Below, one piece after another: positions 1-59,754 of a stretch of DNA of 59,754 bases (its first letter is position 1; each line of letters opens with the position of its first letter). The notes under the pieces are model-generated. The model was given only the letters and a program-made list of their open reading frames with translations, had not been told where the DNA came from and made no database searches. The stretch is taken from contig JAUXMV010000102.1 of the NCBI GenBank assembly GCA_030683155.1, positions 1-59,754 of the forward strand, written 5' to 3'. Source of the DNA: Bacteroidales bacterium. GTDB lineage: Bacteria; Bacteroidota; Bacteroidia; Bacteroidales; F082. The position numbers and the translations under genes are program-made.

Positions 1-128
1 TTATGGAGAAAGAAGTTACTGCATGGCAGACCCATCGAAATAATAAAACAGCTAAGATAAACTGGCAGTTTACAAATACAGATGCTCGAATTAAATTAGC
101 TCGGCTATATCCGACAATTATAGATTGA
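1..128 (+). pseudogene. IS630-family transposase, C-terminal fragment
   Basis: The window opens inside a plus-strand reading frame that ends with TGA at 126-128. The visible residues include AWQTHRNN, KINWQFT and ARIKLARLYPTI, the typical C-terminal tail of IS630-type DDE transposases (the stretch ending in 'R-L-YP' just before the stop). The remainder lies outside the window, so I cannot say whether the element is complete. Bases 129-275 follow without any gene. The family assignment rests on recall of this tail motif only. Confidence 0.6.
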
Positions 129-275
129 CATGACACTAGATATAGATTCATCTGATGCGAAAGACACACTAAATCAATGAATTCAGAACGCCCAAATGCA
201 AAAAGCGTCTTTCAGAAGTTAACTGAACTCAGAAGAATATAAAAAGTGTTTTGCAGATTCTGAACAGTCAGAATA

Positions 276-941
276 CTAAAATGGGGTAATGGTTAGCCCA
301 ACAGAAAGTGGATACATTTCGGGGCCGAGATCACGTTGAAAAGTTCTGGTAACCTGATAAAATGCAAAAGCATTAATCCATTTATAACCAATCCGTAAGG
401 TTGGTCCATAGGTGTACTTTTCCAAAGAATTTATTTTCTTTTGTTTGAGTAGCATAGTTGGCCCGTCTTTGACAAACTGTCCGACATATTTTTCTTTGCT
501 GTCGATATTAAGTCCCATTTTAAATCCAACACCAACTTTCCAATGATCTTTGAAGTACAAACGAAGTTCGGCAGGGAAATCGAGGTAAACTAGACTCAGC
601 TTGCTTCTTTTGTAGTCTAGATCGTCGCTTATTGGTCTGAAGAGGATGGTATCAGCTTTGATGTTGGCAATGCGCGTATTCGAATAGAAGTTATGCGTAC
701 GGATGCCGGTTCCAATGGCAAAAACGTGGGGACCATCACCAATTTTAAAATTATAGGTAGCATAAGCGTTGAACCCCTGATTGATCATTCTGGAATCCAT
801 ATCAGCTGGTATTTTTGTCAAAATGTCAGTGTAGATATCAAAACCTACAGATACATTTTTGCTGGTTTTACTCGTAATCATCTGCGATTGGGCTGTCATA
901 ACCATGATAACGAGCGCAACCAATAAACCTGCTTTTTTCAT
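276..941 (-). CDS. outer-membrane beta-barrel protein
   Basis: A 221-residue protein if the start is the ATG at 941 (MKKAGLLVALVIMVMTAQSQ), which gives a clean signal peptide ending in AQSQ. A longer reading back to 974 adds eleven residues that spoil the signal peptide. The mature part alternates polar and aromatic residues (YATYNFKIG, LVYLDFPAELRLYF, VGVGFKMGLNI) and ends in LSVGLTITPF, a C-terminal phenylalanine typical of outer-membrane barrels. It resembles the small PorT-like/OMP_b-brl proteins of Bacteroidota. Its substrate or partner is unknown. It stands alone, last in a minus-strand series, 86 bp beyond the TlpA-like gene. Confidence 0.6.
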   Translation of the reverse strand: MKKAGLLVALVIMVMTAQSQMITSKTSKNVSVGFDIYTDILTKIPADMDSRMINQGFNAYATYNFKIGDGPHVFAIGTGIRTHNFYSNTRIANIKADTILFRPISDDLDYKRSKLSLVYLDFPAELRLYFKDHWKVGVGFKMGLNIDSKEKYVGQFVKDGPTMLLKQKKINSLEKYTYGPTLRIGYKWINAFAFYQVTRTFQRDLGPEMYPLSVGLTITPF

Positions 942-1027
942 AGAAGTGTGTTTTTGTGTTTGTATGAAAAACAAAGTACAAAGATATCAAATTCAGCGAT
1001 GCAAAGCATCAATAAATGGCGCATGAA

Positions 1028-1642
1028 TCAACTGGAACGTGCAATAAGTTCTTTCATTGTGTTTTGCATGCTTTGGCTGTTCCACTTTGCAGCACCGGTT
1101 TTACGTATTATTACAGCTCCTTCGGGACTGATAATCCATGTTGTTGGAATACTGTTTGTTGAAAATATCTGCGGAACTCCGCCACGGTTGATGTACACAG
1201 GCATATTGAAGCCGCGTCTTTCCATAAACGCTTTCACTTTTGCCGGGTCTTCATCTGTAATAAGCAAAAACACGGACTCATTGCCAAATTGGTCGTATAA
1301 ATCCTGGATATCTGGCATTTCAGCAATACAGGGCGGACACCATGTGGCCCAGAAATTCAAAAAAACTGCCTTTCCCTGAAAATCTGCAAATTGCACGCTG
1401 TTTCCTTCCATCGTCTGAAATCCCCAGTTCCATGCATCTGCAGGAACCATCTGGTGCTTTTCGTTTTCTATTGTTTTAGGTGACCCGGCAAGCAAACGTG
1501 CAGTAAAAGCACTTATCTCTTTCCGGCTTGCCGGAATAAGCATTCCGATAACCAAAAGAATGAATATTAAATCACTTATTTTGCTGAACCATGATTTATT
1601 TTCATTGTATTTGTGCCACCTTTTTTTGATGTAATCGAGCAT
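1028..1642 (-). CDS. TlpA/ResA-like thiol-disulfide oxidoreductase
   Basis: 204 residues. The N-terminus is charged and followed by one membrane anchor (about residues 23-37). The rest is a thioredoxin fold facing the periplasm. The redox motif is WCPPC (W101, C102, C105) in the context FLNFWATWCPPC, then the TlpA-typical EMPD; a cis-Pro segment SIPTTWII comes later. Proteins of this family reduce or oxidise thiols of exported proteins, often during cytochrome c maturation. No ccm or ccs genes are next to it, so the target is open. It lies 45 bp downstream of the 135-residue hypothetical gene on the same strand. Confidence 0.85.
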   Translation of the reverse strand: MLDYIKKRWHKYNENKSWFSKISDLIFILLVIGMLIPASRKEISAFTARLLAGSPKTIENEKHQMVPADAWNWGFQTMEGNSVQFADFQGKAVFLNFWATWCPPCIAEMPDIQDLYDQFGNESVFLLITDEDPAKVKAFMERRGFNMPVYINRGGVPQIFSTNSIPTTWIISPEGAVIIRKTGAAKWNSQSMQNTMKELIARSS

Positions 1643-1687
1643 TCTTTTGGATATAATTGTGATAAATGAGTTGAGACTGAAATTCTA

Positions 1688-2095
1688 TTATTCTTGTTTA
1701 TTTTCGGTCACCAAACGGGCTCTTTCGTCCAAAAGACGATCGATTTCAGCCTCACTCAGTCCGGGTTTACGAAGCATTTCATCGATTTTTACAATGTCAT
1801 TTACCTCTTCAGCAATTGTTAAAGGGGCTTCTTCAAAATGCTCCGGCTCACCAAGTTCACGCTTCAGTTGCTTGATAAAAAGTCCGATCATCTGCTTCAT
1901 CGGCTCATTCATCTGACCCATCATTTCAAATGAAATCTGGTCTTTCATGGTATCATAGTTTTTGAGAAACATTTTCATTTGTTCAAACTGAAAACGGTTG
2001 ATGCCCGGAATGTCCTCCATCGGATGTTGCTCCATAAGTTTATTAAACAGCCTGAAAAGCTCTTCTATCTGTTTTTTAAAATCTTCTTGTTCCAT
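1688..2095 (-). CDS. conserved hypothetical protein, helical
   Basis: 135 residues, no signal peptide or membrane segment, rich in Met, Glu, Lys and Gln and predicted to be almost wholly helical (LFRLFNKLMEQ, MKQMIGLFIKQLKREL). No recognisable catalytic motif. I do not know the family; similar short acidic helical proteins occur in Bacteroidota. It is cytoplasmic by composition and sits between a DUF2179 membrane protein (60 bp upstream) and a TlpA-like gene (45 bp downstream), all on the minus strand, so cotranscription is possible. Confidence 0.6.
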   Translation of the reverse strand: MEQEDFKKQIEELFRLFNKLMEQHPMEDIPGINRFQFEQMKMFLKNYDTMKDQISFEMMGQMNEPMKQMIGLFIKQLKRELGEPEHFEEAPLTIAEEVNDIVKIDEMLRKPGLSEAEIDRLLDERARLVTENKQE

Positions 2096-2155
2096 ACTTT
2101 TTTGTTTTGGAAAATTTAATAACGCAAAAATCGTGCAAATAGTTCATTTTGTCAT

Positions 2156-2749
2156 TTACTTGCGTAATTGACTGTGCGAAAAGATGCCACCGAAAAGTGG
2201 GTGCTTTTTGTTTGCAGCTTTAAAATACCCTTCGTTCACCTTTTGCACCTCCTCGACGGTGTAAAATGCATTCGGATTGTGAAAATTTATGATTGAAAGA
2301 GCATCAGCCAAGTCTTTTTTCTTAACGATGCTGAAAAGGATTTTCACCGGACCTGACTTTCCTTCAGCGTCCATAGTAGTAACGCCATAGTTTGCATCGC
2401 GCAGATGCTGAATGAGATCAGTGGTGTCTTTTTTGGGAATGATGCGAATGACAACAGTTCCAAGACTCATTTTTTCGACCAGAATGATACCGATATAGTT
2501 ACCTGCCGCAAAACCTGCTCCATAGCCGATATATGACATGAAATTGTCGAGTTGCTGCATAATCTGACCGATGGCAAGCAGCCAAATTGTAACTTCAATG
2601 AAACCCAAAATTGGGGCAATGTTTTTGAATCCACGTGAGACAAAAATCACGCGGATGGTGCCAACAGAAACATCCAGAATACGCGCAAAAGCAATCAGCA
2701 ACGGGAGAACAACCCAGTTGTAAATGTCAGCAGAAAAGAACTCTTGCAT
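2156..2749 (-). CDS. DUF2179 (UPF0316-type) membrane protein
   Basis: 197 residues. Three hydrophobic segments occupy roughly the first 95 residues (VVLPLLIAFARILDVSVGTI, LGFIEVTIWLLAIGQI, YGAGFAAGNYIGIILVE). They are followed by a soluble C-terminal domain (VVIRIIPKKDTTDLIQHLRD ... ALSIINFHNPNAFYTVEEV) that looks like DUF2179, the small domain also found at the C-terminus of YitT proteins. The combination matches the UPF0316/DUF5698 family. Function in this family is not established. Length fits. The start ATG at 2749 is preceded by a spacer of about 240 bp up to tRNA-Gln. Confidence 0.75.
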   Translation of the reverse strand: MQEFFSADIYNWVVLPLLIAFARILDVSVGTIRVIFVSRGFKNIAPILGFIEVTIWLLAIGQIMQQLDNFMSYIGYGAGFAAGNYIGIILVEKMSLGTVVIRIIPKKDTTDLIQHLRDANYGVTTMDAEGKSGPVKILFSIVKKKDLADALSIINFHNPNAFYTVEEVQKVNEGYFKAANKKHPLFGGIFSHSQLRK

Positions 2750-2948
2750 GGTAAATTAATTTTGGTTTCAATAGCTTATGAACTGCAAAAATAGTGCATT
2801 TCGAGTTACTAAAAATTGACTGTTCGATCTTGCGATTGTGATTGGTTATAGATTGTGGGTGTCTAGAAAGGTTGTCTCCTATGAATTGAATCCTCGATTC
2901 TTCAATTGCAATCCTCGATCCATCTATAACACCTGAAAATTTTCGGCC

Positions 2949-2983
2949 AAAAAAAAGAGCTACAAATTCATTGTAACTCTTTT
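2949..2983 (-). terminator. rho-independent terminator after tRNA-Gln
   Basis: Read on the minus strand, GAGTTACAA and TTGTAGCTC form a 9-bp stem (one G-T pair) with a short loop, followed by eight T. It begins about 10 bp after the 3' end of tRNA-Gln and probably ends a glnS/tRNA-Gln transcript. Confidence 0.75.
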
Positions 2984-2993
2984 CTTTCAGTGT

Positions 2994-3065
2994 TGCCCGA
3001 TTAGGTCTCGAACCTAAACTCTTCTGATCCAGAGTCAGACGTGTTGCCAATTACACCATCGGGCA
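2994..3065 (-). tRNA. tRNA-Gln (anticodon CTG)
   Basis: A 72-nt cloverleaf on the minus strand. The acceptor stem is TGCCCGA paired with TCGGGCA. The D arm contains TGGTGTAATTGGCAACA, the anticodon stem is TCTGA/TCAGA with loop CTCTGGA (anticodon CTG, decoding CAG), and the T arm contains GGTTCGAGACC. CCA is not encoded. It lies 104 bp behind the stop of glnS on the same strand, so the tRNA is next to the synthetase that charges it. Confidence 0.95.
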
Positions 3066-3169
3066 ATTTCAGCGTGCAAATTTACAAAATGCTTTACAAA
3101 CAGCAGGCTTTTTTTCCTTTTCTTTTGCAGAAGTTTCTGTCAATATTCAATAATCTTTTTAAATAGAAA

Positions 3170-4873
3170 CTAATTACCCTTTGTCCTTGTCCAGTTATCT
3201 TTCAACGAGACCGTTCTGTTGAAAACAAGCTTGCCTGCAACGCTGTCTTTGTCAACACAGAAATACCCAAGGCGCTGAAACTGAAATTTTTCTCCCGTTA
3301 CAACATTCGCCAATACAGGTTCCAGCTTACAATGTGTGACAACTTTCAGCGAATCAGGATTCAGAAACTCCAGCGGATCTTTGTCTTTGTGTCCTGCAGG
3401 ATCTTCATCCATAAACAGCCGGTCGTAAAGTCTGACCTCAGCATCAACCGCATTTGAAGCTTCCACCCAGTGCAAGGTTCCTTTCACCTTAGGTTGTTTT
3501 GGACCGGTTCCGCTTTTCGTATCAGCATCAAAGGTGCAAAAAACTGTTTGAACATTGCCTGCCTCATCTGCTTCAAAACTTTCGCATTTGATCACATAAG
3601 CACCTTTCAGGCGAACTTCTTTTCCCGGGGCAAGGCGGAAATACTTATTCGGCGGATCTACCATAAAGTCATCACGTTCAATATAAATCTCTTTTCCAAA
3701 TGGAACCATCCTTGTGCCGCCGGCAGCATCCTCCGGATTGTTTTCGAGTTCCACCCATTCTGTTTGTCCTTCAGGATAGTTTGTAAGCACCAGCTTCACA
3801 GGATCAAGCACGGCCATCACACGGTTGGTGGTTTTATTCAAATCTTCGCGCACACTGAATTCAAGCAATCCAACATCGATCACATTGTCCCGTTTTGCTA
3901 CGCCAATACGGTCAGCAAAAGCACGAATGGAGGCAGGGGTATAGCCTCTCCTGCGCAGTCCTGCAATGGTAGGCATCCGCGGATCGTCCCAGCCGTTTAC
4001 AATCTTGTTTTTTACCAGTTCGAGCAGCTTGCGCTTACTCATCACGGTATAACTCAGATTAAGGCGTGCAAACTCAATCTGTCGCGGCCTGTAGGATGTT
4101 TCAGTTATTTGATCAAGAAACCAGTCGTAGAGCGGTCGGTGTACTTCAAACTCAAGCGTGCAAAGGGAATGCGTGATACCTTCGAGGTAGTCGCTTTGTC
4201 CATGCGCATAATCGTACATCGGATAAATCTTCCAGGTGTCGCCAGTACGGTGATGCTCGGCATGCAGGATGCGGTAAAGCACCGGGTCGCGCATGTGCAT
4301 ATTGGGCGAAGTCATGTCGATCCTGGCTCTGAGAACGCGCGCTCCATTGGGAAACTCACCGTTTTTCATGCGCTCAAAAAGATCAATATTTTCGTCGATG
4401 CTGCGATTGCGGAACGGACTTTCGATGCCCGGCCGTGTTGGCGTTCCTCTCTGCTGACTGATTATTTCCTGTGGCTGATCATCCACGTAAGCAAGTCCTT
4501 TACGTATGAGCAGCAATGCCCATTCATAGAGCTGATCAAAATAATCGGACGCATAATAAGGCTCCTTATCCCATTGGAATCCCAGCCATTTTACATCTTC
4601 CATGATGGAGTCCACATATTCTGTTTCCTCCTTTTCAGGGTTGGTATCGTCAAACCTGAGATTGCATTTTCCAGCGTACTGTTCTGCAATGCCAAAGTTC
4701 AGACAGATCGATTTGGCGTGTCCAATATGCAGATACCCATTGGGTTCGGGGGGGAAGCGGGTATGTACACGCCCCTCATTTTTGTTGTTAAGCTTGTCTT
4801 CTTCAACGATGGCTTCGATGAAATTGAGAGAGCGTTTTTCTTCCGGAAGCGATTCTTCAGCTATATGCGACAT
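3170..4873 (-). CDS. glnS: glutaminyl-tRNA synthetase
   Basis: 567 residues from the ATG at 4873 ([15 protein letters not shown]); a start at 4918 would add fifteen residues with no family resemblance. This class I synthetase attaches glutamine to tRNA-Gln in the cytoplasm. The HIGH motif is intact (HIGH, residues 49-52, in [15 protein letters not shown]) and the KMSKS-like loop is VMSKRK (residues 277-282). DDTNPEKEE, the GlnRS-specific signature, follows the Rossmann entry. The C-terminal half is the two-beta-barrel anticodon-binding region. Length is normal (E. coli enzyme about 554). A tRNA-Gln gene follows on the same strand. Confidence 0.97.
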
Positions 4874-5028
4874 AGTTTTCAGCAGATTAGTGGATTGCAA
4901 ATTGTTTTCAGGCGGCAAAAGTAATCAGTTTTAAGCGATAATGAAAGGAGTAAATATTCAGAAACTCAAAACAATGCTTTACTTGCATCCGAAAAAAGAC
5001 CTTAAAGATTGGATAATTTGGGTCAAAT

Positions 5029-5913
5029 CTATCCTGCAAAATAGCGCAAAATGCTTTTCACCTGTGAAACGTAGCCGCCACCAAACAAATTAACATGCAC
5101 CAAAAGCGGATAAATGTTGCAGAGATCAACACGTGTCTGCCAGCCTTTTTCGAGCGGAAAACTGCTGTGGTATGCGGTATAAAAGCTGTTGTCAAATCCG
5201 CCGAAAAGCTTCGACATCGCAAGATCCATCTCTCTGTGGCCATAATAGATTGCCGGATCGATAAGCACAGGTGCCGATTTTTCGTTGCAAAGGAAGTTGC
5301 CGCTCCACAAATCTCCATGCAGAAGTGCAGGTGCTTCTGCGGGAAAAAGTTTGTCAAGTTTACCAAAAAGGCGTTCAAAAGCCATCAGTGAAGCACTGTC
5401 AAAAGCACCTCTATTGCGCGCCATTCTGATCTGTGGTTCAAGGCGCATTCCTGCAAAAAACTCAGGCCAGTTGTCGCAGAAACTGTTTTTCTGTTCAAGC
5501 GATCCAATGAAGTTATCATGATTCAGACCAAAATGTGCCGCAGTATTTTTATGCAATTGGGCAAGTTGCGTTCCGAATTCATGCCAGAATGACTGACTTG
5601 CGTGTCCTTTTTCAACATAGGATAAGATCAGAAAAGCAAGGGATGCTTCTTCTCCTGTGCCGATAACCTCAGGTATTTTGATGCTGTTTGTTGCTGAAAG
5701 CTTCTCCAAACCAAGGGCTTCTTTGACAAACATCTGCGGATAGCGGTCTGCGTAGTTCCACTTCATAAAAAACGACTTCCTGGCATAAACAAGCTTACAG
5801 CAATCGTTGATGGATCCACCGCCCAATGCCCGTGTTTCTTCAATACGGCCTTTGATGCCTGTATGTTTTTCGAGCAGCTTTTCAACCGCCGGCGCGAGGG
5901 AAAGTGGAATCAT
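5029..5913 (-). CDS. fructosamine/ketosamine-3-kinase family protein
   Basis: 294 residues, cytoplasmic, aminoglycoside-phosphotransferase fold. Family members phosphorylate sugars bound to amines (ribulosamine, fructosamine) so that the adduct falls off, a protein-deglycation repair. Seen here: LGGGSINDCCKL (nucleotide-binding strand), FFMKWN with the ATP-binding lysine, HGDLWSGN (199-206, catalytic Asp loop) and LIDPAIYYGHREMDLAM (metal-binding Asp and the family's GHRE signature). All key residues are present and the length matches the family. It is a single gene between glnS and the sigma-factor pair. Substrate preference cannot be read from sequence. Confidence 0.88.
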   Translation of the reverse strand: MIPLSLAPAVEKLLEKHTGIKGRIEETRALGGGSINDCCKLVYARKSFFMKWNYADRYPQMFVKEALGLEKLSATNSIKIPEVIGTGEEASLAFLILSYVEKGHASQSFWHEFGTQLAQLHKNTAAHFGLNHDNFIGSLEQKNSFCDNWPEFFAGMRLEPQIRMARNRGAFDSASLMAFERLFGKLDKLFPAEAPALLHGDLWSGNFLCNEKSAPVLIDPAIYYGHREMDLAMSKLFGGFDNSFYTAYHSSFPLEKGWQTRVDLCNIYPLLVHVNLFGGGYVSQVKSILRYFAG

Positions 5914-5974
5914 GGGAAATCAGTTAAGATGTATTGTTTGCGCGCAATGTGCTGATTTTTTTGCTTCCGGTATA

Positions 5975-6391
5975 TCAAACAAAATAATTCACATTCGTAA
6001 ATCTCCTTACAATCAGTCGCTCTATGAGCAGCAGCAGTCCAATGGCAACAAGCACCATTAGTGACATTGCTGGCAGTTGGGCAGTGGTTTCTGCAATCTG
6101 ATCAAAAGTGGGCTGATCGCTGATTAGCAGTCTGTTCATCCAACTGATGGCGTCGGAAACTCCACCGGTAATAAAGCCGAAGTCAACCAAAAATAGCAGT
6201 GAAATCATTGCAGTGAGCAGACTAAGGCCAAGCAATAGTTTTTCAATAGTCATGGTGGCGGCTATCGGATTGTGAACCTGCTCAGCGCTGATCTGATCCA
6301 TAATTTTGCTTTTTAGCTTTGGCGGCGCCTTCATTGGCTTCATTTGCCTGAGCAACTGATCTATTTCTTTGTTTTCAAAATTATCGTTCAT
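5975..6391 (-). CDS. small membrane protein next to ECF sigma factor, possible anti-sigma factor
   Basis: 138 residues. A cytoplasmic N-terminus of about 50 residues (EIDQLLRQMKPMKAPPKLKSKIMDQI) precedes two hydrophobic segments (LLLGLSLLTAMISLLFLVDF and MSLMVLVAIGLLLLIERLIV). It starts 3 bp after the sigma-factor stop codon, so the two are almost certainly cotranscribed. That layout is typical of an ECF sigma factor and its membrane-bound anti-sigma factor. No zinc-binding anti-sigma (ZAS) motif is visible, so the anti-sigma role is inferred from context only. Confidence 0.65.
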   Translation of the reverse strand: MNDNFENKEIDQLLRQMKPMKAPPKLKSKIMDQISAEQVHNPIAATMTIEKLLLGLSLLTAMISLLFLVDFGFITGGVSDAISWMNRLLISDQPTFDQIAETTAQLPAMSLMVLVAIGLLLLIERLIVRRFTNVNYFV

Positions 6392-6394
6392 CGC

Positions 6395-6958
6395 TTAAAA
6401 TTGTTGTGTGGTGGTTTCTTGTAAAATTCTTTCCTGCAGCTTTTTTCGTATCCTGAAAAGTCTCGTCTTGACGTTCGGCACACTGAGTCCTGTAATCTGA
6501 CTGATTTCATCCACTGATTGTTGCTGCATATAATAAAAGGTAATCAAAGCATTGTCTTCCGGTTCAAGTTGTCCGACAGCCGTTTCGAGTTGGGTAAGCA
6601 AGGTTTCTTTTTCGTAGAAATCATTTTCGTCAGCCATATTGGTTGCAAGCTGATTCATGAGTTTATCATCGCCGAGATGGATTTTGTTTTTCTTTTTTCG
6701 ATATTCACTGACGGCGCTGTTGTAAGCAATACGACTCAGCCATGTCGAAAACATCGATTTTTTATTAAACCCTGCCAGTGAATGATATGCTTTTAAAAAA
6801 ACCATTTGTGTTGTATCTTCTGCTTCGTCGTCTCTTTTGAGAATTCGCCTGATCAATGTATAAACGGCATCCTGATGCCTTTCAACCAACATTGCAAATG
6901 CATTGGTATCACCGCTCAGTACTTTTTCAACCCAGATAAGATCTTCATCTTTTGTCAT
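6395..6958 (-). CDS. ECF-type RNA polymerase sigma factor
   Basis: 187 residues. Region 2 is clear (AFAMLVERHQDAVYTLIRRIL, DDEAEDTTQMVFLKAYHSL, FSTWLSRIAYNSAVSEYRKKK), as is region 4 (EPEDNALITFYYMQQQSVDEI, SVPNVKTRLFRIRKKL), joined by a short linker. No region 1 or 3, hence group 4 (ECF). It would direct polymerase to a small regulon. The downstream membrane gene begins 3 bp after its stop. The M64 peptidase gene runs divergently from 7031, leaving 72 bp between the two starts, so the peptidase may share control, but I see no direct evidence. Confidence 0.92.
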   Translation of the reverse strand: MTKDEDLIWVEKVLSGDTNAFAMLVERHQDAVYTLIRRILKRDDEAEDTTQMVFLKAYHSLAGFNKKSMFSTWLSRIAYNSAVSEYRKKKNKIHLGDDKLMNQLATNMADENDFYEKETLLTQLETAVGQLEPEDNALITFYYMQQQSVDEISQITGLSVPNVKTRLFRIRKKLQERILQETTTQQF

Positions 6959-7030
6959 CGGTTGTCAGACGTTTATTCTTGCAATTGGTTACAAAAGTAT
7001 GCGTAAATTTACACTTTTAATGCCAAAACC

Positions 7031-8302
7031 ATGAAGAATACTTTATTTCTGACAATTGTTTTATGTGCAACAATGTCAACAGCCTGGGCTCAGTTCGACA
7101 GCCATTTCATTGATCAGAGTCTGCGGATTGATTATGTGCATTCCGGAACAGACACCACCGAATGGTATGCTTTGGAAGCACTCATTCGAGAACCTTACTG
7201 GGGTGGATCAAAACTCAATCTTGTTGACACCTTCATGTATGGCAACTACTACGTGGAGGTATTCGACAAATTGGATAACCTGATCTATTCCAGAGGCTAC
7301 AGTTCGCTCTTTGCCGAATGGCAGACAACCAGTGAAGCAAAAGTTCTGGCACGCAACTTCTTTGAAACCGTGCTAATTCCATTTCCAAAAATGAAGGTTA
7401 AGGTAACGCTCTCTTCCCGAAACAGAGAAGGTGTCTTTTTACCGCAATTTTCATTAAATATCGATCCTGAAGATTATTTTATCAAGCCAGCGCCCAAAAA
7501 AGCAAGACTTGTGCATGATGTATTAATCAGCAATAAGCCGGAGAAAGCCGTTGACATCGTCATCCTGCCTGATGGTTACAGAGAAGAAGATATGGACAAA
7601 TTCAGGGCCGATTGTGATAAATTCAAAGAAGATCTTTTCCGCTTTGAACCCTTTGCTTCCAACAAGCAGCATTTTAATATCCGTGCGGTTTTGGCTCCTT
7701 CCATCGACAGCGGTATTGCCATTCCGGCAAAAGATTTCTGGCCCGAAACAGCATTGTCTTCCAGCTTTTATACTTTCGACAGCGAACGCTATTGTATGAC
7801 CTACGACCATAAAACCTTGCGCGACCTTGCCGGACAAGTACCCTACGATCAGATTTACATCCTTGCCAACACTAAAAAATATGGTGGCGGCGGCATCTTC
7901 AACTTCTATTGCCTGAGTGGAAGCAGCAACAGACTTTCTGCAGAAATTATTGTTCACGAATTCGGGCATGGCTTTGTTGGTTTAGGGGATGAATATTATG
8001 ACTCTTCCACTGCCTACAATGATTTTTATAATCTCGAAATCGAACCCTGGGAACCCAACATTACCACTTTAGTAAATTTTGAGAAAAAATGGCAACACCT
8101 CATCCCTGCCGAAACGCCCATCCCAACGCCGGATGAACCACAATGGGACAACCAAACCGGTGTCTTCGAAGGTGGAGGATACAGCGCCAAAGGTGTTTTC
8201 CGGCCTTCTCGCGATTGCCTTATGCACACTTTCAAAGGAAAAGTATTCTGCGCTGCATGCTCCGAAGCCATCCAGAAAATGATCAATTTTTATATTGAAT
8301 AA
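7031..8302 (+). CDS. secreted M64-family metallopeptidase
   Basis: 423 residues with a signal peptide (MKNTLFLTIVLCATMSTAWAQ). The zinc site is HEFGHGFVGLGDEYY: H309, E310 and H313, with the GLGDEY continuation characteristic of peptidase family M64 (the IgA peptidase of Clostridium ramosum is the named member). An N-terminal M64_N-like beta domain (about residues 25-150) precedes the catalytic part, which begins near DIVILPDGYREEDM, the usual entry of M64 catalytic domains. The C-terminus has CLMHTFKGKVFCAACSEAI, probably a disulfide-bearing segment. It is likely exported to periplasm or cell surface; the true substrate is unknown. Single gene, divergent from the ECF sigma factor. Confidence 0.88.
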   Translation: MKNTLFLTIVLCATMSTAWAQFDSHFIDQSLRIDYVHSGTDTTEWYALEALIREPYWGGSKLNLVDTFMYGNYYVEVFDKLDNLIYSRGYSSLFAEWQTTSEAKVLARNFFETVLIPFPKMKVKVTLSSRNREGVFLPQFSLNIDPEDYFIKPAPKKARLVHDVLISNKPEKAVDIVILPDGYREEDMDKFRADCDKFKEDLFRFEPFASNKQHFNIRAVLAPSIDSGIAIPAKDFWPETALSSSFYTFDSERYCMTYDHKTLRDLAGQVPYDQIYILANTKKYGGGGIFNFYCLSGSSNRLSAEIIVHEFGHGFVGLGDEYYDSSTAYNDFYNLEIEPWEPNITTLVNFEKKWQHLIPAETPIPTPDEPQWDNQTGVFEGGGYSAKGVFRPSRDCLMHTFKGKVFCAACSEAIQKMINFYIE

Positions 8303-8344
8303 TGTCAAAAATGAATTCGGTCTATCATTGTCAATAAACAGTAT

Positions 8345-8452
8345 GCAAAAGCGTTTCGCAATTACCTGCAAGCTATTTGAAGCAATTTATCTTTCTTTTT
8401 TGTTCCAAAATAAGCCATGCTAATTACTAATGAGTATAAAATGACAATTATA
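8345..8452 (-). pseudogene. collapsed relic of a second DUF4143 ATPase gene
   Basis: Three blocks here match separate parts of the adjacent intact gene in the same order and orientation. 8345-8363 equals 8627-8645 (19 of 19, near the 3' end of the gene). 8372-8388 equals 9772-9788 (17 of 17, codons 4-9). 8416-8452 equals 9825-9861 (36 of 37, the upstream region). The intact copy has about 1.1 kb between blocks one and two, the relic only 8 bp. The simplest reading is a tandem copy that lost its middle. Nothing translatable remains. Confidence 0.6.
8416..8452. repeat. 37-bp direct repeat, copy 1
   Basis: Matches 9825-9861 at 36 of 37 positions (core ATGAGTATAAAATGACAATT), same orientation. 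The other copy lies just upstream of the DUF4143 gene start, so this copy is best read as the promoter region of the lost second gene. Confidence 0.85.
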
Positions 8453-8543
8453 ATAATACCGAAAGGCATTATACCATTACAGCTTTTGGATTCATCTATA
8501 ATTCACTTTGGTATAAAATGCTGCGCTTTTCTCTTTGAAAACT

Positions 8544-9797
8544 TCATTTCAGCATCCATTTCCAAACAGGAAGCACCTGAATAGATTGTCCGTCATTTTG
8601 CACTTCCAATTCCTGATCAGCGGTAAGCAAAAGCGTTTCGCAATTGCCAAAAGCCTTGCTTGCTTCGGCTAAACCGCCCAATTCACGCGCCTCGTTTTCA
8701 GGACTTAGGTGATAACAAACTTGAATAGCCCTTGCACTGCGGTTGGTGTCTAAAACAATAAAATCGCATTCGCCTTTTCCATTGTAGGAAAAAATCTGTA
8801 AATTCTGACGGCGAAGGTGCAGGTAAACAGCGTTTTCGAGCTTTCTTCCAAGGTTTTGTGAATTGCTGAAACCCACCAGATTATGGAAAGCGATATCGTT
8901 TACAAATACTTTTCGCGGATTGCGTAACTGTTTTCTAATTGAATCGTGATATTGGTGAAGTTCATAAAACATATACGAATTGGAGAGATAGCCCATATAT
9001 TCTTTCACTGTATCGGAATTTGATAAGCCAATGCTACGTTGCAATGAAGTAAATGTAACAGGTAAAGTAAGGTTGCTTGCCAGCAAATGCACAAGTTCGC
9101 GCAATTCACGGTGCCGTCTGATGCCATAGCGAACAATAATATCACGGAATAAAATATTGTCAAAAAGAGTTCGAACATAGTCGGGATCTTTGTACAAAAG
9201 GTATTCAGGCAATCCCCCTTCATTTAGCCACGTGGTAAAATGACCTCTTAGTATAACCTTGCTTTCTGAAATATAGAAGTCTTTTTCTGAAAAGGCAACG
9301 TCCCGATACCTCAAGTATTCAGCAAAGGAAAAAGGAAACAATTCAATTTGCTTGTACCTTCCAGTCAATTTCGTGCCAAATTCTATACTCAGCATCGATG
9401 AATTTGAGCCGGTAAGCACTATTCTCTTCCCTTCGTCTTGCATCCTTCTTACAGCCATTTCAAAGTTAACGACGTTTTGTATTTCATCAAAAAACCAGTT
9501 GTTTGTAGGACCATACACTTCAATCAACACTTCCTCAAGTAGGCTGAAATGCTCAATGGTGAAATCCAGTAGTTTTTCGTCTTCGAAATTGAAGTAGCAA
9601 AAATGATCCTCCTTTGTCATAAGTTGATGCATCAATGTTGACTTACCAACGCGACGCATTCCGGTAACAATAAGCACTCTTTCATCAAGTTGAGTGGCTT
9701 CCAGTATTTGTTCCATGCCATCGCGAATGATCAGACCACTTTTATTAATTAAGCGATCTTTTTGTGTGTAGGCTATTTGAAGCAATTTGTTTTTCAT
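8544..9797 (-). CDS. AAA ATPase with DUF4143 domain
   Basis: 417 residues from the ATG at 9797 (MKNKLLQIAYTQ); the reading back to 9827 lacks family similarity. Walker A is GMRRVGKST (46-54), Walker B is NWFFDEIQN, and a sensor-like LTGSNSSML follows, the usual AAA_14 series. The C-terminal half is DUF4143 with the nuclease-like signature ENAVYLHLRRQ ... GECDFIVLD ... AIQVCYHLS, where E, D and Q stand in a PD-(D/E)XK-like arrangement. These ATPases are common, often multicopy accessory genes of unknown role in Bacteroidota and archaea. A 37-bp direct repeat lies on both sides (9825-9861 and 8416-8452). Confidence 0.85.
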   Translation of the reverse strand: MKNKLLQIAYTQKDRLINKSGLIIRDGMEQILEATQLDERVLIVTGMRRVGKSTLMHQLMTKEDHFCYFNFEDEKLLDFTIEHFSLLEEVLIEVYGPTNNWFFDEIQNVVNFEMAVRRMQDEGKRIVLTGSNSSMLSIEFGTKLTGRYKQIELFPFSFAEYLRYRDVAFSEKDFYISESKVILRGHFTTWLNEGGLPEYLLYKDPDYVRTLFDNILFRDIIVRYGIRRHRELRELVHLLASNLTLPVTFTSLQRSIGLSNSDTVKEYMGYLSNSYMFYELHQYHDSIRKQLRNPRKVFVNDIAFHNLVGFSNSQNLGRKLENAVYLHLRRQNLQIFSYNGKGECDFIVLDTNRSARAIQVCYHLSPENEARELGGLAEASKAFGNCETLLLTADQELEVQNDGQSIQVLPVWKWMLK

Positions 9798-9824
9798 TGA
9801 TTGAAGATTTGTACAAAGATAATA

Positions 9825-9861
9825 CATGCTAATTACAAATGAGTATAAAATGACAATTATA
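9825..9861. repeat. 37-bp direct repeat, copy 2
   Basis: Partner of 8416-8452, one mismatch. It covers the region 28-64 bp upstream of the DUF4143 start codon and may hold that gene's promoter. Confidence 0.85.
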
Positions 9862-10025
9862 CTAATCTGTATTTAGTATCAATAGTTAATTTGATGTCAA
9901 TAAAAAATGGTTTCAGGTCTTTCATATAATTTACAATGGTTTTTAGGGTGGGCGCTATCGTATATTCAATCAGAATTATTTGTTTGAAAAGTTTTGGTTG
10001 TCTTAATCGAAAAGCTTGAAAACAC

Positions 10026-10033
10026 TACCTTTG
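10026..10033 (+). promoter_or_regulatory. Bacteroidota -7 box TACCTTTG
   Basis: TACCTTTG fits the TAnnTTTG consensus and lies 44 bp before the start of the following membrane protein. No well-spaced TTTG at -33 was found. Confidence 0.4.
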
Positions 10034-10077
10034 CCATCAATCAATCAAAGCGTCCATTCAGGTAATTCATTAGATTT

Positions 10078-11538
10078 ATGTCGAAATTATTTAATTTCAC
10101 CTCCTTTGTTGCTATTGTGTTTTTCATGAGCATCTTTGTTTATGTCGCATACAGAGCCTCAACCATTGCCCTCACACACGATGAGTGCAATACTTACGAC
10201 ATTATTAGTCCTTCGGGGGGGGGGGATTCCCCATTTATAAAAACCGCTAACAACCACCTGATCAATACCTGGCTGATACGTCAAAGCACCAGACTATCCG
10301 GAAGCAATTCTGAGCTGGCACTCAGGTTTCCCAATGTTCTGGCTTTTCTGGTTTACGGGATCGCTGTATGGCTGATTCTCAAACCATGGAAAAACAACCC
10401 TCTGCTCTATTTTTCCGGTTATGGATTGCTGCTTCTCAACCCTTATATGATTGACTTCTTCTCGCTCGCCAGAGGATATGGACTTGCTTTAGCTTTCGGT
10501 TTGATGGCTATATATTTCTTTGTGAAAACAAGGGAACCCGGCCAAATGAAGTATTTTGCCCGAGACTTCTTTTTTTCCATGCTTTTCAGTCTGCTCGCGG
10601 CCTGGTCAAACTTCATCCTGATAAACCTGAATATTGCCCTGCTCGCCTTGTATTTGCTTGAATTTTTGATGTTTTACCAGAAACAAAACTTAAAGGAAAA
10701 CATACATATTGTTATTGGCCTTTTATTGATGCTGGGTCTCAACATTCATCATATCAATAAAATATATGATGTGTTGATGGTTTTGAATGACAACGAAGAA
10801 CTCTATTTTGGAGGCAATCAGGGATTTATCGAATCTACTCTGCGCATACTGATCCACCGATCCATCTATTTAAGTTATTATGGCGAGCAGTTTTGGACTA
10901 GGTTGTATCACGGGCTGCTGATCGGATTTTTTTCACTGAATATCGTTTTGGTTTTCAGGGCGCAATATACCGCCTTGACCAAGGTTTTTAGCATATTGGT
11001 CTTAATGATTGCGTCCTCTGTACTCCAGTACTATCTGTTCGAAATCCCCTATCCAAAAGAGCGAACAGCTTTAATCTTTATTCCTTTAATGGTTTTAACG
11101 GTTTTTATGACAGGGGCAGAGATTTCTGACTGGTTGTCAAGCTACAAGCCCTGGGCTGGTCTGTTTGTTGGTGGATTGATGTTGTTATTTATCGTTTTAC
11201 CCCTTGGATACCATTTTTATCAAAACCTCAACACGCATTATGCATTTGAATGGAAGCTGGATGCAAACACCAAAGACGTAGCAAGCTTAATGAAAAATGA
11301 CTACGAACACCAAAAAACAAAGACAATTGTGTGTTCATGGGAATTCAAACCTGCACTGAAGTACTATCTTTCAAAGCAAGATAATGCTTTTAATGTGTTT
11401 GTTGACAAAGATTTCGAAACATCAAGTGATTATATTTACTGCTTTCAAAAGGAAAAAGGAATGATTGCCGATTCGGCTGCCTATGCCACAATGATTGATT
11501 TTTCCGATACCAAAACAGTCTTACTTCGGCGAAAGTAG
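10078..11538 (+). CDS. polytopic membrane protein, GT-C glycosyltransferase-like
   Basis: 486 residues with about ten hydrophobic segments. The first extracytoplasmic loop has ALTHDECNTYDI, an acidic D-E pair in the position where GT39/PMT-type GT-C enzymes bind the lipid-linked sugar, then HLINTW and ELALRFPNVLAFLVYG, also typical of the ArnT/PMT-like superfamily. The likely role is sugar transfer from a polyprenyl-phosphate donor at the outer face of the inner membrane, but the acceptor is unknown. The gene contains a run of eleven G at 10215-10225 coding SGGGD early in the protein; a change of one or two G would truncate it at once. Alternatively it is only a membrane protein of unknown role. 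Confidence 0.6.
   Translation: MSKLFNFTSFVAIVFFMSIFVYVAYRASTIALTHDECNTYDIISPSGGGDSPFIKTANNHLINTWLIRQSTRLSGSNSELALRFPNVLAFLVYGIAVWLILKPWKNNPLLYFSGYGLLLLNPYMIDFFSLARGYGLALAFGLMAIYFFVKTREPGQMKYFARDFFFSMLFSLLAAWSNFILINLNIALLALYLLEFLMFYQKQNLKENIHIVIGLLLMLGLNIHHINKIYDVLMVLNDNEELYFGGNQGFIESTLRILIHRSIYLSYYGEQFWTRLYHGLLIGFFSLNIVLVFRAQYTALTKVFSILVLMIASSVLQYYLFEIPYPKERTALIFIPLMVLTVFMTGAEISDWLSSYKPWAGLFVGGLMLLFIVLPLGYHFYQNLNTHYAFEWKLDANTKDVASLMKNDYEHQKTKTIVCSWEFKPALKYYLSKQDNAFNVFVDKDFETSSDYIYCFQKEKGMIADSAAYATMIDFSDTKTVLLRRK
10215..10225. repeat. homopolymeric G11 tract inside a coding region
   Basis: Eleven consecutive G in codons about 46-50 of the membrane glycosyltransferase-like gene. The open frame holds with 11 G (or 8 or 14). 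Such tracts are hot spots for slipped-strand mispairing; a miscount in sequencing is also possible. Confidence 0.9.
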
Positions 11539-11566
11539 GTCCGAATTCTAATTGTAAATTGATTTA

Positions 11567-11574
11567 TACCTTTG
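11567..11574 (+). promoter_or_regulatory. possible -7 box TACCTTTG
   Basis: Fits TAnnTTTG, lies 176 bp before fic and upstream of the duplicated cysS end. No matching -33 box at normal spacing, so weak. Confidence 0.25.
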
Positions 11575-11600
11575 CTGCTTAAAACAATACTTAAGGTTTA

Positions 11601-11652
11601 CTACAACTCCCAGCTTGTGCCTTCCTTGCCGTCTTTGAGTACGATGCTGAGA
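11601..11652 (-). pseudogene. duplicated 3' end of cysS
   Basis: Read on the minus strand it encodes [16 protein letters not shown] and a TAG stop; the intact cysS at 12918 ends in [17 protein letters not shown]. Thirty-two bases are identical (11608-11639 and 12928-12959), then silent third-position differences appear. It is therefore the end of a diverged cysS allele, cut off at about 11652. The fic gene lies exactly between the two cysS ends. Confidence 0.8.
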
Positions 11653-11699
11653 TGTTTTCAAGTTGTAACGCCAAATTAATCGTCTATTTACATTAAATA

Positions 11700-11728
11700 T
11701 GCGGCGAATAGTGCGTATATTCGCCGCA
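11700..11728. promoter_or_regulatory. 11-bp perfect palindrome, likely operator of fic
   Basis: TGCGGCGAATA, a 7-base spacer, then TATTCGCCGCA. It ends 14 bp before the fic start codon. There is no T-run, so it is not a terminator. The position suits an operator for an autoregulatory protein; the Fic product itself ends in a winged-helix-like domain. Confidence 0.65.
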
Positions 11729-11742
11729 AAGTTCTAAACAGA

Positions 11743-12840
11743 ATGTCAAAGTATATTTACCAATACAGTAATTGGCCTCATTTTACATGGAATGAACAAG
11801 AAATCCAGGTGTTGTTGGGTAAGGTTCGTCATCTGCAAGGAAAACTCTTTGGACAGGTAAGTGCTTTGGGGTTTTCGATAAAAGAAGAGGCGAGGTTGTC
11901 AGCACTAACACTTGATGTGCTTAAATCTTCTGAGATTGAAGGAGAAAACCTGATTTATGAACAGGTACGCTCCTCGGTTGCAAGAAGACTTGGCATCGCA
12001 TTTGCCGGCATGACAGCGTCGGGCAGAGATGTGGAAGGTGTTGTTGATATGATGCTTGATGCAACACAAAATTATCTTAATCCGCTTGATGAAAACCGTC
12101 TCTTCGATTGGCATGCAGCCTTGTTTCCAACCGGCAGAAGTGGAATGCGCAAAATCGAAACCGGTCGTTATCGTGTAGCAGAAATGCAAGTAGTTTCCGG
12201 CACCATCGGAAAAGAAAAAGTTCACTTTCAGGCACCACCACCTGATCGGTTAGAATACGAAATGAGCCTGTTTCTGAATTGGTTTAATAGTGATAATCCC
12301 ATAGATTTAGTTGTTAAAGCTGCTATCGCACATTTTTGGTTTGTCATCGTTCACCCTTTCGATGATGGAAACGGTCGAATTGCCAGAGCTATGGCCGATA
12401 TGTTGCTTGCACGATCAGAAAGTAGCCCGCATCGTTTCTACAGTATGTCAAGTCAGATACTTGTTGAGCGAAATGAGTATTATGAAATCTTGCAGAAAGT
12501 TCAACATAGTGAGGGTGATATTACTGAATGGCTGACCTGGTTTCTGAATTGTCTGTACCGTGCTTTACAAACTTCTGAAGCTGCAATTCAACAAGTTCTG
12601 TATAAAGCACAGTTCTGGGAAAAGCACAATGAAACCCTTTTTAATGCCCGTCAGCGCCTGATGTTGAACAGACTATTAGATGGATTTGAAGGCAAACTTA
12701 AGTCTTCGAAATGGGCGAAGCTGACAAAATGCTCCAATGATACCGCATTGAGAGATATCAAAGACCTGATAGAAAAAGGTGTTTTGAAGCAGGTTGAATC
12801 AGGTGGTCGCAGCACCAATTATGAATTGGTTGAGATTTAA
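11743..12840 (+). CDS. Fic family protein with N-terminal DUF4172 and C-terminal winged helix
   Basis: 365 residues. Fic enzymes transfer AMP (or other nucleotide parts) to hydroxyls of target proteins. The catalytic motif is complete, HPFDDGNGRI (204-213, catalytic His204). An inhibitory helix motif S-x-x-x-E-G is present at 62-67 (SSEIEG), as in class II Fic proteins where a Glu blocks ATP in cis. Residues 1-90 match DUF4172 (YSNWPHFTWN). The last 45 residues (KWAKLTKCSNDTALRDIKDL ... GRSTNYELV) look like a winged helix. A palindrome sits just upstream. The gene lies between two copies of the cysS 3' end, which suggests acquisition. Target unknown. Confidence 0.9.
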   Translation: MSKYIYQYSNWPHFTWNEQEIQVLLGKVRHLQGKLFGQVSALGFSIKEEARLSALTLDVLKSSEIEGENLIYEQVRSSVARRLGIAFAGMTASGRDVEGVVDMMLDATQNYLNPLDENRLFDWHAALFPTGRSGMRKIETGRYRVAEMQVVSGTIGKEKVHFQAPPPDRLEYEMSLFLNWFNSDNPIDLVVKAAIAHFWFVIVHPFDDGNGRIARAMADMLLARSESSPHRFYSMSSQILVERNEYYEILQKVQHSEGDITEWLTWFLNCLYRALQTSEAAIQQVLYKAQFWEKHNETLFNARQRLMLNRLLDGFEGKLKSSKWAKLTKCSNDTALRDIKDLIEKGVLKQVESGGRSTNYELVEI

Positions 12841-12917
12841 TACCGATAGCATTTTCAATAAAGTCCAATTTCTGGGCTTTTGGCGTTTCATTTTACTGTT
12901 TTCAAATAGCATCGGCA

Positions 12918-14402
12918 TTATTTCACTTCCCAGCTTGTGCCTTCCTTGCCGTCTTTGAGCACAATGTTGAGCTTTCCGAGGCTGTCGCGGATCACATCGC
13001 TGGTGGCAAAATCCTTTTTTGTACGTGCTTCCTGCCGCAGGTTGATGATGGTTTGCATGAGTCCATCTACGAGCTCCAAATCAGATCCTGCTTCTTCGGA
13101 TTGTATTCCCAAAATGTCAAATACAAAATCGTGAACCAGCTTCTTTAACTGATCCAGCTCATTTTCATTGATTGTAATATGACCGTCACTGACAGCATTG
13201 ATAAGCCTTACGGCATCAAAAAGTGCAGCAATGACCATCGGGCTGTTGAAGTCGTCGTTCATGGCTTCATAGCACGCTTTGCTGATGGCATCAACATCTG
13301 ATGGTGGAGCGTTTTTATCCGCTTTCAGTTTTTTAAGCGTTACAGCCGCCGCAAGGAGTTTCTTCAAACCTTTTTCGGCTGCCTGAAGGGCTTCGTTGGA
13401 AAAGTCGAGCGTGCTGCGGTAGTGCGCCTGAAGAATGAAAAACCGGATTGTCATTGGGCTGTATGCACTTTCCAGAAAGGGATGACTGCCGGCAAAAAAG
13501 TCATCGAGCGACATTGCATTTCCAAGGGATTTACCCATTTTCTGCCCGTTGATCGTGATCATATTGTTGTGCATCCAATAACGCACAGGCGCTTTTCCGT
13601 TTGCTATGGTTGACTGCGCAATTTCTGATTCGTGATGCGGAAACAAAAGGTCCATGCCGCCCCCATGAATATCGAACTGATCGCCAAGGTATTTGCAGCC
13701 CATTGCTGAACACTCCATGTGCCACCCCGGAAACCCATCGCTCCATGGAGAAGGCCAGCGCATGATATGTGTAGCCTCAGCGCGCTTCCAAAGGGCAAAG
13801 TCAAAGCTGTTTCGCTTTTCTGCTTGTCCGGCCAACGCACGTGTATTGCTGATAAGATCTTCAATTTTTCTGCCTGAAAGAACGCCGTAGTGGTGGGTGC
13901 GGTTGTACTTTTCAACGTCAAAATAAACCGAGCCTTCTACTTCGTAGGCATAACCGGCATCCAGAATTTTCTGAACCATGGTTATCTGTTCAATCACATG
14001 GCCTGATGCATGGGGCTCAATAGAAGGGCGCAACACATTCAGCTGATCCATGTTTTTGTGGTATCTCACTGTATAATGCTGCACAACTTCCATGGGTTCG
14101 ATTTGCTCCAGACGTGCTTTCTGAGCGATTTTATCCTCTCCTTCGTCAGCATCATTTTCCAGATGACCAACATCTGTAATGTTGCGCACATAACGGACCT
14201 TGTAGCCAAGATGTGTCAGGTAGCGGAAAACCAGATCAAAAGTGATGGCAGGCCGGGCATGACCCAGATGGGCATCGCCATAAACGGTAGGTCCGCAGAC
14301 ATACATGCCGGTCATGGGAGGTTTCAAAGGTTCGAAAACTTCTTTTTTACGGCTTAAGGTGTTAAAAACGAAAACTTTGTTTTCTTTATACAATGTATTC
14401 AT
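12918..14402 (-). CDS. cysS: cysteinyl-tRNA synthetase
   Basis: 494 residues, the usual length. Class I synthetase that charges tRNA-Cys. HIGH motif is HLGH (45-48) in [16 protein letters not shown] loop is KMGKS (288-292). Zinc ligands are visible: C36 in [10 protein letters not shown], then WHMECSAMG and [13 protein letters not shown]. The C-terminus [15 protein letters not shown] is the conserved end of the family. The start ATG at 14402 gives [21 protein letters not shown], a normal family N-terminus. The 3' end is repeated at 11601-11652 on the far side of fic. Confidence 0.97.
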
Positions 14403-14460
14403 GATTCAATGCTGAATGAGGCTGCAAAGAAACAAAAAATCGCGCAGTTGGACTGCTGTT

Positions 14461-14494
14461 TTTGTCGGAAGCGACGCCAAACTTCTTACTTTTG
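14461..14494 (+). promoter_or_regulatory. promoter of L-threonine dehydrogenase gene
   Basis: TTTG at 14461-14464, a 22-base gap, then TACTTTTG at 14487-14494, fitting the Bacteroidota -33/-7 pattern with slightly long spacing. It lies 31 bp before the start codon. Confidence 0.5.
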
Positions 14495-14524
14495 CCTCTT
14501 AATTGTTAAAAGAATAACACAGCT

Positions 14525-15478
14525 ATGGAAAGAATTTTAGTGATCGGATGCTCCGGGCAGATTGGCTCGGAACTGACCCTCGCCTTAAGAAAAATTTATG
14601 GCAATCAAAATGTTTTTGCCACCGACATCAAGCAGCCTCAGGCCGATATTCTCGAAAGCGGTCCGTTCAATAATCTTGATGTGCTTGACTACAACAACCT
14701 GCTGCATTTTGCTGTAAGGTTCAAAATTACACAGGTATATAACCTTGCCGCTGTGCTTTCGGGCAATGCCGAAAAAATACCACAACAAGCCTGGGACATC
14801 AATATGCGCGCGTTGATGAACACCCTTGAGCTGGCCCGCGATTCAGATGCTAAAAAACTTTTCTGGCCGAGCTCCATTGCCGTTTTCGGACCAACTACAC
14901 CACGGCACAATACACCTCAGCTTACTGTAATGGAACCCAACACTGTGTATGGCATAAGCAAGCTGGCCGGCGAACGCTGGGGCGAATATTACCACAAACG
15001 CTATGGTGTTGACTTTCGCAGCTTGCGCTATCCCGGCCTTATCAGCTACAAAACTGAAGCCGGCGGCGGAACTACTGACTATGCTGTTGAAATCTATTAT
15101 GATGCTATCCGTCAGAATAAGTACAACTGTTTTCTGCGCGAAGACACTGCTTTGCCAATGATGTTTATGGACGATGCCATCCGCGCCACCATTCAGTTGA
15201 TGGAAGCAGACGACAGCAAACTGTCATTGCGTTCGAGCTATAATGTTGGAGGAATGAGTTTCACGCCAAAAGATGTGGCCGCAGCAATCCGCAAACATAA
15301 ACCTGATTTCAGCATCACCTACGAACCTGATTTCAGACAAGCTATTGCCGACTCATGGCCTGCAAGCATCGACGACAGTGTGGCACGTCAGGACTGGGGT
15401 CTTAATGACGCTTTCAATCTGGAAAGCATGACCGAACTTATGCTTAATGAAATTTCAAAAAAGGTCGTTCTGGATTAA
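14525..15478 (+). CDS. NAD-dependent epimerase/dehydratase family, L-threonine 3-dehydrogenase type
   Basis: 317 residues, cytoplasmic extended short-chain dehydrogenase. NAD-binding GCSGQIGSE lies at 8-16, D34 (ATDIKQP) selects NAD, and the catalytic Tyr/Lys are Y142 and K146 in YGISKLAGE with Ser in WPSSIAVFGP. The features LRYPGLIS, GGTTDYAVEIYYDAI and LPMMFMDDAIRAT are those of the SDR-type L-threonine 3-dehydrogenases of Flavobacterium and Cupriavidus, which oxidise threonine to 2-amino-3-oxobutyrate. No kbl (2-amino-3-ketobutyrate ligase) is adjacent. Own promoter, and a hairpin terminator follows. Confidence 0.82.
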   Translation: MERILVIGCSGQIGSELTLALRKIYGNQNVFATDIKQPQADILESGPFNNLDVLDYNNLLHFAVRFKITQVYNLAAVLSGNAEKIPQQAWDINMRALMNTLELARDSDAKKLFWPSSIAVFGPTTPRHNTPQLTVMEPNTVYGISKLAGERWGEYYHKRYGVDFRSLRYPGLISYKTEAGGGTTDYAVEIYYDAIRQNKYNCFLREDTALPMMFMDDAIRATIQLMEADDSKLSLRSSYNVGGMSFTPKDVAAAIRKHKPDFSITYEPDFRQAIADSWPASIDDSVARQDWGLNDAFNLESMTELMLNEISKKVVLD

Positions 15479-15561
15479 TCAAGTCCAAAGTTAAACTCCG
15501 GACAAAGGGCTTTATCTGCAAACACTTCTTATTTGAGGATAAAAGAACTTTCTCATTACAT

Positions 15562-15596
15562 AAGCCTTCAGGGTTGTTGAAAAACCTTGAAGGCTT
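15562..15596 (+). terminator. hairpin terminator
   Basis: AAGCCTTCAGGGTT pairs with AACCTTGAAGGCTT across a loop of a few bases (one mismatch). Only a short AT-rich tail follows. It lies 83 bp after the threonine dehydrogenase stop and may serve both strands, since the converging LysE gene ends at 15696. Confidence 0.6.
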
Positions 15597-15695
15597 TAAA
15601 ATATAGCCTCAGTTTTATCTATGGCTGGCGCCAAAAGCACTATGGCCAAAAAAAACCAAAATGCTTTTCGGAATAGAAATATCTGTACAGGAAAT

Positions 15696-16343
15696 TTAAA
15701 TTAATGCATCCACAACTACTTTTCCAATCATGAACAGGCCAAAGCCGATAAGTCCCACGCCGGCAATTCTATTGAAAACCCCAATGGTATGCATGTTCAA
15801 GAAACGTTTGATGCTGAATGATGCGTATGCTTTGCCGATATCGCTCACCAATACAACAATCAACGTGCCGCCGAAAAAGTAAATGAGTTCCTTTTCATTT
15901 CCGCCAAATTTGGCAGAAATACCTACCACAACCCCAATCCAGAAAATCCAGACAAAAGGGTTGACAAAATTCATGAAAAAGCCTTTGGCAACATAAGTAA
16001 ACCAATTTGGGCCACTTACCTTTATTGGAAGTTCACCGTTTTCGGGGACTTCAGTAATTACTTTTCGGGTGTAAGTAACCAATCCGAAAATGATAAGAAT
16101 CACCCCACTGACAATGCCAAACCAAAAATTATTGCTGGGCTCAGTAACTATTTGAATTGTGCCCATCAGACAAAGGACAACCATCAGCAGGTCGTTGATG
16201 AAAATGCCTATTGCAAGCAAAACGGCAGGCCAGAAACCCCGGTGTATGCTTGTTTGTACCAAAGCAAAAAACGCAGGCCCAAAACCAAAAAATGTAGCCA
16301 GAGTTAGCCCCAGCAGTGCGCCTTCAAGAAAAATCCCAGTCAT
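15696..16343 (-). CDS. LysE/RhtB-family amino-acid exporter
   Basis: 215 residues with six hydrophobic segments. The N-terminus GALLGLTLATFFGFGPAFFALVQTSI has the glycine/proline-rich first helix with a conserved G-x-x-P/F-A that typifies LysE translocators, followed by GFWPAVLLAIGIFINDLL. The central loop (TRKVITEVPENGELPIK) is cytoplasmic; GFFMNFVNPFVWIFWIGV is the conserved NP motif of the family. Members export amino acids or related small molecules. The substrate cannot be predicted. Located 34 bp beyond the GH3 gene stop-to-start gap region on the same strand, so the two may share a transcript with GH3 upstream. Confidence 0.85.
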   Translation of the reverse strand: MTGIFLEGALLGLTLATFFGFGPAFFALVQTSIHRGFWPAVLLAIGIFINDLLMVVLCLMGTIQIVTEPSNNFWFGIVSGVILIIFGLVTYTRKVITEVPENGELPIKVSGPNWFTYVAKGFFMNFVNPFVWIFWIGVVVGISAKFGGNEKELIYFFGGTLIVVLVSDIGKAYASFSIKRFLNMHTIGVFNRIAGVGLIGFGLFMIGKVVVDALI

Positions 16344-16377
16344 AATTTTAATTCTTCAAAAAATTTAATTGGTTAAA

Positions 16378-17925
16378 TCAGCTGTTTTTATTTTTCATTT
16401 CTGCAAGATGCTTTTCCCATTCTTCCAGTCGTTGCCCTTTCATCACACGCGGGAATTTGTTTGCACTCCCTTCTTTGCCCAGATTTTTCATGTAGTCGTA
16501 AAACACTTTCGTTGGCAGCACTTCAATAAAAACGTCTGTAATGGCCTCGGTACGCTCAACCATATAATCATCGTTCAGCTGATTGAGGTAACTGTCTATC
16601 TTTTGAACTGCTATCTGAGGGTCAACTGCATCATCAGTTCCAAGATACCAGCGATGCGCAAACATCGAGCCGTGGCGGAAACCTGCAACAGTAAACTCCC
16701 TTACTTCGATATTCATCTCTTCCTGCAAAAGCTCAATGGCACGTGTCATGTTTTCAACCGAAAGGTGCTCGCCACAGATACTCAGAAACTGTTTGGTTCT
16801 TCCTGTGATAAGGATTTCGCATTTATTCACATCCACAAACTTTATGGTGTCGCCGATGAGATAACGCCATGCACCTGCGTTGGTCGACATCAGCAATGCA
16901 TATTCTACATTGTTTCTGGCTTCAGCCAAAGTGAAAGTTTCAGGGTTATCTCTCAGGTTTCCATCCTCATCGAAATTTTCTTCGTTGAAAGGCACAAATT
17001 CGTAATAGATGCCATTGTCGGTTATTAATTGCATGATACGTTTATCAAGCCGCGTCTGATATGCAATGTAGCCTTCCGATGCCAGATAGCTTTCAGAATA
17101 AATTACCGGTTTGCCGAACAGTTTCTCAAAACTTTTTTCGTAGGGAGCAAAAGAAACACCGCTATGCACATACACCGTGAGGTTGGGCCATATGTCGTGA
17201 ATGGTTTTGAGTTTATATTCTTTAATGATGCGTTCCATGAGAATCTGCACCCATGCAGGCACACCGACAATCACGCCGATATCCCAGCTTGGCGCTTTTT
17301 TTATCATTTCATTGAGCTTGGTTGCCCAGTCGGTAGTTTTGGAAATTCGTCGTCCCGGCTTATAAAAATGCTCAAACCAAAAAGGGATATTGGCTGCTGT
17401 AATACCCGAAAGATCGCCGGCAAAATATGTTCCATTAAACTGAAGGTGGGTGCTGCCGCCAATCATGAGCATTCCTTTTTCGTAGAACTGCACAGGAAAA
17501 TTGTATTTTGATGCCGATACCAACTGCCTTATACTAGCTCTTTTGATTGAGGTGAGCATGTCCTGCGTAATCGGAATGTGTTTACTTGAAGCCTCTGAAG
17601 TTCCGGAACTCAGCGCAAAATATTTAACCCTCCCCGGCCAGCTCACGTATGCTTCTCCATTCAGCGCCCTGTACCACCATTGTTTATACATGGTGTTATA
17701 ATCAAAAACAGGCACTGTTTTACTAAATGCTTTTGCAATATCACCACTTTCAAGGATCGATTCAAAATCATAATGCTCACCAAAAGAAGTAAACTGCGCT
17801 TTTCGCAGAAGCTTCTTCAATTGAATTTTTTGAGCAGCAAGAGGATTAATTCGTTGATTTTTAAGCTCTACGGGCATATTTCGAAGCTCGTATGCTTTTT
17901 TGATTATTGCACCTATGATTGGCAT
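16378..17925 (-). CDS. GH3-family acyl-adenylating protein
   Basis: 515 residues. GH3 proteins belong to the ANL adenylating superfamily; plant members conjugate amino acids to jasmonate or auxin, while the bacterial ones have no settled substrate. Visible family features: the ATP-binding loop LSSGTSEASSKHIPIT (GH3 version of the P-loop), VYVHSGVSFAPYEKSF, YSESYLASEGYIA (adenine binding), YLIGDTIKFVD (D binds ribose) and the mobile C-terminal domain with EHLSVENM. Length and motif order are normal. Cytoplasmic. A LysE-type exporter begins 34 bp downstream, raising the inference that an amino acid or its conjugate is exported. Confidence 0.88.
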   Translation of the reverse strand: MPIIGAIIKKAYELRNMPVELKNQRINPLAAQKIQLKKLLRKAQFTSFGEHYDFESILESGDIAKAFSKTVPVFDYNTMYKQWWYRALNGEAYVSWPGRVKYFALSSGTSEASSKHIPITQDMLTSIKRASIRQLVSASKYNFPVQFYEKGMLMIGGSTHLQFNGTYFAGDLSGITAANIPFWFEHFYKPGRRISKTTDWATKLNEMIKKAPSWDIGVIVGVPAWVQILMERIIKEYKLKTIHDIWPNLTVYVHSGVSFAPYEKSFEKLFGKPVIYSESYLASEGYIAYQTRLDKRIMQLITDNGIYYEFVPFNEENFDEDGNLRDNPETFTLAEARNNVEYALLMSTNAGAWRYLIGDTIKFVDVNKCEILITGRTKQFLSICGEHLSVENMTRAIELLQEEMNIEVREFTVAGFRHGSMFAHRWYLGTDDAVDPQIAVQKIDSYLNQLNDDYMVERTEAITDVFIEVLPTKVFYDYMKNLGKEGSANKFPRVMKGQRLEEWEKHLAEMKNKNS

Positions 17926-18079
17926 ATGTCTTTAAATAAAAGGTTTTTAGCGGCGCAAATTTATCAAAAAAGCTTCTTGTTTGTACATTCCTTCTTTAAC
18001 TTGGATGGTCACAGATGGCAGATATTTCATATATATGAAAAAAAATATGTCTCAATTTTCGTTTATGTATGGATAACAC

Positions 18080-18087
18080 TATATTTG
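18080..18087 (+). promoter_or_regulatory. -7 box TATATTTG
   Basis: Exact fit to TAnnTTTG, 19 bp before the start of the Omp85-like gene. Confidence 0.5.
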
Positions 18088-18106
18088 TTCACCAAAAACA
18101 AATTTT

Positions 18107-19456
18107 ATGAACCTCAAGAACATCTTAATTACAGGACTTTGCATCCTGCTTCTATCGGTAACGTTGTTTTCCCAGGAAGAGGAAAATACGACTTCCGGAA
18201 AAGTAAAAACAGGCTGGAATATGGGACTTCTTCCGGCTGTTTCATACAACACCGACCTGGGTTTCCAGTATGGTGGCCTTGTGAATTTTTATTATTATGG
18301 CGATGGGAAAACATATCCCAAATACATGCACTCGCTCTATGCGGAGGTGTCGCGCTATACAAAAGGCAGCGGTATCAACAGGTTTTTCTATGACTCGGAA
18401 TACCTTATTCCAAACATCAGGATTACATCAGATTTGAGTTTGCTGACCGAAAAAGCACTCGATTTTTATGGCTTCAACGGCTATGATGCAGTGTTTAATT
18501 CAGCATGGGTGGACGACACTGATGCTGCTAACTATAAATCGCGTATGTTTTATCGCCATGAAAGGAAAATGTTTCGTTTCATGACCGACTTTCAGGGCAA
18601 AATCAAAGGTGGCAACCTACGTTGGGTTGCCGGTTTTGGTGTTCTGAAAAACACGATTGCTTCTGTCGATATCGATGCCTTGAACAAAGGCAAGGATGAC
18701 GAAGACAAGCTGCCGGATGTACCCGGTTTATATGATCATTATGTAGATTGGGGCATCATAAGCAAAGAAGAAAAAGATGGCGGATGGTCAAACTACCTTA
18801 AACTAGGGCTCGTTTATGACACCCGCGATTTTGAACCCAACCCAATGAAAGGTGTGTGGAGTGAAATCGTTTTCTTTGCCGCTCCTGAGTTTTTTGGCAA
18901 TGGTGACTTTGGATTTTCTAAAATTTCTGCAACGCACCGACAATATTTTACACTCGTAAAAGATAAATTGTCATTTGCTTATCGCCTGAATTATCAAGGA
19001 ACTGTCGCAGGCACTGTGCCATTTTACATGCAACCCTATATGATCAACTCTTTCAGCAACTCATCCAATACCGATGGATTGGGTGGCTCAAAAACGCTGC
19101 GTGGCGTTATCAGAAACAGGGTAGTAGGCGATGCCTTTGCCTACGGAAATGCTGAATTTCGCTGGAAGTTTTATCGCGGCGTGGTGTTGAACCAAAATAT
19201 TTATCTTGGTTTGAACACATTTATTGACGCAGGTCAGGTGATCAAAAAGATTGATTTCGATAAAGGCAATGTTCCGCGAAGTGTAACATTATCGGACTAT
19301 TTTCTTACAGATGAAGAAAAGCTGCACACTACCTATGGCGCCGGTTTACGCATCGTTATGAACGAAAATTTCATTGTTGCAGTTGATTATGGTCGCCCTA
19401 TGGATAAACGTGATGGCGGCGGCGGCTTGTACATCGGTTTGAATTTCTTGTTCTAA
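18107..19456 (+). CDS. BamA/TamA-like (Omp85 superfamily) outer-membrane barrel without POTRA domains
   Basis: 449 residues with a signal peptide (MNLKNILITGLCILLLSVTLFSQ). No POTRA-type domains precede the barrel, so it is a short Omp85-superfamily ('surface antigen') protein. Barrel strands alternate through the protein. Near the end LGGSKTLRGVIRNRVVGD corresponds to the conserved L6 VRGF-like loop (here TLRG), followed by NAEFRWKF and the closing GGGGLYIGLNFLF with terminal Phe. POTRA-less members are widespread in Bacteroidota and have no clear role; they may handle lipids or short barrels. Own promoter; the gene is monocistronic between GH3 (divergent) and the S41 peptidase. Confidence 0.78.
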   Translation: MNLKNILITGLCILLLSVTLFSQEEENTTSGKVKTGWNMGLLPAVSYNTDLGFQYGGLVNFYYYGDGKTYPKYMHSLYAEVSRYTKGSGINRFFYDSEYLIPNIRITSDLSLLTEKALDFYGFNGYDAVFNSAWVDDTDAANYKSRMFYRHERKMFRFMTDFQGKIKGGNLRWVAGFGVLKNTIASVDIDALNKGKDDEDKLPDVPGLYDHYVDWGIISKEEKDGGWSNYLKLGLVYDTRDFEPNPMKGVWSEIVFFAAPEFFGNGDFGFSKISATHRQYFTLVKDKLSFAYRLNYQGTVAGTVPFYMQPYMINSFSNSSNTDGLGGSKTLRGVIRNRVVGDAFAYGNAEFRWKFYRGVVLNQNIYLGLNTFIDAGQVIKKIDFDKGNVPRSVTLSDYFLTDEEKLHTTYGAGLRIVMNENFIVAVDYGRPMDKRDGGGGLYIGLNFLF

Positions 19457-19488
19457 AAAAAGCACTTTCTGTTTTAAAATCTTTTTTA

Positions 19489-19517
19489 TCGAGGCTGTAT
19501 ATTCTTTACAGCCTCGA
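19489..19517. other. perfect 11-bp hairpin without T-run
   Basis: TCGAGGCTGTA and TACAGCCTCGA around a 7-base loop, 33 bp after the Omp85-like stop. No U-tract follows on either strand, so an ordinary intrinsic terminator is not certain. Confidence 0.55.
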
Positions 19518-19618
19518 TCATTGTATTCACCTTGACAACCTTAAAGCTGACAAAGGGCTAAGTCCTTTATTAAAGGCCTTCGTTAACATTCCTAAACATT
19601 TCACTGAACAATTAACAT

Positions 19619-19626
19619 TAACTTTG
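19619..19626 (+). promoter_or_regulatory. -7 box TAACTTTG
   Basis: Fits TAnnTTTG, 51 bp before the preferred start of the S41 peptidase. Confidence 0.4.
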
Positions 19627-19676
19627 CGTTGTTTTTGCTGGTAAAAAACCTATCTTATCGTAATGTTAATGATGCT

Positions 19677-21284
19677 ATGAAGAAAAATTTTGCTATTTAT
19701 CTCCCTTTGTTTTTTTCGCTGGTACTCGCTCTCGGCTTGTATTTTGGCTATAGAATTGGTACCGATTCATCAGATCACGAAAGGTCTGTTTTTTATATGC
19801 CCTCTGCCAAAGGAGGCAAACTCGACAATATTCTTGGATATATCGAACGTGATTATGTGGATACTGTTGACAATACAGTTCTCGAAAACAATGCCATCAA
19901 AGGCATGCTCGAAAAACTTGATCCGCACAGTCAATACATCACCGCTGAGGAGTTCAACGAAATGAACGACCCGCTTTTGGGTAGTTTCGAGGGTATTGGT
20001 GTTTCCTTTCGCATCGAAAAGGATACCATTACAGTCATCAATCCGGTGAAAGGCGGCCCATCCGAAAGGGTTGGCGTGATGCCCGGCGACCGCATTGTAT
20101 ATATCGACGACACTTTGGTGGCCGGTGTAAATGTGACCAACCGCGACGCCATGCGTATGTTAAAAGGGAAAAAGGGTACCAAAGTAAATGTGCAAATGTT
20201 TCGCCGCGGTGTCGATGGTCTCACCCCCTACACCATCACACGTGATGTGATTCCAACTTATAGCCTCGATGTAGCCTATATGATTAATAAAACAACAGGC
20301 TTTATCAAGCTGAATAAATTTTCAGCAACAACACATCAGGAGTTTCTGGAAGCATCGAAAAAACTTAAAAGTCAGGGCATGGAAAAACTCATTCTTGACC
20401 TGCGCGGCAATTCCGGAGGGTACCTGAAAGCAGCAACTGACATCGTTGATGAGTTTTTGCCACAGGGAAAACTTATCGTATACACCCAAGGCAAGAACAG
20501 GCCAAAGACATTCAGCTTTGCTACCAAAAAAGGAATTTTTGAAAACGAGGAAGTTGTGGTTCTCATCGATGAGGGATCTGCCAGTGCAAGTGAAATTGTT
20601 GCCGGAGCGCTTCAGGACAATGACCGCGGCACAATCATCGGCCGCCGCTCTTTCGGTAAAGGACTCGTACAGGAACAAATGTCTATGCGCGATGGCTCTG
20701 CCGTTCGTCTCACCGTGGCTCGCTATTATACACCTACAGGTCGTTCAATCCAAAAACCTTACGACGGAGACTTCGAGAAATACCACCACGAACCCTTTGA
20801 CCGTTTTATAAATGGAGAAATGATGAATCCCGACAGCATTCATTTTACTGATACACTGAAATATACTACCCCGATGGGAAAAGTTGTATACGGCGGCGGC
20901 GGCATCATGCCCGATGTGTTTGTTCCGATGAGTCCCGACAGTAGTCTGTTCTTTTATAACCGACTCGCCAACAGCGGGCTCATTTTCCAGTTTGCTTTCG
21001 ACTATTCTGACACCTACCGCTCGGAGCTCAATAAGTATAAAAACGTTAGCGACTTTGACAAAAGATTTCGTGTAACTGAAAAAATTATGACTGATTTGCT
21101 CAAACTTGCTGCTGATAGAGGCGTTACAGCCGACAAGGAGGCGCTCAGGGGAAGCCGTGATAGAATAAGCACGCTCTTCAAAGCCTATGTGGGTCGCAAT
21201 ATTTTTGATGATGAAGGTTTTTACCCAATTTATCAGCAGATCGATCCTGTACTCCTGCGTGCGATAAGTTATCTTGACGAATAA
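19677..21284 (+). CDS. S41 C-terminal processing peptidase
   Basis: 535 residues from the ATG at 19677 (MKKNFAIYLPLFFSLVLALG), which gives a proper membrane anchor; the longer reading adds sixteen residues. Order: anchor, helical N-domain (LDPHSQYITAEEF, conserved in Ctp proteins), PDZ domain (SFEGIGVSFRI ... VMPGDRIVYIDDT), then the catalytic core. The serine lies in GSASASEIVAG (about 300-310) and the lysine is K328 in SFGKGLVQ; RYYTPTGRSIQ is also conserved. It cleaves C-termini of exported proteins in the periplasm. The sensor kinase begins 21 bp after its stop, so the two probably share a transcript. Confidence 0.93.
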   Translation: MKKNFAIYLPLFFSLVLALGLYFGYRIGTDSSDHERSVFYMPSAKGGKLDNILGYIERDYVDTVDNTVLENNAIKGMLEKLDPHSQYITAEEFNEMNDPLLGSFEGIGVSFRIEKDTITVINPVKGGPSERVGVMPGDRIVYIDDTLVAGVNVTNRDAMRMLKGKKGTKVNVQMFRRGVDGLTPYTITRDVIPTYSLDVAYMINKTTGFIKLNKFSATTHQEFLEASKKLKSQGMEKLILDLRGNSGGYLKAATDIVDEFLPQGKLIVYTQGKNRPKTFSFATKKGIFENEEVVVLIDEGSASASEIVAGALQDNDRGTIIGRRSFGKGLVQEQMSMRDGSAVRLTVARYYTPTGRSIQKPYDGDFEKYHHEPFDRFINGEMMNPDSIHFTDTLKYTTPMGKVVYGGGGIMPDVFVPMSPDSSLFFYNRLANSGLIFQFAFDYSDTYRSELNKYKNVSDFDKRFRVTEKIMTDLLKLAADRGVTADKEALRGSRDRISTLFKAYVGRNIFDDEGFYPIYQQIDPVLLRAISYLDE

Positions 21285-21305
21285 CAAAAAAGCATTTAAA
21301 TTTTG

Positions 21306-22613
21306 ATGATTCCGGCTATAATAATATTGTCGATGTTGCTGCGGTTGCTCACTTTTGCCGTGGTGATGAATTATTACAAAGTTTCCCGCTTTCGCACAGC
21401 CTGGATTTTGATTGCTGCCGGAATGATCTTGCTGGCACTGGAAAATCTGTTTCAACTACTGGCAATGGCCGGCGTTTCAACTTTGGCTACCGGAACCTTT
21501 ATTCCCCATGCTGCCGGATTGGCTGTCTCAATGTTAATGCTCACCGGAACAGCGCTCATTAACACTATTCTTAAACGGCTCGATTCCGTTGAACGCAATA
21601 AAAAAAATATTGAACGCCGTTTTCAATTGCTTTTCAATACAAGCTCCGACCAGCTATTTGTGCTTTCAACAGATGGAAAAATAGCAGAAGTCAACCAATC
21701 GGCTTGCGAACGCCTGGGTATGGAGCGCAATGAATTGCTCGACAAGCACTTTGCTGACATCAAAGCCGGTCCCGCTTCGGAAGGTGTGATGGATCATATT
21801 TCAACTATCCGGACCAAAGGAATGCATATTTTCGAAACAGATTTACGCAACAAATCCGGAAAGCGTTTTCCTGTCGAGATCAATTGCCGTCTGATCGAGA
21901 TTGATGAAAAACCTTTCATAACATGTGTTGCACGCAACATTAGCGAACGCAAGGAACTGGATAAAAAGGTACGCATTGCCATCATCGAAACCGAAGAAAC
22001 CGAACGCAGGCGCTTTGCAAAAGAAATTCATGATGGCTTAGGCCCGCTTTTGTCGACGATAAAACTTTATGTGAACGAACTGGACGGCATGGAACCCGGT
22101 TCACATGAAAGAACTGAGTTTATCGATTATATCAATAAACTTGTAAACGAAGCGGTAGACACAGCCCGCAATATCGCCAACAACATCACCCCAAAAATAC
22201 TTTCAGATTATGGCCTTTTGCTTGCTACCAATACATTTGTTGATGTCATAAATGCAACAAATCTGCTTAAAATTACTACCAGCTTTCAAAATGTTGAACG
22301 CAATATCGGGCCAACAATGGAACTTATTTTTTATCGTATCATCACCGAATTGATCAATAATACCATCAAGCATGCCAATGCAGCAAACATTTCAATCGAA
22401 TTAAAGCAAGCCGACAACAAGCTAATATTTGAGTATAAAGATGATGGAATCGGCTTCGATCTCGAAAAGGCAATAGAAAAGGGTGACAACCACATGGGTG
22501 TAAAAAACATCATCAGCAGGGTGCGTTCGATGAATGGCGTTTTCAATTTCAGAAACACATTGCCGGGCGTACAGATCAGCATCACAACAGATGTGAATCC
22601 AACGAAAGTTTAA
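21306..22613 (+). CDS. membrane sensor histidine kinase, PAS domain, HisKA_3 (NarL-type partner)
   Basis: 436 residues counting from the TTG at 21303; I prefer the ATG three bases later (435). Three hydrophobic segments form the first 90 residues. A PAS domain follows (LLFNTSSDQLFVLSTDGKIAEV ... RNISERKEL). The HisKA_3 helix has the phospho-acceptor H242 in AKEIHDGLGPLL. The ATPase domain has an N box (ITELINNTIKHANA) and a G1 box (YKDDGIGFD). HisKA_3 kinases signal to LuxR/NarL-type regulators. No response regulator is nearby, so it is an orphan here. It lies 21 bp after the S41 peptidase and meets purN tail to tail. Confidence 0.9.
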   Translation: MIPAIIILSMLLRLLTFAVVMNYYKVSRFRTAWILIAAGMILLALENLFQLLAMAGVSTLATGTFIPHAAGLAVSMLMLTGTALINTILKRLDSVERNKKNIERRFQLLFNTSSDQLFVLSTDGKIAEVNQSACERLGMERNELLDKHFADIKAGPASEGVMDHISTIRTKGMHIFETDLRNKSGKRFPVEINCRLIEIDEKPFITCVARNISERKELDKKVRIAIIETEETERRRFAKEIHDGLGPLLSTIKLYVNELDGMEPGSHERTEFIDYINKLVNEAVDTARNIANNITPKILSDYGLLLATNTFVDVINATNLLKITTSFQNVERNIGPTMELIFYRIITELINNTIKHANAANISIELKQADNKLIFEYKDDGIGFDLEKAIEKGDNHMGVKNIISRVRSMNGVFNFRNTLPGVQISITTDVNPTKV

Positions 22614-22629
22614 AACCAAAACCCTTTTT

Positions 22630-23199
22630 TTATTGACTTTTCAGTAGTTGCTCAATCACTTTTGGGAAATGCTCATATTCGAGTGAATGAATACGTTGCG
22701 CAAGGCTAGAGGGGGTTTCATCAGGATGAAGTTCAAAAGCCTTTTGAAAAATAATATCACCGCTGTCGTAATGCTCATTCACAAAATGGATGGTGATACC
22801 CGACACTTTTTCGCCGGCTGAAACAACCGCTTCATGCACTTTCTCGCCATACATGCCCTTTCCACCAAACTTGGGAAGCAAGGCAGGGTGAATGTTAATA
22901 ATCCGACCCGGAAAAGCTGAAAGCAAATGTTGCGGAACAAGCCATAAAAAACCAGCAAGTACAATCAGATCTGTTTTTAAAGAAAGGAGCTCTTGCGTCA
23001 GTTCATCTGTTTCATAGAAAGAAGCCCTGTCAATCATCCTGACCTGTATTCCAGCCTTGGCTGCACGTGCAATAACGCCGGCTCCTGGCCTGTTGCATAA
23101 CACCAAAGCAATCTCAATTTCGGGATCGGAAGCAAAAACTGCCGCTATCCTTTCCATATTAGTGCCACTACCCGATGCAAAAATGACCATTCTTTTCAT
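22630..23199 (-). CDS. purN: phosphoribosylglycinamide formyltransferase
   Basis: 189 residues from the ATG at 23199 (MKRMVIFASGSGTNMERI), which matches the family N-terminus; the long upstream reading to 23310 crosses the promoter area and is rejected. The enzyme formylates GAR in purine synthesis with 10-formyl-THF. Seen: ASGSGTNMERI (phosphate binding), LIVLAGFLWLVP, the catalytic INIHPALLPKFGGKGMYG (Asn-x-His) and VSGITIHFVNEHYDSGDIIFQ (the catalytic Asp and His). All residues present, normal length. Single gene, divergent from prs. Confidence 0.95.
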   Translation of the reverse strand: MKRMVIFASGSGTNMERIAAVFASDPEIEIALVLCNRPGAGVIARAAKAGIQVRMIDRASFYETDELTQELLSLKTDLIVLAGFLWLVPQHLLSAFPGRIINIHPALLPKFGGKGMYGEKVHEAVVSAGEKVSGITIHFVNEHYDSGDIIFQKAFELHPDETPSSLAQRIHSLEYEHFPKVIEQLLKSQ

Positions 23200-23353
23200 G
23201 TGGGCAAAAGTAAGCATATATGACAAATTATTGCTGATGGCAAATGGATTTGAAACAGATTTAATGATCCATTTGAATACTGTTGTGTGCTCAAAAAAAG
23301 CAAATGGCATCGCTTCACCAGTATTACTTGCAATGCAGATGATGAAAAAATCT

Positions 23354-23384
23354 TTTGCAGATTAAATATAAAAGCCTAATTTTG
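23354..23384 (+). promoter_or_regulatory. promoter of prs
   Basis: TTTG at 23354-23357, 19 bp, then TAATTTTG at 23377-23384. This is a textbook Bacteroidota sigma-70 promoter (TTTG / TAnnTTTG) and lies 31 bp before the prs start codon. Confidence 0.75.
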
Positions 23385-23415
23385 CACCCAGTTTCTAAAC
23401 TCAATGTAAGTTGTT

Positions 23416-24363
23416 ATGCCTGAACCAATTGTAAGTATTTTCTCTGGTAGAGCATCAGAGTATTTGGCTGATAAAATAGCCAAGAGCTATGGTTCAGAGC
23501 TTGGGAAGGCAACATTTACTGATTTTTCTGATGGCGAATTTCAACCTTCGTTCGAGGAAAACATCAGAGGACGCGACGTTTTTCTGGTTCAATCGACTTT
23601 TGCACCTACCGACAATCTTTTCGAAATGCTTTTAATGGCCGATGCAGCGCGCAGAGCCTCTGCCAGAAAAATCACAGCAGTTATCCCCTATTTTGGGTTT
23701 GCCCGTCAGGACAGGAAAGATAAGCCAAGAGTTACCATTGCAGCAAAACTGGTTGCCAACCTTTTGATCACATCTGGAATTTCCCGCATCATTACCATTG
23801 ATTTACATGCCGATCAGATTCAAGGCTTTTTTGATGTGCCTGTCGATCATTTATATGCATCCAATATTTTCGTGCCTTATATAAGGAGTCTGAACCTGCC
23901 TAATCTGACAATGGCTTCACCCGATACCGGTGGAACCCGCAGAGCCGCTTCTTACGGAAAAATGCTCGATACCGGTTTTGTAATTTGTTACAAACAAAGA
24001 GCGAAACCCAATATCGTAGAAGATATGGCGCTTATCGGAGATGTGAAAGGTCGTGATGTTATCCTCATTGACGATATCATTGACACTGCAGGATCAATCA
24101 CCAAAGCAGGTGAACTTATTATGGATCAGGGCGCTAACAGTGTAAGGGCTTTTTGCACACATCCTGTTTTTTCCGGAAAAGCCTATGAACGCATAGAAAA
24201 ATCTCCGTTTGTTGAGGTCGTTGTTACTGACACCATTCCTCTGAAACACACGAGCAGCAAAATAAAGGTTTTAACAACAGCTGATTTATTCGCCGAAGTG
24301 ATTCGTCGCGTCGAAAACTATGAATCGATCAGTTCGCTGTTTAAATTTTCGAGTACTAAATAA
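23416..24363 (+). CDS. prs: ribose-phosphate pyrophosphokinase
   Basis: 315 residues, standard length. Makes PRPP from ribose 5-phosphate and ATP for purine, pyrimidine, His, Trp and NAD synthesis. Visible: SDGEFQPSFEENIRGRDVFLVQST (ATP-binding flexible loop region), ARQDRKDKPRVTIAAKL (catalytic R-x-x-R-K), ITIDLHADQIQGFFD (divalent cation), and the PRPP loop VILIDDIIDTAGSITKAGEL. Everything is in place. It is followed 17 bp later by rplY on the same strand and then pth, a common neighbourhood in many bacteria. Preceded by a clear promoter. Confidence 0.97.
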   Translation: MPEPIVSIFSGRASEYLADKIAKSYGSELGKATFTDFSDGEFQPSFEENIRGRDVFLVQSTFAPTDNLFEMLLMADAARRASARKITAVIPYFGFARQDRKDKPRVTIAAKLVANLLITSGISRIITIDLHADQIQGFFDVPVDHLYASNIFVPYIRSLNLPNLTMASPDTGGTRRAASYGKMLDTGFVICYKQRAKPNIVEDMALIGDVKGRDVILIDDIIDTAGSITKAGELIMDQGANSVRAFCTHPVFSGKAYERIEKSPFVEVVVTDTIPLKHTSSKIKVLTTADLFAEVIRRVENYESISSLFKFSSTK

Positions 24364-24380
24364 ATAATTAAATTTAAAAA

Positions 24381-24962
24381 ATGAAAAAAGTATCATTGAG
24401 CGGTTCCCTTCGTGGGAACGTAGGGAAAAGAGATGCTAAAGGCCTTCGCTACGAAGGAAAAGTACCATGTGTTTTATATGGTGGTGCTGAGCAGGTTCAT
24501 TTTCATGTAGATCAGGCTAGTTTTAAGCCTATTCTTTTTACACCTGAAACCTATCTGATTATGATAGAGATTGATGGTAAAAGTTATAAAGCAATTCTTA
24601 AAGACGTGCAGTATCATCCGGTTGGTGACCATGTTTTACATGCCGACTTTTATGAAGTTAAGGAGGACAAGCCAGTTGTAGTTGCTTTGCCTGTTAAGGT
24701 TAAAGGTACTTCTCCCGGTGTTATTCGCGGTGGTAAATTGAAGATAAAACTTCCTCGTTTGAAGGTAAAAGCACTTTTGACCAATATGCCTGAATTCATT
24801 GAACTCAACATTTCAAAACTGAATGTTGGTCATACAATCAAGGTAAAGGATGTAAAAATTGCAAATGTTACCATGCTCGACAATCAAAATGCTGTTATTG
24901 TAGAAGTGAAAGCTGCACGCGGTATTGTCCTTACTGACGACGAAGAGCCAACAGAAGTATAG
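24381..24962 (+). CDS. rplY: 50S ribosomal protein L25 (CTC type)
   Basis: 193 residues, the long form with an N-terminal L25 domain that binds 5S rRNA (about 1-90; RGNVGKRDAKGLRYEGKVPCVLYGG is the conserved entry) and a C-terminal L25 beta domain (GTSPGVIRGGKLKIKLPRLKVKALLTNMPEFIELNI in sequence parts). The last residues are acidic (TDDEEPTEV). It sits 17 bp after prs, almost surely in the same transcript, and is followed by a strong terminator before pth. Confidence 0.95.
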   Translation: MKKVSLSGSLRGNVGKRDAKGLRYEGKVPCVLYGGAEQVHFHVDQASFKPILFTPETYLIMIEIDGKSYKAILKDVQYHPVGDHVLHADFYEVKEDKPVVVALPVKVKGTSPGVIRGGKLKIKLPRLKVKALLTNMPEFIELNISKLNVGHTIKVKDVKIANVTMLDNQNAVIVEVKAARGIVLTDDEEPTEV

Positions 24963-24984
24963 CAGATACTTAAAAATCTATTAT

Positions 24985-25018
24985 AAAGGCATATGGCTCT
25001 GGCTTATATGCCTTTTTT
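24985..25018 (+). terminator. rho-independent terminator after rplY
   Basis: AAAGGCATAT and the complementary TATATGCCTT form the stem, followed by six T; 22 bp after the rplY stop. It ends the prs-rplY transcript. Confidence 0.85.
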
Positions 25019-25076
25019 CGTTTCAAAAACCGCTGATAGTTTTTATTAAAATGATTATTTTTACGTTTTTACTTCT

Positions 25077-25640
25077 ATGAAATACCTCATCGCATGTTTG
25101 GGCAATATCGGGGCAGAATACGCCGACACAAGACATAACATTGGTTTTAAGGTAGGTGATTATTTGAGCAAAGATTTGTCAGGTAGGTTTGAAACCACCC
25201 GGCTGGCACAACTGGCTTTATTGAAATACAAAAGCAGATCGCTTGTTGTGATTAAGCCCACCACGTATATGAATCTTAGCGGAAAGGCTGTTCAATACTG
25301 GCTTCGTCAGGAGCAGATTCCGATTGAAAACCTGCTGGTTGTGGTAGATGATATCGCACTTCCAACGGCAACCTTGCGTTTGAAACTCAAAGGCGGAGAT
25401 GCCGGACACAATGGTTTGGAGCACATTATCAATACGCTTGGAACCAATCAGTTTTCCCGTTTACGCTTTGGTATCGGTGACGATTTTCCGAAGGGCAGAC
25501 AGGTGGATTATGTATTGGGCAACTGGTCGCGGCAGGAACTTGAAATAATTGAACCAAAAATTTCTGTTGCCGCGGAAATGATTAAAAGCTTTGCTACCAT
25601 TGGCGCAGAAAGAACCATGACAGCCTATAACAACAAATAG
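25077..25640 (+). CDS. pth: peptidyl-tRNA hydrolase
   Basis: 187 residues, standard length. Releases peptides from tRNAs dropped by the ribosome. Family features: LIACLGNIGAEYADTRHNIGF with Asn and the catalytic His (H21), KPTTYMNLSGKAV (second Asn), VVVDDIALPTATLRLKLKGG (catalytic Asp) and GDAGHNGLEHII (third Asn). The usual 'GLGNPG' opening is read here as CLGNIG, a mild variation. It follows rplY with a terminator between, so it probably has its own start signal. Confidence 0.95.
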   Translation: MKYLIACLGNIGAEYADTRHNIGFKVGDYLSKDLSGRFETTRLAQLALLKYKSRSLVVIKPTTYMNLSGKAVQYWLRQEQIPIENLLVVVDDIALPTATLRLKLKGGDAGHNGLEHIINTLGTNQFSRLRFGIGDDFPKGRQVDYVLGNWSRQELEIIEPKISVAAEMIKSFATIGAERTMTAYNNK

Positions 25641-25655
25641 ATCACTGCTGTTAAC

Positions 25656-25692
25656 AAAAAAGCCTCTGAGGATTCTTTTCAGCGGCTTTTTT
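25656..25692. terminator. bidirectional terminator between pth and glyS
   Basis: AAAAAAGCC ... GGCTTTTTT with further pairing inside (TCTGA / TCAG). T-runs exist on both strands; pth and glyS converge here, so it can serve both. Confidence 0.8.
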
Positions 25693-25708
25693 ATGGATAT
25701 GTCTATCG

Positions 25709-27241
25709 TTATAACTGATAATCAGGTCTTATTTTTTTCGCAATAATTTCATGCAGCATATTCACATCAATCCTTTCCTGCATCATGGTGTCACGGTCAC
25801 GGATTGTAACGGTGTTGTCTTCAATAGTCTGATGGTCCACGGTGAGACAGAATGGTGTTCCGATGGCATCCTGACGGCGATATCGCTTGCCGATGGAGTC
25901 TTTTTCCTCATACTGGCAGTTGAAATCAAATTTCAGGCTGTCCATAATCTGTCTTGCTTTTTCAGGAAGGCCATCTTTTGCTACCAAAGGCAATATGGCG
26001 GCTTTTATTGGAGCCAAAACCGGAGGAAGCATCAACACAACGCGCTCAGATCCATCCTCTAATTTTTCTTCTTTGTATGAATTGCTGAGCATCGCCAAAA
26101 ACATTCGGTCTAATCCGATAGAAGTTTCAACCACAAACGGCACATAGCTTTCATTCAACTCGGGATCGAAATACTGAAGTTTCTTGCCGGAATATTTCTG
26201 GTGCGCTCCCAAATCGAAATCTGTGCGGGAGTGAATGCCTTCAAGTTCTTTGAAACCAAAAGGAAATTCAAATTCGATATCAGCAGCAGCATTGGCATAA
26301 TGTGCAAGCTTTTCATGATCGTGAAAACGGTATTTAGAGGCAGGTATTCCAAGGGAGAGATGCCATTTCATACGTTCTTTTTTCCAATGTTCAAACCAGT
26401 TCAACTCGTCGCCGGGGCGAACAAAAAACTGCATCTCCATTTGTTCAAATTCACGCATACGGAAAATAAACTGCCTTGCTACGATCTCATTTCTGAACGC
26501 TTTGCCTGTTTGAGCAATCCCAAATGGAATTTTCATACGGCCGGTTTTCTGCACGTTGAGGTAATTAACAAAAATACCCTGTGCAGTTTCCGGGCGAAGG
26601 TAAACCTCACTTGCACCATCCGCTGTAGAACCCATCTGGGTCGAAAACATAAGGTTGAATTGCCGCACTTCGGTCCAGTTGCGTGTGCCGGAAATAGGGC
26701 AAACAATGGCAAGATCTTCGATAAGTTGCTTGAAAGCAGCCATGTCAGCGCTTTCCATTGCACCATAAAGTCTCTTTTTTATTTCTTCTGTTTGGGTTGC
26801 ATATTCGACCACACGTGGGTTGGTTGTCAAAAACTGCTGCTCATCAAAAGTGTCCCCGAAACGTTTGCGTGCTTTTTCGACTTCCTTATTGATCTTATCT
26901 TCAATTTTTGCAAGATAATCCTCCACAAGTACATCAGCGCGATATCTTTTCTTCGAGTCTTTATTGTCGATCAGCGGGTCGCTGAAAGCATCAACATGGC
27001 CTGAAGCTTTCCAGGTTGTTGGATGCATAAAAATAGCAGCATCGATACCAACAATATTGTCGTGAAACTGAACCATGGCTTTCCACCAGTAACTGCGGAT
27101 ATTGTTTTTTAGTTCAACGCCGTTCTGTCCGTAATCATATACGGCACTCAGCCCTTCGTATATTTCACTCGATTGAAAAATAAACCCATACTCTTTGGCA
27201 TGGGATGTAATCTTTTTGAAAAAGTCTTCTTGTTTAATCAT
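25709..27241 (-). CDS. glyS: glycyl-tRNA synthetase, alpha2 type
   Basis: 510 residues from the ATG at 27241 (MIKQEDFFKKITSHAKEYGFI); a longer reading back to 27328 adds a segment that overlaps the rnc terminator region. Class II synthetase of the eukaryote/archaea-like alpha2 type used by Bacteroidota. Motif 1 region YDYGQNGVELKNNI, motif 2 FRNEIVARQFIFRMREFEQME and motif 3 ETSIGLDRMFLAML are visible, and the C-terminal anticodon-binding domain ends with TIRDRDTMMQERIDV. Length fits this type. Single gene, minus strand. Confidence 0.95.
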   Translation of the reverse strand: MIKQEDFFKKITSHAKEYGFIFQSSEIYEGLSAVYDYGQNGVELKNNIRSYWWKAMVQFHDNIVGIDAAIFMHPTTWKASGHVDAFSDPLIDNKDSKKRYRADVLVEDYLAKIEDKINKEVEKARKRFGDTFDEQQFLTTNPRVVEYATQTEEIKKRLYGAMESADMAAFKQLIEDLAIVCPISGTRNWTEVRQFNLMFSTQMGSTADGASEVYLRPETAQGIFVNYLNVQKTGRMKIPFGIAQTGKAFRNEIVARQFIFRMREFEQMEMQFFVRPGDELNWFEHWKKERMKWHLSLGIPASKYRFHDHEKLAHYANAAADIEFEFPFGFKELEGIHSRTDFDLGAHQKYSGKKLQYFDPELNESYVPFVVETSIGLDRMFLAMLSNSYKEEKLEDGSERVVLMLPPVLAPIKAAILPLVAKDGLPEKARQIMDSLKFDFNCQYEEKDSIGKRYRRQDAIGTPFCLTVDHQTIEDNTVTIRDRDTMMQERIDVNMLHEIIAKKIRPDYQL

Positions 27242-27307
27242 GGGCGCAAAAATAGAAAAATGATTTGAATGCTTTATACGTTTGATAAAAGTCCGTTTGA
27301 TTTGAAT

Positions 27308-27350
27308 AAAAAAACCTGCTAAAACCATCTTTTCAGATTTTGGCAGGATT
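27308..27350 (-). terminator. rho-independent terminator after rnc
   Basis: On the minus strand CCTGCCAAAA pairs with TTTTAGCAGG (one mismatch), followed by seven T. It lies 36 bp after the rnc stop and closes the acpP-fabF-rnc run. Confidence 0.8.
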
Positions 27351-27385
27351 TGCTTATCTGTGGTTAATGTGGGTTAAAAAACTCT

Positions 27386-28111
27386 TTATGATTCTACCTG
27401 AAGGCTTATCCAGGTTTTTTCGGCAGCAAGTTGTTCAGCTCCTTTGATAGAGTAGTCTTTTGCCTGCGACATCGCCTCACCATCGAGTCTTACTTCAATA
27501 AGATATTGTTTTTTGAAGCCTTCACCCAATTCGGCAGCTACTACAAACTCTATCTGACGCTTTTCCTTCTGACTCCATTCAAGCAGCTTGCTTTTGAAAT
27601 TGAAATCGTTTTTTTGGAGTAAATCAATATCCATGTGAATTTCGATAATCCGGCTGATGATAATCTTTCTTGTAAAACGAAAGCCCTTATCCAGATAAAT
27701 TGCACCGATAATCGCCTCAAAAGCATCGCCGTTGACTGAGCGGAACATGCTTTTATTTTCTCCGTTGAGATTAACAAGCATATCAAGTCCAAGCTTCTGA
27801 GATAGTTTGTTGAGTGAGCTTCGGCTCACAATCCTGGAACGCATCTCAGTAAGAAATCCCTCATTTTTGTAAGGGAATTTTTTGAAAAGATAATCTGCAA
27901 CAACTGCGCTCAATACAGCGTCACCAAGGTATTCGAGGCGTTCGTTACTCAGCTTGTAGCCATTAAGAATTTCATTTGCGGCAGATTTATGTCTGAAAGC
28001 AAGCTGATACAAAAAAACATTTCCGGGAAAGAACCCAAAAATATTTTTTATAGAATATGCAAGTTCTTTATCAGCTGAAAAAAATGCTTTGACTGAATCT
28101 AAAAGAAACAA
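27386..28111 (-). CDS. rnc: ribonuclease III
   Basis: 241 residues. Cleaves double-stranded RNA in rRNA and mRNA processing. The catalytic signature is SNERLEYLGDAVLSAVVADYL and a second acidic segment is GDAFEAIIGAIYLDKG (the Asp/Glu pair that binds Mg2+). The last 70 residues form the dsRNA-binding domain (FKSKLLEWSQKEKRQIEFVV ... SIKGAEQLAAEKTW). Located downstream of fabF and acpP, an order found throughout Bacteroidota. Followed by a terminator. Confidence 0.95.
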   Translation of the reverse strand: MFLLDSVKAFFSADKELAYSIKNIFGFFPGNVFLYQLAFRHKSAANEILNGYKLSNERLEYLGDAVLSAVVADYLFKKFPYKNEGFLTEMRSRIVSRSSLNKLSQKLGLDMLVNLNGENKSMFRSVNGDAFEAIIGAIYLDKGFRFTRKIIISRIIEIHMDIDLLQKNDFNFKSKLLEWSQKEKRQIEFVVAAELGEGFKKQYLIEVRLDGEAMSQAKDYSIKGAEQLAAEKTWISLQVES

Positions 28112-28207
28112 ATTTCTTTGTATTAAGGTTCCAATAGTAGCGCTTAAAACAGATGTTCGCAGTAATTATACATGCAGAGTACAAAATCAGAATAAGATAC
28201 TGATTTA

Positions 28208-29461
28208 TCAGGGAACAAATTTCTTTATGATAATGGAAGCGTTGTGACCACCGAACCCAAATGTGTTTGTAAGGGCTGCGTTTATCAGGCGTTTTTTGGC
28301 AGTTCCAAAAGTGAAATCCAGCCGATTATCAATTTCAGGATCATCTGTAAAGTGATTGATTGTAGGTGGCACGATATCATTTTTCACCGCAAGCATAGTT
28401 GCAATGGCTTCAATTACACCTGCACCACCAAGCAAATGGCCGGTCATTGATTTGGTAGAATTGATGCTGATATTATAAGCATGTTCACCAAAGAGACTTA
28501 CAATTGCTTTAGGTTCAGCGATGTCGCCAAGCGGTGTCGAAGTTCCATGTGTATTAATGTGATGAATGTCTTCCAGGCTCATTCCGGCATCCTGAAGTGC
28601 GCGTTTCATACTTAATTGAGCGCCCAAACCTTCAGGATGAGGTGATGTCATATGGTTAGCATCGGCCGAAAGACCGCAACCGGCAATTTCAGCATAAATT
28701 TTTGCGCCTCTGCGCAGGGCGTGTTCAAGTTCTTCCAAAATAATTCCACCGCCACCTTCACCGATCACAAAACCATCACGATCTTTATCAAATGGTCGTG
28801 AACCGGTTGCCGGATCATCATTTCTGGTCGAAATGGCATGCATTGCATTGAAACCTCCAACGCCGGCCTGTGTCACAGCAGCTTCAGAGCCACCCGAAAC
28901 GAAGGCTACTGCTTTACCCAGACGGATATAATTGAAAGCATCTACCAGACTGTTTGCTGATGAAGCACAGGCAGAAACTGTTGCGAAATTCGGCCCTCTG
29001 AATCCATGTTTTATCGAGATATGGCCTGCAGTGATATCTGCAATCATTTTCGGGATAAAAAACGGATTGAAACGCGGCGTCCCATCTCCTGTTGCGAAGG
29101 CTGTAACCTCCTCTGAGAAAGTGATAAGTCCGCCAATACCGGAAGACCAGATTACGCCTACCTCATCGAGGTCAGTATTCCCATCGATCAGTCCGGAATC
29201 AACAATGGCTTCATCAGCCGCTATGAGTCCGAACTGAGCGAAGAGGTCATACTTTCTCACGTCTTTGCGATCAAAATAATCCTTGTAATCGTAATTTTTT
29301 ACTTCGCAGGCAAAGCGAGACTTAAACTTGGAGGCGTCAAAGCGGGTAATATCAGCAGCGCCATTTACGCCATTGAGAAGTCCCTCCCAATAAGAAGGAA
29401 CGTTATTACCAATAGGTGTTATAGCACCTAAACCTGTTACTACTACTCGTTTCAGCTCCAT
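28208..29461 (-). CDS. fabF: beta-ketoacyl-ACP synthase II
   Basis: 417 residues, usual length. Condenses malonyl-ACP with acyl-ACP in fatty acid elongation. The catalytic triad Cys-His-His is intact: ATVSACASSANSLVDAF (Cys), HHINTHGTSTPLGD (His) and NSTKSMTGHLLGGAG (His). GTITP-type N-terminus VVVTGLGAITPIGNN. It starts 11 bp after the acpP stop, so the two are cotranscribed; rnc follows after 96 bp. Confidence 0.97.
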   Translation of the reverse strand: MELKRVVVTGLGAITPIGNNVPSYWEGLLNGVNGAADITRFDASKFKSRFACEVKNYDYKDYFDRKDVRKYDLFAQFGLIAADEAIVDSGLIDGNTDLDEVGVIWSSGIGGLITFSEEVTAFATGDGTPRFNPFFIPKMIADITAGHISIKHGFRGPNFATVSACASSANSLVDAFNYIRLGKAVAFVSGGSEAAVTQAGVGGFNAMHAISTRNDDPATGSRPFDKDRDGFVIGEGGGGIILEELEHALRRGAKIYAEIAGCGLSADANHMTSPHPEGLGAQLSMKRALQDAGMSLEDIHHINTHGTSTPLGDIAEPKAIVSLFGEHAYNISINSTKSMTGHLLGGAGVIEAIATMLAVKNDIVPPTINHFTDDPEIDNRLDFTFGTAKKRLINAALTNTFGFGGHNASIIIKKFVP

Positions 29462-29472
29462 AAAAACAATTT

Positions 29473-29709
29473 TTAACCTTTTTTCTCTTCAATGTACCGG
29501 ATGGCATCACCTACTGTGGCAATTTTTTCGGCCTGATCGTCGGGAATGGCAATGTTGAATTCTTTTTCGAATTCCATGATCAGCTCAACAGTATCCAAGG
29601 AGTCAGCCCCCAGGTCATTGGTAAAGCTTGCTTCGTTGGTAACTTCGCCCGGCTCTACACCTAGCTTATCCACGATAATAGAAACGATTTTGTCTTTAAT
29701 TTCTGACAT
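29473..29709 (-). CDS. acpP: acyl carrier protein
   Basis: 78 residues, acidic, four helices. Carries growing acyl chains on phosphopantetheine attached to Ser37 in the motif [12 protein letters not shown]. Nothing unusual. First gene of acpP-fabF-rnc. The region upstream (29710-29862) has no gene and separates it from rsmI on the same strand. Confidence 0.97.
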
Positions 29710-29862
29710 AATTTTAATTGTTTTATGTTAAACAAGGGTGCAAAGTAAGTTAATTAGACCAAAAAAAACAACTTTATTTATTATAATTTTGATGCTCAAC
29801 ACTTCCGCAATCGTTTGAACTGCATTTAATGATTAAAGAATTATACAATTAATGTATATATT

Positions 29863-30561
29863 TCATTCTTCAGCTTCGGGATTTTGATTGTTTTTTCCTT
29901 CCACAACAATCACTATTTCACCTTTTATTTCTCTGGATTTAAAAATCTCCAGCAGTTCTCCCAAACTTCCACGAGCATTTTCTTCATGTATTTTTGTCAG
30001 CTCGCGTGCTACAGAAGCCTTCCTTTGGCTGCCAAGGATATCGGATAATTGTTCGAGTGTTTTCACAAGGCGATGGGGCGACTCATATAATATAATGGTA
30101 TATGGTTGGTCAAGCATGGCAAGAATACGCTTCTGCCGACCTTTTTTGTGCGGCAGGAAACCTTCAAAAACAAAACGATCTGCCGGAAGCCCTGAATTTA
30201 CCAGAGCAGGCACAAAAGCTGTTGCACCGGGCAGGCATTCAACTTCAATGCCAGCTGCAATGCAAGCGCGAACCAGTAAAAAACCGGGATCGGAAATTGC
30301 CGGTGTGCCTGCATCGGTGACTAGTGCCATTCGTTCACCCGAAAGCATGCGTTGTGTCAGTTGGTCAAGCATCCTGTGCTCATTGTGCTGGTGAAACGAT
30401 GCCATGGGTTTGCTTATGCCATAATATTTAAGGAGCAATCCTGTTTTTCGGGTGTCTTCTGCAACCACAAGATCCACTTCTTCCTTGAGAGTTCGCAAGG
30501 CACGAAGGGTGATGTCTTCGAGGTTTCCAATCGGTGTTGGCACAAGGGTCAGTTTCGACAT
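29863..30561 (-). CDS. rsmI: 16S rRNA (cytidine-1402 2'-O) methyltransferase
   Basis: 232 residues. SAM-dependent enzyme of the tetrapyrrole-methylase fold that 2'-O-methylates C1402 in the decoding centre. Visible: LVPTPIGNLEDITLRALRTL, VAEDTRKTGLLLKYY, LVTDAGTPAISDPGFLLVR (the SAM-binding region) and ILYESPHRL. It is somewhat shorter than the E. coli enzyme (286), lacking much of the C-terminal domain, which is common in Bacteroidota. It starts 3 bp after the 46-residue membrane-protein gene and closes that operon. Confidence 0.93.
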   Translation of the reverse strand: MSKLTLVPTPIGNLEDITLRALRTLKEEVDLVVAEDTRKTGLLLKYYGISKPMASFHQHNEHRMLDQLTQRMLSGERMALVTDAGTPAISDPGFLLVRACIAAGIEVECLPGATAFVPALVNSGLPADRFVFEGFLPHKKGRQKRILAMLDQPYTIILYESPHRLVKTLEQLSDILGSQRKASVARELTKIHEENARGSLGELLEIFKSREIKGEIVIVVEGKNNQNPEAEE

Positions 30562-30564
30562 CTT

Positions 30565-30705
30565 TTATTTCTTTTGTTGTTTGTTGAGTTTTTTTAGCCA
30601 GACTTCAAACTTATCTGCTCCGGTGCTCACAGAAGTATAGAAGGAAAGGATTGTAAAAATAATTACAATCAACGCAGTAAATATCACAAGGAGCACCTCA
30701 ATCAT
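30565..30705 (-). CDS. 46-residue single-span membrane protein
   Basis: MIEVLLVIFTALIVIIFTIL is the membrane span, followed by a short loop and a basic tail (WLKKLNKQQKK). Its ATG overlaps the stop of the M28 peptidase gene (ATGA), and rsmI begins 3 bp after its TAA. Tight packing on both sides, codon use and a plausible protein argue that it is a real gene although short. The topology is most likely N-out/C-in because the tail is basic. Function unknown; possibly a small regulator or accessory of the envelope peptidase. Confidence 0.7.
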   Translation of the reverse strand: MIEVLLVIFTALIVIIFTILSFYTSVSTGADKFEVWLKKLNKQQKK

Positions 30706-31994
30706 AGTTCTTTTTTGAAAAGAGGCATGTTTTTAAGTTCGTCAACAAAGCCTGTTACAATCCCAAAAAGTTGTTCGTAGGCGGTAAAGGGCAACTGACT
30801 GTGTGTGTCGTAGATATTATGGTAATGTTGATTTTCTTTGCCACGTGTAAATAAAAACACTGCCGGCACTCCTTTTTCATAAAAAGGGCAATGGTCGCTG
30901 TTGCACGATTCTCCGCCTGCGCGCAAATCAGGAAAAAATTTGTTTTTTATGTTGAGCACATCAAACAAGGCAAATGCCTCTGGAAAAACTTTTCCGTTTA
31001 CAACCGAAAGACCTTCACTACCCGTGCCAACCATATCAAAGTTGATCACAAATTTTGCCTTTTCAAGCGGAAAAGGTGGGTTTTCGGCAAAATGACGTGA
31101 TCCCAGCAATCCTGCTTCCTCGCCAGAAACCAAAACAAAAACCATGGTGTAATAGGCTTTCTCCTTGTTGTTGGCATAATATCGTGCCAGATCAAGCACT
31201 GCAGCTGAGCCGCTGGCATTGTCGCTTGCACCGGGAAAATACGTTTTTCGGCCCATGCGTCCAAGATGGTCATAATGTGCTACAAAAATCATAAAACTGT
31301 CAGGTTCAACACATCCTCTGATAAAACCCGAAAGATTGAATGCAGGTCTGTCGGGGATGAGCTGACTTTCAACATCCAAAGAAATTGTTTTGGTGTTTCG
31401 TGGCAGTTTATCTTTTTTTACTTTCAGTGCAGCATTTCCAGTTTCCAGTTGGCGCCTTGAAACATGCCACCACATATTCCCTTCCACGGTCTGAACCATT
31501 GCCGGAACCCCTTTTATGCCATTGCGGTATGCATTTCTGATGCCTTCAGGAACAACAAGCATTTTGTCCGCAAGTGCTGTTGTATCTGCAAAGCGATAAA
31601 CGGATCCGGGCTGTGTTAATGTGTCTGGAAGCCAGACAAGTTGAAATGATTGCTTCAGGCTGGCCATGGATGGACTCACAACATAATCTTCACCGGGAAC
31701 AAGACGATTTTTATCAACCATTACTTCCATTTTAGATGAAAAAGTGTTGATGGTGTAACTATATTCTTGCATGTAATCAGGCGAAAAAGCTTTTAAACCA
31801 GCTTTTTTCATTTCTTTCGACAAGTATTTAGCGGCAATATGGTCACCATTTTTATAGGACGCGCGTCCATGCATTTTTGGTGACGACAATTGTTTTACCA
31901 CTTTGTTTACGTAAGCACGATCTTGACCGGTTGCAGGTTTTAGTCCAAAAACAACGAAAAGTATGATGCAGATTGAGATATAAGTTTTTTTCAT
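30702..31994 (-). CDS. M28-family zinc aminopeptidase, exported
   Basis: 430 residues with a signal peptide (MKKTYISICIILFVVFGLKPATG). The cocatalytic two-zinc site is complete: FVAHYDHLG (His, Asp), PGASDNASGSAA (Asp, bridging), SGEEAGLLGS (Glu catalytic and Glu ligand), NFDMVGTG (Asp) and CNSDHCPFYEKG (His). A PA-like insert lies near residues 120-200. Members remove N-terminal residues from peptides in the periplasm or at the surface. Its ATG overlaps the previous stop by one base (TGATG), and the next ORF overlaps its own stop, so it belongs to a four-gene operon. Confidence 0.9.
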   Translation of the reverse strand: MKKTYISICIILFVVFGLKPATGQDRAYVNKVVKQLSSPKMHGRASYKNGDHIAAKYLSKEMKKAGLKAFSPDYMQEYSYTINTFSSKMEVMVDKNRLVPGEDYVVSPSMASLKQSFQLVWLPDTLTQPGSVYRFADTTALADKMLVVPEGIRNAYRNGIKGVPAMVQTVEGNMWWHVSRRQLETGNAALKVKKDKLPRNTKTISLDVESQLIPDRPAFNLSGFIRGCVEPDSFMIFVAHYDHLGRMGRKTYFPGASDNASGSAAVLDLARYYANNKEKAYYTMVFVLVSGEEAGLLGSRHFAENPPFPLEKAKFVINFDMVGTGSEGLSVVNGKVFPEAFALFDVLNIKNKFFPDLRAGGESCNSDHCPFYEKGVPAVFLFTRGKENQHYHNIYDTHSQLPFTAYEQLFGIVTGFVDELKNMPLFKKEL

Positions 31995-32842
31995 CAGGCT
32001 TCGAATTTTCTTTCAATTAATTGCATGAGTTTCTCTTTGGCAATTGATTCCTGTGGCCATTGGTACAGCACACTAAGCTCGATAAAATAGGTGCTGGCAC
32101 CATTAAAGCTTTGAAATCCATTTAATTCATCGATAGCATTGTTGTATTGGGTGATATTGCCTTCAAATAAGTCATTGATAAAAAGAAACTTTTCATTGAT
32201 GCCAATGGCCTGTCGCAGATCATTGATTTTTGACCTTTCGATGCGCGTTGCAATGCTATTATCTTTTTGAACCGAAAGCTTGTCAGCAATTCGTTCGGGC
32301 GCAGCTTCGCCAAAAAGATCAAGGGTTGAAACAGTTGCAGGTGATGATTTAGGTTTCTCAGGCTCTGCTGATCTTGATGATTGCATCGGTTGAAAGACAG
32401 GAGGTTTTTCAACGAAAACAACCTCCTCAGGCTGAGGTCTTTCTGGTATCGGTTGATCCCAAAGGTAATCAGCTTCCTGCACTTTTTCAAGTGGTTCAGG
32501 TACAATTGATTCTGCCGGTAAAGGCTGTTGCGGCTCTATTTCTTCTACTACCGGCACAAAAGGTTTTTGCTCTGCCTGCACCTCATCTATAACAGGAATT
32601 GTATTAACAACTGATTCAGGGGAGTATTTCCTGATTTTTTCTCCTTCTCTATTGGCTGAAATCTGTCCTGTTTCGAGTTGAAGGAGGTGTTCATAAATTT
32701 TTCTGGTTTGGGCCAGCATGATATCTACATCCAGCTGATGTAACTGTCCGCCTGCATTTCCGGCACGTTCGGCCTGTTCAAAAAGGGCTGCCGTTTCATT
32801 GCGGATTTTCCCAATTAAACTGATATTTCTGATTGTGTCCAT
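31994..32842 (-). CDS. hypothetical protein, Pro/Glu-rich middle
   Basis: 282 residues, no signal peptide or membrane segment. The N-terminal 80 residues look helical (IRNETAALFEQAERAGNAG). The middle (about 80-180) is disordered and rich in Pro, Glu, Gln and Val. The C-terminal 90 residues form a compact domain (KINDLRQAIGINEKFLFIND, TQYNNAIDELNGFQSF) that I recall as a conserved but uncharacterised Bacteroidota domain. It is the first gene of the operon with the M28 peptidase, the 46-residue protein and rsmI, and runs divergently from tdk (75 bp apart). Function unknown. Confidence 0.65.
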   Translation of the reverse strand: MDTIRNISLIGKIRNETAALFEQAERAGNAGGQLHQLDVDIMLAQTRKIYEHLLQLETGQISANREGEKIRKYSPESVVNTIPVIDEVQAEQKPFVPVVEEIEPQQPLPAESIVPEPLEKVQEADYLWDQPIPERPQPEEVVFVEKPPVFQPMQSSRSAEPEKPKSSPATVSTLDLFGEAAPERIADKLSVQKDNSIATRIERSKINDLRQAIGINEKFLFINDLFEGNITQYNNAIDELNGFQSFNGASTYFIELSVLYQWPQESIAKEKLMQLIERKFEA

Positions 32843-32870
32843 TTTTAGTTCAATCTTTGTGATATTCCAT

Positions 32871-32878
32871 TATTTTTG
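32871..32878 (+). promoter_or_regulatory. -7 box TATTTTTG before tdk
   Basis: Fits TAnnTTTG, 39 bp before the tdk start, inside the divergent intergenic region. No well-spaced -33 box. Confidence 0.35.
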
Positions 32879-32917
32879 TAGCTTGTAAAATTAATAAGTT
32901 CGGCAATAACAACGCCC

Positions 32918-33526
32918 ATGTTTCTCGAAAAAGATACCAACACCAAAACCCGCACCGGATGGATTGAAGTCATCTGTGGTTCTATGTTTTCCGGAAAAAC
33001 AGAAGAGCTTATCCGTCGCCTGAACCGCGCCCGCATTGCGAAGCAAAAGGTTGAGATATTCAAACCTCAGATTGATAAACGTTACAGTGAAGAAGATGTT
33101 GTTTCGCACAATGCCAATTCCATTCGTTCTATCCCTGTTCAGAGCGCTTCGCAAATACTTTTTTATGCCAACGAATTTGATGTTATCGGCATAGATGAAG
33201 CACAGTTTTTTGATGATGAGCTGATGGCGGTCTGCAATAGTCTGGCTGATCAGGGTGTGCGTGTGATTGTTGCCGGCCTCGACATGGATTTTCAGGGAAA
33301 CCCTTTTGGCCCAATTCCACAAATACTTTCAGTGGCAGAATATGTAACCAAAGTTCACGCTATCTGCATGCGTTGCGGCAATCTGGCCAACTATTCCCAT
33401 CGCACCATTGCCGGCGATAAGCTGGTTATGCTGGGCGAAACGGATAGCTATGAACCCCTCTGCAGAGCTTGCTATAACATTTCGAAACTGCATGCTGAAA
33501 ACAACAGCTTATCGGCAACTGAATAA
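32918..33526 (+). CDS. tdk: thymidine kinase
   Basis: 202 residues, type II TK (short, zinc-containing). Phosphorylates thymidine for salvage. P-loop is [15 protein letters not shown]; the catalytic [10 protein letters not shown] is the Walker B-like region with the base Glu; [10 protein letters not shown] forms the lasso entrance. Four Cys of the zinc site are visible (CMRC and CRAC). Complete and normal. The start ATG at 32918 gives [21 protein letters not shown], a slightly long but plausible N-terminus. Confidence 0.96.
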
Positions 33527-33544
33527 GCCCTTTTAAATTTTTCC

Positions 33545-33552
33545 TAATTTTG
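33545..33552 (+). promoter_or_regulatory. -7 box TAATTTTG before cyclophilin gene
   Basis: Perfect TAnnTTTG, 26 bp before the cyclophilin start codon. Confidence 0.5.
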
Positions 33553-33578
33553 CAGCTAAATTTTTAAATACACATATT

Positions 33579-34202
33579 ATGAGAACGATTTTGCTTTCAC
33601 TATTCATTGCTTTCAGTTTGGGTCTTATGGCTCAGAAGGCTGAAACCATTGTGGTAATAAAAACAAGTTATGGCGACATCACAGCCAAATTGTATAACGA
33701 CACCCCAAAACACCGTGACAATTTTATTAAACTTGTGAAACAAGGCTGGTATGAAGATTCTCCTTTTCACCGCGTAATCAATAGCTTTATGATACAAGGT
33801 GGTGGAAACAAAGCCGGAAAAACCGATCCCGGTTATACCATCGATGCAGAGTTTAAACCTCATTACATTCACAAAAAAGGCGCACTTGCTGCCGCCAGAA
33901 TGGGCGATCAGGTAAATCCTGAGAAGAAATCTTCCGGCTCGCAGTTTTATATCGTTCATGGACAAAAATATGATGCCAACAATCTGACGATGATGGCACA
34001 GCGCTCAGGTTTCAATTATACCGAAGAACACAAAAAAGCCTATGCAAGCCTTGGCGGCACACCACATCTGGATGGCGCATACACCGTTTTTGGCGAAGTG
34101 ATCAGTGGTTTTGATGTAATCGACAAAATTGCTGCTGTTCGTACAGGTCAGGGAGACAAGCCACTGGCCGATGTGACAATGAAGATTGAAATTCTTGAGT
34201 AA
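33579..34202 (+). CDS. exported cyclophilin-type peptidyl-prolyl isomerase
   Basis: 207 residues with a signal peptide (MRTILLSLFIAFSLGLMAQ). Catalyses cis-trans isomerisation of prolines in the periplasm. Cyclophilin signatures: FHRVINSFMIQGG (catalytic Arg in FHRV), GSQFYIVHGQKYD, YTVFGEVISGFDVIDKI. A 20-residue extension (MMAQRSGFNYTEEHKKAYAS) after 'LT' is the common bacteroidal form. Own promoter; pheS starts 49 bp later on the same strand. Confidence 0.93.
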   Translation: MRTILLSLFIAFSLGLMAQKAETIVVIKTSYGDITAKLYNDTPKHRDNFIKLVKQGWYEDSPFHRVINSFMIQGGGNKAGKTDPGYTIDAEFKPHYIHKKGALAAARMGDQVNPEKKSSGSQFYIVHGQKYDANNLTMMAQRSGFNYTEEHKKAYASLGGTPHLDGAYTVFGEVISGFDVIDKIAAVRTGQGDKPLADVTMKIEILE

Positions 34203-34251
34203 CAAGCTTTCAGCCTGTTGTAAGAAGCAAAACCAATTATTATAATAATTC

Positions 34252-35268
34252 ATGAGAGAAAAAATTGCGGACTTGCTGGAGCAGATACAAAGCTTCGAAG
34301 CCGAAAGCAGAGAACATCTTGAAACATTCAGGATTCAATACCTGAGTAAAAAAGGACTTATACCGGCCTTGTTCAATGATTTTAAGCAAGTGGCTGCCGA
34401 AGAGCGCAAGGAGATGGGCATGCTGCTTAACAATCTGAAACAGAAAGCTCAGGAAATACTTGATCTGCAGCAAGAGCGCTTTGCAGCTGTAAAGGAAAAC
34501 AAAATCCAGATGGATACAAGTCTTCCTGCACCCGCTATCGGTGGAGGAAGGCACCCGATTTCCATTGTCCGCCGCGATCTGAACAGCATCTTTGAAAGAA
34601 TTGGGTTTAAAATTGCCGAAGGTCCGGAAATTGAAGATGACTTCCATAATTTCACCGCCCTCAACTTCCCCGAAGAACATCCGGCACGCGATATGCAAGA
34701 CACTTTTTTTATCCGCAAATCACCTGATATTGCATTGCGCACCCACACATCGAGTGTTCAGGTACGTGTGATGGAACAAGGCAAGCTGCCCATTCGTATC
34801 ATTGCTCCCGGACGTGTGTTCCGCAACGAAGCCATCTCAGCCAGAGCGCATTGCATCTTTCATCAGATCGAAGGCTTGTACATTGATAAAGATGTTTCTT
34901 TTGCCGATCTGAAACAAACACTGTTTTATTTTGCGCAGGAGTTTTTTGGTCCGGAAACAAAAATCCGTTTTCGTCCTTCATACTTTCCTTTCACTGAAAC
35001 TTCAGCAGAGATGGACGTTTCGTGCAATATTTGCGGTGGAAAAGGCTGCAACATCTGCAAATACAGTGGTTGGGTAGAAATTCTGGGCTGTGGCATGGTC
35101 GATCCGAATGTGCTCGAAGCCTGCGGTATTGACAGCAATGTATACAGCGGCTATGCTTTCGGAATGGGCATCGAACGCATTACAATGATGAAATATCAAA
35201 TCAATGATCTGCGGCTGTTTTTTGAAAACGACATGCGTTTCCTCAAGCAGTTTGAGACGCTTGTTTGA
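34252..35268 (+). CDS. pheS: phenylalanyl-tRNA synthetase alpha subunit
   Basis: 338 residues. Class II catalytic subunit of the alpha2-beta2 enzyme. N-terminal coiled coil (1-90), then HPISIVRRDLNSIFERIGF, DTFFIRKSPDIALRTHTSS, FRNEAISARAHCIFHQIEGL (motif 2), PSYFPFTETSAEMDV and GFGMGIER-like FGMGIERITMMKY (motif 3). A Cys cluster CNICGGKGCNIC (about 260-272) is the bacterial zinc-type insertion. pheT is not in the window, as is usual when the two genes are separated in Bacteroidota. A terminator follows. Confidence 0.96.
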   Translation: MREKIADLLEQIQSFEAESREHLETFRIQYLSKKGLIPALFNDFKQVAAEERKEMGMLLNNLKQKAQEILDLQQERFAAVKENKIQMDTSLPAPAIGGGRHPISIVRRDLNSIFERIGFKIAEGPEIEDDFHNFTALNFPEEHPARDMQDTFFIRKSPDIALRTHTSSVQVRVMEQGKLPIRIIAPGRVFRNEAISARAHCIFHQIEGLYIDKDVSFADLKQTLFYFAQEFFGPETKIRFRPSYFPFTETSAEMDVSCNICGGKGCNICKYSGWVEILGCGMVDPNVLEACGIDSNVYSGYAFGMGIERITMMKYQINDLRLFFENDMRFLKQFETLV

Positions 35269-35293
35269 CAAGTAAAACCATAATAAATAAACA

Positions 35294-35331
35294 AGCCTGA
35301 CAATTTTTAAATGCTGTCGGGCTTTTTTTTG
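35294..35331 (+). terminator. rho-independent terminator after pheS
   Basis: AAGCCTGACA pairs with TGTCGGGCTT (one G-T), followed by T-run, 25 bp after the pheS stop. Confidence 0.85.
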
Positions 35332-35558
35332 ATCTGTTTTCTGAGATGATTACAAAAAATGATTTTGATTTATACCGTTTTCAGATAAAAAACAGTCTTT
35401 TAAAGACATTTACAGAACATCGCATTTTTACCAATCCGGCTTTCAGTGCTTTTTGCTAATTTCGCAGGCTGAATTAAAGCAAGTTCTGAAACCGGAAAGA
35501 AGAAACCGTTTTTCTGAATTCAGGGAGATAAATCCCATAACATGAAACATCATTATCA

Positions 35559-38500
35559 ATGGATTACAATTTTGGCGAAGTAGAAAAAAAGTGGCAGGAT
35601 TACTGGCGCGCAAACAAAATATATAAGGTTGACATCGATCATAGCAAGCCCAAGTTCTATGTGCTCGACATGTTTCCATATCCTTCGGGAGCTGGTTTGC
35701 ATGTGGGTCATCCACTTGGGTATATCGCTTCCGATATTTATTCGCGCTACAAAAGGCTCAAAGGATTCAACGTGCTGCACCCGATGGGCTATGATGCCTA
35801 TGGACTTCCTGCCGAACAATATGCCATTCAAACAGGGACACATCCTGCGGTTACAACAGAGAAAAATATTGCACGCTACCGCGAACAGCTCGACAAAATC
35901 GGTTTTTCATTCGATTGGGATCGTGAAGTAAGAACTTGTGAACCTGAATATTATAAATGGACGCAATGGACATTTATCAAGTTGTTTCAGTCGTGGTTCA
36001 ACAAAAAAAACAACAAGGCTGAGTCAATAGAAACATTGATTTCTATATTTGAAAAAGAAGGTAATCTGAATGTTGAAGCTGCTTCAAGCGATGCAGTAAC
36101 TTTTACAGCAGATAGCTGGAACAGCATGAGCGAAATTGCGCAGCAGGAAATGCTGATGCATTACCGTCTGGCTTATCTGGCAGATACGATGGTGAACTGG
36201 TGTCCTGCTTTGGGAACTGTTTTAGCCAACGATGAGGTCAGCGAGGGTCTTTCGGTGAGAGGCAATCATCCTGTGGAACGAAAATCGATGAAGCAGTGGC
36301 TGTTGCGAATTACTGCCTATGCCGACAGATTGCTCAACGGTTTGGAAAATATTGATTGGAGTGATTCATTGAAAGATATTCAGCGCAACTGGATTGGCAA
36401 ATCAGTGGGTGGCTCGCTGAAGTTTTCCATAGATGAAAGTGATGAAACCATCGAGGTCTTTACAACGCGGCCCGACACCATTTTCGGTGCCACATTCATG
36501 GTTTTGGCGCCCGAACATGAGCTTGTAAAGAAAATCACTACGCCATCGCAGCAAAAAGAAATTGAAGCCTATGTGAAACGGACCAAAAACCGTTCGGAAC
36601 GTGAGCGCATGGCTGAAGTGAAAAAAGTGAGCGGCGCCTTCACGGGCTCCTACGCACTCAATCCTTTTACCAATACTGAAATTCCAATCTGGATTGCCGA
36701 CTATGTGCTGATGGGCTATGGAACCGGTGCTATCATGGCTGTGCCTGCCCACGACAGCCGCGATTTTGCTTTCGCACGCCATTTTAGTTTGCCCATTGTT
36801 CAGGTGATAAAACAAAAAAGCGAAGAACTTTCAGATCCTTCCTCATGGGAAACATCTTACGATTCCAAAGAAGGTATTGCTGTGAATTCAGGCTTTATCG
36901 ACGGCATGGAAGTGAAAGAAGCCATAAAAGCTGTTGTTGCAGAGGCCGAAAAGAAAGGCATTGGTACAGCACGTATCAACTACCGTTTGCGTGATGCTAT
37001 TTTTAGCCGTCAGCGCTATTGGGGAGAACCTTTTCCTGTTTATTACAAAGATGGAATGCCATACGTTTTGAACGAAGATCAGCTGCCACTCGAGCTTCCG
37101 CCTGTAGATGCATTTTTGCCGACTGAAACCGGAGAACCGCCTTTGGCAAGAGCCAATAACTGGCATACCCCTCAAGGATTTCCCCTTGAAACCAACACAA
37201 TGCCCGGTTTCGCAGGTTCAAGCGCCTACTATCTGCGCTATATGGACCCCCGAAACGAAGAACGCTATTTTTCTGAAGAGGCCGTAAACTACTGGGAAAA
37301 CGTTGATTTATATATCGGAGGAGCCGAACATGCAACGGGTCACCTCATCTATGCACGTTTCTGGAATATGTTTCTTTTCGATCTGGGAATGGCTGTGAAA
37401 GAGGAGCCTTTTAAAAAGCTGATCAATCAGGGGATGATTCAAGGAAGATCGAGCATGGTTTACAGGGTTAATCCTGAAAAGATGGCCGAATACCTGCTTT
37501 GGGAACAACTGAAAGACCGCAAGCAAGGTGTGACATTCCGGAAAGATTTCCGTGATGGCAGCAGAAAATTTGATTTTTTCAGTGAAGAGGCTGGTATTGT
37601 CATTGAAGTGAACAAACAGAAATGGCTCGAGAAGCTGGTCAATCCATACGAAGAATATTGTCGTGAAAAAGGATACAAGCTTTTATTGATTCCGCTGCGC
37701 GATTTCGTTGACGACTTCGAAGGCATCCTTCAACGTATAAAAGCATTGATCAAGGGTGAAAATGTTCCCTCTTTCATTCCAAAAGAATCCCTGATGAACG
37801 TGCCGGTTTTTGTGTCTAAAAATATTCCCGGCAGAGAGTTCTATTCAGACCCGCTTCATGCTGACATCAGCCTTGTTCATAACGACATTCTCGACACAGA
37901 AGGCTTTAAAAAATGGCAGCCACACTTTGAGAATTCATTGTTTATCTGCGAAAACGGCCGCTATGTATGTGGCTACGAAGTGGAAAAGATGTCGAAATCA
38001 AAGTACAATGTGCAAAACCCTGATGAGCTGATCGAGCGTTATGGAGCCGACACTTTGCGCCTTTACGAAATGTTTCTGGGGCCATTGGAGCAGTCGAAAC
38101 CCTGGGATACACAAGGCATTGAAGGCGTGTTCAGGTTCATCCGCAAGTTTTGGAGACTTTTCCACAATGAGCAGAATATTTTCTCTGTCAGCAATGAGCC
38201 TGCCGCAGAGGCCGAACTAAAAATTCTTCATAAAACCATCCGCAAGATTGAGGATGATATCGAGCGTTTTTCATTCAATACGGCTGTTTCTGCATTTATG
38301 ATTTGCGTGAACGATCTGAACGAGTTAAAATGCAACAAGCGTGAAATCCTTGAGCCGCTCACGGTATTGATTTCAGCTTATGCACCCCATTTGGCCGAGG
38401 AACTTTGGCAGATGCTTGGCCATAATGAAAGTGTTGTATTGCAGCAGTTTCCTGTTTGCAGGGAAGAGTATTTGATAGAAAACTCCGTTTTTTACCCTGT

Positions 38501-38669
38501 TTCATTTAACGGCAAAACACGATTCAAGATTGAACTTCCGGCTGATATGCCACCTGCAGAAGTTGAAAAAGTTGTATTGGCTTCGGAAGAGGCTAAAAAG
38601 TGGACTGAAGGAAAACAAGTCAGGAAAATAATCGTTGTACCACAACGAATTATCAATATTGTATTATAA
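35559..38669 (+). CDS. leuS: leucyl-tRNA synthetase with inserted DUF559-like domain
   Basis: 1036 residues, about 90 longer than the Bacteroides enzymes. Class I synthetase for tRNA-Leu. HVGH (48-51) is the HIGH motif, KMSKS lies at about 810-814. The editing (CP1) domain includes [16 protein letters not shown] and [19 protein letters not shown]. The C-terminal domain is normal. The extra material is in residues 638-732, between [13 protein letters not shown] and VPVFVSKNI, which in other Bacteroidota are joined by a short loop. It resembles DUF559 (see the domain entry). The enzyme frame is intact on both sides. Preceded by a 290-bp gap without genes. It overlaps the DUF3108 gene by one base. 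Confidence 0.95.
37470..37754 (+). other. DUF559 / PD-(D/E)XK nuclease-like domain inserted in leuS
   Basis: Residues 638-732 read [20 protein letters not shown], then [20 protein letters not shown], then [26 protein letters not shown] and [11 protein letters not shown]. This follows the DUF559 plan (E-x-x-LW-x-x-L-R, FRRQ-x-x-I-x-x-Y-x-x-DFY, L-x-x-x-I-E-x-D-G, GY-x-V-L-x-F-x-x, E-x-x-L-x-x-I). The core acidic residues would be D672 and E683, both present; the usual D-G-x-x-H segment is replaced by N-K-Q-K-W. Similarity is judged by eye. Confidence 0.65.
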
Positions 38670-39508
38670 TGCCAAAAAAATATCTTGTCGCTGTCCCGTT
38701 TTCATCAAAGCTGTTAATGCTACTGTTCTTTTTTGTCATTCTGGAAATCGCATCCGGACCTGTTTTTGCACAAAAACTCAGAAGTCACAGCAACGAAGCT
38801 TTTGGTGAGGATGAGTTTTTGCGACTCAGGGTTTATTACACTTCCATGTTTACCGGCAGTGTTACCGCGGGCGAAGCCACAATACAAGTTACAACTGCCA
38901 AAAGAAAGTTTTTTGGACGTGAAGTCTGGCAGATTGTCGCCGAAGGCCGAAGCAAAGGAGCTTTTAACTGGTTTTTCAAAGTGCGCAACCGCTATGAGTC
39001 TTACGTTGACAAGCTGGCTGTGATCCCATTTTTGTTTGTCCGCCACACCCGTGAAGGCAGCTACAAGAAAGACGATGAAGTTTATTTTTATCCCGACCAA
39101 AAGCTTGCGGTGAGCCGATCGGCGCGCAAACCAACACCTGAAAACGTGCATGATTTTGTGTCGGCACTCTATTTCATGCGTACACTTAATCTGAAAGATT
39201 TCACTGCTGACAGCAGTTATTATCTGGATTTCTTTCTGGATGATTCGGTTTATGTAAGTAAAATAAAATATCTGGGCACCGAAAATATCAAAACAGATTT
39301 GGGTGTGTTCCGTTGTCTGAAATTTGCGCCAATGATGGCCACAGGCAATGTTTTTGCGGATGCCTATCCAATGTTTGTATGGGTTACAGACGACAAAAAT
39401 CATCTGCCGATTCTTGCAGAAACCAAGGTGATTGTGGGTAGCGTAAGGATGGAACTTATGGAATATCGCAACTTAAGAAATCCTTTTACTGCAAAGTTAA
39501 AAGATTGA
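38669..39508 (+). CDS. exported DUF3108 protein
   Basis: 279 residues. N-terminal signal sequence (KLLMLLFFFVILEIASGPVFAQ). The rest matches DUF3108, a beta-rich family of unknown function in Gram-negative envelopes: LRVYYTSMFTGSVTAGEATI near the start, FKVRNRYESYVDKLAVIPFLF in the middle, FVSALYFMRTL and GVFRCLKFAPM later. Its ATG overlaps the leuS stop by one base (TAATG), so translation is coupled. The alpha-2-macroglobulin gene starts 77 bp downstream. Location is likely periplasm or outer membrane; function unknown. Confidence 0.85.
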   Translation: MPKKYLVAVPFSSKLLMLLFFFVILEIASGPVFAQKLRSHSNEAFGEDEFLRLRVYYTSMFTGSVTAGEATIQVTTAKRKFFGREVWQIVAEGRSKGAFNWFFKVRNRYESYVDKLAVIPFLFVRHTREGSYKKDDEVYFYPDQKLAVSRSARKPTPENVHDFVSALYFMRTLNLKDFTADSSYYLDFFLDDSVYVSKIKYLGTENIKTDLGVFRCLKFAPMMATGNVFADAYPMFVWVTDDKNHLPILAETKVIVGSVRMELMEYRNLRNPFTAKLKD

Positions 39509-39585
39509 TGTTTTTACCTTTGGCTTGATATTTGTCAAAAGCACACCTGAAAGGGCCCTTTCCCTTTCCTTAATACATTTTTAAG

Positions 39586-42500
39586 ATGAATGGTTTACCT
39601 TCCTTTCTAAGAGTTGGTCTCATTGCAGGGATGATTCTTCTGCTGAATCCCGGTTTTACAAATTCTGACAAGCATAAGAGCTTTAAGCAATTGTGGGAAG
39701 AAATTGAAACTTTTACCGAAAAGGGGCTGCCAAAATCGGCGCTGCAACTACTCGATGTGCTGCATCAGAAAGCCATGGCAGAAAAAAACAATCCGCAGCT
39801 GCTGAAAGCAACGCTTTACAGGTTCAGCCTGTGGCAGTCATTTGAGGAAGACCACCTGCTGAAGGCTATTGGCTATGCCAAAGACCAGCTCCCTTTGCTG
39901 GAAAGTCCGGGCCGCGAGGTGCTGCATTCAGTTATTGCCGAGCTTTATTGGTTTTACTATCAACAGAACCAGCACACGATTCTCAGCCGCACAGATTTGT
40001 TGAACCATCCTTCTGCCGATCCCCGCGAATGGGACCTTTCCAGACTGCGCAATGCAATTACCGAACATTACGACCAAAGTCTCCGTGCTCAAAACAGAAT
40101 GGATACCATCCCTTTGAAAAGCTATGAGCTTATACTCGTATCTGTTCCAAAAGAAGCCTTCCTTCTTCAGCCTTCACTTTATGATTTTGTAGCAGGCAGA
40201 GCTTTGGATTATTATCTCAACAACGATGCTTCGCTTCAGGATGTGGCACCATCAGTCGAAATGAAAAACTTAAGATTGTGGCAGCCCGCCAATATTTTTG
40301 CCACACTTCCCATGCCACGGGGCGATCATCAGCACCACATTGCTTTGAGCCTTTTTCAAAAAATGCTGGCATCCAACCTGCGGCAGAAACATGCCGATGC
40401 CCTGATTGCAAATGAAATCAAACGCTACAGTTTTTTAAGAATGAATTACAGTGGTCCGGAATCAGCTGATTCACTTTATTTTGATGCGCTGACAAGCCTC
40501 CAAAATCGTTATGAGAAGCTACCGGCATCAACTGAAGTTGCTTCACTCAGGGCAGCATTTCTTTTGGAAAACAGGGAAATCTTAACAAAGGATCAAAGCA
40601 AAGAAGCTGGAAATCTTGCCAAAGCACTTGAAATTTGTGATGCAGCTATCAAGGCTTTTCCTGAAAGCAGAGGGGCAAAACTATGTATGCAGCAACGCGA
40701 ACAGGTGCTTCAAAAAGAACTTTCGGTGAATGTGCAGAGAGTTGAATTGCCCGGCAGACCTATCCCTGCATTTCTTAATTACAGAAATATAACTAAGCCC
40801 GCCTTCAGGATTGTCAATGTATCAAGCGAAACACTTGAAAATATTATGGGTAAGCTCGATCAGGAAGAGCGACTGACAGCATTTTTAAAACTTCAGTCAG
40901 CACATCAGTGGCAGATTGATCTGCCTTTTGAGCCGGACTATAGTTTGCATAACACCATTATTGATTTGCCCGCACTTTCAACAGGTCTTTACGTTCTGCT
41001 TGTGGCCGAAAGCGATGATTTCAGCCCACAGGGCATCATAGCCTTCACCTCATTTCAGGTAAGCAACCATAGCTTTGTGAGTCTTAAACGCAATGATGCC
41101 AATCATTTTTATCTGCTTGACCGCGACAGCGGAAAAGCTGTTAGCGGAGCTACCATTCGTGTGATGACGCGTGACTACGATTACACCACACGCCGTTACC
41201 ATGTCAGCAATCGCATAACACTGAAAAGTGGAAAAGACGGCAGTTTTAAGGTAGCACCTGATGCAGCCATACCAAAGAATCAGGCTTTCTACATTGAAGC
41301 CATGACCAAAAACGACACGCTTTATAGCGACAACTACTTTGATCTTTACGAACGCAGAACCAATACACGCAAACAAACCAAGACATGGTTTTTCACGGAC
41401 AGGGCAATCTATCGGCCGGGACAAACAGTTTATTTCAAGGGGATTACGCTTGAGAGATTGGGTGATCAGGAATGGAAGACAGGAGAAAAGCTCAGCTCAT
41501 TGGTGAAATTTTTTGATGTAAACAGCCGCGAAGTAGCCGCGATTCAACTAAAAACCAATGAATTTGGTTCATTTGAAGGCAGTTTCACAGCACCATCCGG
41601 CGTCCTGAATGGCATGATGCGCATCAGCAATGAGTATGGGTCGGTTATGTTTTCTGTTGAAGAATACAAGAGGCCGACTTTTGAAGTGAAACTTGAGCCA
41701 GCCGACAAACAGTTCAGGCTCAACGACACAGTACTGGTAAGCGGCGAAGCAAAAGCTTTTGCAGGCTATGGCCTCGACAGTGTTGCGTTCACCTACCGCG
41801 TTGAAAGAGAAAAATATTATCCATACAGACCTTGGTGGAGAATTTTTCCCCCTATGTCACAACGCAAGATGCTCATTGCAGAAGGAAAATCCTTTACACG
41901 CACAGACGGCAGTTTCAGCATCCGATTCAATGCCCTGCCTGAATCGGGGTCAACATCAAAAGATCAGGCTGTCTATTCCTATACAATAACAGCAGATGTG
42001 ACAGACCGGAACGGAGAAACACGCAGCAACAGCAAGAGCATTCAAATCGGGGAGGTGGCGCTGATAATGAAAACCAATCTCGAAAAAGTTATTTCAAAAA
42101 GTGAAACTGAAAGATTCATGCTTTCCGCATTCAACCTGCAGGACAGGGCAGTAAATTCACAGATGGAGCTTAAGTTTTACAAATTGTCTGAGCAAAAACT
42201 TCTTTCGAGGCCTTCGATGTGGCCAAAGCCAGACAGAAACTATCATTCAGAAGAGAAACTTAGATTGTTGTTTCCGCTGGATAATTTTGGAGATTCTGAC
42301 GACCTAGAAACCCGTGAAAAGATGCTTATTCATCAACAGAACAGCTTTGTCATGGGTTCCATAAAACTTTTTCCTGATGGGATCAATACCTGGCAGGATG
42401 GCGAATATCTCGCGGAAGCCGTTGCTCTGGATGATTTTGGACGCGAAGTAAAAATGCAGGAAATTTTCACCCTTTACGGAGAGAAAAACAAGAGTCTTCC

Positions 42501-45500
42501 CGTGAAAGAACTTGCATGGTTCCATCTGAACAAAAAAGAGGCATTACCCGGCGACACCGTAATGTTTTTTGTTGGATCGGCTGTCAAAGCCAATCGTGTT
42601 CTTATTGAGATTACAAGTGGAAACGAAGTGTTTTACAGCAAATGGCACAATGTAAGCAACAAAAAGCTGGCGATACCATTTATCGTTAAAGAAGAGCAGC
42701 GCGGCACACTTACTTTTCAGGCTGTTTTTGTGAAACACAACAGACTTCTGAAGTCAGCCTTTGACCTTGATGTGCCTTTCACGAATAAAATGCTCGATAT
42801 TAGCCTTGAAACAAAACGCGAAAAACTGAGCCCCGGTGCTGAAGAAACATGGACGTTCAAAGTGAGTGGCAAGAACAGTGAGAAAGTTGCAGCTGAACTT
42901 CTGGCCTCCATGTATGATGCATCGCTGGATCAGTTCAGGGAACACAGCTGGTCGTTCAATCCTATAGACCGCAAGCCGGGAAGTGCGCGATGGATGTCGG
43001 ACAACGGATTCCTTTCTTACAGCACAAGCAGGCTGACGCGCTATCAGCAAACAGACTACCATGTGCATCCGCTGCCTGAAATCCAACTGAACTGGTTTGG
43101 CTTACAGCCCTTCAACAGGTTTGGATATACTGACAAGCTCAGATCGACAATGATGGCAAAATCAGCCCATGTGCATGAAGGCGAAGTGGGTCTGTTCTCA
43201 GTAGTGCAAGACAACGCTGCAGGTCAGATTGCAGAATCTATGGAAGCAGACGAAGAACAATCAGTGAAAGAGCCTGCACCACAAGCCACGATGCTGCGTT
43301 CAGATTTCCGTGAGACGGCCTTCTTTTTTCCGCAGCTGAACACCGACGCCAATGGCAATCTGAGTTTCAGTTTCCGGCTACCCGATGCCCTGACACGATG
43401 GAGACTGATGCTGCTGGCACATTCCAAAGACTTAAAGACAGGCAGCAACACCTATAATTTCACAGCATCAAAAGATCTGATGATTGTTCCCAATCAACCA
43501 CGGTTTTATCGCGAAGGTGATACCGCTTTTCTGGCTGCAAAAATTGTAAATACAAGTACAGAAACACTGAGTGGCATTGCACGGCTTGAAATAAGCGATC
43601 CATTCAACAGCAAAGCATTGTCATATTTTGTGAACAATCAGGCACAGCGTCCCTTCATCAACCTGAAGCCGGGACAAAGTCAGGAACTGAAATGGCATAT
43701 CGCTGTTGATGGTAAAGTTTCTATGCTGGCATTGCGTTTCAGCGTTTCATCAGGCCTTTTTACCGACAGTGAAGAGCAGCTTGTTCCGGTGCTGCCAATG
43801 GGCGTGCTTGTTACCGAAACAATGCCCATGCAGCTGGCAGGAAACAGCAACAAAACCTTCGTATTCAAAAGCCTTCAGGAGCAAGGTCCAAAAGAGAAAA
43901 ACCAACGACTGAATCTGCAGTTTAGCAACAATCCTGCGTGGTATGCCATTCAGGCTTTACCATACATCCATGAGACCGGACAAGAACATTCCGATAACAT
44001 TTTCTATCGCTACTATGCCAATACACTGGCATCTTATGTAGCCAACAGCATTCCGGGCGTGATGAAAGTGATGGAAAGCTGGAGGCAGGCTGGCAGCGAT
44101 GCACTGCTTTCAAATCTTGAAAAAAATGAAGCGCTGAAGTCGGTGATACTTGCTGAAACACCCTGGGTGATTGATGCCGCTGACGAAACTCAACAAAAGA
44201 AGAATATTGCCCTTCTGTTCGATCTGAACCGCATGCGCTATGAGCAGGAACAAGCCATAAAAAAACTGCAGGAAGCACAGCTGCCCGATGGTTCATGGGC
44301 ATGGTTTCCGGGAATGCCGGGTAACAGACATATCACGTTGAATATCGTTACCGGAATGGGCAAACTCCGGCAGATGGTTCCTGATATTGGCCGCGACAGA
44401 CAAACTGGGATGGCAATTGCCAATGCGATCCAGTATCTTGACAAGGAAAACCGCAGCGACTATGATAAAATGGTAAAGAACAAGAGTCTGGACACCTATA
44501 AAATAAGTAGTCAGCATCTGGGCTACCTTTATGCGAGAAGCTTCTTTACTGACCTTATTCCAGATGAAGACACACAGAAAGTGATCGACTTTTATCTATC
44601 ACATGCTGCCAAAGACTGGCTGCCACTCGACCATGGAATGCAGGCTGTGGCTGCAATGGTTTTGCATCGTAGCGGAAGTGCAGTCAAAGCAAAGGCAATT
44701 CTTGCTTCTCTGCGTGAAAGAGCTCTCAGAGATGCAGTGCTGGGAACCTATTGGAAGCGGTCCAATACTTTTTATTTCAGCCAGACACCCGTTGAATCAC
44801 ATGCAATGCTTATTGCTGCTTTCGATGAAATAGACAACGATATCGCATGGATTGACGAAATGCGCACCTATTTGCTTACGCAGAAACAAACCAACAGATG
44901 GAAGACCGGCCGTGCAACTGCTGAAGCTGTGTACGCGCTGCTCCTGAAGGGAAGTGACTGGATAACAGATATTCATCCGCTGACGATTGTTGTGGGAGGA
45001 GAAGCTTTGGAAAGCCCTACTGCTGAGGCCGGAACAGGCCTTTTAACAAAAGACTGGTTTGCAGGCGACATAAACAAAGCCATGGCAACAGTAGAAGTTA
45101 AAAATCCAAACAAGGTGATGGCCTGGGGAGCGATGTTCAGACAGTTTGTGGTTCCGCTGGATCAGGTGAAAGCAAGTCAGACGCAACTGAGCGTAAGCAA
45201 GGAACTTTTCGTTGAAAAGCCCGGCAAGCAAGGGATGGTGCTGGTTCCGCTAAAAAATAATCCTATCAGAGTGGGTGATAAAGTAAGGGTTCGCATTGTG
45301 CTGCAGGCCGACCGCGATATGGAGTTTGTGCATATGAAAGACCAGCGCGCTGCATCTTTTGAGCCGGTAGATGTGATCTCAGGTTATCAGTTCAATTTTG
45401 GTTTGGGTTACTACCAATCAACCCGCGATGCCTCAACAGACTTCTTCTTTGGCTATCTTCCAAAAGGTAAATATGTGTTTGAGTATAGTCTGGTGGCTAT

Positions 45501-45603
45501 GCAACGCGGCGACTTTACAAATGGCTATGCAAAGATTCAAAGTTTCTATGCACCGGAATTTTCAAGTCATAGTGAAGGAATCAGGGTGAAGGTTTTGGAG
45601 TAG
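39586..45603 (+). CDS. alpha-2-macroglobulin family protein, very large, thioester motif lost
   Basis: 2005 residues, signal sequence (VGLIAGMILLLNPGFTNS). The first about 400 residues are helical repeats specific to bacteroidal members, then MG-type beta domains (FFTDRAIYRPGQTVYFKGI is the MG2 signature), then the A2M core (REAFFFPQLNTDANGNLSF-like ETAFFFPQL, LTRWRLMLLAHSKDLKTG) and an alpha/alpha toroid (GSWAWFPGMPGN ... LNIVTGMGKLR). Where thioester members have E-C-x-E-Q-x-F the sequence is EHSDNIF (1467-1473), so C and Q are replaced by H and N. Such proteins trap proteases or act as envelope structural partners. No pbpC is next to it. Confidence 0.9.
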   Translation: MNGLPSFLRVGLIAGMILLLNPGFTNSDKHKSFKQLWEEIETFTEKGLPKSALQLLDVLHQKAMAEKNNPQLLKATLYRFSLWQSFEEDHLLKAIGYAKDQLPLLESPGREVLHSVIAELYWFYYQQNQHTILSRTDLLNHPSADPREWDLSRLRNAITEHYDQSLRAQNRMDTIPLKSYELILVSVPKEAFLLQPSLYDFVAGRALDYYLNNDASLQDVAPSVEMKNLRLWQPANIFATLPMPRGDHQHHIALSLFQKMLASNLRQKHADALIANEIKRYSFLRMNYSGPESADSLYFDALTSLQNRYEKLPASTEVASLRAAFLLENREILTKDQSKEAGNLAKALEICDAAIKAFPESRGAKLCMQQREQVLQKELSVNVQRVELPGRPIPAFLNYRNITKPAFRIVNVSSETLENIMGKLDQEERLTAFLKLQSAHQWQIDLPFEPDYSLHNTIIDLPALSTGLYVLLVAESDDFSPQGIIAFTSFQVSNHSFVSLKRNDANHFYLLDRDSGKAVSGATIRVMTRDYDYTTRRYHVSNRITLKSGKDGSFKVAPDAAIPKNQAFYIEAMTKNDTLYSDNYFDLYERRTNTRKQTKTWFFTDRAIYRPGQTVYFKGITLERLGDQEWKTGEKLSSLVKFFDVNSREVAAIQLKTNEFGSFEGSFTAPSGVLNGMMRISNEYGSVMFSVEEYKRPTFEVKLEPADKQFRLNDTVLVSGEAKAFAGYGLDSVAFTYRVEREKYYPYRPWWRIFPPMSQRKMLIAEGKSFTRTDGSFSIRFNALPESGSTSKDQAVYSYTITADVTDRNGETRSNSKSIQIGEVALIMKTNLEKVISKSETERFMLSAFNLQDRAVNSQMELKFYKLSEQKLLSRPSMWPKPDRNYHSEEKLRLLFPLDNFGDSDDLETREKMLIHQQNSFVMGSIKLFPDGINTWQDGEYLAEAVALDDFGREVKMQEIFTLYGEKNKSLPVKELAWFHLNKKEALPGDTVMFFVGSAVKANRVLIEITSGNEVFYSKWHNVSNKKLAIPFIVKEEQRGTLTFQAVFVKHNRLLKSAFDLDVPFTNKMLDISLETKREKLSPGAEETWTFKVSGKNSEKVAAELLASMYDASLDQFREHSWSFNPIDRKPGSARWMSDNGFLSYSTSRLTRYQQTDYHVHPLPEIQLNWFGLQPFNRFGYTDKLRSTMMAKSAHVHEGEVGLFSVVQDNAAGQIAESMEADEEQSVKEPAPQATMLRSDFRETAFFFPQLNTDANGNLSFSFRLPDALTRWRLMLLAHSKDLKTGSNTYNFTASKDLMIVPNQPRFYREGDTAFLAAKIVNTSTETLSGIARLEISDPFNSKALSYFVNNQAQRPFINLKPGQSQELKWHIAVDGKVSMLALRFSVSSGLFTDSEEQLVPVLPMGVLVTETMPMQLAGNSNKTFVFKSLQEQGPKEKNQRLNLQFSNNPAWYAIQALPYIHETGQEHSDNIFYRYYANTLASYVANSIPGVMKVMESWRQAGSDALLSNLEKNEALKSVILAETPWVIDAADETQQKKNIALLFDLNRMRYEQEQAIKKLQEAQLPDGSWAWFPGMPGNRHITLNIVTGMGKLRQMVPDIGRDRQTGMAIANAIQYLDKENRSDYDKMVKNKSLDTYKISSQHLGYLYARSFFTDLIPDEDTQKVIDFYLSHAAKDWLPLDHGMQAVAAMVLHRSGSAVKAKAILASLRERALRDAVLGTYWKRSNTFYFSQTPVESHAMLIAAFDEIDNDIAWIDEMRTYLLTQKQTNRWKTGRATAEAVYALLLKGSDWITDIHPLTIVVGGEALESPTAEAGTGLLTKDWFAGDINKAMATVEVKNPNKVMAWGAMFRQFVVPLDQVKASQTQLSVSKELFVEKPGKQGMVLVPLKNNPIRVGDKVRVRIVLQADRDMEFVHMKDQRAASFEPVDVISGYQFNFGLGYYQSTRDASTDFFFGYLPKGKYVFEYSLVAMQRGDFTNGYAKIQSFYAPEFSSHSEGIRVKVLE

Positions 45604-45604
45604 C

Positions 45605-45670
45605 TTTTTGGGAAGGAAGTTTTGGAGGAACGGAGAGACTTAGAGACGGAGGGATGAAGGTACTGTGAGA
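45605..45670. other. purine-rich spacer
   Basis: The gap between the macroglobulin gene and proC has an unusual run rich in G and A (GGAGGAACGGAGAGACTTAG and on to GACGGAGGGATG). No gene and no clear hairpin. Confidence 0.5.
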
Positions 45671-45694
45671 CTGACCGAATGAATAAAAAAACTT

Positions 45695-45702
45695 TAGTTT
45701 TG
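45695..45702 (+). promoter_or_regulatory. -7 box TAGTTTTG before proC
   Basis: Fits TAnnTTTG, 38 bp before the proC start codon. No good -33 box. Confidence 0.4.
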
Positions 45703-45740
45703 CAGCCTTTCAACATTTTTTATACCAAAAATTACTTTTA

Positions 45741-46514
45741 ATGAACATTCATATCATCGGTGGAGGAAACCTTGGGACGGCACTTGCCATTGGATTGGCA
45801 AATTTCACTAAAGAAAATGTGATTTCAGTTTCACGCAGAAACATCAATCATATCAGGCATCTAGAGCCATTGGGTATTGTGCTTTTGACCGACAATAAGG
45901 CAGGCATCGAAGATGCAGAACTCATAATACTTTCTGTGAAACCCTATCAGGTGGATGGTGTTTTAGATGAAATTAAGCCTTTTTGTAAAGACAAAGTTGT
46001 GGCTTCGGCTGTAACCGGACTTAGTCTGGAGGATCTTAATCAAAAACTTAACGGCAACTGCTCAATTATCAGAATTATGCCCAACATTGCAGCACAGTTC
46101 GGGGAAAGCGCAACATGTCTGGCCTATTCAGCAGCAAATGAGAAATCAGGTGAACAAGTCGTTGAGTTATTCAATCAGTTGGGTACGGCAGTCAGGATTG
46201 AAGAAAAACTGATGGATGCTGCCACCGTTTTGGGTGCTTGCGGAACTGCTTATGCATTGCGCTACATCAGGGCTTCGATGCAGGCCGGCATCGAGATTGG
46301 TTTTGATGCCGCCACAGCGCTTACCATTGCTTCCCAAACAGCGAAAGGCGCGGCAAAGATGGCACTTGAGGAAAATGTGCATCCGGAACAATTAATTGAC
46401 AGAGTAACAACGCCTCAGGGCTGCACAATCGTTGGCCTCAACGAAATGGAGCATCAGGGTTTCAGCTCTGCCTTGATCAGAGGAATAAAGACCTCGCTGG
46501 ACAAAATTAAATAG
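45741..46514 (+). CDS. proC: pyrroline-5-carboxylate reductase
   Basis: 257 residues. Last step of proline synthesis, NAD(P)H-dependent. Rossmann motif IIGGGNLGTALAIGL, substrate side ILSVKPYQVDGVLDEIK, IRIMPNIAAQFGESATCL, the dimer domain (GACGTAYALRYIRASMQAG) and the C-terminal VTTPQGCTIVGLNEME (variant of TSPGGTTIAGL). Complete. The N-terminus is a little shorter than in E. coli (269). It converges with the CPBP gene, the stops being 9 bp apart. Confidence 0.94.
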   Translation: MNIHIIGGGNLGTALAIGLANFTKENVISVSRRNINHIRHLEPLGIVLLTDNKAGIEDAELIILSVKPYQVDGVLDEIKPFCKDKVVASAVTGLSLEDLNQKLNGNCSIIRIMPNIAAQFGESATCLAYSAANEKSGEQVVELFNQLGTAVRIEEKLMDAATVLGACGTAYALRYIRASMQAGIEIGFDAATALTIASQTAKGAAKMALEENVHPEQLIDRVTTPQGCTIVGLNEMEHQGFSSALIRGIKTSLDKIK

Positions 46515-46523
46515 CGCTTGTTG

Positions 46524-47321
46524 TTAAAGTCCGATGGCTGCATGGCGCTCATCTTTCATCCAGATGGTTTTTTTATTCACTGCAAGTGCCAAACCACTTC
46601 TTTTCTTGTACAACAGCGTGCCGATTATGATAAAGGCAATCGTTGAAGCCCTGAAAATATTTGACGCTAAAGGACCTAAAGCATTGTCGCCGGCATCAAA
46701 AAGCATCCAGTAGAGGTTCATCAAAAGATGCAGCCATATTGCTACCCACAGATTGAATTTCCATTCGGAATAAACCCATGCAAACAATCCTGCACCGAGC
46801 AATGTGGTCATAAAAATTCCAGCCATTATTCCCGGATCGCTGCTTTGATAGAGATGTGAAACAGCAAAAACAAAGGCCCCAAGCAAAATTGAAGGAATAA
46901 AACCAAGTCTTGTGAAACGGAATAGCATGCCAAACACAAAGCCTCTGAAATACCATTCTTCAAAAAGCGCTGCAAACACGGCTCCTCTTAAAATCTTTGA
47001 AAATGTGATGCCGCTGTTAAAATCATATATCACGGCATAACCCAACAGCATTGGCAGGGTGAAAATTACCGCTGCAAGAACAGCCTTCCCAAATCCCTTG
47101 TTCATTCCAAATGCGCTGAAAAATTTTCCCGGTCGCAGCCAAAGAACAGCTGCAAACATTGGCAAACCCATGATAAGGTAAGCCAAAAAATATGCTATTT
47201 CGGGCATTACCGAATAGACTGTGAAAAAACGATATACAGGTGCAAAAAAACTCTTGTCAATAAAATACCAGACAGAAAAGGCAATTATTACAATTAATGT
47301 CAATCGAAGTTCTTTTTTCAT
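46524..47321 (-). CDS. CPBP-family intramembrane protease (CAAX-like)
   Basis: 265 residues from the ATG at 47321 (MKKELRLTLIVIIAFSV); the longer start at 47348 adds nine. Seven or eight hydrophobic segments. The three CPBP motifs: EEWYFRG (E121, E122, R126), FAVSHLYQ (H156) and WLHLLMN (third metal ligand region). These are Rce1-type membrane proteases; bacterial ones are linked with bacteriocin immunity or signal-peptide work, but many have no known substrate. Own short transcript. Confidence 0.85.
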   Translation of the reverse strand: MKKELRLTLIVIIAFSVWYFIDKSFFAPVYRFFTVYSVMPEIAYFLAYLIMGLPMFAAVLWLRPGKFFSAFGMNKGFGKAVLAAVIFTLPMLLGYAVIYDFNSGITFSKILRGAVFAALFEEWYFRGFVFGMLFRFTRLGFIPSILLGAFVFAVSHLYQSSDPGIMAGIFMTTLLGAGLFAWVYSEWKFNLWVAIWLHLLMNLYWMLFDAGDNALGPLASNIFRASTIAFIIIGTLLYKKRSGLALAVNKKTIWMKDERHAAIGL

Positions 47322-47501
47322 AGTCAATTTTAAAGTTGTTTTAAACACAAATGTATGCCGAAAAGCTTAATTTTAAGGGTTCTTTCAGTTAATTTATGAG
47401 CAATAATCGAATTCCTTTTTATCGGCAACATGCGTGAAATGGAGCCTGTTTATGTTTTTAGGATTTCAAACAAACGATCATCAGAGTATAATTTCCGACT
47501 A

Positions 47502-47533
47502 TTGACATGCAAAAGATTTTCAATGTATCTTTG
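47502..47533 (+). promoter_or_regulatory. promoter before the beta-barrel gene at 47566
   Basis: TTG at 47502-47504, 21 bp, then TATCTTTG at 47526-47533 (TAnnTTTG). The start codon follows 33 bp later. Confidence 0.5.
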
Positions 47534-47565
47534 AGGGAAATTATTAAAACAAAACATTATTCAAC

Positions 47566-48366
47566 TTGCAAAAGACCATTTATATTTCGATTTTGGTATT
47601 CTGGGTTAGCGCATCTTTTGCACAGGATACCATCTATAAATCCGACGGCAACATTGTAAAGGCATTTATCAAAGATAAAAGCGCCGATGTCATACATTAT
47701 AATTTTTTTGAAAACCCTTCAGGCCCGACTTTCATTTTACATAAGAATTACATCGACAGCGTCCGGCTTGAAAACGGGATGGCAGAGGTATATCCAAAAA
47801 TTGTAATGCAAAAAAGTCTCCCAAAGAATAAAAGCAATCCGGATTTAATTGATTTTAAGCAAAATATTATTTCATACAACGCATTTGATCTGGTTTTTGA
47901 AATGATTACTTTCAATTATGAACATGTTTTTAAGTCCGGAAATTATGGTTTAAGAATTCCCTTGTCCTTTACTTTTATCCCACTTGAAAAAGATCCTGTC
48001 GAAAATTATATTTATTATTACGATGATAAAAACGCGAAGTTTGGTACAGGCATCGACTTTATTTTTTATCCTTTCGGCCAACAGCCATACGCCTGGTATG
48101 TGTCAGCCGCCTATGAATACAAGTTGTATAAATTCTATGAAACTTACTGGAACTATTCCTGGCCTTCTCAATATTTGACAAAAAAATCAAGCAGGGTTAT
48201 CAATGCTTTTTTGTTTCAAACCGGCTATATTTTAGATGTAAGTGAACATTTCAACTTCGGCTTAAACATTGGGGTTGGTTACAGGTTTGCCTCCAAAAAC
48301 CCTAACTATGGAGGTGATAACGGCCCGCTTATTCGTGGCGGATTGAGTTTGGGATATAAATTTTAA
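47566..48366 (+). CDS. exported protein with C-terminal beta-barrel
   Basis: 266 residues starting with TTG (codon 1), as the frame is closed upstream by TAA at 47545-47547 with no ATG or GTG in between; the product then begins MQKTIYISILVFWVSASFAQ, a good signal peptide, so the rare start is credible. The N-terminal 70 residues (DTIYKSDGNIVKAFIKDKSA) resemble a small beta domain common before lipoproteins and barrels of Bacteroidota. The rest alternates aromatic and polar residues and ends RGGLSLGYKF, a barrel terminus. Function unknown. It is followed after 12 bp by the lipoprotein gene, so they probably work together. Confidence 0.65.
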   Translation: MQKTIYISILVFWVSASFAQDTIYKSDGNIVKAFIKDKSADVIHYNFFENPSGPTFILHKNYIDSVRLENGMAEVYPKIVMQKSLPKNKSNPDLIDFKQNIISYNAFDLVFEMITFNYEHVFKSGNYGLRIPLSFTFIPLEKDPVENYIYYYDDKNAKFGTGIDFIFYPFGQQPYAWYVSAAYEYKLYKFYETYWNYSWPSQYLTKKSSRVINAFLFQTGYILDVSEHFNFGLNIGVGYRFASKNPNYGGDNGPLIRGGLSLGYKF

Positions 48367-48378
48367 AATAGAAGAGCC

Positions 48379-50028
48379 ATGAAGAAGTATCTTCCTTCAA
48401 TCTCATTTTTTGTTTTGGTTGCTTTTTTGAATATGCTTGTCTCTTGCAGCTATTATTCAGTTAAAAAAGTGCCGTCGCATTCCATCGATCAAAAATTACT
48501 CAGTGAATACAAGATACAGCAGAAATATTTAATCCTGCATCAGGGAGATAATGTCTGGCACATGGAAAATATTGTTTTGGATGAAAACAATCAGAAACTA
48601 TATTTTACACCTACTGGAGTTACTAAAGATCACCTTTTTTACAAAAACACCAAAGAAACAGGTGCTAACCGATACAAGGTCAATAAAGAAAATCCGGTAA
48701 TAGAGGTTCATATTTACATTTCGGAATATGCTTTGGCCGATCAAAACCAGTTTATGATTCCGATGGAAGCCATTCAAAAAATTGAAGTTTATGACCGCGA
48801 TATTGGCGCTACTACTGCCTCCTATGTATTCGGTGCGCTGGGAGTCATAACAGGGGCGTTTGCAATTGTGATGATTCTTGTTGCGCTTCTCAAAAGTTCG
48901 TGTCCGTTTGTTTACATCCATGATGGTGTGGCATGGCATTTCGTTGGCGAAACCTATGGAGGCGCTATCTATCAGCCGCTTGAACGTGATGATTTTATGC
49001 CTCTGCCTCATTTCAAGCCTTTTGAAGGCCAATATATGATAAAAATTTCCAATGAACTGCTCGAAAAACAATACACCGATCTGGCCAGATTGATCGTTGT
49101 TGAGCATCCTTTGAATTCAAAAGTTATTCTCGATCAAAACGGAGCGGTGCAGACTTTGATTTCAGCCGTTATGCCGACAAAAGCTTTAGCACAGAACAAT
49201 TTTGATTATGTGGATCAGCTGACGGAAACAGATGGAAACTTATACATTTTTAATACAGAAGACAAAGAAAACGATGATTTCAGCTCATTGGACCTATCCT
49301 TCGAAAAGCCTTTGAATGCAAGCAGCGCTAAGCTTGTGCTTCACGCAAAAAACTCCCTTTGGCTTGATTATATTTTTGGCAGATTCAACGAATTGTTTGG
49401 AACCTATTATCCTAAATTCGCCCAAAATCAGCACAAGGCACCAGCTGAGAGAATGCTGAAATGGCAACATGATCAGGGAATTCCATTGTCTGTTTTTGTG
49501 GAAACAGAAAATGGCTGGGAAACGGCCGGCTCTTTCTTTTCTGTCGGACCACTGGCTTCCCGAGACCTTGTGATGCCGCTGGATTTATCAAATGTAAAAA
49601 CTGAAAACGTCAACATCAGATTGCAATGTGGTTTCATGTTCTGGGAAATTGATTACGCAGCACTCGACTTTTCGGATACTGTTGATGTGCAGATAAGCCA
49701 ACTATCTCCCACTTCCGCAACGGATGAAAAAGGAAATGATGTCACTGATTTGCTGACAACAACAGACAGAAACTATCTGTATCAACCCGATGTTGGAAAC
49801 GAGGTGGTGATTACCTGCGCCGCGCCTGCACCCAACGAAGGCAGAGCCCAGACAGTTTTCCTGCACAGCCGCGGTTATTACGAATATATAAGGGATTATA
49901 TAAACAAACCTGATCTGTCCTACCTCAAGTCTTTCAGAAAAGAAGGTGCCTTCACACGCTTTTCAAAGAATCATTACAACAAACTGATTACAGACAAGCA
50001 ATTTATTGTTAAAGCGCTCAATAATTAA
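48379..50028 (+). CDS. lipoprotein of unknown function
   Basis: 549 residues. Signal peptide with lipobox LVSC (Cys at about 23), so lipid-anchored. An N-terminal region (about 35-135) resembles the beta domain seen at the N-terminus of the preceding barrel protein (KYLILHQGDNVWHMENIVLD). A hydrophobic stretch VFGALGVITGAFAIVMILVALL (about 155-176) is a possible second membrane span. Next comes SSCPFVYIHDGVAWHFVGET, a motif I recall in other bacteroidal lipoproteins, then a long region of no known fold. Twelve bp behind the barrel gene, so likely a two-gene operon. Confidence 0.6.
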   Translation: MKKYLPSISFFVLVAFLNMLVSCSYYSVKKVPSHSIDQKLLSEYKIQQKYLILHQGDNVWHMENIVLDENNQKLYFTPTGVTKDHLFYKNTKETGANRYKVNKENPVIEVHIYISEYALADQNQFMIPMEAIQKIEVYDRDIGATTASYVFGALGVITGAFAIVMILVALLKSSCPFVYIHDGVAWHFVGETYGGAIYQPLERDDFMPLPHFKPFEGQYMIKISNELLEKQYTDLARLIVVEHPLNSKVILDQNGAVQTLISAVMPTKALAQNNFDYVDQLTETDGNLYIFNTEDKENDDFSSLDLSFEKPLNASSAKLVLHAKNSLWLDYIFGRFNELFGTYYPKFAQNQHKAPAERMLKWQHDQGIPLSVFVETENGWETAGSFFSVGPLASRDLVMPLDLSNVKTENVNIRLQCGFMFWEIDYAALDFSDTVDVQISQLSPTSATDEKGNDVTDLLTTTDRNYLYQPDVGNEVVITCAAPAPNEGRAQTVFLHSRGYYEYIRDYINKPDLSYLKSFRKEGAFTRFSKNHYNKLITDKQFIVKALNN

Positions 50029-50114
50029 TAAACCACCATAATCGCGTACTACAGGAATAAATCTGTTGTGATTTCTCGTTGGTAAACGAATAGGTTTTTA
50101 GTGGTTTTCTTTCA

Positions 50115-50158
50115 GGCTGCACCAATGCTAATTAATAGTGACTGCCTTGGTTTTAGCC
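50115..50158. repeat. attC-like imperfect palindrome, site C
   Basis: GGCTGCACCAATGC and GCCTTGGTTTTAGCC are imperfectly complementary around a 15-base loop. It begins 20 bp after the GNAT stop (read in the gene direction). No T-run. Confidence 0.5.
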
Positions 50159-50177
50159 GCATACTGGCAGCAGGCAT

Positions 50178-50621
50178 TTATAGTTTTTTCTTCAGATAAA
50201 CCATGTCTATAAGTTGTATTCCGTCTTCAAACATTGGATGGTCATAGTTATCTGTAAAAAAATTCCTGATAAAATGAGATTTTTCAAATCCGCAACTTTC
50301 ATAAAATGACAATATTGCCGGAGTTTCACCTGTTCCGACAAGCATTGTTTTATAGTTGTTTTTGTAATAATCTGAGACAAACTTTATCAGAGCCCTGGCA
50401 TATCCTTTACCCTGATATTTTTTATATGTTGCGATGTTTTTCAATTCGCAGGTTTCTTTGTCTATCGCAACAACAACACAAACAGTCTTCAAGTCATCAT
50501 CGAATAGTGCAAACATATCGCCACTTTCCAAATATTTGTCAATCATATCCTCCTGTTCGTCTGCCAAAAGCAATAAATCAAGGTGTTGCTTCTTATTACT
50601 GGTGATTTTTTCTATTCTCAT
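50178..50621 (-). CDS. GNAT-family acetyltransferase
   Basis: 147 residues. The acetyl-CoA-binding motif A is [20 protein letters not shown] (Q/R-x-x-G-x-G/A, here YQGKGYA) preceded by the beta strand [18 protein letters not shown]; motif B is [14 protein letters not shown]. Transfers an acetyl group from acetyl-CoA to an amine; the substrate is unknown. It is alone and flanked by two attC-like palindromes (50115-50158 and 50710-50836), fitting a gene-cassette unit. More AT-rich surroundings than the housekeeping genes. Confidence 0.85.
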
Positions 50622-50709
50622 TACTTTCTTATTTTTTAATAGTACCAGTAAAAAATCATTTTAGCAAACTGCATTTATCATTCAGGAGTGTTGTTGTGTG
50701 CTTCTGAAT

Positions 50710-50836
50710 AACGTTAAGGCTATGCGTAGTGCGGGATTTTAAAGCAGTTCACTTTCAATTTACTACTAAATTTCTTTACTTGCATAATCGTTCAATCCAC
50801 GATGATACCCACATTACGTATAGGTATTGTGCCGTT
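50710..50836. repeat. attC-like imperfect palindrome, site A (127 bp)
   Basis: Outer ends AACGTT and CCGTT, arms CTATGCGTAGTGCGGG and CCCACATTACGTATAG (14 of 16 paired counting a wobble, two mismatches), with about 60 bases between. It starts 4 bp after the stop of the minus-strand membrane gene. The size, A-A-C ... G-T-T ends and position resemble an integron attC site, yet the core 7-mers match the consensus only roughly. Confidence 0.5.
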
Positions 50837-50840
50837 GTGT

Positions 50841-51404
50841 TTATTCTTTCTTTTCTATCATTTTATTGATCTTTGGTTGAATTATCCAAATTCCGATTGG
50901 AAAAAACCACAAAAGGAAAAACTCTCCCGCAAATTCACTGAATGAAACCGCCCTTTGAAATTCAATTGATTTAATGGTCTTTGCATTAAACCACATTATA
51001 TAAAAAATGCAAAACGTTGAAAATATGTGAACAGGAAAGATTATTTTAAATATATCATTCATTGCAAATATGGGTGAGCTGTCACTTGCTATTAGTCCCA
51101 TCGCAACCATACTCATGTAAATTGATATTCCAAATATGTAGATTACTGGAACAGCCAGAAACACCTTGAATAGGTTCAAGTTCAAGTTAACTGTAGAAGG
51201 CAATTTACTATTTAGCCTTGTTCCAATCGCCCAAAACCAACCAAAAAAAATCACTATGTAAAGAACTGTTAGAGCAGGTATTAGTACAAGCATCAAATCG
51301 ATGCCATAATTTACAACAAGGATTATCTGCAAAACAAAAGGAACCCCTATTAATAGAGTAAAAATCTGCCAATGTTTTGCTTTTAAATATATTTCCATAT
51401 TCAT
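50841..51404 (-). CDS. small polytopic membrane protein
   Basis: 187 residues with about five hydrophobic segments (IFTLLIGVPFVLQIILVV, LMLVLIPALTVLYIVIFFGW, VFLAVPVIYIFGISIYMSM, IIFPVHIFSTFCIFYIMWF, EFFLLWFFPIGIWII). No known family. Two starts are possible, 51404 (MNMEIYL) or 51398 (MEIYL). AT-rich; with attC-like palindromes before (51451-51513) and after (50710-50836) it, the gene looks like a passenger of a cassette. Function unknown. Confidence 0.7.
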   Translation of the reverse strand: MNMEIYLKAKHWQIFTLLIGVPFVLQIILVVNYGIDLMLVLIPALTVLYIVIFFGWFWAIGTRLNSKLPSTVNLNLNLFKVFLAVPVIYIFGISIYMSMVAMGLIASDSSPIFAMNDIFKIIFPVHIFSTFCIFYIMWFNAKTIKSIEFQRAVSFSEFAGEFFLLWFFPIGIWIIQPKINKMIEKKE

Positions 51405-51450
51405 TAATATTTAACTGGTAATTTTGTTTTCTCACAGGCGGCAATTCGCT

Positions 51451-51513
51451 GCTAAACGCCATTGCATTGTATTATATTGAAATTCAGTGATGTAAAATTA
51501 ACATGGCAGTTAA
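51451..51513. repeat. attC-like imperfect palindrome, site B (63 bp)
   Basis: GCTAAACGCCATTG and CATGGCAGTTAA: AAC-GCC-AT pairs with AT-GGC-GTT, with one extra A bulged out of the second arm. Bulged bases of this kind are typical of attC. It lies 47 bp upstream of the start codon of the minus-strand membrane gene. Confidence 0.5.
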
Positions 51514-51833
51514 AAAGGGTTAAGCGTTTATAAGCGACTATAAACGGATAGGTAGAAAGGACTAAAAATGCACTTTGTTTTACATAGATGTGTTCAGGGA
51601 GGTTATTCATTATCGCAAGGCTGGACGGTTTATATGCTGCCGAGGAGAGATGATTTTGTTCGAGGCTTGCGGTTCTGGGGATAAGGCTGTTCATAGGTTT
51701 GGGTTGTTTCCGCCAGAGGCGTACAGGATTTTGGTTCAAGGTTCTTTTTTTTCGTTTATAGTGCTTAAGTTTTGGATTGTAAAAATAGAAACTTTGAACC
51801 GGAATACAAGGTGAAATTGAAGCGATAGAATTA
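51514..51833. other. gene-free stretch before the IS
   Basis: No supported gene. A reading frame of 95 codons on the minus strand has no family resemblance and no signal for expression. A small perfect palindrome CGTTTATA-AGCGAC-TATAAACG lies at 51525-51546. The stretch may be the rest of a decayed cassette. Confidence 0.5.
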
Positions 51834-52801
51834 TTTTTTTGAGGTGATCAATTAAATACTTCTCTTGTGGAAGAATAAATGATTAAAAAATAATCAATAT
51901 GGAATTTACGGGAGAAAATATTTTAGAATTCGGGAAGCACTTTCCAGATGACAAGTCATGTCTTGCGTATCTATCTGAACTTAAATGGTCTAAAGGATTC
52001 GTTTGTACCAAATGTGGTCATACTAAACATACTGTACGAAAGAAAAATTATGCAAGAGACTGTAATCGCTGCCACCACATTGAAAGTCCAACAGCGGGGA
52101 CTTTTTTTCATCGCTTACGATTTGGTCAACAAAAAGCATTTGGGATCATGTTTGAGATGATGGCAACAACAAAAGGTATATCCGCCTCTCAAGTAGCGCG
52201 AAGATATGGCATAAGCCGGACAACTGCCAGAGAGTCAGAACAGCTATGCAAAGCAGTATGAAGCATCCACAAGTAGGAGAAGTTCAAGTTGACGAATTTG
52301 TTTTTGGAGGAAAAGAGAGTTTGAAGCAAGGCAGAAGCAAAGATGTCATGAAAAAAAAAGATTGTTGGAGCAACGGAGCTTAGCGACAAAGGAAAGATAA
52401 AAAGAGTTTATTTCAATAAAATTAATGATTATTCTTCAAAATCATTACGTTGCATATTTGACAATCACATTTCAAAAGAGGCTCTTATTAAGACTGATAA
52501 GTGGACAGGATATGCCCCTTTGTCAAAGGATTATAATATAGAGCAGATTTATTCTGATAAAGGAGGAAGTATGAAGCAGATGCATATCATTATACATCAA
52601 CTAAAATCTTGGCTCAGAAGCACTTATTCATGGGTTCATCAAGAACATATTGAGAAATATCTTAAAGAGTTCAGTTTTCGCATTAATAGGTCGATCTTCA
52701 AGCAAACTATCTTTCACTCGTTAGTGTTAAGGATGTTGATGCTTAAACCCCTTACATATCAGAATATTAAAATAAGTAGTTAACTAGACACCTCAAAAAA
52801 A
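51834..52801 (+). mobile_element. IS1595-family insertion sequence, inactive
   Basis: Imperfect inverted repeats: TTTTTTTGAGGTG at 51834-51846 and CACCTCAAAAAAA at 52789-52801; the pairing continues inward to 51859 and 52776 with about five mismatches in 26. The element carries one transposase gene with two frame breaks. The outer edges are not certain: a related stretch (GTTAATAGACAACCC, 52809-52823) repeats the inner motif GTTAACTAGACACCTC (52779-52794), so the right end could be further out. Target-site duplications were not identified. Confidence 0.75.
51899..52783 (+). pseudogene. IS1595-family transposase, two frameshifts
   Basis: The frame at 51899-52261 encodes a zinc ribbon (CTKCGH and CNRCHH) and a helix-turn-helix (ISASQVARRYGISRTTARE), then hits TGA. 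The next part (52260 on) reads MKHPQVGEVQVDEFVFGG, the DDE entry with Asp, in another frame up to a run of nine A (52351-52359). Removing one A there restores KIVGATELSDKGKIKRVYF and the remainder through TDKWTGYAPL, HQLKSWLRSTYSWVHQEHI and EFSFRINR, ending at 52783. Hence two independent breaks: about 52257 and in the A run. The protein would otherwise be nearly full length (about 290). Confidence 0.85.
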
Positions 52802-52918
52802 GTAAAACGTTAATAGACAACCCAAAAGAAAATGAATAGTTAAGTTAGCGCGTATGAATGTTAGGGTGGAGTGATATTTTGCACCGGACAACAATTATTT
52901 TCAATCTGAAAAGGCGGT

Positions 52919-53215
52919 TCAATTTTGTTGAAAAAGCATTTCCTTTTCTTCGGCATGCTTTTCAAACCATTTCACAACATACGGACAAACCGGAATCAAT
53001 TTAAGGTGATGTTTTCTGGCATAGCTTACAGCAGCCTCAACCAGCTTTGATGCAATATTCTGACCACGTAAATCAGGTGAAACGTAGGTGTGATTGAGCA
53101 TTAAAACACCTTCAGGATTTTCGAAATAGGAAAGGAACGCCATTCGTTCGCATTGATGAATTAGATAAAAAATGCCGGTTCTGACATTCTGCTCGTGACG
53201 AATATGTGGTTCCAT
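52919..53215 (-). CDS. small GNAT-type N-acetyltransferase (YjdJ-like)
   Basis: 98 residues, the short GNAT form. LNHTYVSPDLRGQNIASKLVEAAVSYARKH contains the acetyl-CoA motif (R-G-Q-N-I-A) in parts, and LIPVCPYVVKWFEKH with the Cys-Pro-Tyr/Phe motif is the hallmark of this short family (human GTLF3B/NATD1 relatives). Function unknown; the family may acetylate small amines. Separate transcript behind the IS. Confidence 0.88.
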   Translation of the reverse strand: MEPHIRHEQNVRTGIFYLIHQCERMAFLSYFENPEGVLMLNHTYVSPDLRGQNIASKLVEAAVSYARKHHLKLIPVCPYVVKWFEKHAEEKEMLFQQN

Positions 53216-53316
53216 AATACAAAAGGTTTAGCGACGAAGATACAAAAAAACAAAGGTTTTGTAAAATGCATCGATTCACTTAATTGTATCTTTACAAAAA
53301 CATTTAACCCTTCAAC

Positions 53317-53865
53317 ATGAACAACCTTAGAATAATATATCTATTTGTGGCAGGACTTATCCTTCTTTTGACACTCACAGGATGTGCTCAATCATTTAAG
53401 AAAAAAATGATTGCAAACCTACAACAAGTTGATCTTGATAGATATACTGGAAAATGGTATGAAATTGCCCGCTTCCCGCATCGCTTCGAACGTGATTTGA
53501 CAGGTGTTACTGCAACATACAATCTACAGCCCAACGGCAAAATTGAAGTCATCAATCAGGGTTTTCAACACAGCCTCGATGGCCCATTGAAAACAGCCAT
53601 TGGAAAAGCAAAATCTGTTTCAAAAGATGGCAAAGGGCATTTGAAAGTTTCCTTTTTCTGGATCTTTTATGCAGATTATTTCATCCTTGAACTTGATCAG
53701 GAAAACTATCAATATGCACTTATTGGAAGCAGCACTCCAGATTTTTTGTGGATTTTAAGCCGTACACCACAGATGGATCAGGAAATCCTTGACATGCTTT
53801 TGAGTAGAGCAAAGGAACTTGGTTACGACATGCGTAAAGTTGAAATGGTTGAACAGCACAAATAG
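53317..53865 (+). CDS. lipocalin-family lipoprotein (Blc-like)
   Basis: 182 residues. Lipobox LTGC (Cys at about 23) marks a lipoprotein. The lipocalin signature GKWYEIARFPHRFERDL (SCR1, G-x-W) starts at residue 45, followed by GVTATYNLQPNGKIEV, then the central strands FFWIFYADYFILELDQ, YALIGSSTPDFLWILSRTP (SCR2/3). Bacterial lipocalins sit in the outer membrane and bind lysophospholipids or fatty acids. The gene converges with the phosphate permease gene, the stops 7 bp apart. Confidence 0.94.
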   Translation: MNNLRIIYLFVAGLILLLTLTGCAQSFKKKMIANLQQVDLDRYTGKWYEIARFPHRFERDLTGVTATYNLQPNGKIEVINQGFQHSLDGPLKTAIGKAKSVSKDGKGHLKVSFFWIFYADYFILELDQENYQYALIGSSTPDFLWILSRTPQMDQEILDMLLSRAKELGYDMRKVEMVEQHK

Positions 53866-53872
53866 ATTATTG

Positions 53873-54913
53873 CTATAAAATTCCCATTTTGTCAGCAATC
53901 CAGGTCATCGAAATTGATAAGATGAATGACAGAATTGGAGCGACAATCCAGATAATCCAAAATTTGTGAACACTGCTTTTGCTGAAAATCTCTTTCCAGC
54001 CATGTTTTGCGCAACCTATTGCCAGTATGGCGCCTGTATTCAACTGAACCAACGAAGCTGGAATACCTTTCACGACTGACACTGTGAGTAACAAGCTTGC
54101 TGTAATAAATGAAATGACTGTTGCTGATAATGGTCCAAACTCAACGATTTCTTTACCCGTTGCATGAACAACCTTTGTTCCAAGCAGTGAACTTCCAATG
54201 CCAAAAGCTGGCGCTATCACCAAAATTGACAACACCATAATTAGCACAAAATTCTCATCACTCTGGCCTAGATCAAGTTCGTTGATCACCATAGAAGCTA
54301 TAGGTCCGCTAGCATTGGCTACATTGTTGGCACCGATTGAAAAAGCCACATACAATGATGAAATCAGCACCAGGGCCTGCAATCCGGGATGGCTTTTTAA
54401 TGTTTCAAACTCAAATGAAGCACGTTTTCTCGCTGGCGTATAGATATATTTTCCAGCTGCATAGGTCAAACCAAAACTGATAAGTGGCAAAATAAACCAT
54501 GTAGGAATGATTTCAAGAAAAAGCTTTTCAGATTGAAGCACCTCAAAATAAAGGGCAGGCCCTGAAAGCGCAAAAACAGTAGATTGACTGGTTGATTGAG
54601 GTACTCCAAGCAAATTTGCAAAAAGCAAGGACAATGCAACCGAAAGCAGGATGATAGAAGTGAGAATTATCGTCATGTTTTCACTTGGCAGAATCCCTTT
54701 TCCAAGCGTGAAAGCTACATTTTTTCCAACAGTCATGGCTCCAATAAGAACCATGGTACCAAAAAGCCCTGGAATAAGACTTCTGGGAATAAGGTTTGCG
54801 CCATAAGCTGCCGAAAAAGAAGGTGCAGTACCACTCCCACCCATATTAATTGCAAGAAATATTGCAATAACCAAAGGCAGAATAAGCTGACTATAAACAG
54901 GATCTATTATCAT
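53873..54913 (-). CDS. inorganic phosphate transporter, PiT family
   Basis: 346 residues with about ten hydrophobic segments. Two PiT repeats each carry the family signature: IFLAINMGGSGTAPSFSAAYGA near the N-terminus (G-A-N-D-x-x-N-x-x-x replaced by N-M-G-G-S-G-T) and YVAFSIGANNVANASGPIA (the canonical GANN-x-x-N-x-x-G) in the second half. The N-terminal repeat therefore lacks the usual GAND. PiT proteins carry phosphate as metal complex with protons or Na+. Shorter than E. coli PitA (499) but normal for the short form. No regulator nearby. Confidence 0.88.
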   Translation of the reverse strand: MIIDPVYSQLILPLVIAIFLAINMGGSGTAPSFSAAYGANLIPRSLIPGLFGTMVLIGAMTVGKNVAFTLGKGILPSENMTIILTSIILLSVALSLLFANLLGVPQSTSQSTVFALSGPALYFEVLQSEKLFLEIIPTWFILPLISFGLTYAAGKYIYTPARKRASFEFETLKSHPGLQALVLISSLYVAFSIGANNVANASGPIASMVINELDLGQSDENFVLIMVLSILVIAPAFGIGSSLLGTKVVHATGKEIVEFGPLSATVISFITASLLLTVSVVKGIPASLVQLNTGAILAIGCAKHGWKEIFSKSSVHKFWIIWIVAPILSFILSISMTWIADKMGIL

Positions 54914-54944
54914 TTTTCACATTCTATTCAGGCTGCAAGTTAAC

Positions 54945-54982
54945 AAAAAAAGGAACCAGCTATTTTCAGACGATTCCTTTTT
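54945..54982 (-). terminator. terminator after tyrS
   Basis: AAAAAGGAA and TTCCTTTTT around about 20 bases. It lies 50 bp after the tyrS stop on the minus strand and 32 bp upstream of the phosphate permease start. Confidence 0.6.
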
Positions 54983-55032
54983 ACGGTAAAACTAATTTTC
55001 TTGAAGTCAAAATAAGGCTTAAATCCAGGCGA

Positions 55033-56334
55033 TTATTCAACTACAACAAGATGATAGTTCTTCTTTCCTTTTTGCACAAGGATGTATTTATTTTGTAAAA
55101 AGTCATCTTTGCTGATAAATGTGGCTTCGCCAACTTTTTGTTTATTTACCGATACGCCATTGTCCTTTAATGTGCGTCGCGCCTCACCTTTGGATGGAAA
55201 TATTCCTGTCAGGGTAACCAGAAATTCCGCTATCTCAACCGGATTTTGCATTTCACTTAATGAAACTGTTGCACGCGGCACACCATCAAAAACACTTAAA
55301 AGTGTGGATTCATTCATTTTGCGAAGCACTTCGGTTGTTCCTTTTCCAAAAAGAATCTGACTTACTTCCTCTGCTGTTTGAAGATCCTCTTCTGAATGAA
55401 CGCGAACGGTTACCTCCTTTGCAAGCGCTTTTTGAAGCAGGCGTAAATGCGGAGCCTGTCGGTGCTCAGCGCTGAGTGCGTCAATTTCATCCCGACCCAT
55501 CAAAGTAAATATTTTGACATATTTCTCAGCGTCCTCATCTGAACAATTGAGCCAAAACTGATAAAAAGCATAGGGTGAGGTTTTTTCAGCATCAAGCCAG
55601 ACATTGCCACTTTCGGTTTTTCCAAACTTGCCGCCATCGGCCTTGGTAATAAGCGGGCAAGTGAGGGCAAATGCGTTTTGTTCGGAACCTAGCTTTCGTC
55701 TGATGAGTTCAGTACCGGTAATAATATTGCCCCATTGGTCTGATCCGCCCATTTGCAGCTTACAGTTTTTATGCTGATAAAGGTGCAAAAAGTCAAAACC
55801 CTGAACAAGCTGATAGGTAAATTCAGTAAATGACATTCCACTTCCGCTGTCGGCTGCAAGCCGTTTCTTGACAGAGTCTTTTGACATCATGTAGTTCACC
55901 GTAATATGCTTGCCGACATCTCTGATAAAAGCCAGAAAACTATAGTCTTTCATCCAGTCATAATTGTTCACCAGCTCAGCCTTGTTGGGTGCTTCTGTTT
56001 CAAAATCGAGAAATTTTGCCAGCTGCGCTTTAAGGCATTCCTGATTATGGCGTAAAGTTTCCTCGTCCAGCAGATTTCTTTCCTGCGACTTGCCTGACGG
56101 GTCTCCGATCATTCCGGTAGCGCCTCCGATAAGTGCAATAGGCTTATGTCCGGCTATTTGCAAATGTTTCAGCATCATTATTCCAACCAGATGACCGATA
56201 TGTAGTGAGTCGGCCGTAGGGTCGATGCCCACGTAAGCTGCAGTAAGTTCTTTCGTAAGTTGTTCTTCAGTTCCGGGAGTCACATCATGAATCATCCCTC
56301 TCCAACGCAATTCTTCAACAAAGTTTTTGTGCAT
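55033..56334 (-). CDS. tyrS: tyrosyl-tRNA synthetase
   Basis: 433 residues from the ATG at 56334 ([20 protein letters not shown]), matching family N-termini; the longer reading to 56346 adds four. Class I. HIGH motif HIGHLVGIM in [13 protein letters not shown], tyrosine site [10 protein letters not shown] and [15 protein letters not shown]-like loop [13 protein letters not shown]-terminal S4 RNA-binding domain ([18 protein letters not shown]) completes the protein. Nothing odd. A terminator follows. Confidence 0.96.
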
Positions 56335-56521
56335 AGTTAATCGCAATAAATTTTGCGCAAATTTACATTAAAAGCTTCATTTACACACTGACGAAAAAAT
56401 TACAATGCATTGTCGGGTTTGGCTTGTCTGCTAAAAACTTTTAACTTTTTTTTAAAATATTTTTGACTTTTGACCATTATAAATTACTTTTACGGGTTAA
56501 TACAGCAGGAGGAACCGGAAC

Positions 56522-58099
56522 ATGAACAATTTGTACAAACCACTTGCCAGAATGATGCTAAGCATGCTGTTGATTATCGGCACTATGCAACAGATGTCAT
56601 ATGCCGGCAACTACATTATAACACCTGACCCTACGAGGTCGAACCCTAAAGAAATACAGAATGGGTTCCTTGGCCCTGATCAAAACATCTGCCGCACAGA
56701 CACGGCGCTCCTTGCAGCTCCGCTGGCTTTTGATTATTTGTGGAACACAGGTCAGACAAGCCGCACAATCAAAGTAATCCCCAACGTTGACACCGACTAT
56801 TGGGTTACTATCACCAACCTTCAGGGACTCACACAACGCGATACCGTCAGAGTTTTTGTCAAACCTTTACCCAACATCACCGTTTCACCCGTCAACACCC
56901 AACTACTTCCCGGCGAAGCAGTTCTACTCAATGCTTCCGGAGGTGTCTCCTATCTTTGGTTCAACGGCAGTCAGGGCAACAGTTATTTTGCCACTCCATT
57001 TCTTCCCGAAAACACTTACTGGGTAGAAGGCACCGGTGCCAATGGCTGTAAGATGCGTGCTGAAGCAATGGTTTATGTCAATTACACCACCAACCCGGCA
57101 TTTGAATACACTCCTGTTTGTCTGGGCGATTCAACTTTGTTTAACGCAAAAATTGAAACCAATGACACCATCGTTTCCATCAGCTGGGACCTCGATGGCG
57201 ACCTGATGTTCGATGACGGTGTTGGCATATCACGAAAATATTTATACGAAACGCCCGGGGAAAGACTTGTCGGCATCAGGGTTGTAACAAAACACAGTCT
57301 CACGCCACACACCAAATATCTGCCTGTACTCGTGGGTGATTATCCAAACGTTAATTTCAACTTCTCTGCATCCTGCGCACAGAATCCTATTCAGTTTACC
57401 GACCGTTCCACTGTTTTTGCCGGCAGCATCAGTAGCTGGGAATGGAATTTTGGCAACGGACAGACCTCCCAACTCAAAAATCCTACAACATCCTTTCAGC
57501 AGCCCGGCGCATATACCATAAGCTTGGAAGTGACTTCCAGCATAGGCTGCAAAGAAACATTCAGCCGTCAGTACAACGCAGTGGCACCTCCTGCCATTGA
57601 CATCAACTTTCAGGATGGTTCACCCTACAACGAAGATGTGCCTTATGAGATGTTCAGAAACGATACCCTAAAACTCAGGGCTGTTGGTATTTTCGACAGT
57701 GTCATCTGGAACAATCAGATAAAAAATGTAAACTACAACATAATAAGAGGTGGAACCTATTCCGTTGCCGGATACAGAAATGGCTGCAGCCGCATAAAAT
57801 CTTTCGTTGTGCTGCAAAGTGAGTTTCCCTATGATCCCAACTTCAAAATACAAAATATTCTCACCCCAAATGGCGATGGATACAACGATCTGTGGGAAAT
57901 AAGCATCCTGAACAGCATCCGCCCGGCCAAAGTGACAATTTATAGCAGGGCCGGTCTTTCGGTTTTTGAAACTTCCAGTTACCAAAACAACTGGAATGGC
58001 ACATACAGAGGCAATCCACTGCCCGAAGGCTCCTATTTTTATGTGATCGAAGGAGCCGGTGGCGAAGTATTTAAAGGCACCATAACCCTATTGAGATGA
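56522..58099 (+). CDS. PKD-domain surface protein with CHU_C type IX sorting domain
   Basis: 525 residues with a signal sequence (MMLSMLLIIGTMQQMSYAG). Ig-like region first (LAAPLAFDYLWNTGQTSRTI), a PKD domain in the middle (NPIQFTDRSTVFAGSISSWE, then NPTTSFQQPGAYTISLEV), and a C-terminal CHU_C/gliding-motility domain (LTPNGDGYNDLWEI, VTIYSRAGLSVFETSSYQNN) that routes the protein through type IX secretion. A strong Shine-Dalgarno AGGAGGAA lies 8 bp before the ATG, unusual in Bacteroidota. Its TGA overlaps the ATG of the PorP/SprF gene (ATGA), so the two are coupled. Role: adhesin or gliding surface protein. Confidence 0.9.
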   Translation: MNNLYKPLARMMLSMLLIIGTMQQMSYAGNYIITPDPTRSNPKEIQNGFLGPDQNICRTDTALLAAPLAFDYLWNTGQTSRTIKVIPNVDTDYWVTITNLQGLTQRDTVRVFVKPLPNITVSPVNTQLLPGEAVLLNASGGVSYLWFNGSQGNSYFATPFLPENTYWVEGTGANGCKMRAEAMVYVNYTTNPAFEYTPVCLGDSTLFNAKIETNDTIVSISWDLDGDLMFDDGVGISRKYLYETPGERLVGIRVVTKHSLTPHTKYLPVLVGDYPNVNFNFSASCAQNPIQFTDRSTVFAGSISSWEWNFGNGQTSQLKNPTTSFQQPGAYTISLEVTSSIGCKETFSRQYNAVAPPAIDINFQDGSPYNEDVPYEMFRNDTLKLRAVGIFDSVIWNNQIKNVNYNIIRGGTYSVAGYRNGCSRIKSFVVLQSEFPYDPNFKIQNILTPNGDGYNDLWEISILNSIRPAKVTIYSRAGLSVFETSSYQNNWNGTYRGNPLPEGSYFYVIEGAGGEVFKGTITLLR

Positions 58100-59094
58100 T
58101 CAGAAAAGCAAAATTTATTATTGTGGGGCTTGTATGCTTTCTAATTGGGAAGGCGGCAGTAGGGCAACAATTTCCGCTAACCAACCATTACCTTTTCAAT
58201 CCCTACTCGCTGAGCCCTACTTTTGCCGGCAGCAAAGGTGCTGGCGAATTTTTCTTCAACTACCGCAAAGACTGGCTCAATTTCAATCCTGCGCCCGAAA
58301 CCTTCCGATTCAACACCAGCTTTCATGTTGGAAACAATATGTACCTCGGCGCTGAGGCCTTTTTGGATAAGGTAGATATCTTTGAACGATTCAAAGGCTC
58401 GCTGAGCTACACCTACCGCTTGCAGATGGCAAGATCGCAGTTTCTGCATTTTGGCATTTGGGGCAGTGCGTATCAAAACACCATCAGCCTCGACAATATT
58501 CATGGCAATCTCGACGACCCACTGTTTAGAAACCTGGATCAGCTTTCGAAATTGACCTACAACGCCGGCTTCAGCCTGATTTATTTCAACCAGAATTTCA
58601 ATGTGGGTTTCGGTATGCCTACCCTTCTCCGCACCAAAGATGCCTACGTAATGGAAAGTCAGGGCAATTTTGCCTTTGAACAGGAGTTCCAGTTTCATAT
58701 TTCAAACACTTTCGACCTGAGCACCGATGTGCAGCTGATGCCCTTTGTTGTTGTAAGACGCACTTCAAACCAGCCTACTATCATCGATGTTTCAGCTTCC
58801 TTTATCTTCGGGGAACGTTTCTGGCTCAGCGGCCTCTACCGCAACAATCAGATGATATCGCTCGGAGTAGGCGGAGAACTTTTCAACACCATGAACCTGA
58901 ACTATTCCTATGAAGTTGGTATAGGAGGCATCCATTACCGCTCAGGCGGAACGCACGAAATCACCCTCGGCTTCAGATTCGGAGGCTATACCGATGGCGA
59001 TGTCCGCGAAAAGAAACAGCCAAAACAAAAAAATAAAAAATATATGTTGCACGATTATCAGCAATTGTACGAACAAAAATACCGGAGGGACTAA
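58096..59094 (+). CDS. PorP/SprF-family type IX secretion membrane protein
   Basis: 332 residues, signal peptide (IIVGLVCFLIGKAAVGQQ). The family signature is QQFPLTNHYLFNPYSLSPTF (conserved N-P-A/Y-x-x-G near the mature N-terminus), and SYTYRLQ and NVGFGMPTLL fit a beta-barrel. SprF/PorP proteins sit in the outer membrane next to large CHU_C or SprB-like substrates and help their secretion or anchoring. It overlaps the CHU_C gene by 4 bp and is followed 3 bp later by the PKD surface-protein gene, so it likely serves these two partners. The C-terminal tail is basic (KKQPKQKNKKYM). Confidence 0.92.
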   Translation: MIRKAKFIIVGLVCFLIGKAAVGQQFPLTNHYLFNPYSLSPTFAGSKGAGEFFFNYRKDWLNFNPAPETFRFNTSFHVGNNMYLGAEAFLDKVDIFERFKGSLSYTYRLQMARSQFLHFGIWGSAYQNTISLDNIHGNLDDPLFRNLDQLSKLTYNAGFSLIYFNQNFNVGFGMPTLLRTKDAYVMESQGNFAFEQEFQFHISNTFDLSTDVQLMPFVVVRRTSNQPTIIDVSASFIFGERFWLSGLYRNNQMISLGVGGELFNTMNLNYSYEVGIGGIHYRSGGTHEITLGFRFGGYTDGDVREKKQPKQKNKKYMLHDYQQLYEQKYRRD

Positions 59095-59097
59095 AGC

Positions 59098-59754
59098 ATG
59101 AAACACATATACAAAACATCCATAATCTGGGCTGTAAGCCTCTTGCTTCTGGCCTTTAGCACGGGAAAAGTGAGTGGGCAGACGGCAGATTTTACAGCTG
59201 ATCTAACAACGGTTTGCATTGGAGCGAATGTAACTTTCACTGATGCCTCTAATGGAACTGGCACAATAACCTACTTATGGGACTTTGGCGCCAATGCAAC
59301 GCCTGCGACCGCTAGCACTGCGGGACCACATATAGTTACATATAGCACTGCAGGCTCTAAAACAATTGTTTTAACAATAACTGATGACGATGGTTCTGAT
59401 ATAGAGACAAAAACTGATTATATTACTGTGACCCCTGACAACACCGCAAGTGTAGCATCATCAACACCTACTTTGTGTATCAATACTCCTTTAACTGCAA
59501 TCACACATACCACCACTGGTGCTACAGGCATTGGCGCTCCGACAGGATTGCCAGCAGGTGTAACAGCTGCTTGGGCAGCAAATACAATCACGATTTCAGG
59601 TATGCCATCTGCTAGTGGTGTATTTGCATATTCAATTCCTTTGACTGGTGGATGCGGAACTGTGAATGCAACAGGCACAATTACTGTGACCCCTGACAAT
59701 ACTGCAAGTGTAGCATCATCAACACCTACTTTGTGTATCAATACTCCTTTGACT
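59098..59754 (+). CDS. repetitive PKD surface protein, N-terminal part only
   Basis: The ATG at 59098 follows a GGAGGG at 59085 and lies 3 bp after the PorP/SprF stop. Signal peptide ([20 protein letters not shown], ending VSGQ), then a PKD domain ([44 protein letters not shown]). From [18 protein letters not shown] an 86-residue unit begins, which is repeated; the window ends in the second copy. Such proteins are type IX substrates secreted with CHU_C domains; the C-terminus is outside the window. Order CHU_C protein, PorP/SprF, long repetitive protein is a classical sprB-like layout. Confidence 0.85.
59422..59754 (+). repeat. 258-bp in-frame tandem repeat (86 residues), incomplete array
   Basis: ATTACTGTGACCCCTGACAA recurs at 59422 and 59680, a period of 258 bp. 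The first 75 bases of the second copy differ from the first at only two sites (CAACACC versus CAATACT). The array continues past the window edge. Confidence 0.9.

What the first reader, a model, noticed from the sequence alone, without database searches (positions are those of the whole stretch)
37470..37754. Nuclease-like DUF559 domain built into leucyl-tRNA synthetase
Seen: leuS is 1036 residues in one frame, with about 95 extra residues (638-732) between [13 protein letters not shown] and VPVFVSKNI, upstream of KMSKS. The extra part follows the DUF559 pattern ([47 protein letters not shown]). Known: DUF559 is Vsr-like, of the PD-(D/E)XK nuclease fold; LeuRS of Bacteroides (about 940 residues) has only a loop here. 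Inference: a restriction-like domain was captured by the synthetase, either as an active nuclease, an RNA-handling module or an inert domain. D672 and E683 are kept, but DG-x-x-H is not.
Basis: partly seen in the sequence, partly recalled or inferred. Interest (0 to 1): 0.75.

Follow-up and report, generated by a model that had tools for sequence, protein, structure and literature searches.

The report
Disarmed nuclease domain inside leucyl-tRNA synthetase
Some Bacteroidales bacteria carry, inside the enzyme that charges tRNA with leucine, an extra domain descended from a DNA-cutting nuclease family; it has lost key cutting residues but is kept by selection, while intact relatives of that nuclease are found in frame inside other essential enzymes.

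Summary
Confirmed. leuS (35559-38669, the genome's only leuS) has about 98 extra residues (638-735) at the leucine-specific-domain position before KMSKS. The window's copy alone is borderline for DUF559 (20.7 bits, cut-off 20.6), but its family is clearly homologous (profile-profile probability 99.2%), and the domain model (pLDDT 94) resembles 3hrl, homing endonuclease I-Bth0305I and Vsr.

The insert sits at one exact site in 30 of 393 sampled genomes of the order, in 16 families, beside insert-free sisters even within the window's genus. The 59 site inserts placed in a tree form one clade. They keep E644, D672 and E683 but not D685, H689, R697 or R710 (0 of 59), which 74-77 of 77 other DUF559 domains keep. 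dN/dS is low (0.079; rest of LeuRS 0.061). Four LeuRS of one genus deleted the domain, leaving a scar.

Intact DUF559 domains also lie in frame inside LeuRS (other sites), ValRS, IleRS, MetH, RecG and HsdR of other Bacteroidota, some with palindromic ends. The window's domain is best read as an old, disarmed capture, kept as an RNA- or tRNA-handling module. That function is inferred, not shown.

The parts
35559..38669 (+). leuS, leucyl-tRNA synthetase, 1036 aa; the only leuS of the genome
   Evidence: (TIGR00396 954.9 bits, cut-off 548.4)
35700..35711 (+). class I HIGH motif (HVGH, residues 48-51)
   Evidence: invariant in the 28 LeuRS of alignment A3
37470..37763 (+). DUF559-derived inserted domain, residues 638-735 (reader: 37470-37754)
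37488..37490 (+). E644 codon, helix-1 Glu of the nuclease motif, kept in 97 of 98 unique inserts
37572..37574 (+). D672 codon, metal-site Asp position, kept in 96 of 98
37605..37607 (+). E683 codon, kept in 96 of 98
37611..37613 (+). residue 685 (N here; K 45, N 43, R 7 of 98), where 74 of 77 other DUF559 domains have D
37623..37625 (+). residue 689 (W here), where 77 of 77 other DUF559 domains have the catalytic-type His
37755..37832 (+). tail of the insert (residues 733-758), rebuilt relative to the 21-aa loop of insert-free LeuRS; S753-K754-N755 invariant in A3
37986..38000 (+). KMSKS loop (residues 810-814), downstream of the insert

Best explanation
A DUF559 (Vsr-like, PD-(D/E)XK-fold) nuclease domain was captured in frame once, in an ancestor within the Bacteroidales, at the root of the LeuRS leucine-specific (LS) domain, between the strand ending ...VYR and the KMSKS loop. 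It lost the Q/D/G/H/D/R/R residues that other DUF559 domains keep, gained a new conserved set (N638, E640, K641, R669, F671, L690, K692, Y700, P712), and has since been kept by purifying selection as part of the cell's only LeuRS. Presence and absence were then reshuffled among lineages, most simply by recombination with insert-free alleles, plus at least one outright deletion. Most likely way of working (inferred): like the Vsr-like RNA-binding protein FASTKD4, whose cavity keeps the active-site Asp and lacks the His, it binds RNA without cutting it, here as an extension of the LS domain that helps seat the tRNA-Leu acceptor end and buttress the KMSKS loop. SHOWN by calls: homology, fold of the isolated domain, site, one clade, loss of catalytic-type residues, purifying selection, patchiness, a scar. 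INFERRED: direction of capture, lack of nuclease activity, recombination, tRNA binding.
For: Homology: (PDB 3hrl, profile E 7e-6). Fold: pLDDT 94.4; 3hrl E 6e-4, TM 0.60/0.81, the only hit below 0.001; I-Bth0305I 5e-3 and 8e-3; Vsr 1vsr 0.12. One clade: (59 site inserts on one side of a branch, SH-aLRT 99; test of one clade run on the 57 then labelled so, not rejected, p 0.87). Disarming. Selection: (341 overlapping pairs, median dN/dS insert 0.079, body 0.061, none at or above 0.5; 24 disjoint pairs 0-0.26). Only leuS. Site at the LS-domain position before KMSKS; LS domain buttresses the KMSKS loop and guides tRNA: PMC5059758, passages. Non-cutting Vsr-like precedent with Asp kept and His replaced by Asn: PMC11879112, passages; residue 689 is N in 17 and S in 22 of 59 aligned site inserts.
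Against: No direct evidence of tRNA binding; the whole-LeuRS model failed, so placement rests on sequence alone. Mean net charge of the domain is about zero (-0.3), not what an RNA binder would suggest. E644, E683 and D672 are ranks 2, 3 and 4 in conservation of 98 columns, which could mean a metal centre that still works. Four LeuRS of one genus deleted the domain, so it is dispensable there. The tree does not show which DUF559 lineage was the donor, nor its direction.
Confidence: 0.55

Rival explanations
1. A working nuclease with a reconfigured metal centre: E644, D672, E683 and, in about half of the clade, K685 form a canonical D-ExK site acting on RNA or DNA, for example on tRNA-Leu.
For: E644, D672, E683 kept in 97, 96 and 96 of 98 unique inserts, among the four most conserved of 98 columns; K685 in 45 of 98.
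Against: Residue 685 is N in 43 of 98, the window included. The family's D685, H689 and two Arg are kept in 0 of 59 site inserts, Q663 and D694 in 1, G686 in 3. L190 has lost both E644 and D672 yet keeps the domain at the same site. A nuclease inside the only LeuRS would be risky.
Confidence: 0.12
2. Structural filler: a tolerated insertion whose fold, not function, is maintained because an unfolded 98-residue insert would harm LeuRS.
For: Patchy presence, a deletion scar in four sequences, insert-free sisters in the same genus.
Against: dN/dS close to that of LeuRS; clade-specific near-invariant polar residues (E640 95, K641 95, K692 91, R669 91 of 98), which fold maintenance alone does not readily explain.
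Confidence: 0.23
3. A homing-type selfish domain in leuS: the domain itself drove its spread by cutting insert-free leuS and being copied in, at least in the past.
For: At least 16 state changes at one exact site on the LeuRS tree; the insert fits the rest-of-LeuRS tree worse than any of 8 body windows or the 110 most variable body columns; fewer state changes in windows over the site, 11-14, than in the 12 others, 14-20; second-nearest fold is a homing endonuclease.
Against: Catalytic-type residues lost through the clade; the close pair L267/L269 shows no recent transfer of the insert (81% nt, like the body); all body windows also reject the rest-of-body tree, so ordinary recombination or lack of signal may suffice.
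Confidence: 0.1

Closest known systems
DUF559 / PF04480 proteins (Vsr-like; 3hrl; Caulobacter VsrA)
   Same: Sequence profile, fold, E644/W648/D672/E683.
   Different: Inside LeuRS; D685, H689, R697, R710 gone in 59 of 59, Q663 and D694 in 58, G686 in 56.
EDxHD homing endonuclease I-Bth0305I (3r3p) and Vsr (1vsr)
   Same: Foldseek hits 2, 3 and 7; Glu and Asp of the Vsr active site kept (numbering from PMC12907096, passages).
   Different: Active-site His absent; no recent spread in the one pair tested; part of a synthetase.
FASTKD4 (Vsr-like cavity with RAP domain) and mitoribosomal Vsr-fold chains
   Same: Vsr-like cavity with Asp kept and His replaced; reported to bind RNA without cutting (PMC11879112, passages); T. 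gondii mitoribosome chains are Foldseek hits 4-6, E about 0.07-0.08 (that these are RAP proteins is recalled).
   Different: Eukaryotic, different host proteins; no sequence relation tested.
Leucine-specific domain of bacterial LeuRS
   Same: Same place before KMSKS; also lineage-variable and missing in some LeuRS (PMC5059758, passages).
   Different: Here the native LS segment is kept and the DUF559 domain is added; that the folds differ is recalled.
Rickettsia palindromic elements
   Same: Palindromic repeats inserted in frame in genes (PMC10969869, passages), like the elements found here at other sites.
   Different: RPEs are given as about 150 bp with a conserved peptide; the window's insert is a nuclease-derived domain without palindromic ends under a strict scan.

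Membership tests
Leucyl-tRNA synthetase, bacterial (TIGR00396) | Score above the curated cut-off (548.4 bits) | tested here: met
   954.9 bits; the only gene over the cut-off in the genome
Leucyl-tRNA synthetase, bacterial (TIGR00396) | HIGH and KMSKS motifs and editing domain | tested here: met
   HVGH 48-51 and KMSKS 810-814 invariant in A3; PF13603 editing domain 1e-68
DUF559 (PF04480) | Pfam gathering score 20.6 bits | tested here: inconclusive
   20.7 (95 aa), 20.5 (98 aa), 15.1 (whole protein); no match listed in the own genome at E 0.001
DUF559 (PF04480) | Homology at family level | tested here: met
   9 of 9 relatives hit, best 1.5e-6; hhalign 99.2% versus below 0.4% in 5 shuffles
DUF559 (PF04480) | Conserved E...Q...D...E-x-D-G-x2-H...D...R (pattern read here from 77 other domains) | tested here: not met
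   E, D, E kept; D685, H689, R697, R710 in 0 of 59, Q663 and D694 in 1, G686 in 3
PD-(D/E)XK / Vsr-like fold | Structural match to solved members | tested here: met
   3hrl E 6e-4; 3r3p and 1vsr weaker
PD-(D/E)XK / Vsr-like nuclease | Nuclease activity | not testable with these tools
   needs purified protein
In-frame palindromic DUF559 element (as seen at the CP1 site) | Palindromic terminal repeats at the insert ends | tested here: not met
   no C/T-A/G hairpin with perfect arms of 7 or more in the window; looser forms not scanned
Intein | Splicing domains | tested here: not met
   no intein family among the 6 Pfam hits of the whole protein at E up to 10

The most novel reading that the evidence does not exclude
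DUF559 is the enzyme of a coding mobile element that lands in frame inside essential enzymes of Bacteroidota (LeuRS at two further sites, ValRS, IleRS, MetH, RecG, HsdR and others), is translated as part of its host with its palindromic ends, and now and then is domesticated; the window's LeuRS domain is such a copy, turned from DNA nuclease into a tRNA-side module of the synthetase.
Probability: 0.4. Interest if true: 0.82.

Novelty: new variant of a known kind. Interest (0 to 1): 0.64.

Why it matters
Accessory domains of tRNA synthetases are usually seen long after they were acquired. Here insert-bearing, insert-free and insert-deleted versions of the same essential enzyme coexist among close relatives, and intact relatives of the same domain sit in frame in the same gene at other sites. 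That makes the step from nuclease to enzyme part directly testable with natural controls. It would also be a bacterial counterpart to the non-cutting Vsr-like RNA binder FASTKD4, and it points to a mobile life for some DUF559 genes.

Tried and rejected
Whole-LeuRS structure (28 sequences) gave pLDDT 64.3 and pTM 0.32, so the domain could not be placed on the enzyme. A PDB search with the single insert gave only chance hits, best E 0.099; the profile was needed. A recent transfer of the insert between L267 and L269 looked likely from 92% aa identity but was rejected: nt identity is 81% there, like the rest of the gene. The AU test of insert against body tree looked decisive, but all 8 body windows and the most-variable-columns control also reject the rest-of-body tree, so it is reported as suggestive only. 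The palindrome-end pattern was found in none of the 6 genomes of the window's genus searched and in 8 of 60 of the family; it had a slip (CCTC for CCCC) covered by the one mismatch allowed, and one of the 8 genomes also had a hit with the reversed control pattern. Of 6 DUF559-bearing CP1 inserts read at DNA level (L280, L279, L077, L194, L199, L178), 3 had a perfect hairpin (arm 8 or more) at both ends (L178, L279, L280) and 1 at one end. Perfect-arm hairpins lie on both sides of the match in 4 of 29 loci L032-L060, that is 4 of 22 standalone genes (L033, L035, L038, L040; the match is taken to lie mid-locus), so palindromes are not claimed as general. The CP1 script anchored on a GA motif, so LeuRS with GG there, the window among them, were not measured at that site. 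In one search two rows labelled CP1 (L236, L237) fall inside the site-insert clade, and one search aligns their residues 1-637 without a break, so they are site inserts; they were counted so (59 rows, the diverged L190 included). In one search scar sequences were counted as insert-bearing, as insert-free.

Full report
WHAT IS THERE. leuS runs 35559..38669 on the + strand, 1036 aa. It is a full bacterial LeuRS (TIGR00396 954.9 bits, cut-off 548.4) and the only one over that cut-off in the genome, so it must do the cell's leucine charging. Residues 638-735 (37470-37763) are extra. They begin straight after ...SSMVYRV and end before the segment that leads to KMSKS (810-814). Against T. thermophilus LeuRS the alignment stops at residue 628 and resumes at 810, the place of the leucine-specific (LS) domain (that this is the LS domain is recalled; its place next to the KMSKS loop fits PMC5059758, passages). 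The segment after the insert that insert-free LeuRS also have (from about residue 766) is still present.

IS IT DUF559? Alone, the window's copy is borderline: 20.7 bits for 95 aa, 20.5 for 98 aa, 15.1 for the whole protein, cut-off 20.6. A PF04480 scan of the own genome listed nothing at E 0.001, and NCBIfam gave no family for the insert. At family level the case is strong. Nine relatives all hit PF04480 (at E up to 1), best 1.5e-6. A profile of the nine finds the Neisseria endonuclease-like 3hrl at 7e-6. Independently aligned profiles of 59 site inserts and 22 standalone Bacteroidota DUF559 domains match with 99.2% probability (E 7.6e-20); 5 column-shuffled controls stay below 0.4%. AlphaFold2 on 47 inserts gives a confident fold, pLDDT 94.4. 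Its nearest solved structures are 3hrl (the only hit below E 0.001), the homing endonuclease I-Bth0305I, T. gondii mitoribosome chains and Vsr.

DISTRIBUTION. In 395 genomes drawn from the phylum, no match other than the window's own exceeded 45 bits. In 393 genomes of the order, 93 had some DUF559 match at E 1e-5, and 30 of these are inserts at this LeuRS site (29 at 57 bits or more, loci L031 and L061-L088, plus the diverged L190), in 16 families. A scan of named genome contigs gave 121 relatives, of which the best 80 were kept; by title they are MAGs or uncultured genomes of Bacteroidales or other Bacteroidota, with one 'bacterium F082' and one labelled Methanobrevibacter. The length at the site is bimodal: of 131 anchored frames 111 have 127-134 residues, 18 have 21 and 2 have 41 or 49 (many frames were fetched through the insert). 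In the window's genus five genomes carry it (G000, G003, G004, G006, G007), two do not (G001, G005), one shows only a fragment of leuS (G002) and one none (G008).

ONE CAPTURE, THEN RESHUFFLING. In a tree of 136 DUF559 domains the 59 site inserts lie on one side of a branch (SH-aLRT 99), apart from standalone, CP1 and other in-gene copies, which are intermixed; holding the 57 then labelled as site inserts together is not rejected, p 0.87. The tree has about 100 columns and an arbitrary root, so it does not name the donor. On a LeuRS tree built without the insert (132 unique sequences, FastTree) the state changes at least 16 times, 14 of them forced by well-supported branches. Insert-free LeuRS with 21 residues share one ordinary loop (such as IAGTNTYVSAGL...), not a deletion scar, so most absences look ancestral or brought in by recombination. 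One real loss is visible: L235, L273, L274 and L275 keep both ends of the insert (VNK[ED]KM... and ...LF[VI]SKNCKDRELFSDPI) around a deleted core. Identities of insert and body correlate over 3240 pairs (Pearson 0.86), with exceptions such as L107, whose insert is nearest to L100, L099 and L005 although its body is nearest to L250. The insert core fits the rest-of-LeuRS tree worse (1.21 log-likelihood units per column) than 8 body windows (0.30-0.96) or the 110 most variable body columns (0.29), but all of these reject that tree too, so this is only suggestive. Tree windows over the site need 11-14 state changes, the 12 others 14-20. The two insert-free genus-mates are on average closer to their insert-bearing genus than to insert-free LeuRS of other genera all along the gene stretch compared; within 30 columns of the site the difference is small (for L010 78 against 75 and 68 against 65%; for L011 86 against 77 and 64 against 60%), so any swapped tract is short. 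The close pair L267/L269 shows no recent transfer of the insert.

DISARMED BUT SELECTED. Numbering on the window: 77 other DUF559 domains keep E644, Q663, D672, E683 and H689 in 77 of 77, D685 in 74, G686 and D694 in 76, R697 and R710 in 75. The 59 site inserts keep W648 (59), E644 (58), E683 (58) and D672 (57), but D685, H689, R697 and R710 in 0, Q663 and D694 in 1 and G686 in 3 (two of them, L004 and L005, in the window's genus). New near-invariant residues appear: N638 56, E640 56, K641 56, F671 55, L690 55, P712 53, R669 52, K692 52, Y700 51 of 59. In Vsr and the DUF559 protein VsrA the active site is given as E, D, H or D, H, D (PMC12907096, passages); by spacing, only the first two remain here. 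Over 341 overlapping pairs of insert-bearing LeuRS (body dS 0.15-1.2) median dN/dS is 0.079 for the insert, 0.061 for the rest and 0.036 for the editing domain; no pair reaches 0.5. So the domain is neither decaying nor an intact Vsr-type nuclease. The three acidic residues are ranks 2-4 of 98 columns in conservation, which keeps a metal-binding role open.

THE WIDER PICTURE. The same domain, with intact motif, sits in frame in other Bacteroidota enzymes. At the LeuRS CP1 (editing-domain) junction 24 of 94 anchored frames have 154-330 residues where 17-20 are usual (some genomes fetched twice). LeuRS has a third site in L181. Of 17 other long frames scanned with NCBIfam, 8 exceed a host family's cut-off: MetH (L172, L185), RecG (L174), HisF (L176), ValRS (L195), IleRS (L200), HsdR (L191, L177); L198 (HsdM), L180 (PglX), L046 (PurQ/PurL) and L049 (HutG) match below cut-off, and five gave no clear host. 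Three LeuRS carry both the CP1 and the LS-site copy (L206, L207, L208), and L098 is a fourth by script only. Many CP1 copies are bracketed by translated palindromes (SPALSRGEG......VLPFGEDLGGV). Of 6 read at DNA level, 3 have perfect hairpins at both ends; in L178 the two 34-base ends are inverted repeats, 31 of 34 (ACCTCACCCCCAACCCCTCTCC-AGT-GGAGAGGGG and CCCCTCTCC-TCA-GGAGAGGGG-CTGGGGGTGAGGT). Some LeuRS of the window's own family hold such modules at CP1 without DUF559 (L025 45 aa, L026 55, L286 66), and L283-L285 hold several in a row. The window's insert has no such ends in a strict scan, and the end pattern was absent from its genome. That the window's domain came from such an element is plausible, not shown.

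HOW IT MOST LIKELY WORKS. The LS domain moves between LeuRS states, buttresses the KMSKS loop and guides tRNA into the site, and some LeuRS lack it (PMC5059758, passages). A domain added at its root is well placed to act on the tRNA acceptor end. FASTKD4, with a Vsr-like cavity in which the His is Asn and the Asp is kept, was reported to bind RNA without nuclease activity (PMC11879112, passages); in the LeuRS clade residue 689 is Ser in 22 and Asn in 17 of 59 with D672 kept. I therefore put most weight on a non-cutting RNA-side module. Against this, the domain's mean net charge is near zero and no structure shows contact.

LITERATURE. A search for 'leucyl-tRNA synthetase' with 'DUF559' gave 0 papers. 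'DUF559' gave 14, of which I saw the listing, and passages of two. Eight further searches listed nothing on a DUF559 domain in LeuRS by title or start of abstract. The library is open-access only, so this does not prove novelty; protein databases may already show the architecture.

VERDICT. A real, surprising and well-supported domain capture; a new variant of a known kind (accessory domain of a synthetase). My estimates: homology and fold about 0.97, single capture about 0.85, not a Vsr-type nuclease about 0.85, functional under selection about 0.75, tRNA-side role about 0.5.

Noticed in passing
L178, L279, L280, L283-L285 and other CP1-site LeuRS: In-frame palindromic modules, with or without DUF559, sit singly or in a row at the LeuRS editing-domain junction in the window's own family and in other groups of the phylum.
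   Followed up: partly
L172, L185 (MetH); L174 (RecG); L195 (ValRS); L200 (IleRS); L176 (HisF); L177, L191 (HsdR); by eye also L186 (MetH) and L183, L184, L188 (RecG): DUF559 domains with intact motif inside or fused to housekeeping enzymes, some with GEG/GED-like flanks.
   Followed up: partly
L235, L273, L274, L275: LeuRS with a 36-aa scar where the DUF559 core was deleted: natural domain-less controls.
   Followed up: yes
L150 (NZ_JAFSNZ010000003.1): A record titled Methanobrevibacter carries a leuS that falls among rumen Bacteroidales, most likely a mis-binned contig.
   Followed up: no
L181, LeuRS residues about 574-672: A third LeuRS insertion site for DUF559, in a genome of the same class.
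   Followed up: no
window 39586-45603 and 34252-35268: A 2005-aa open frame that looks like an alpha-2-macroglobulin-type protein, and a pheS-like frame upstream of leuS (both by eye, not tested).
   Followed up: no
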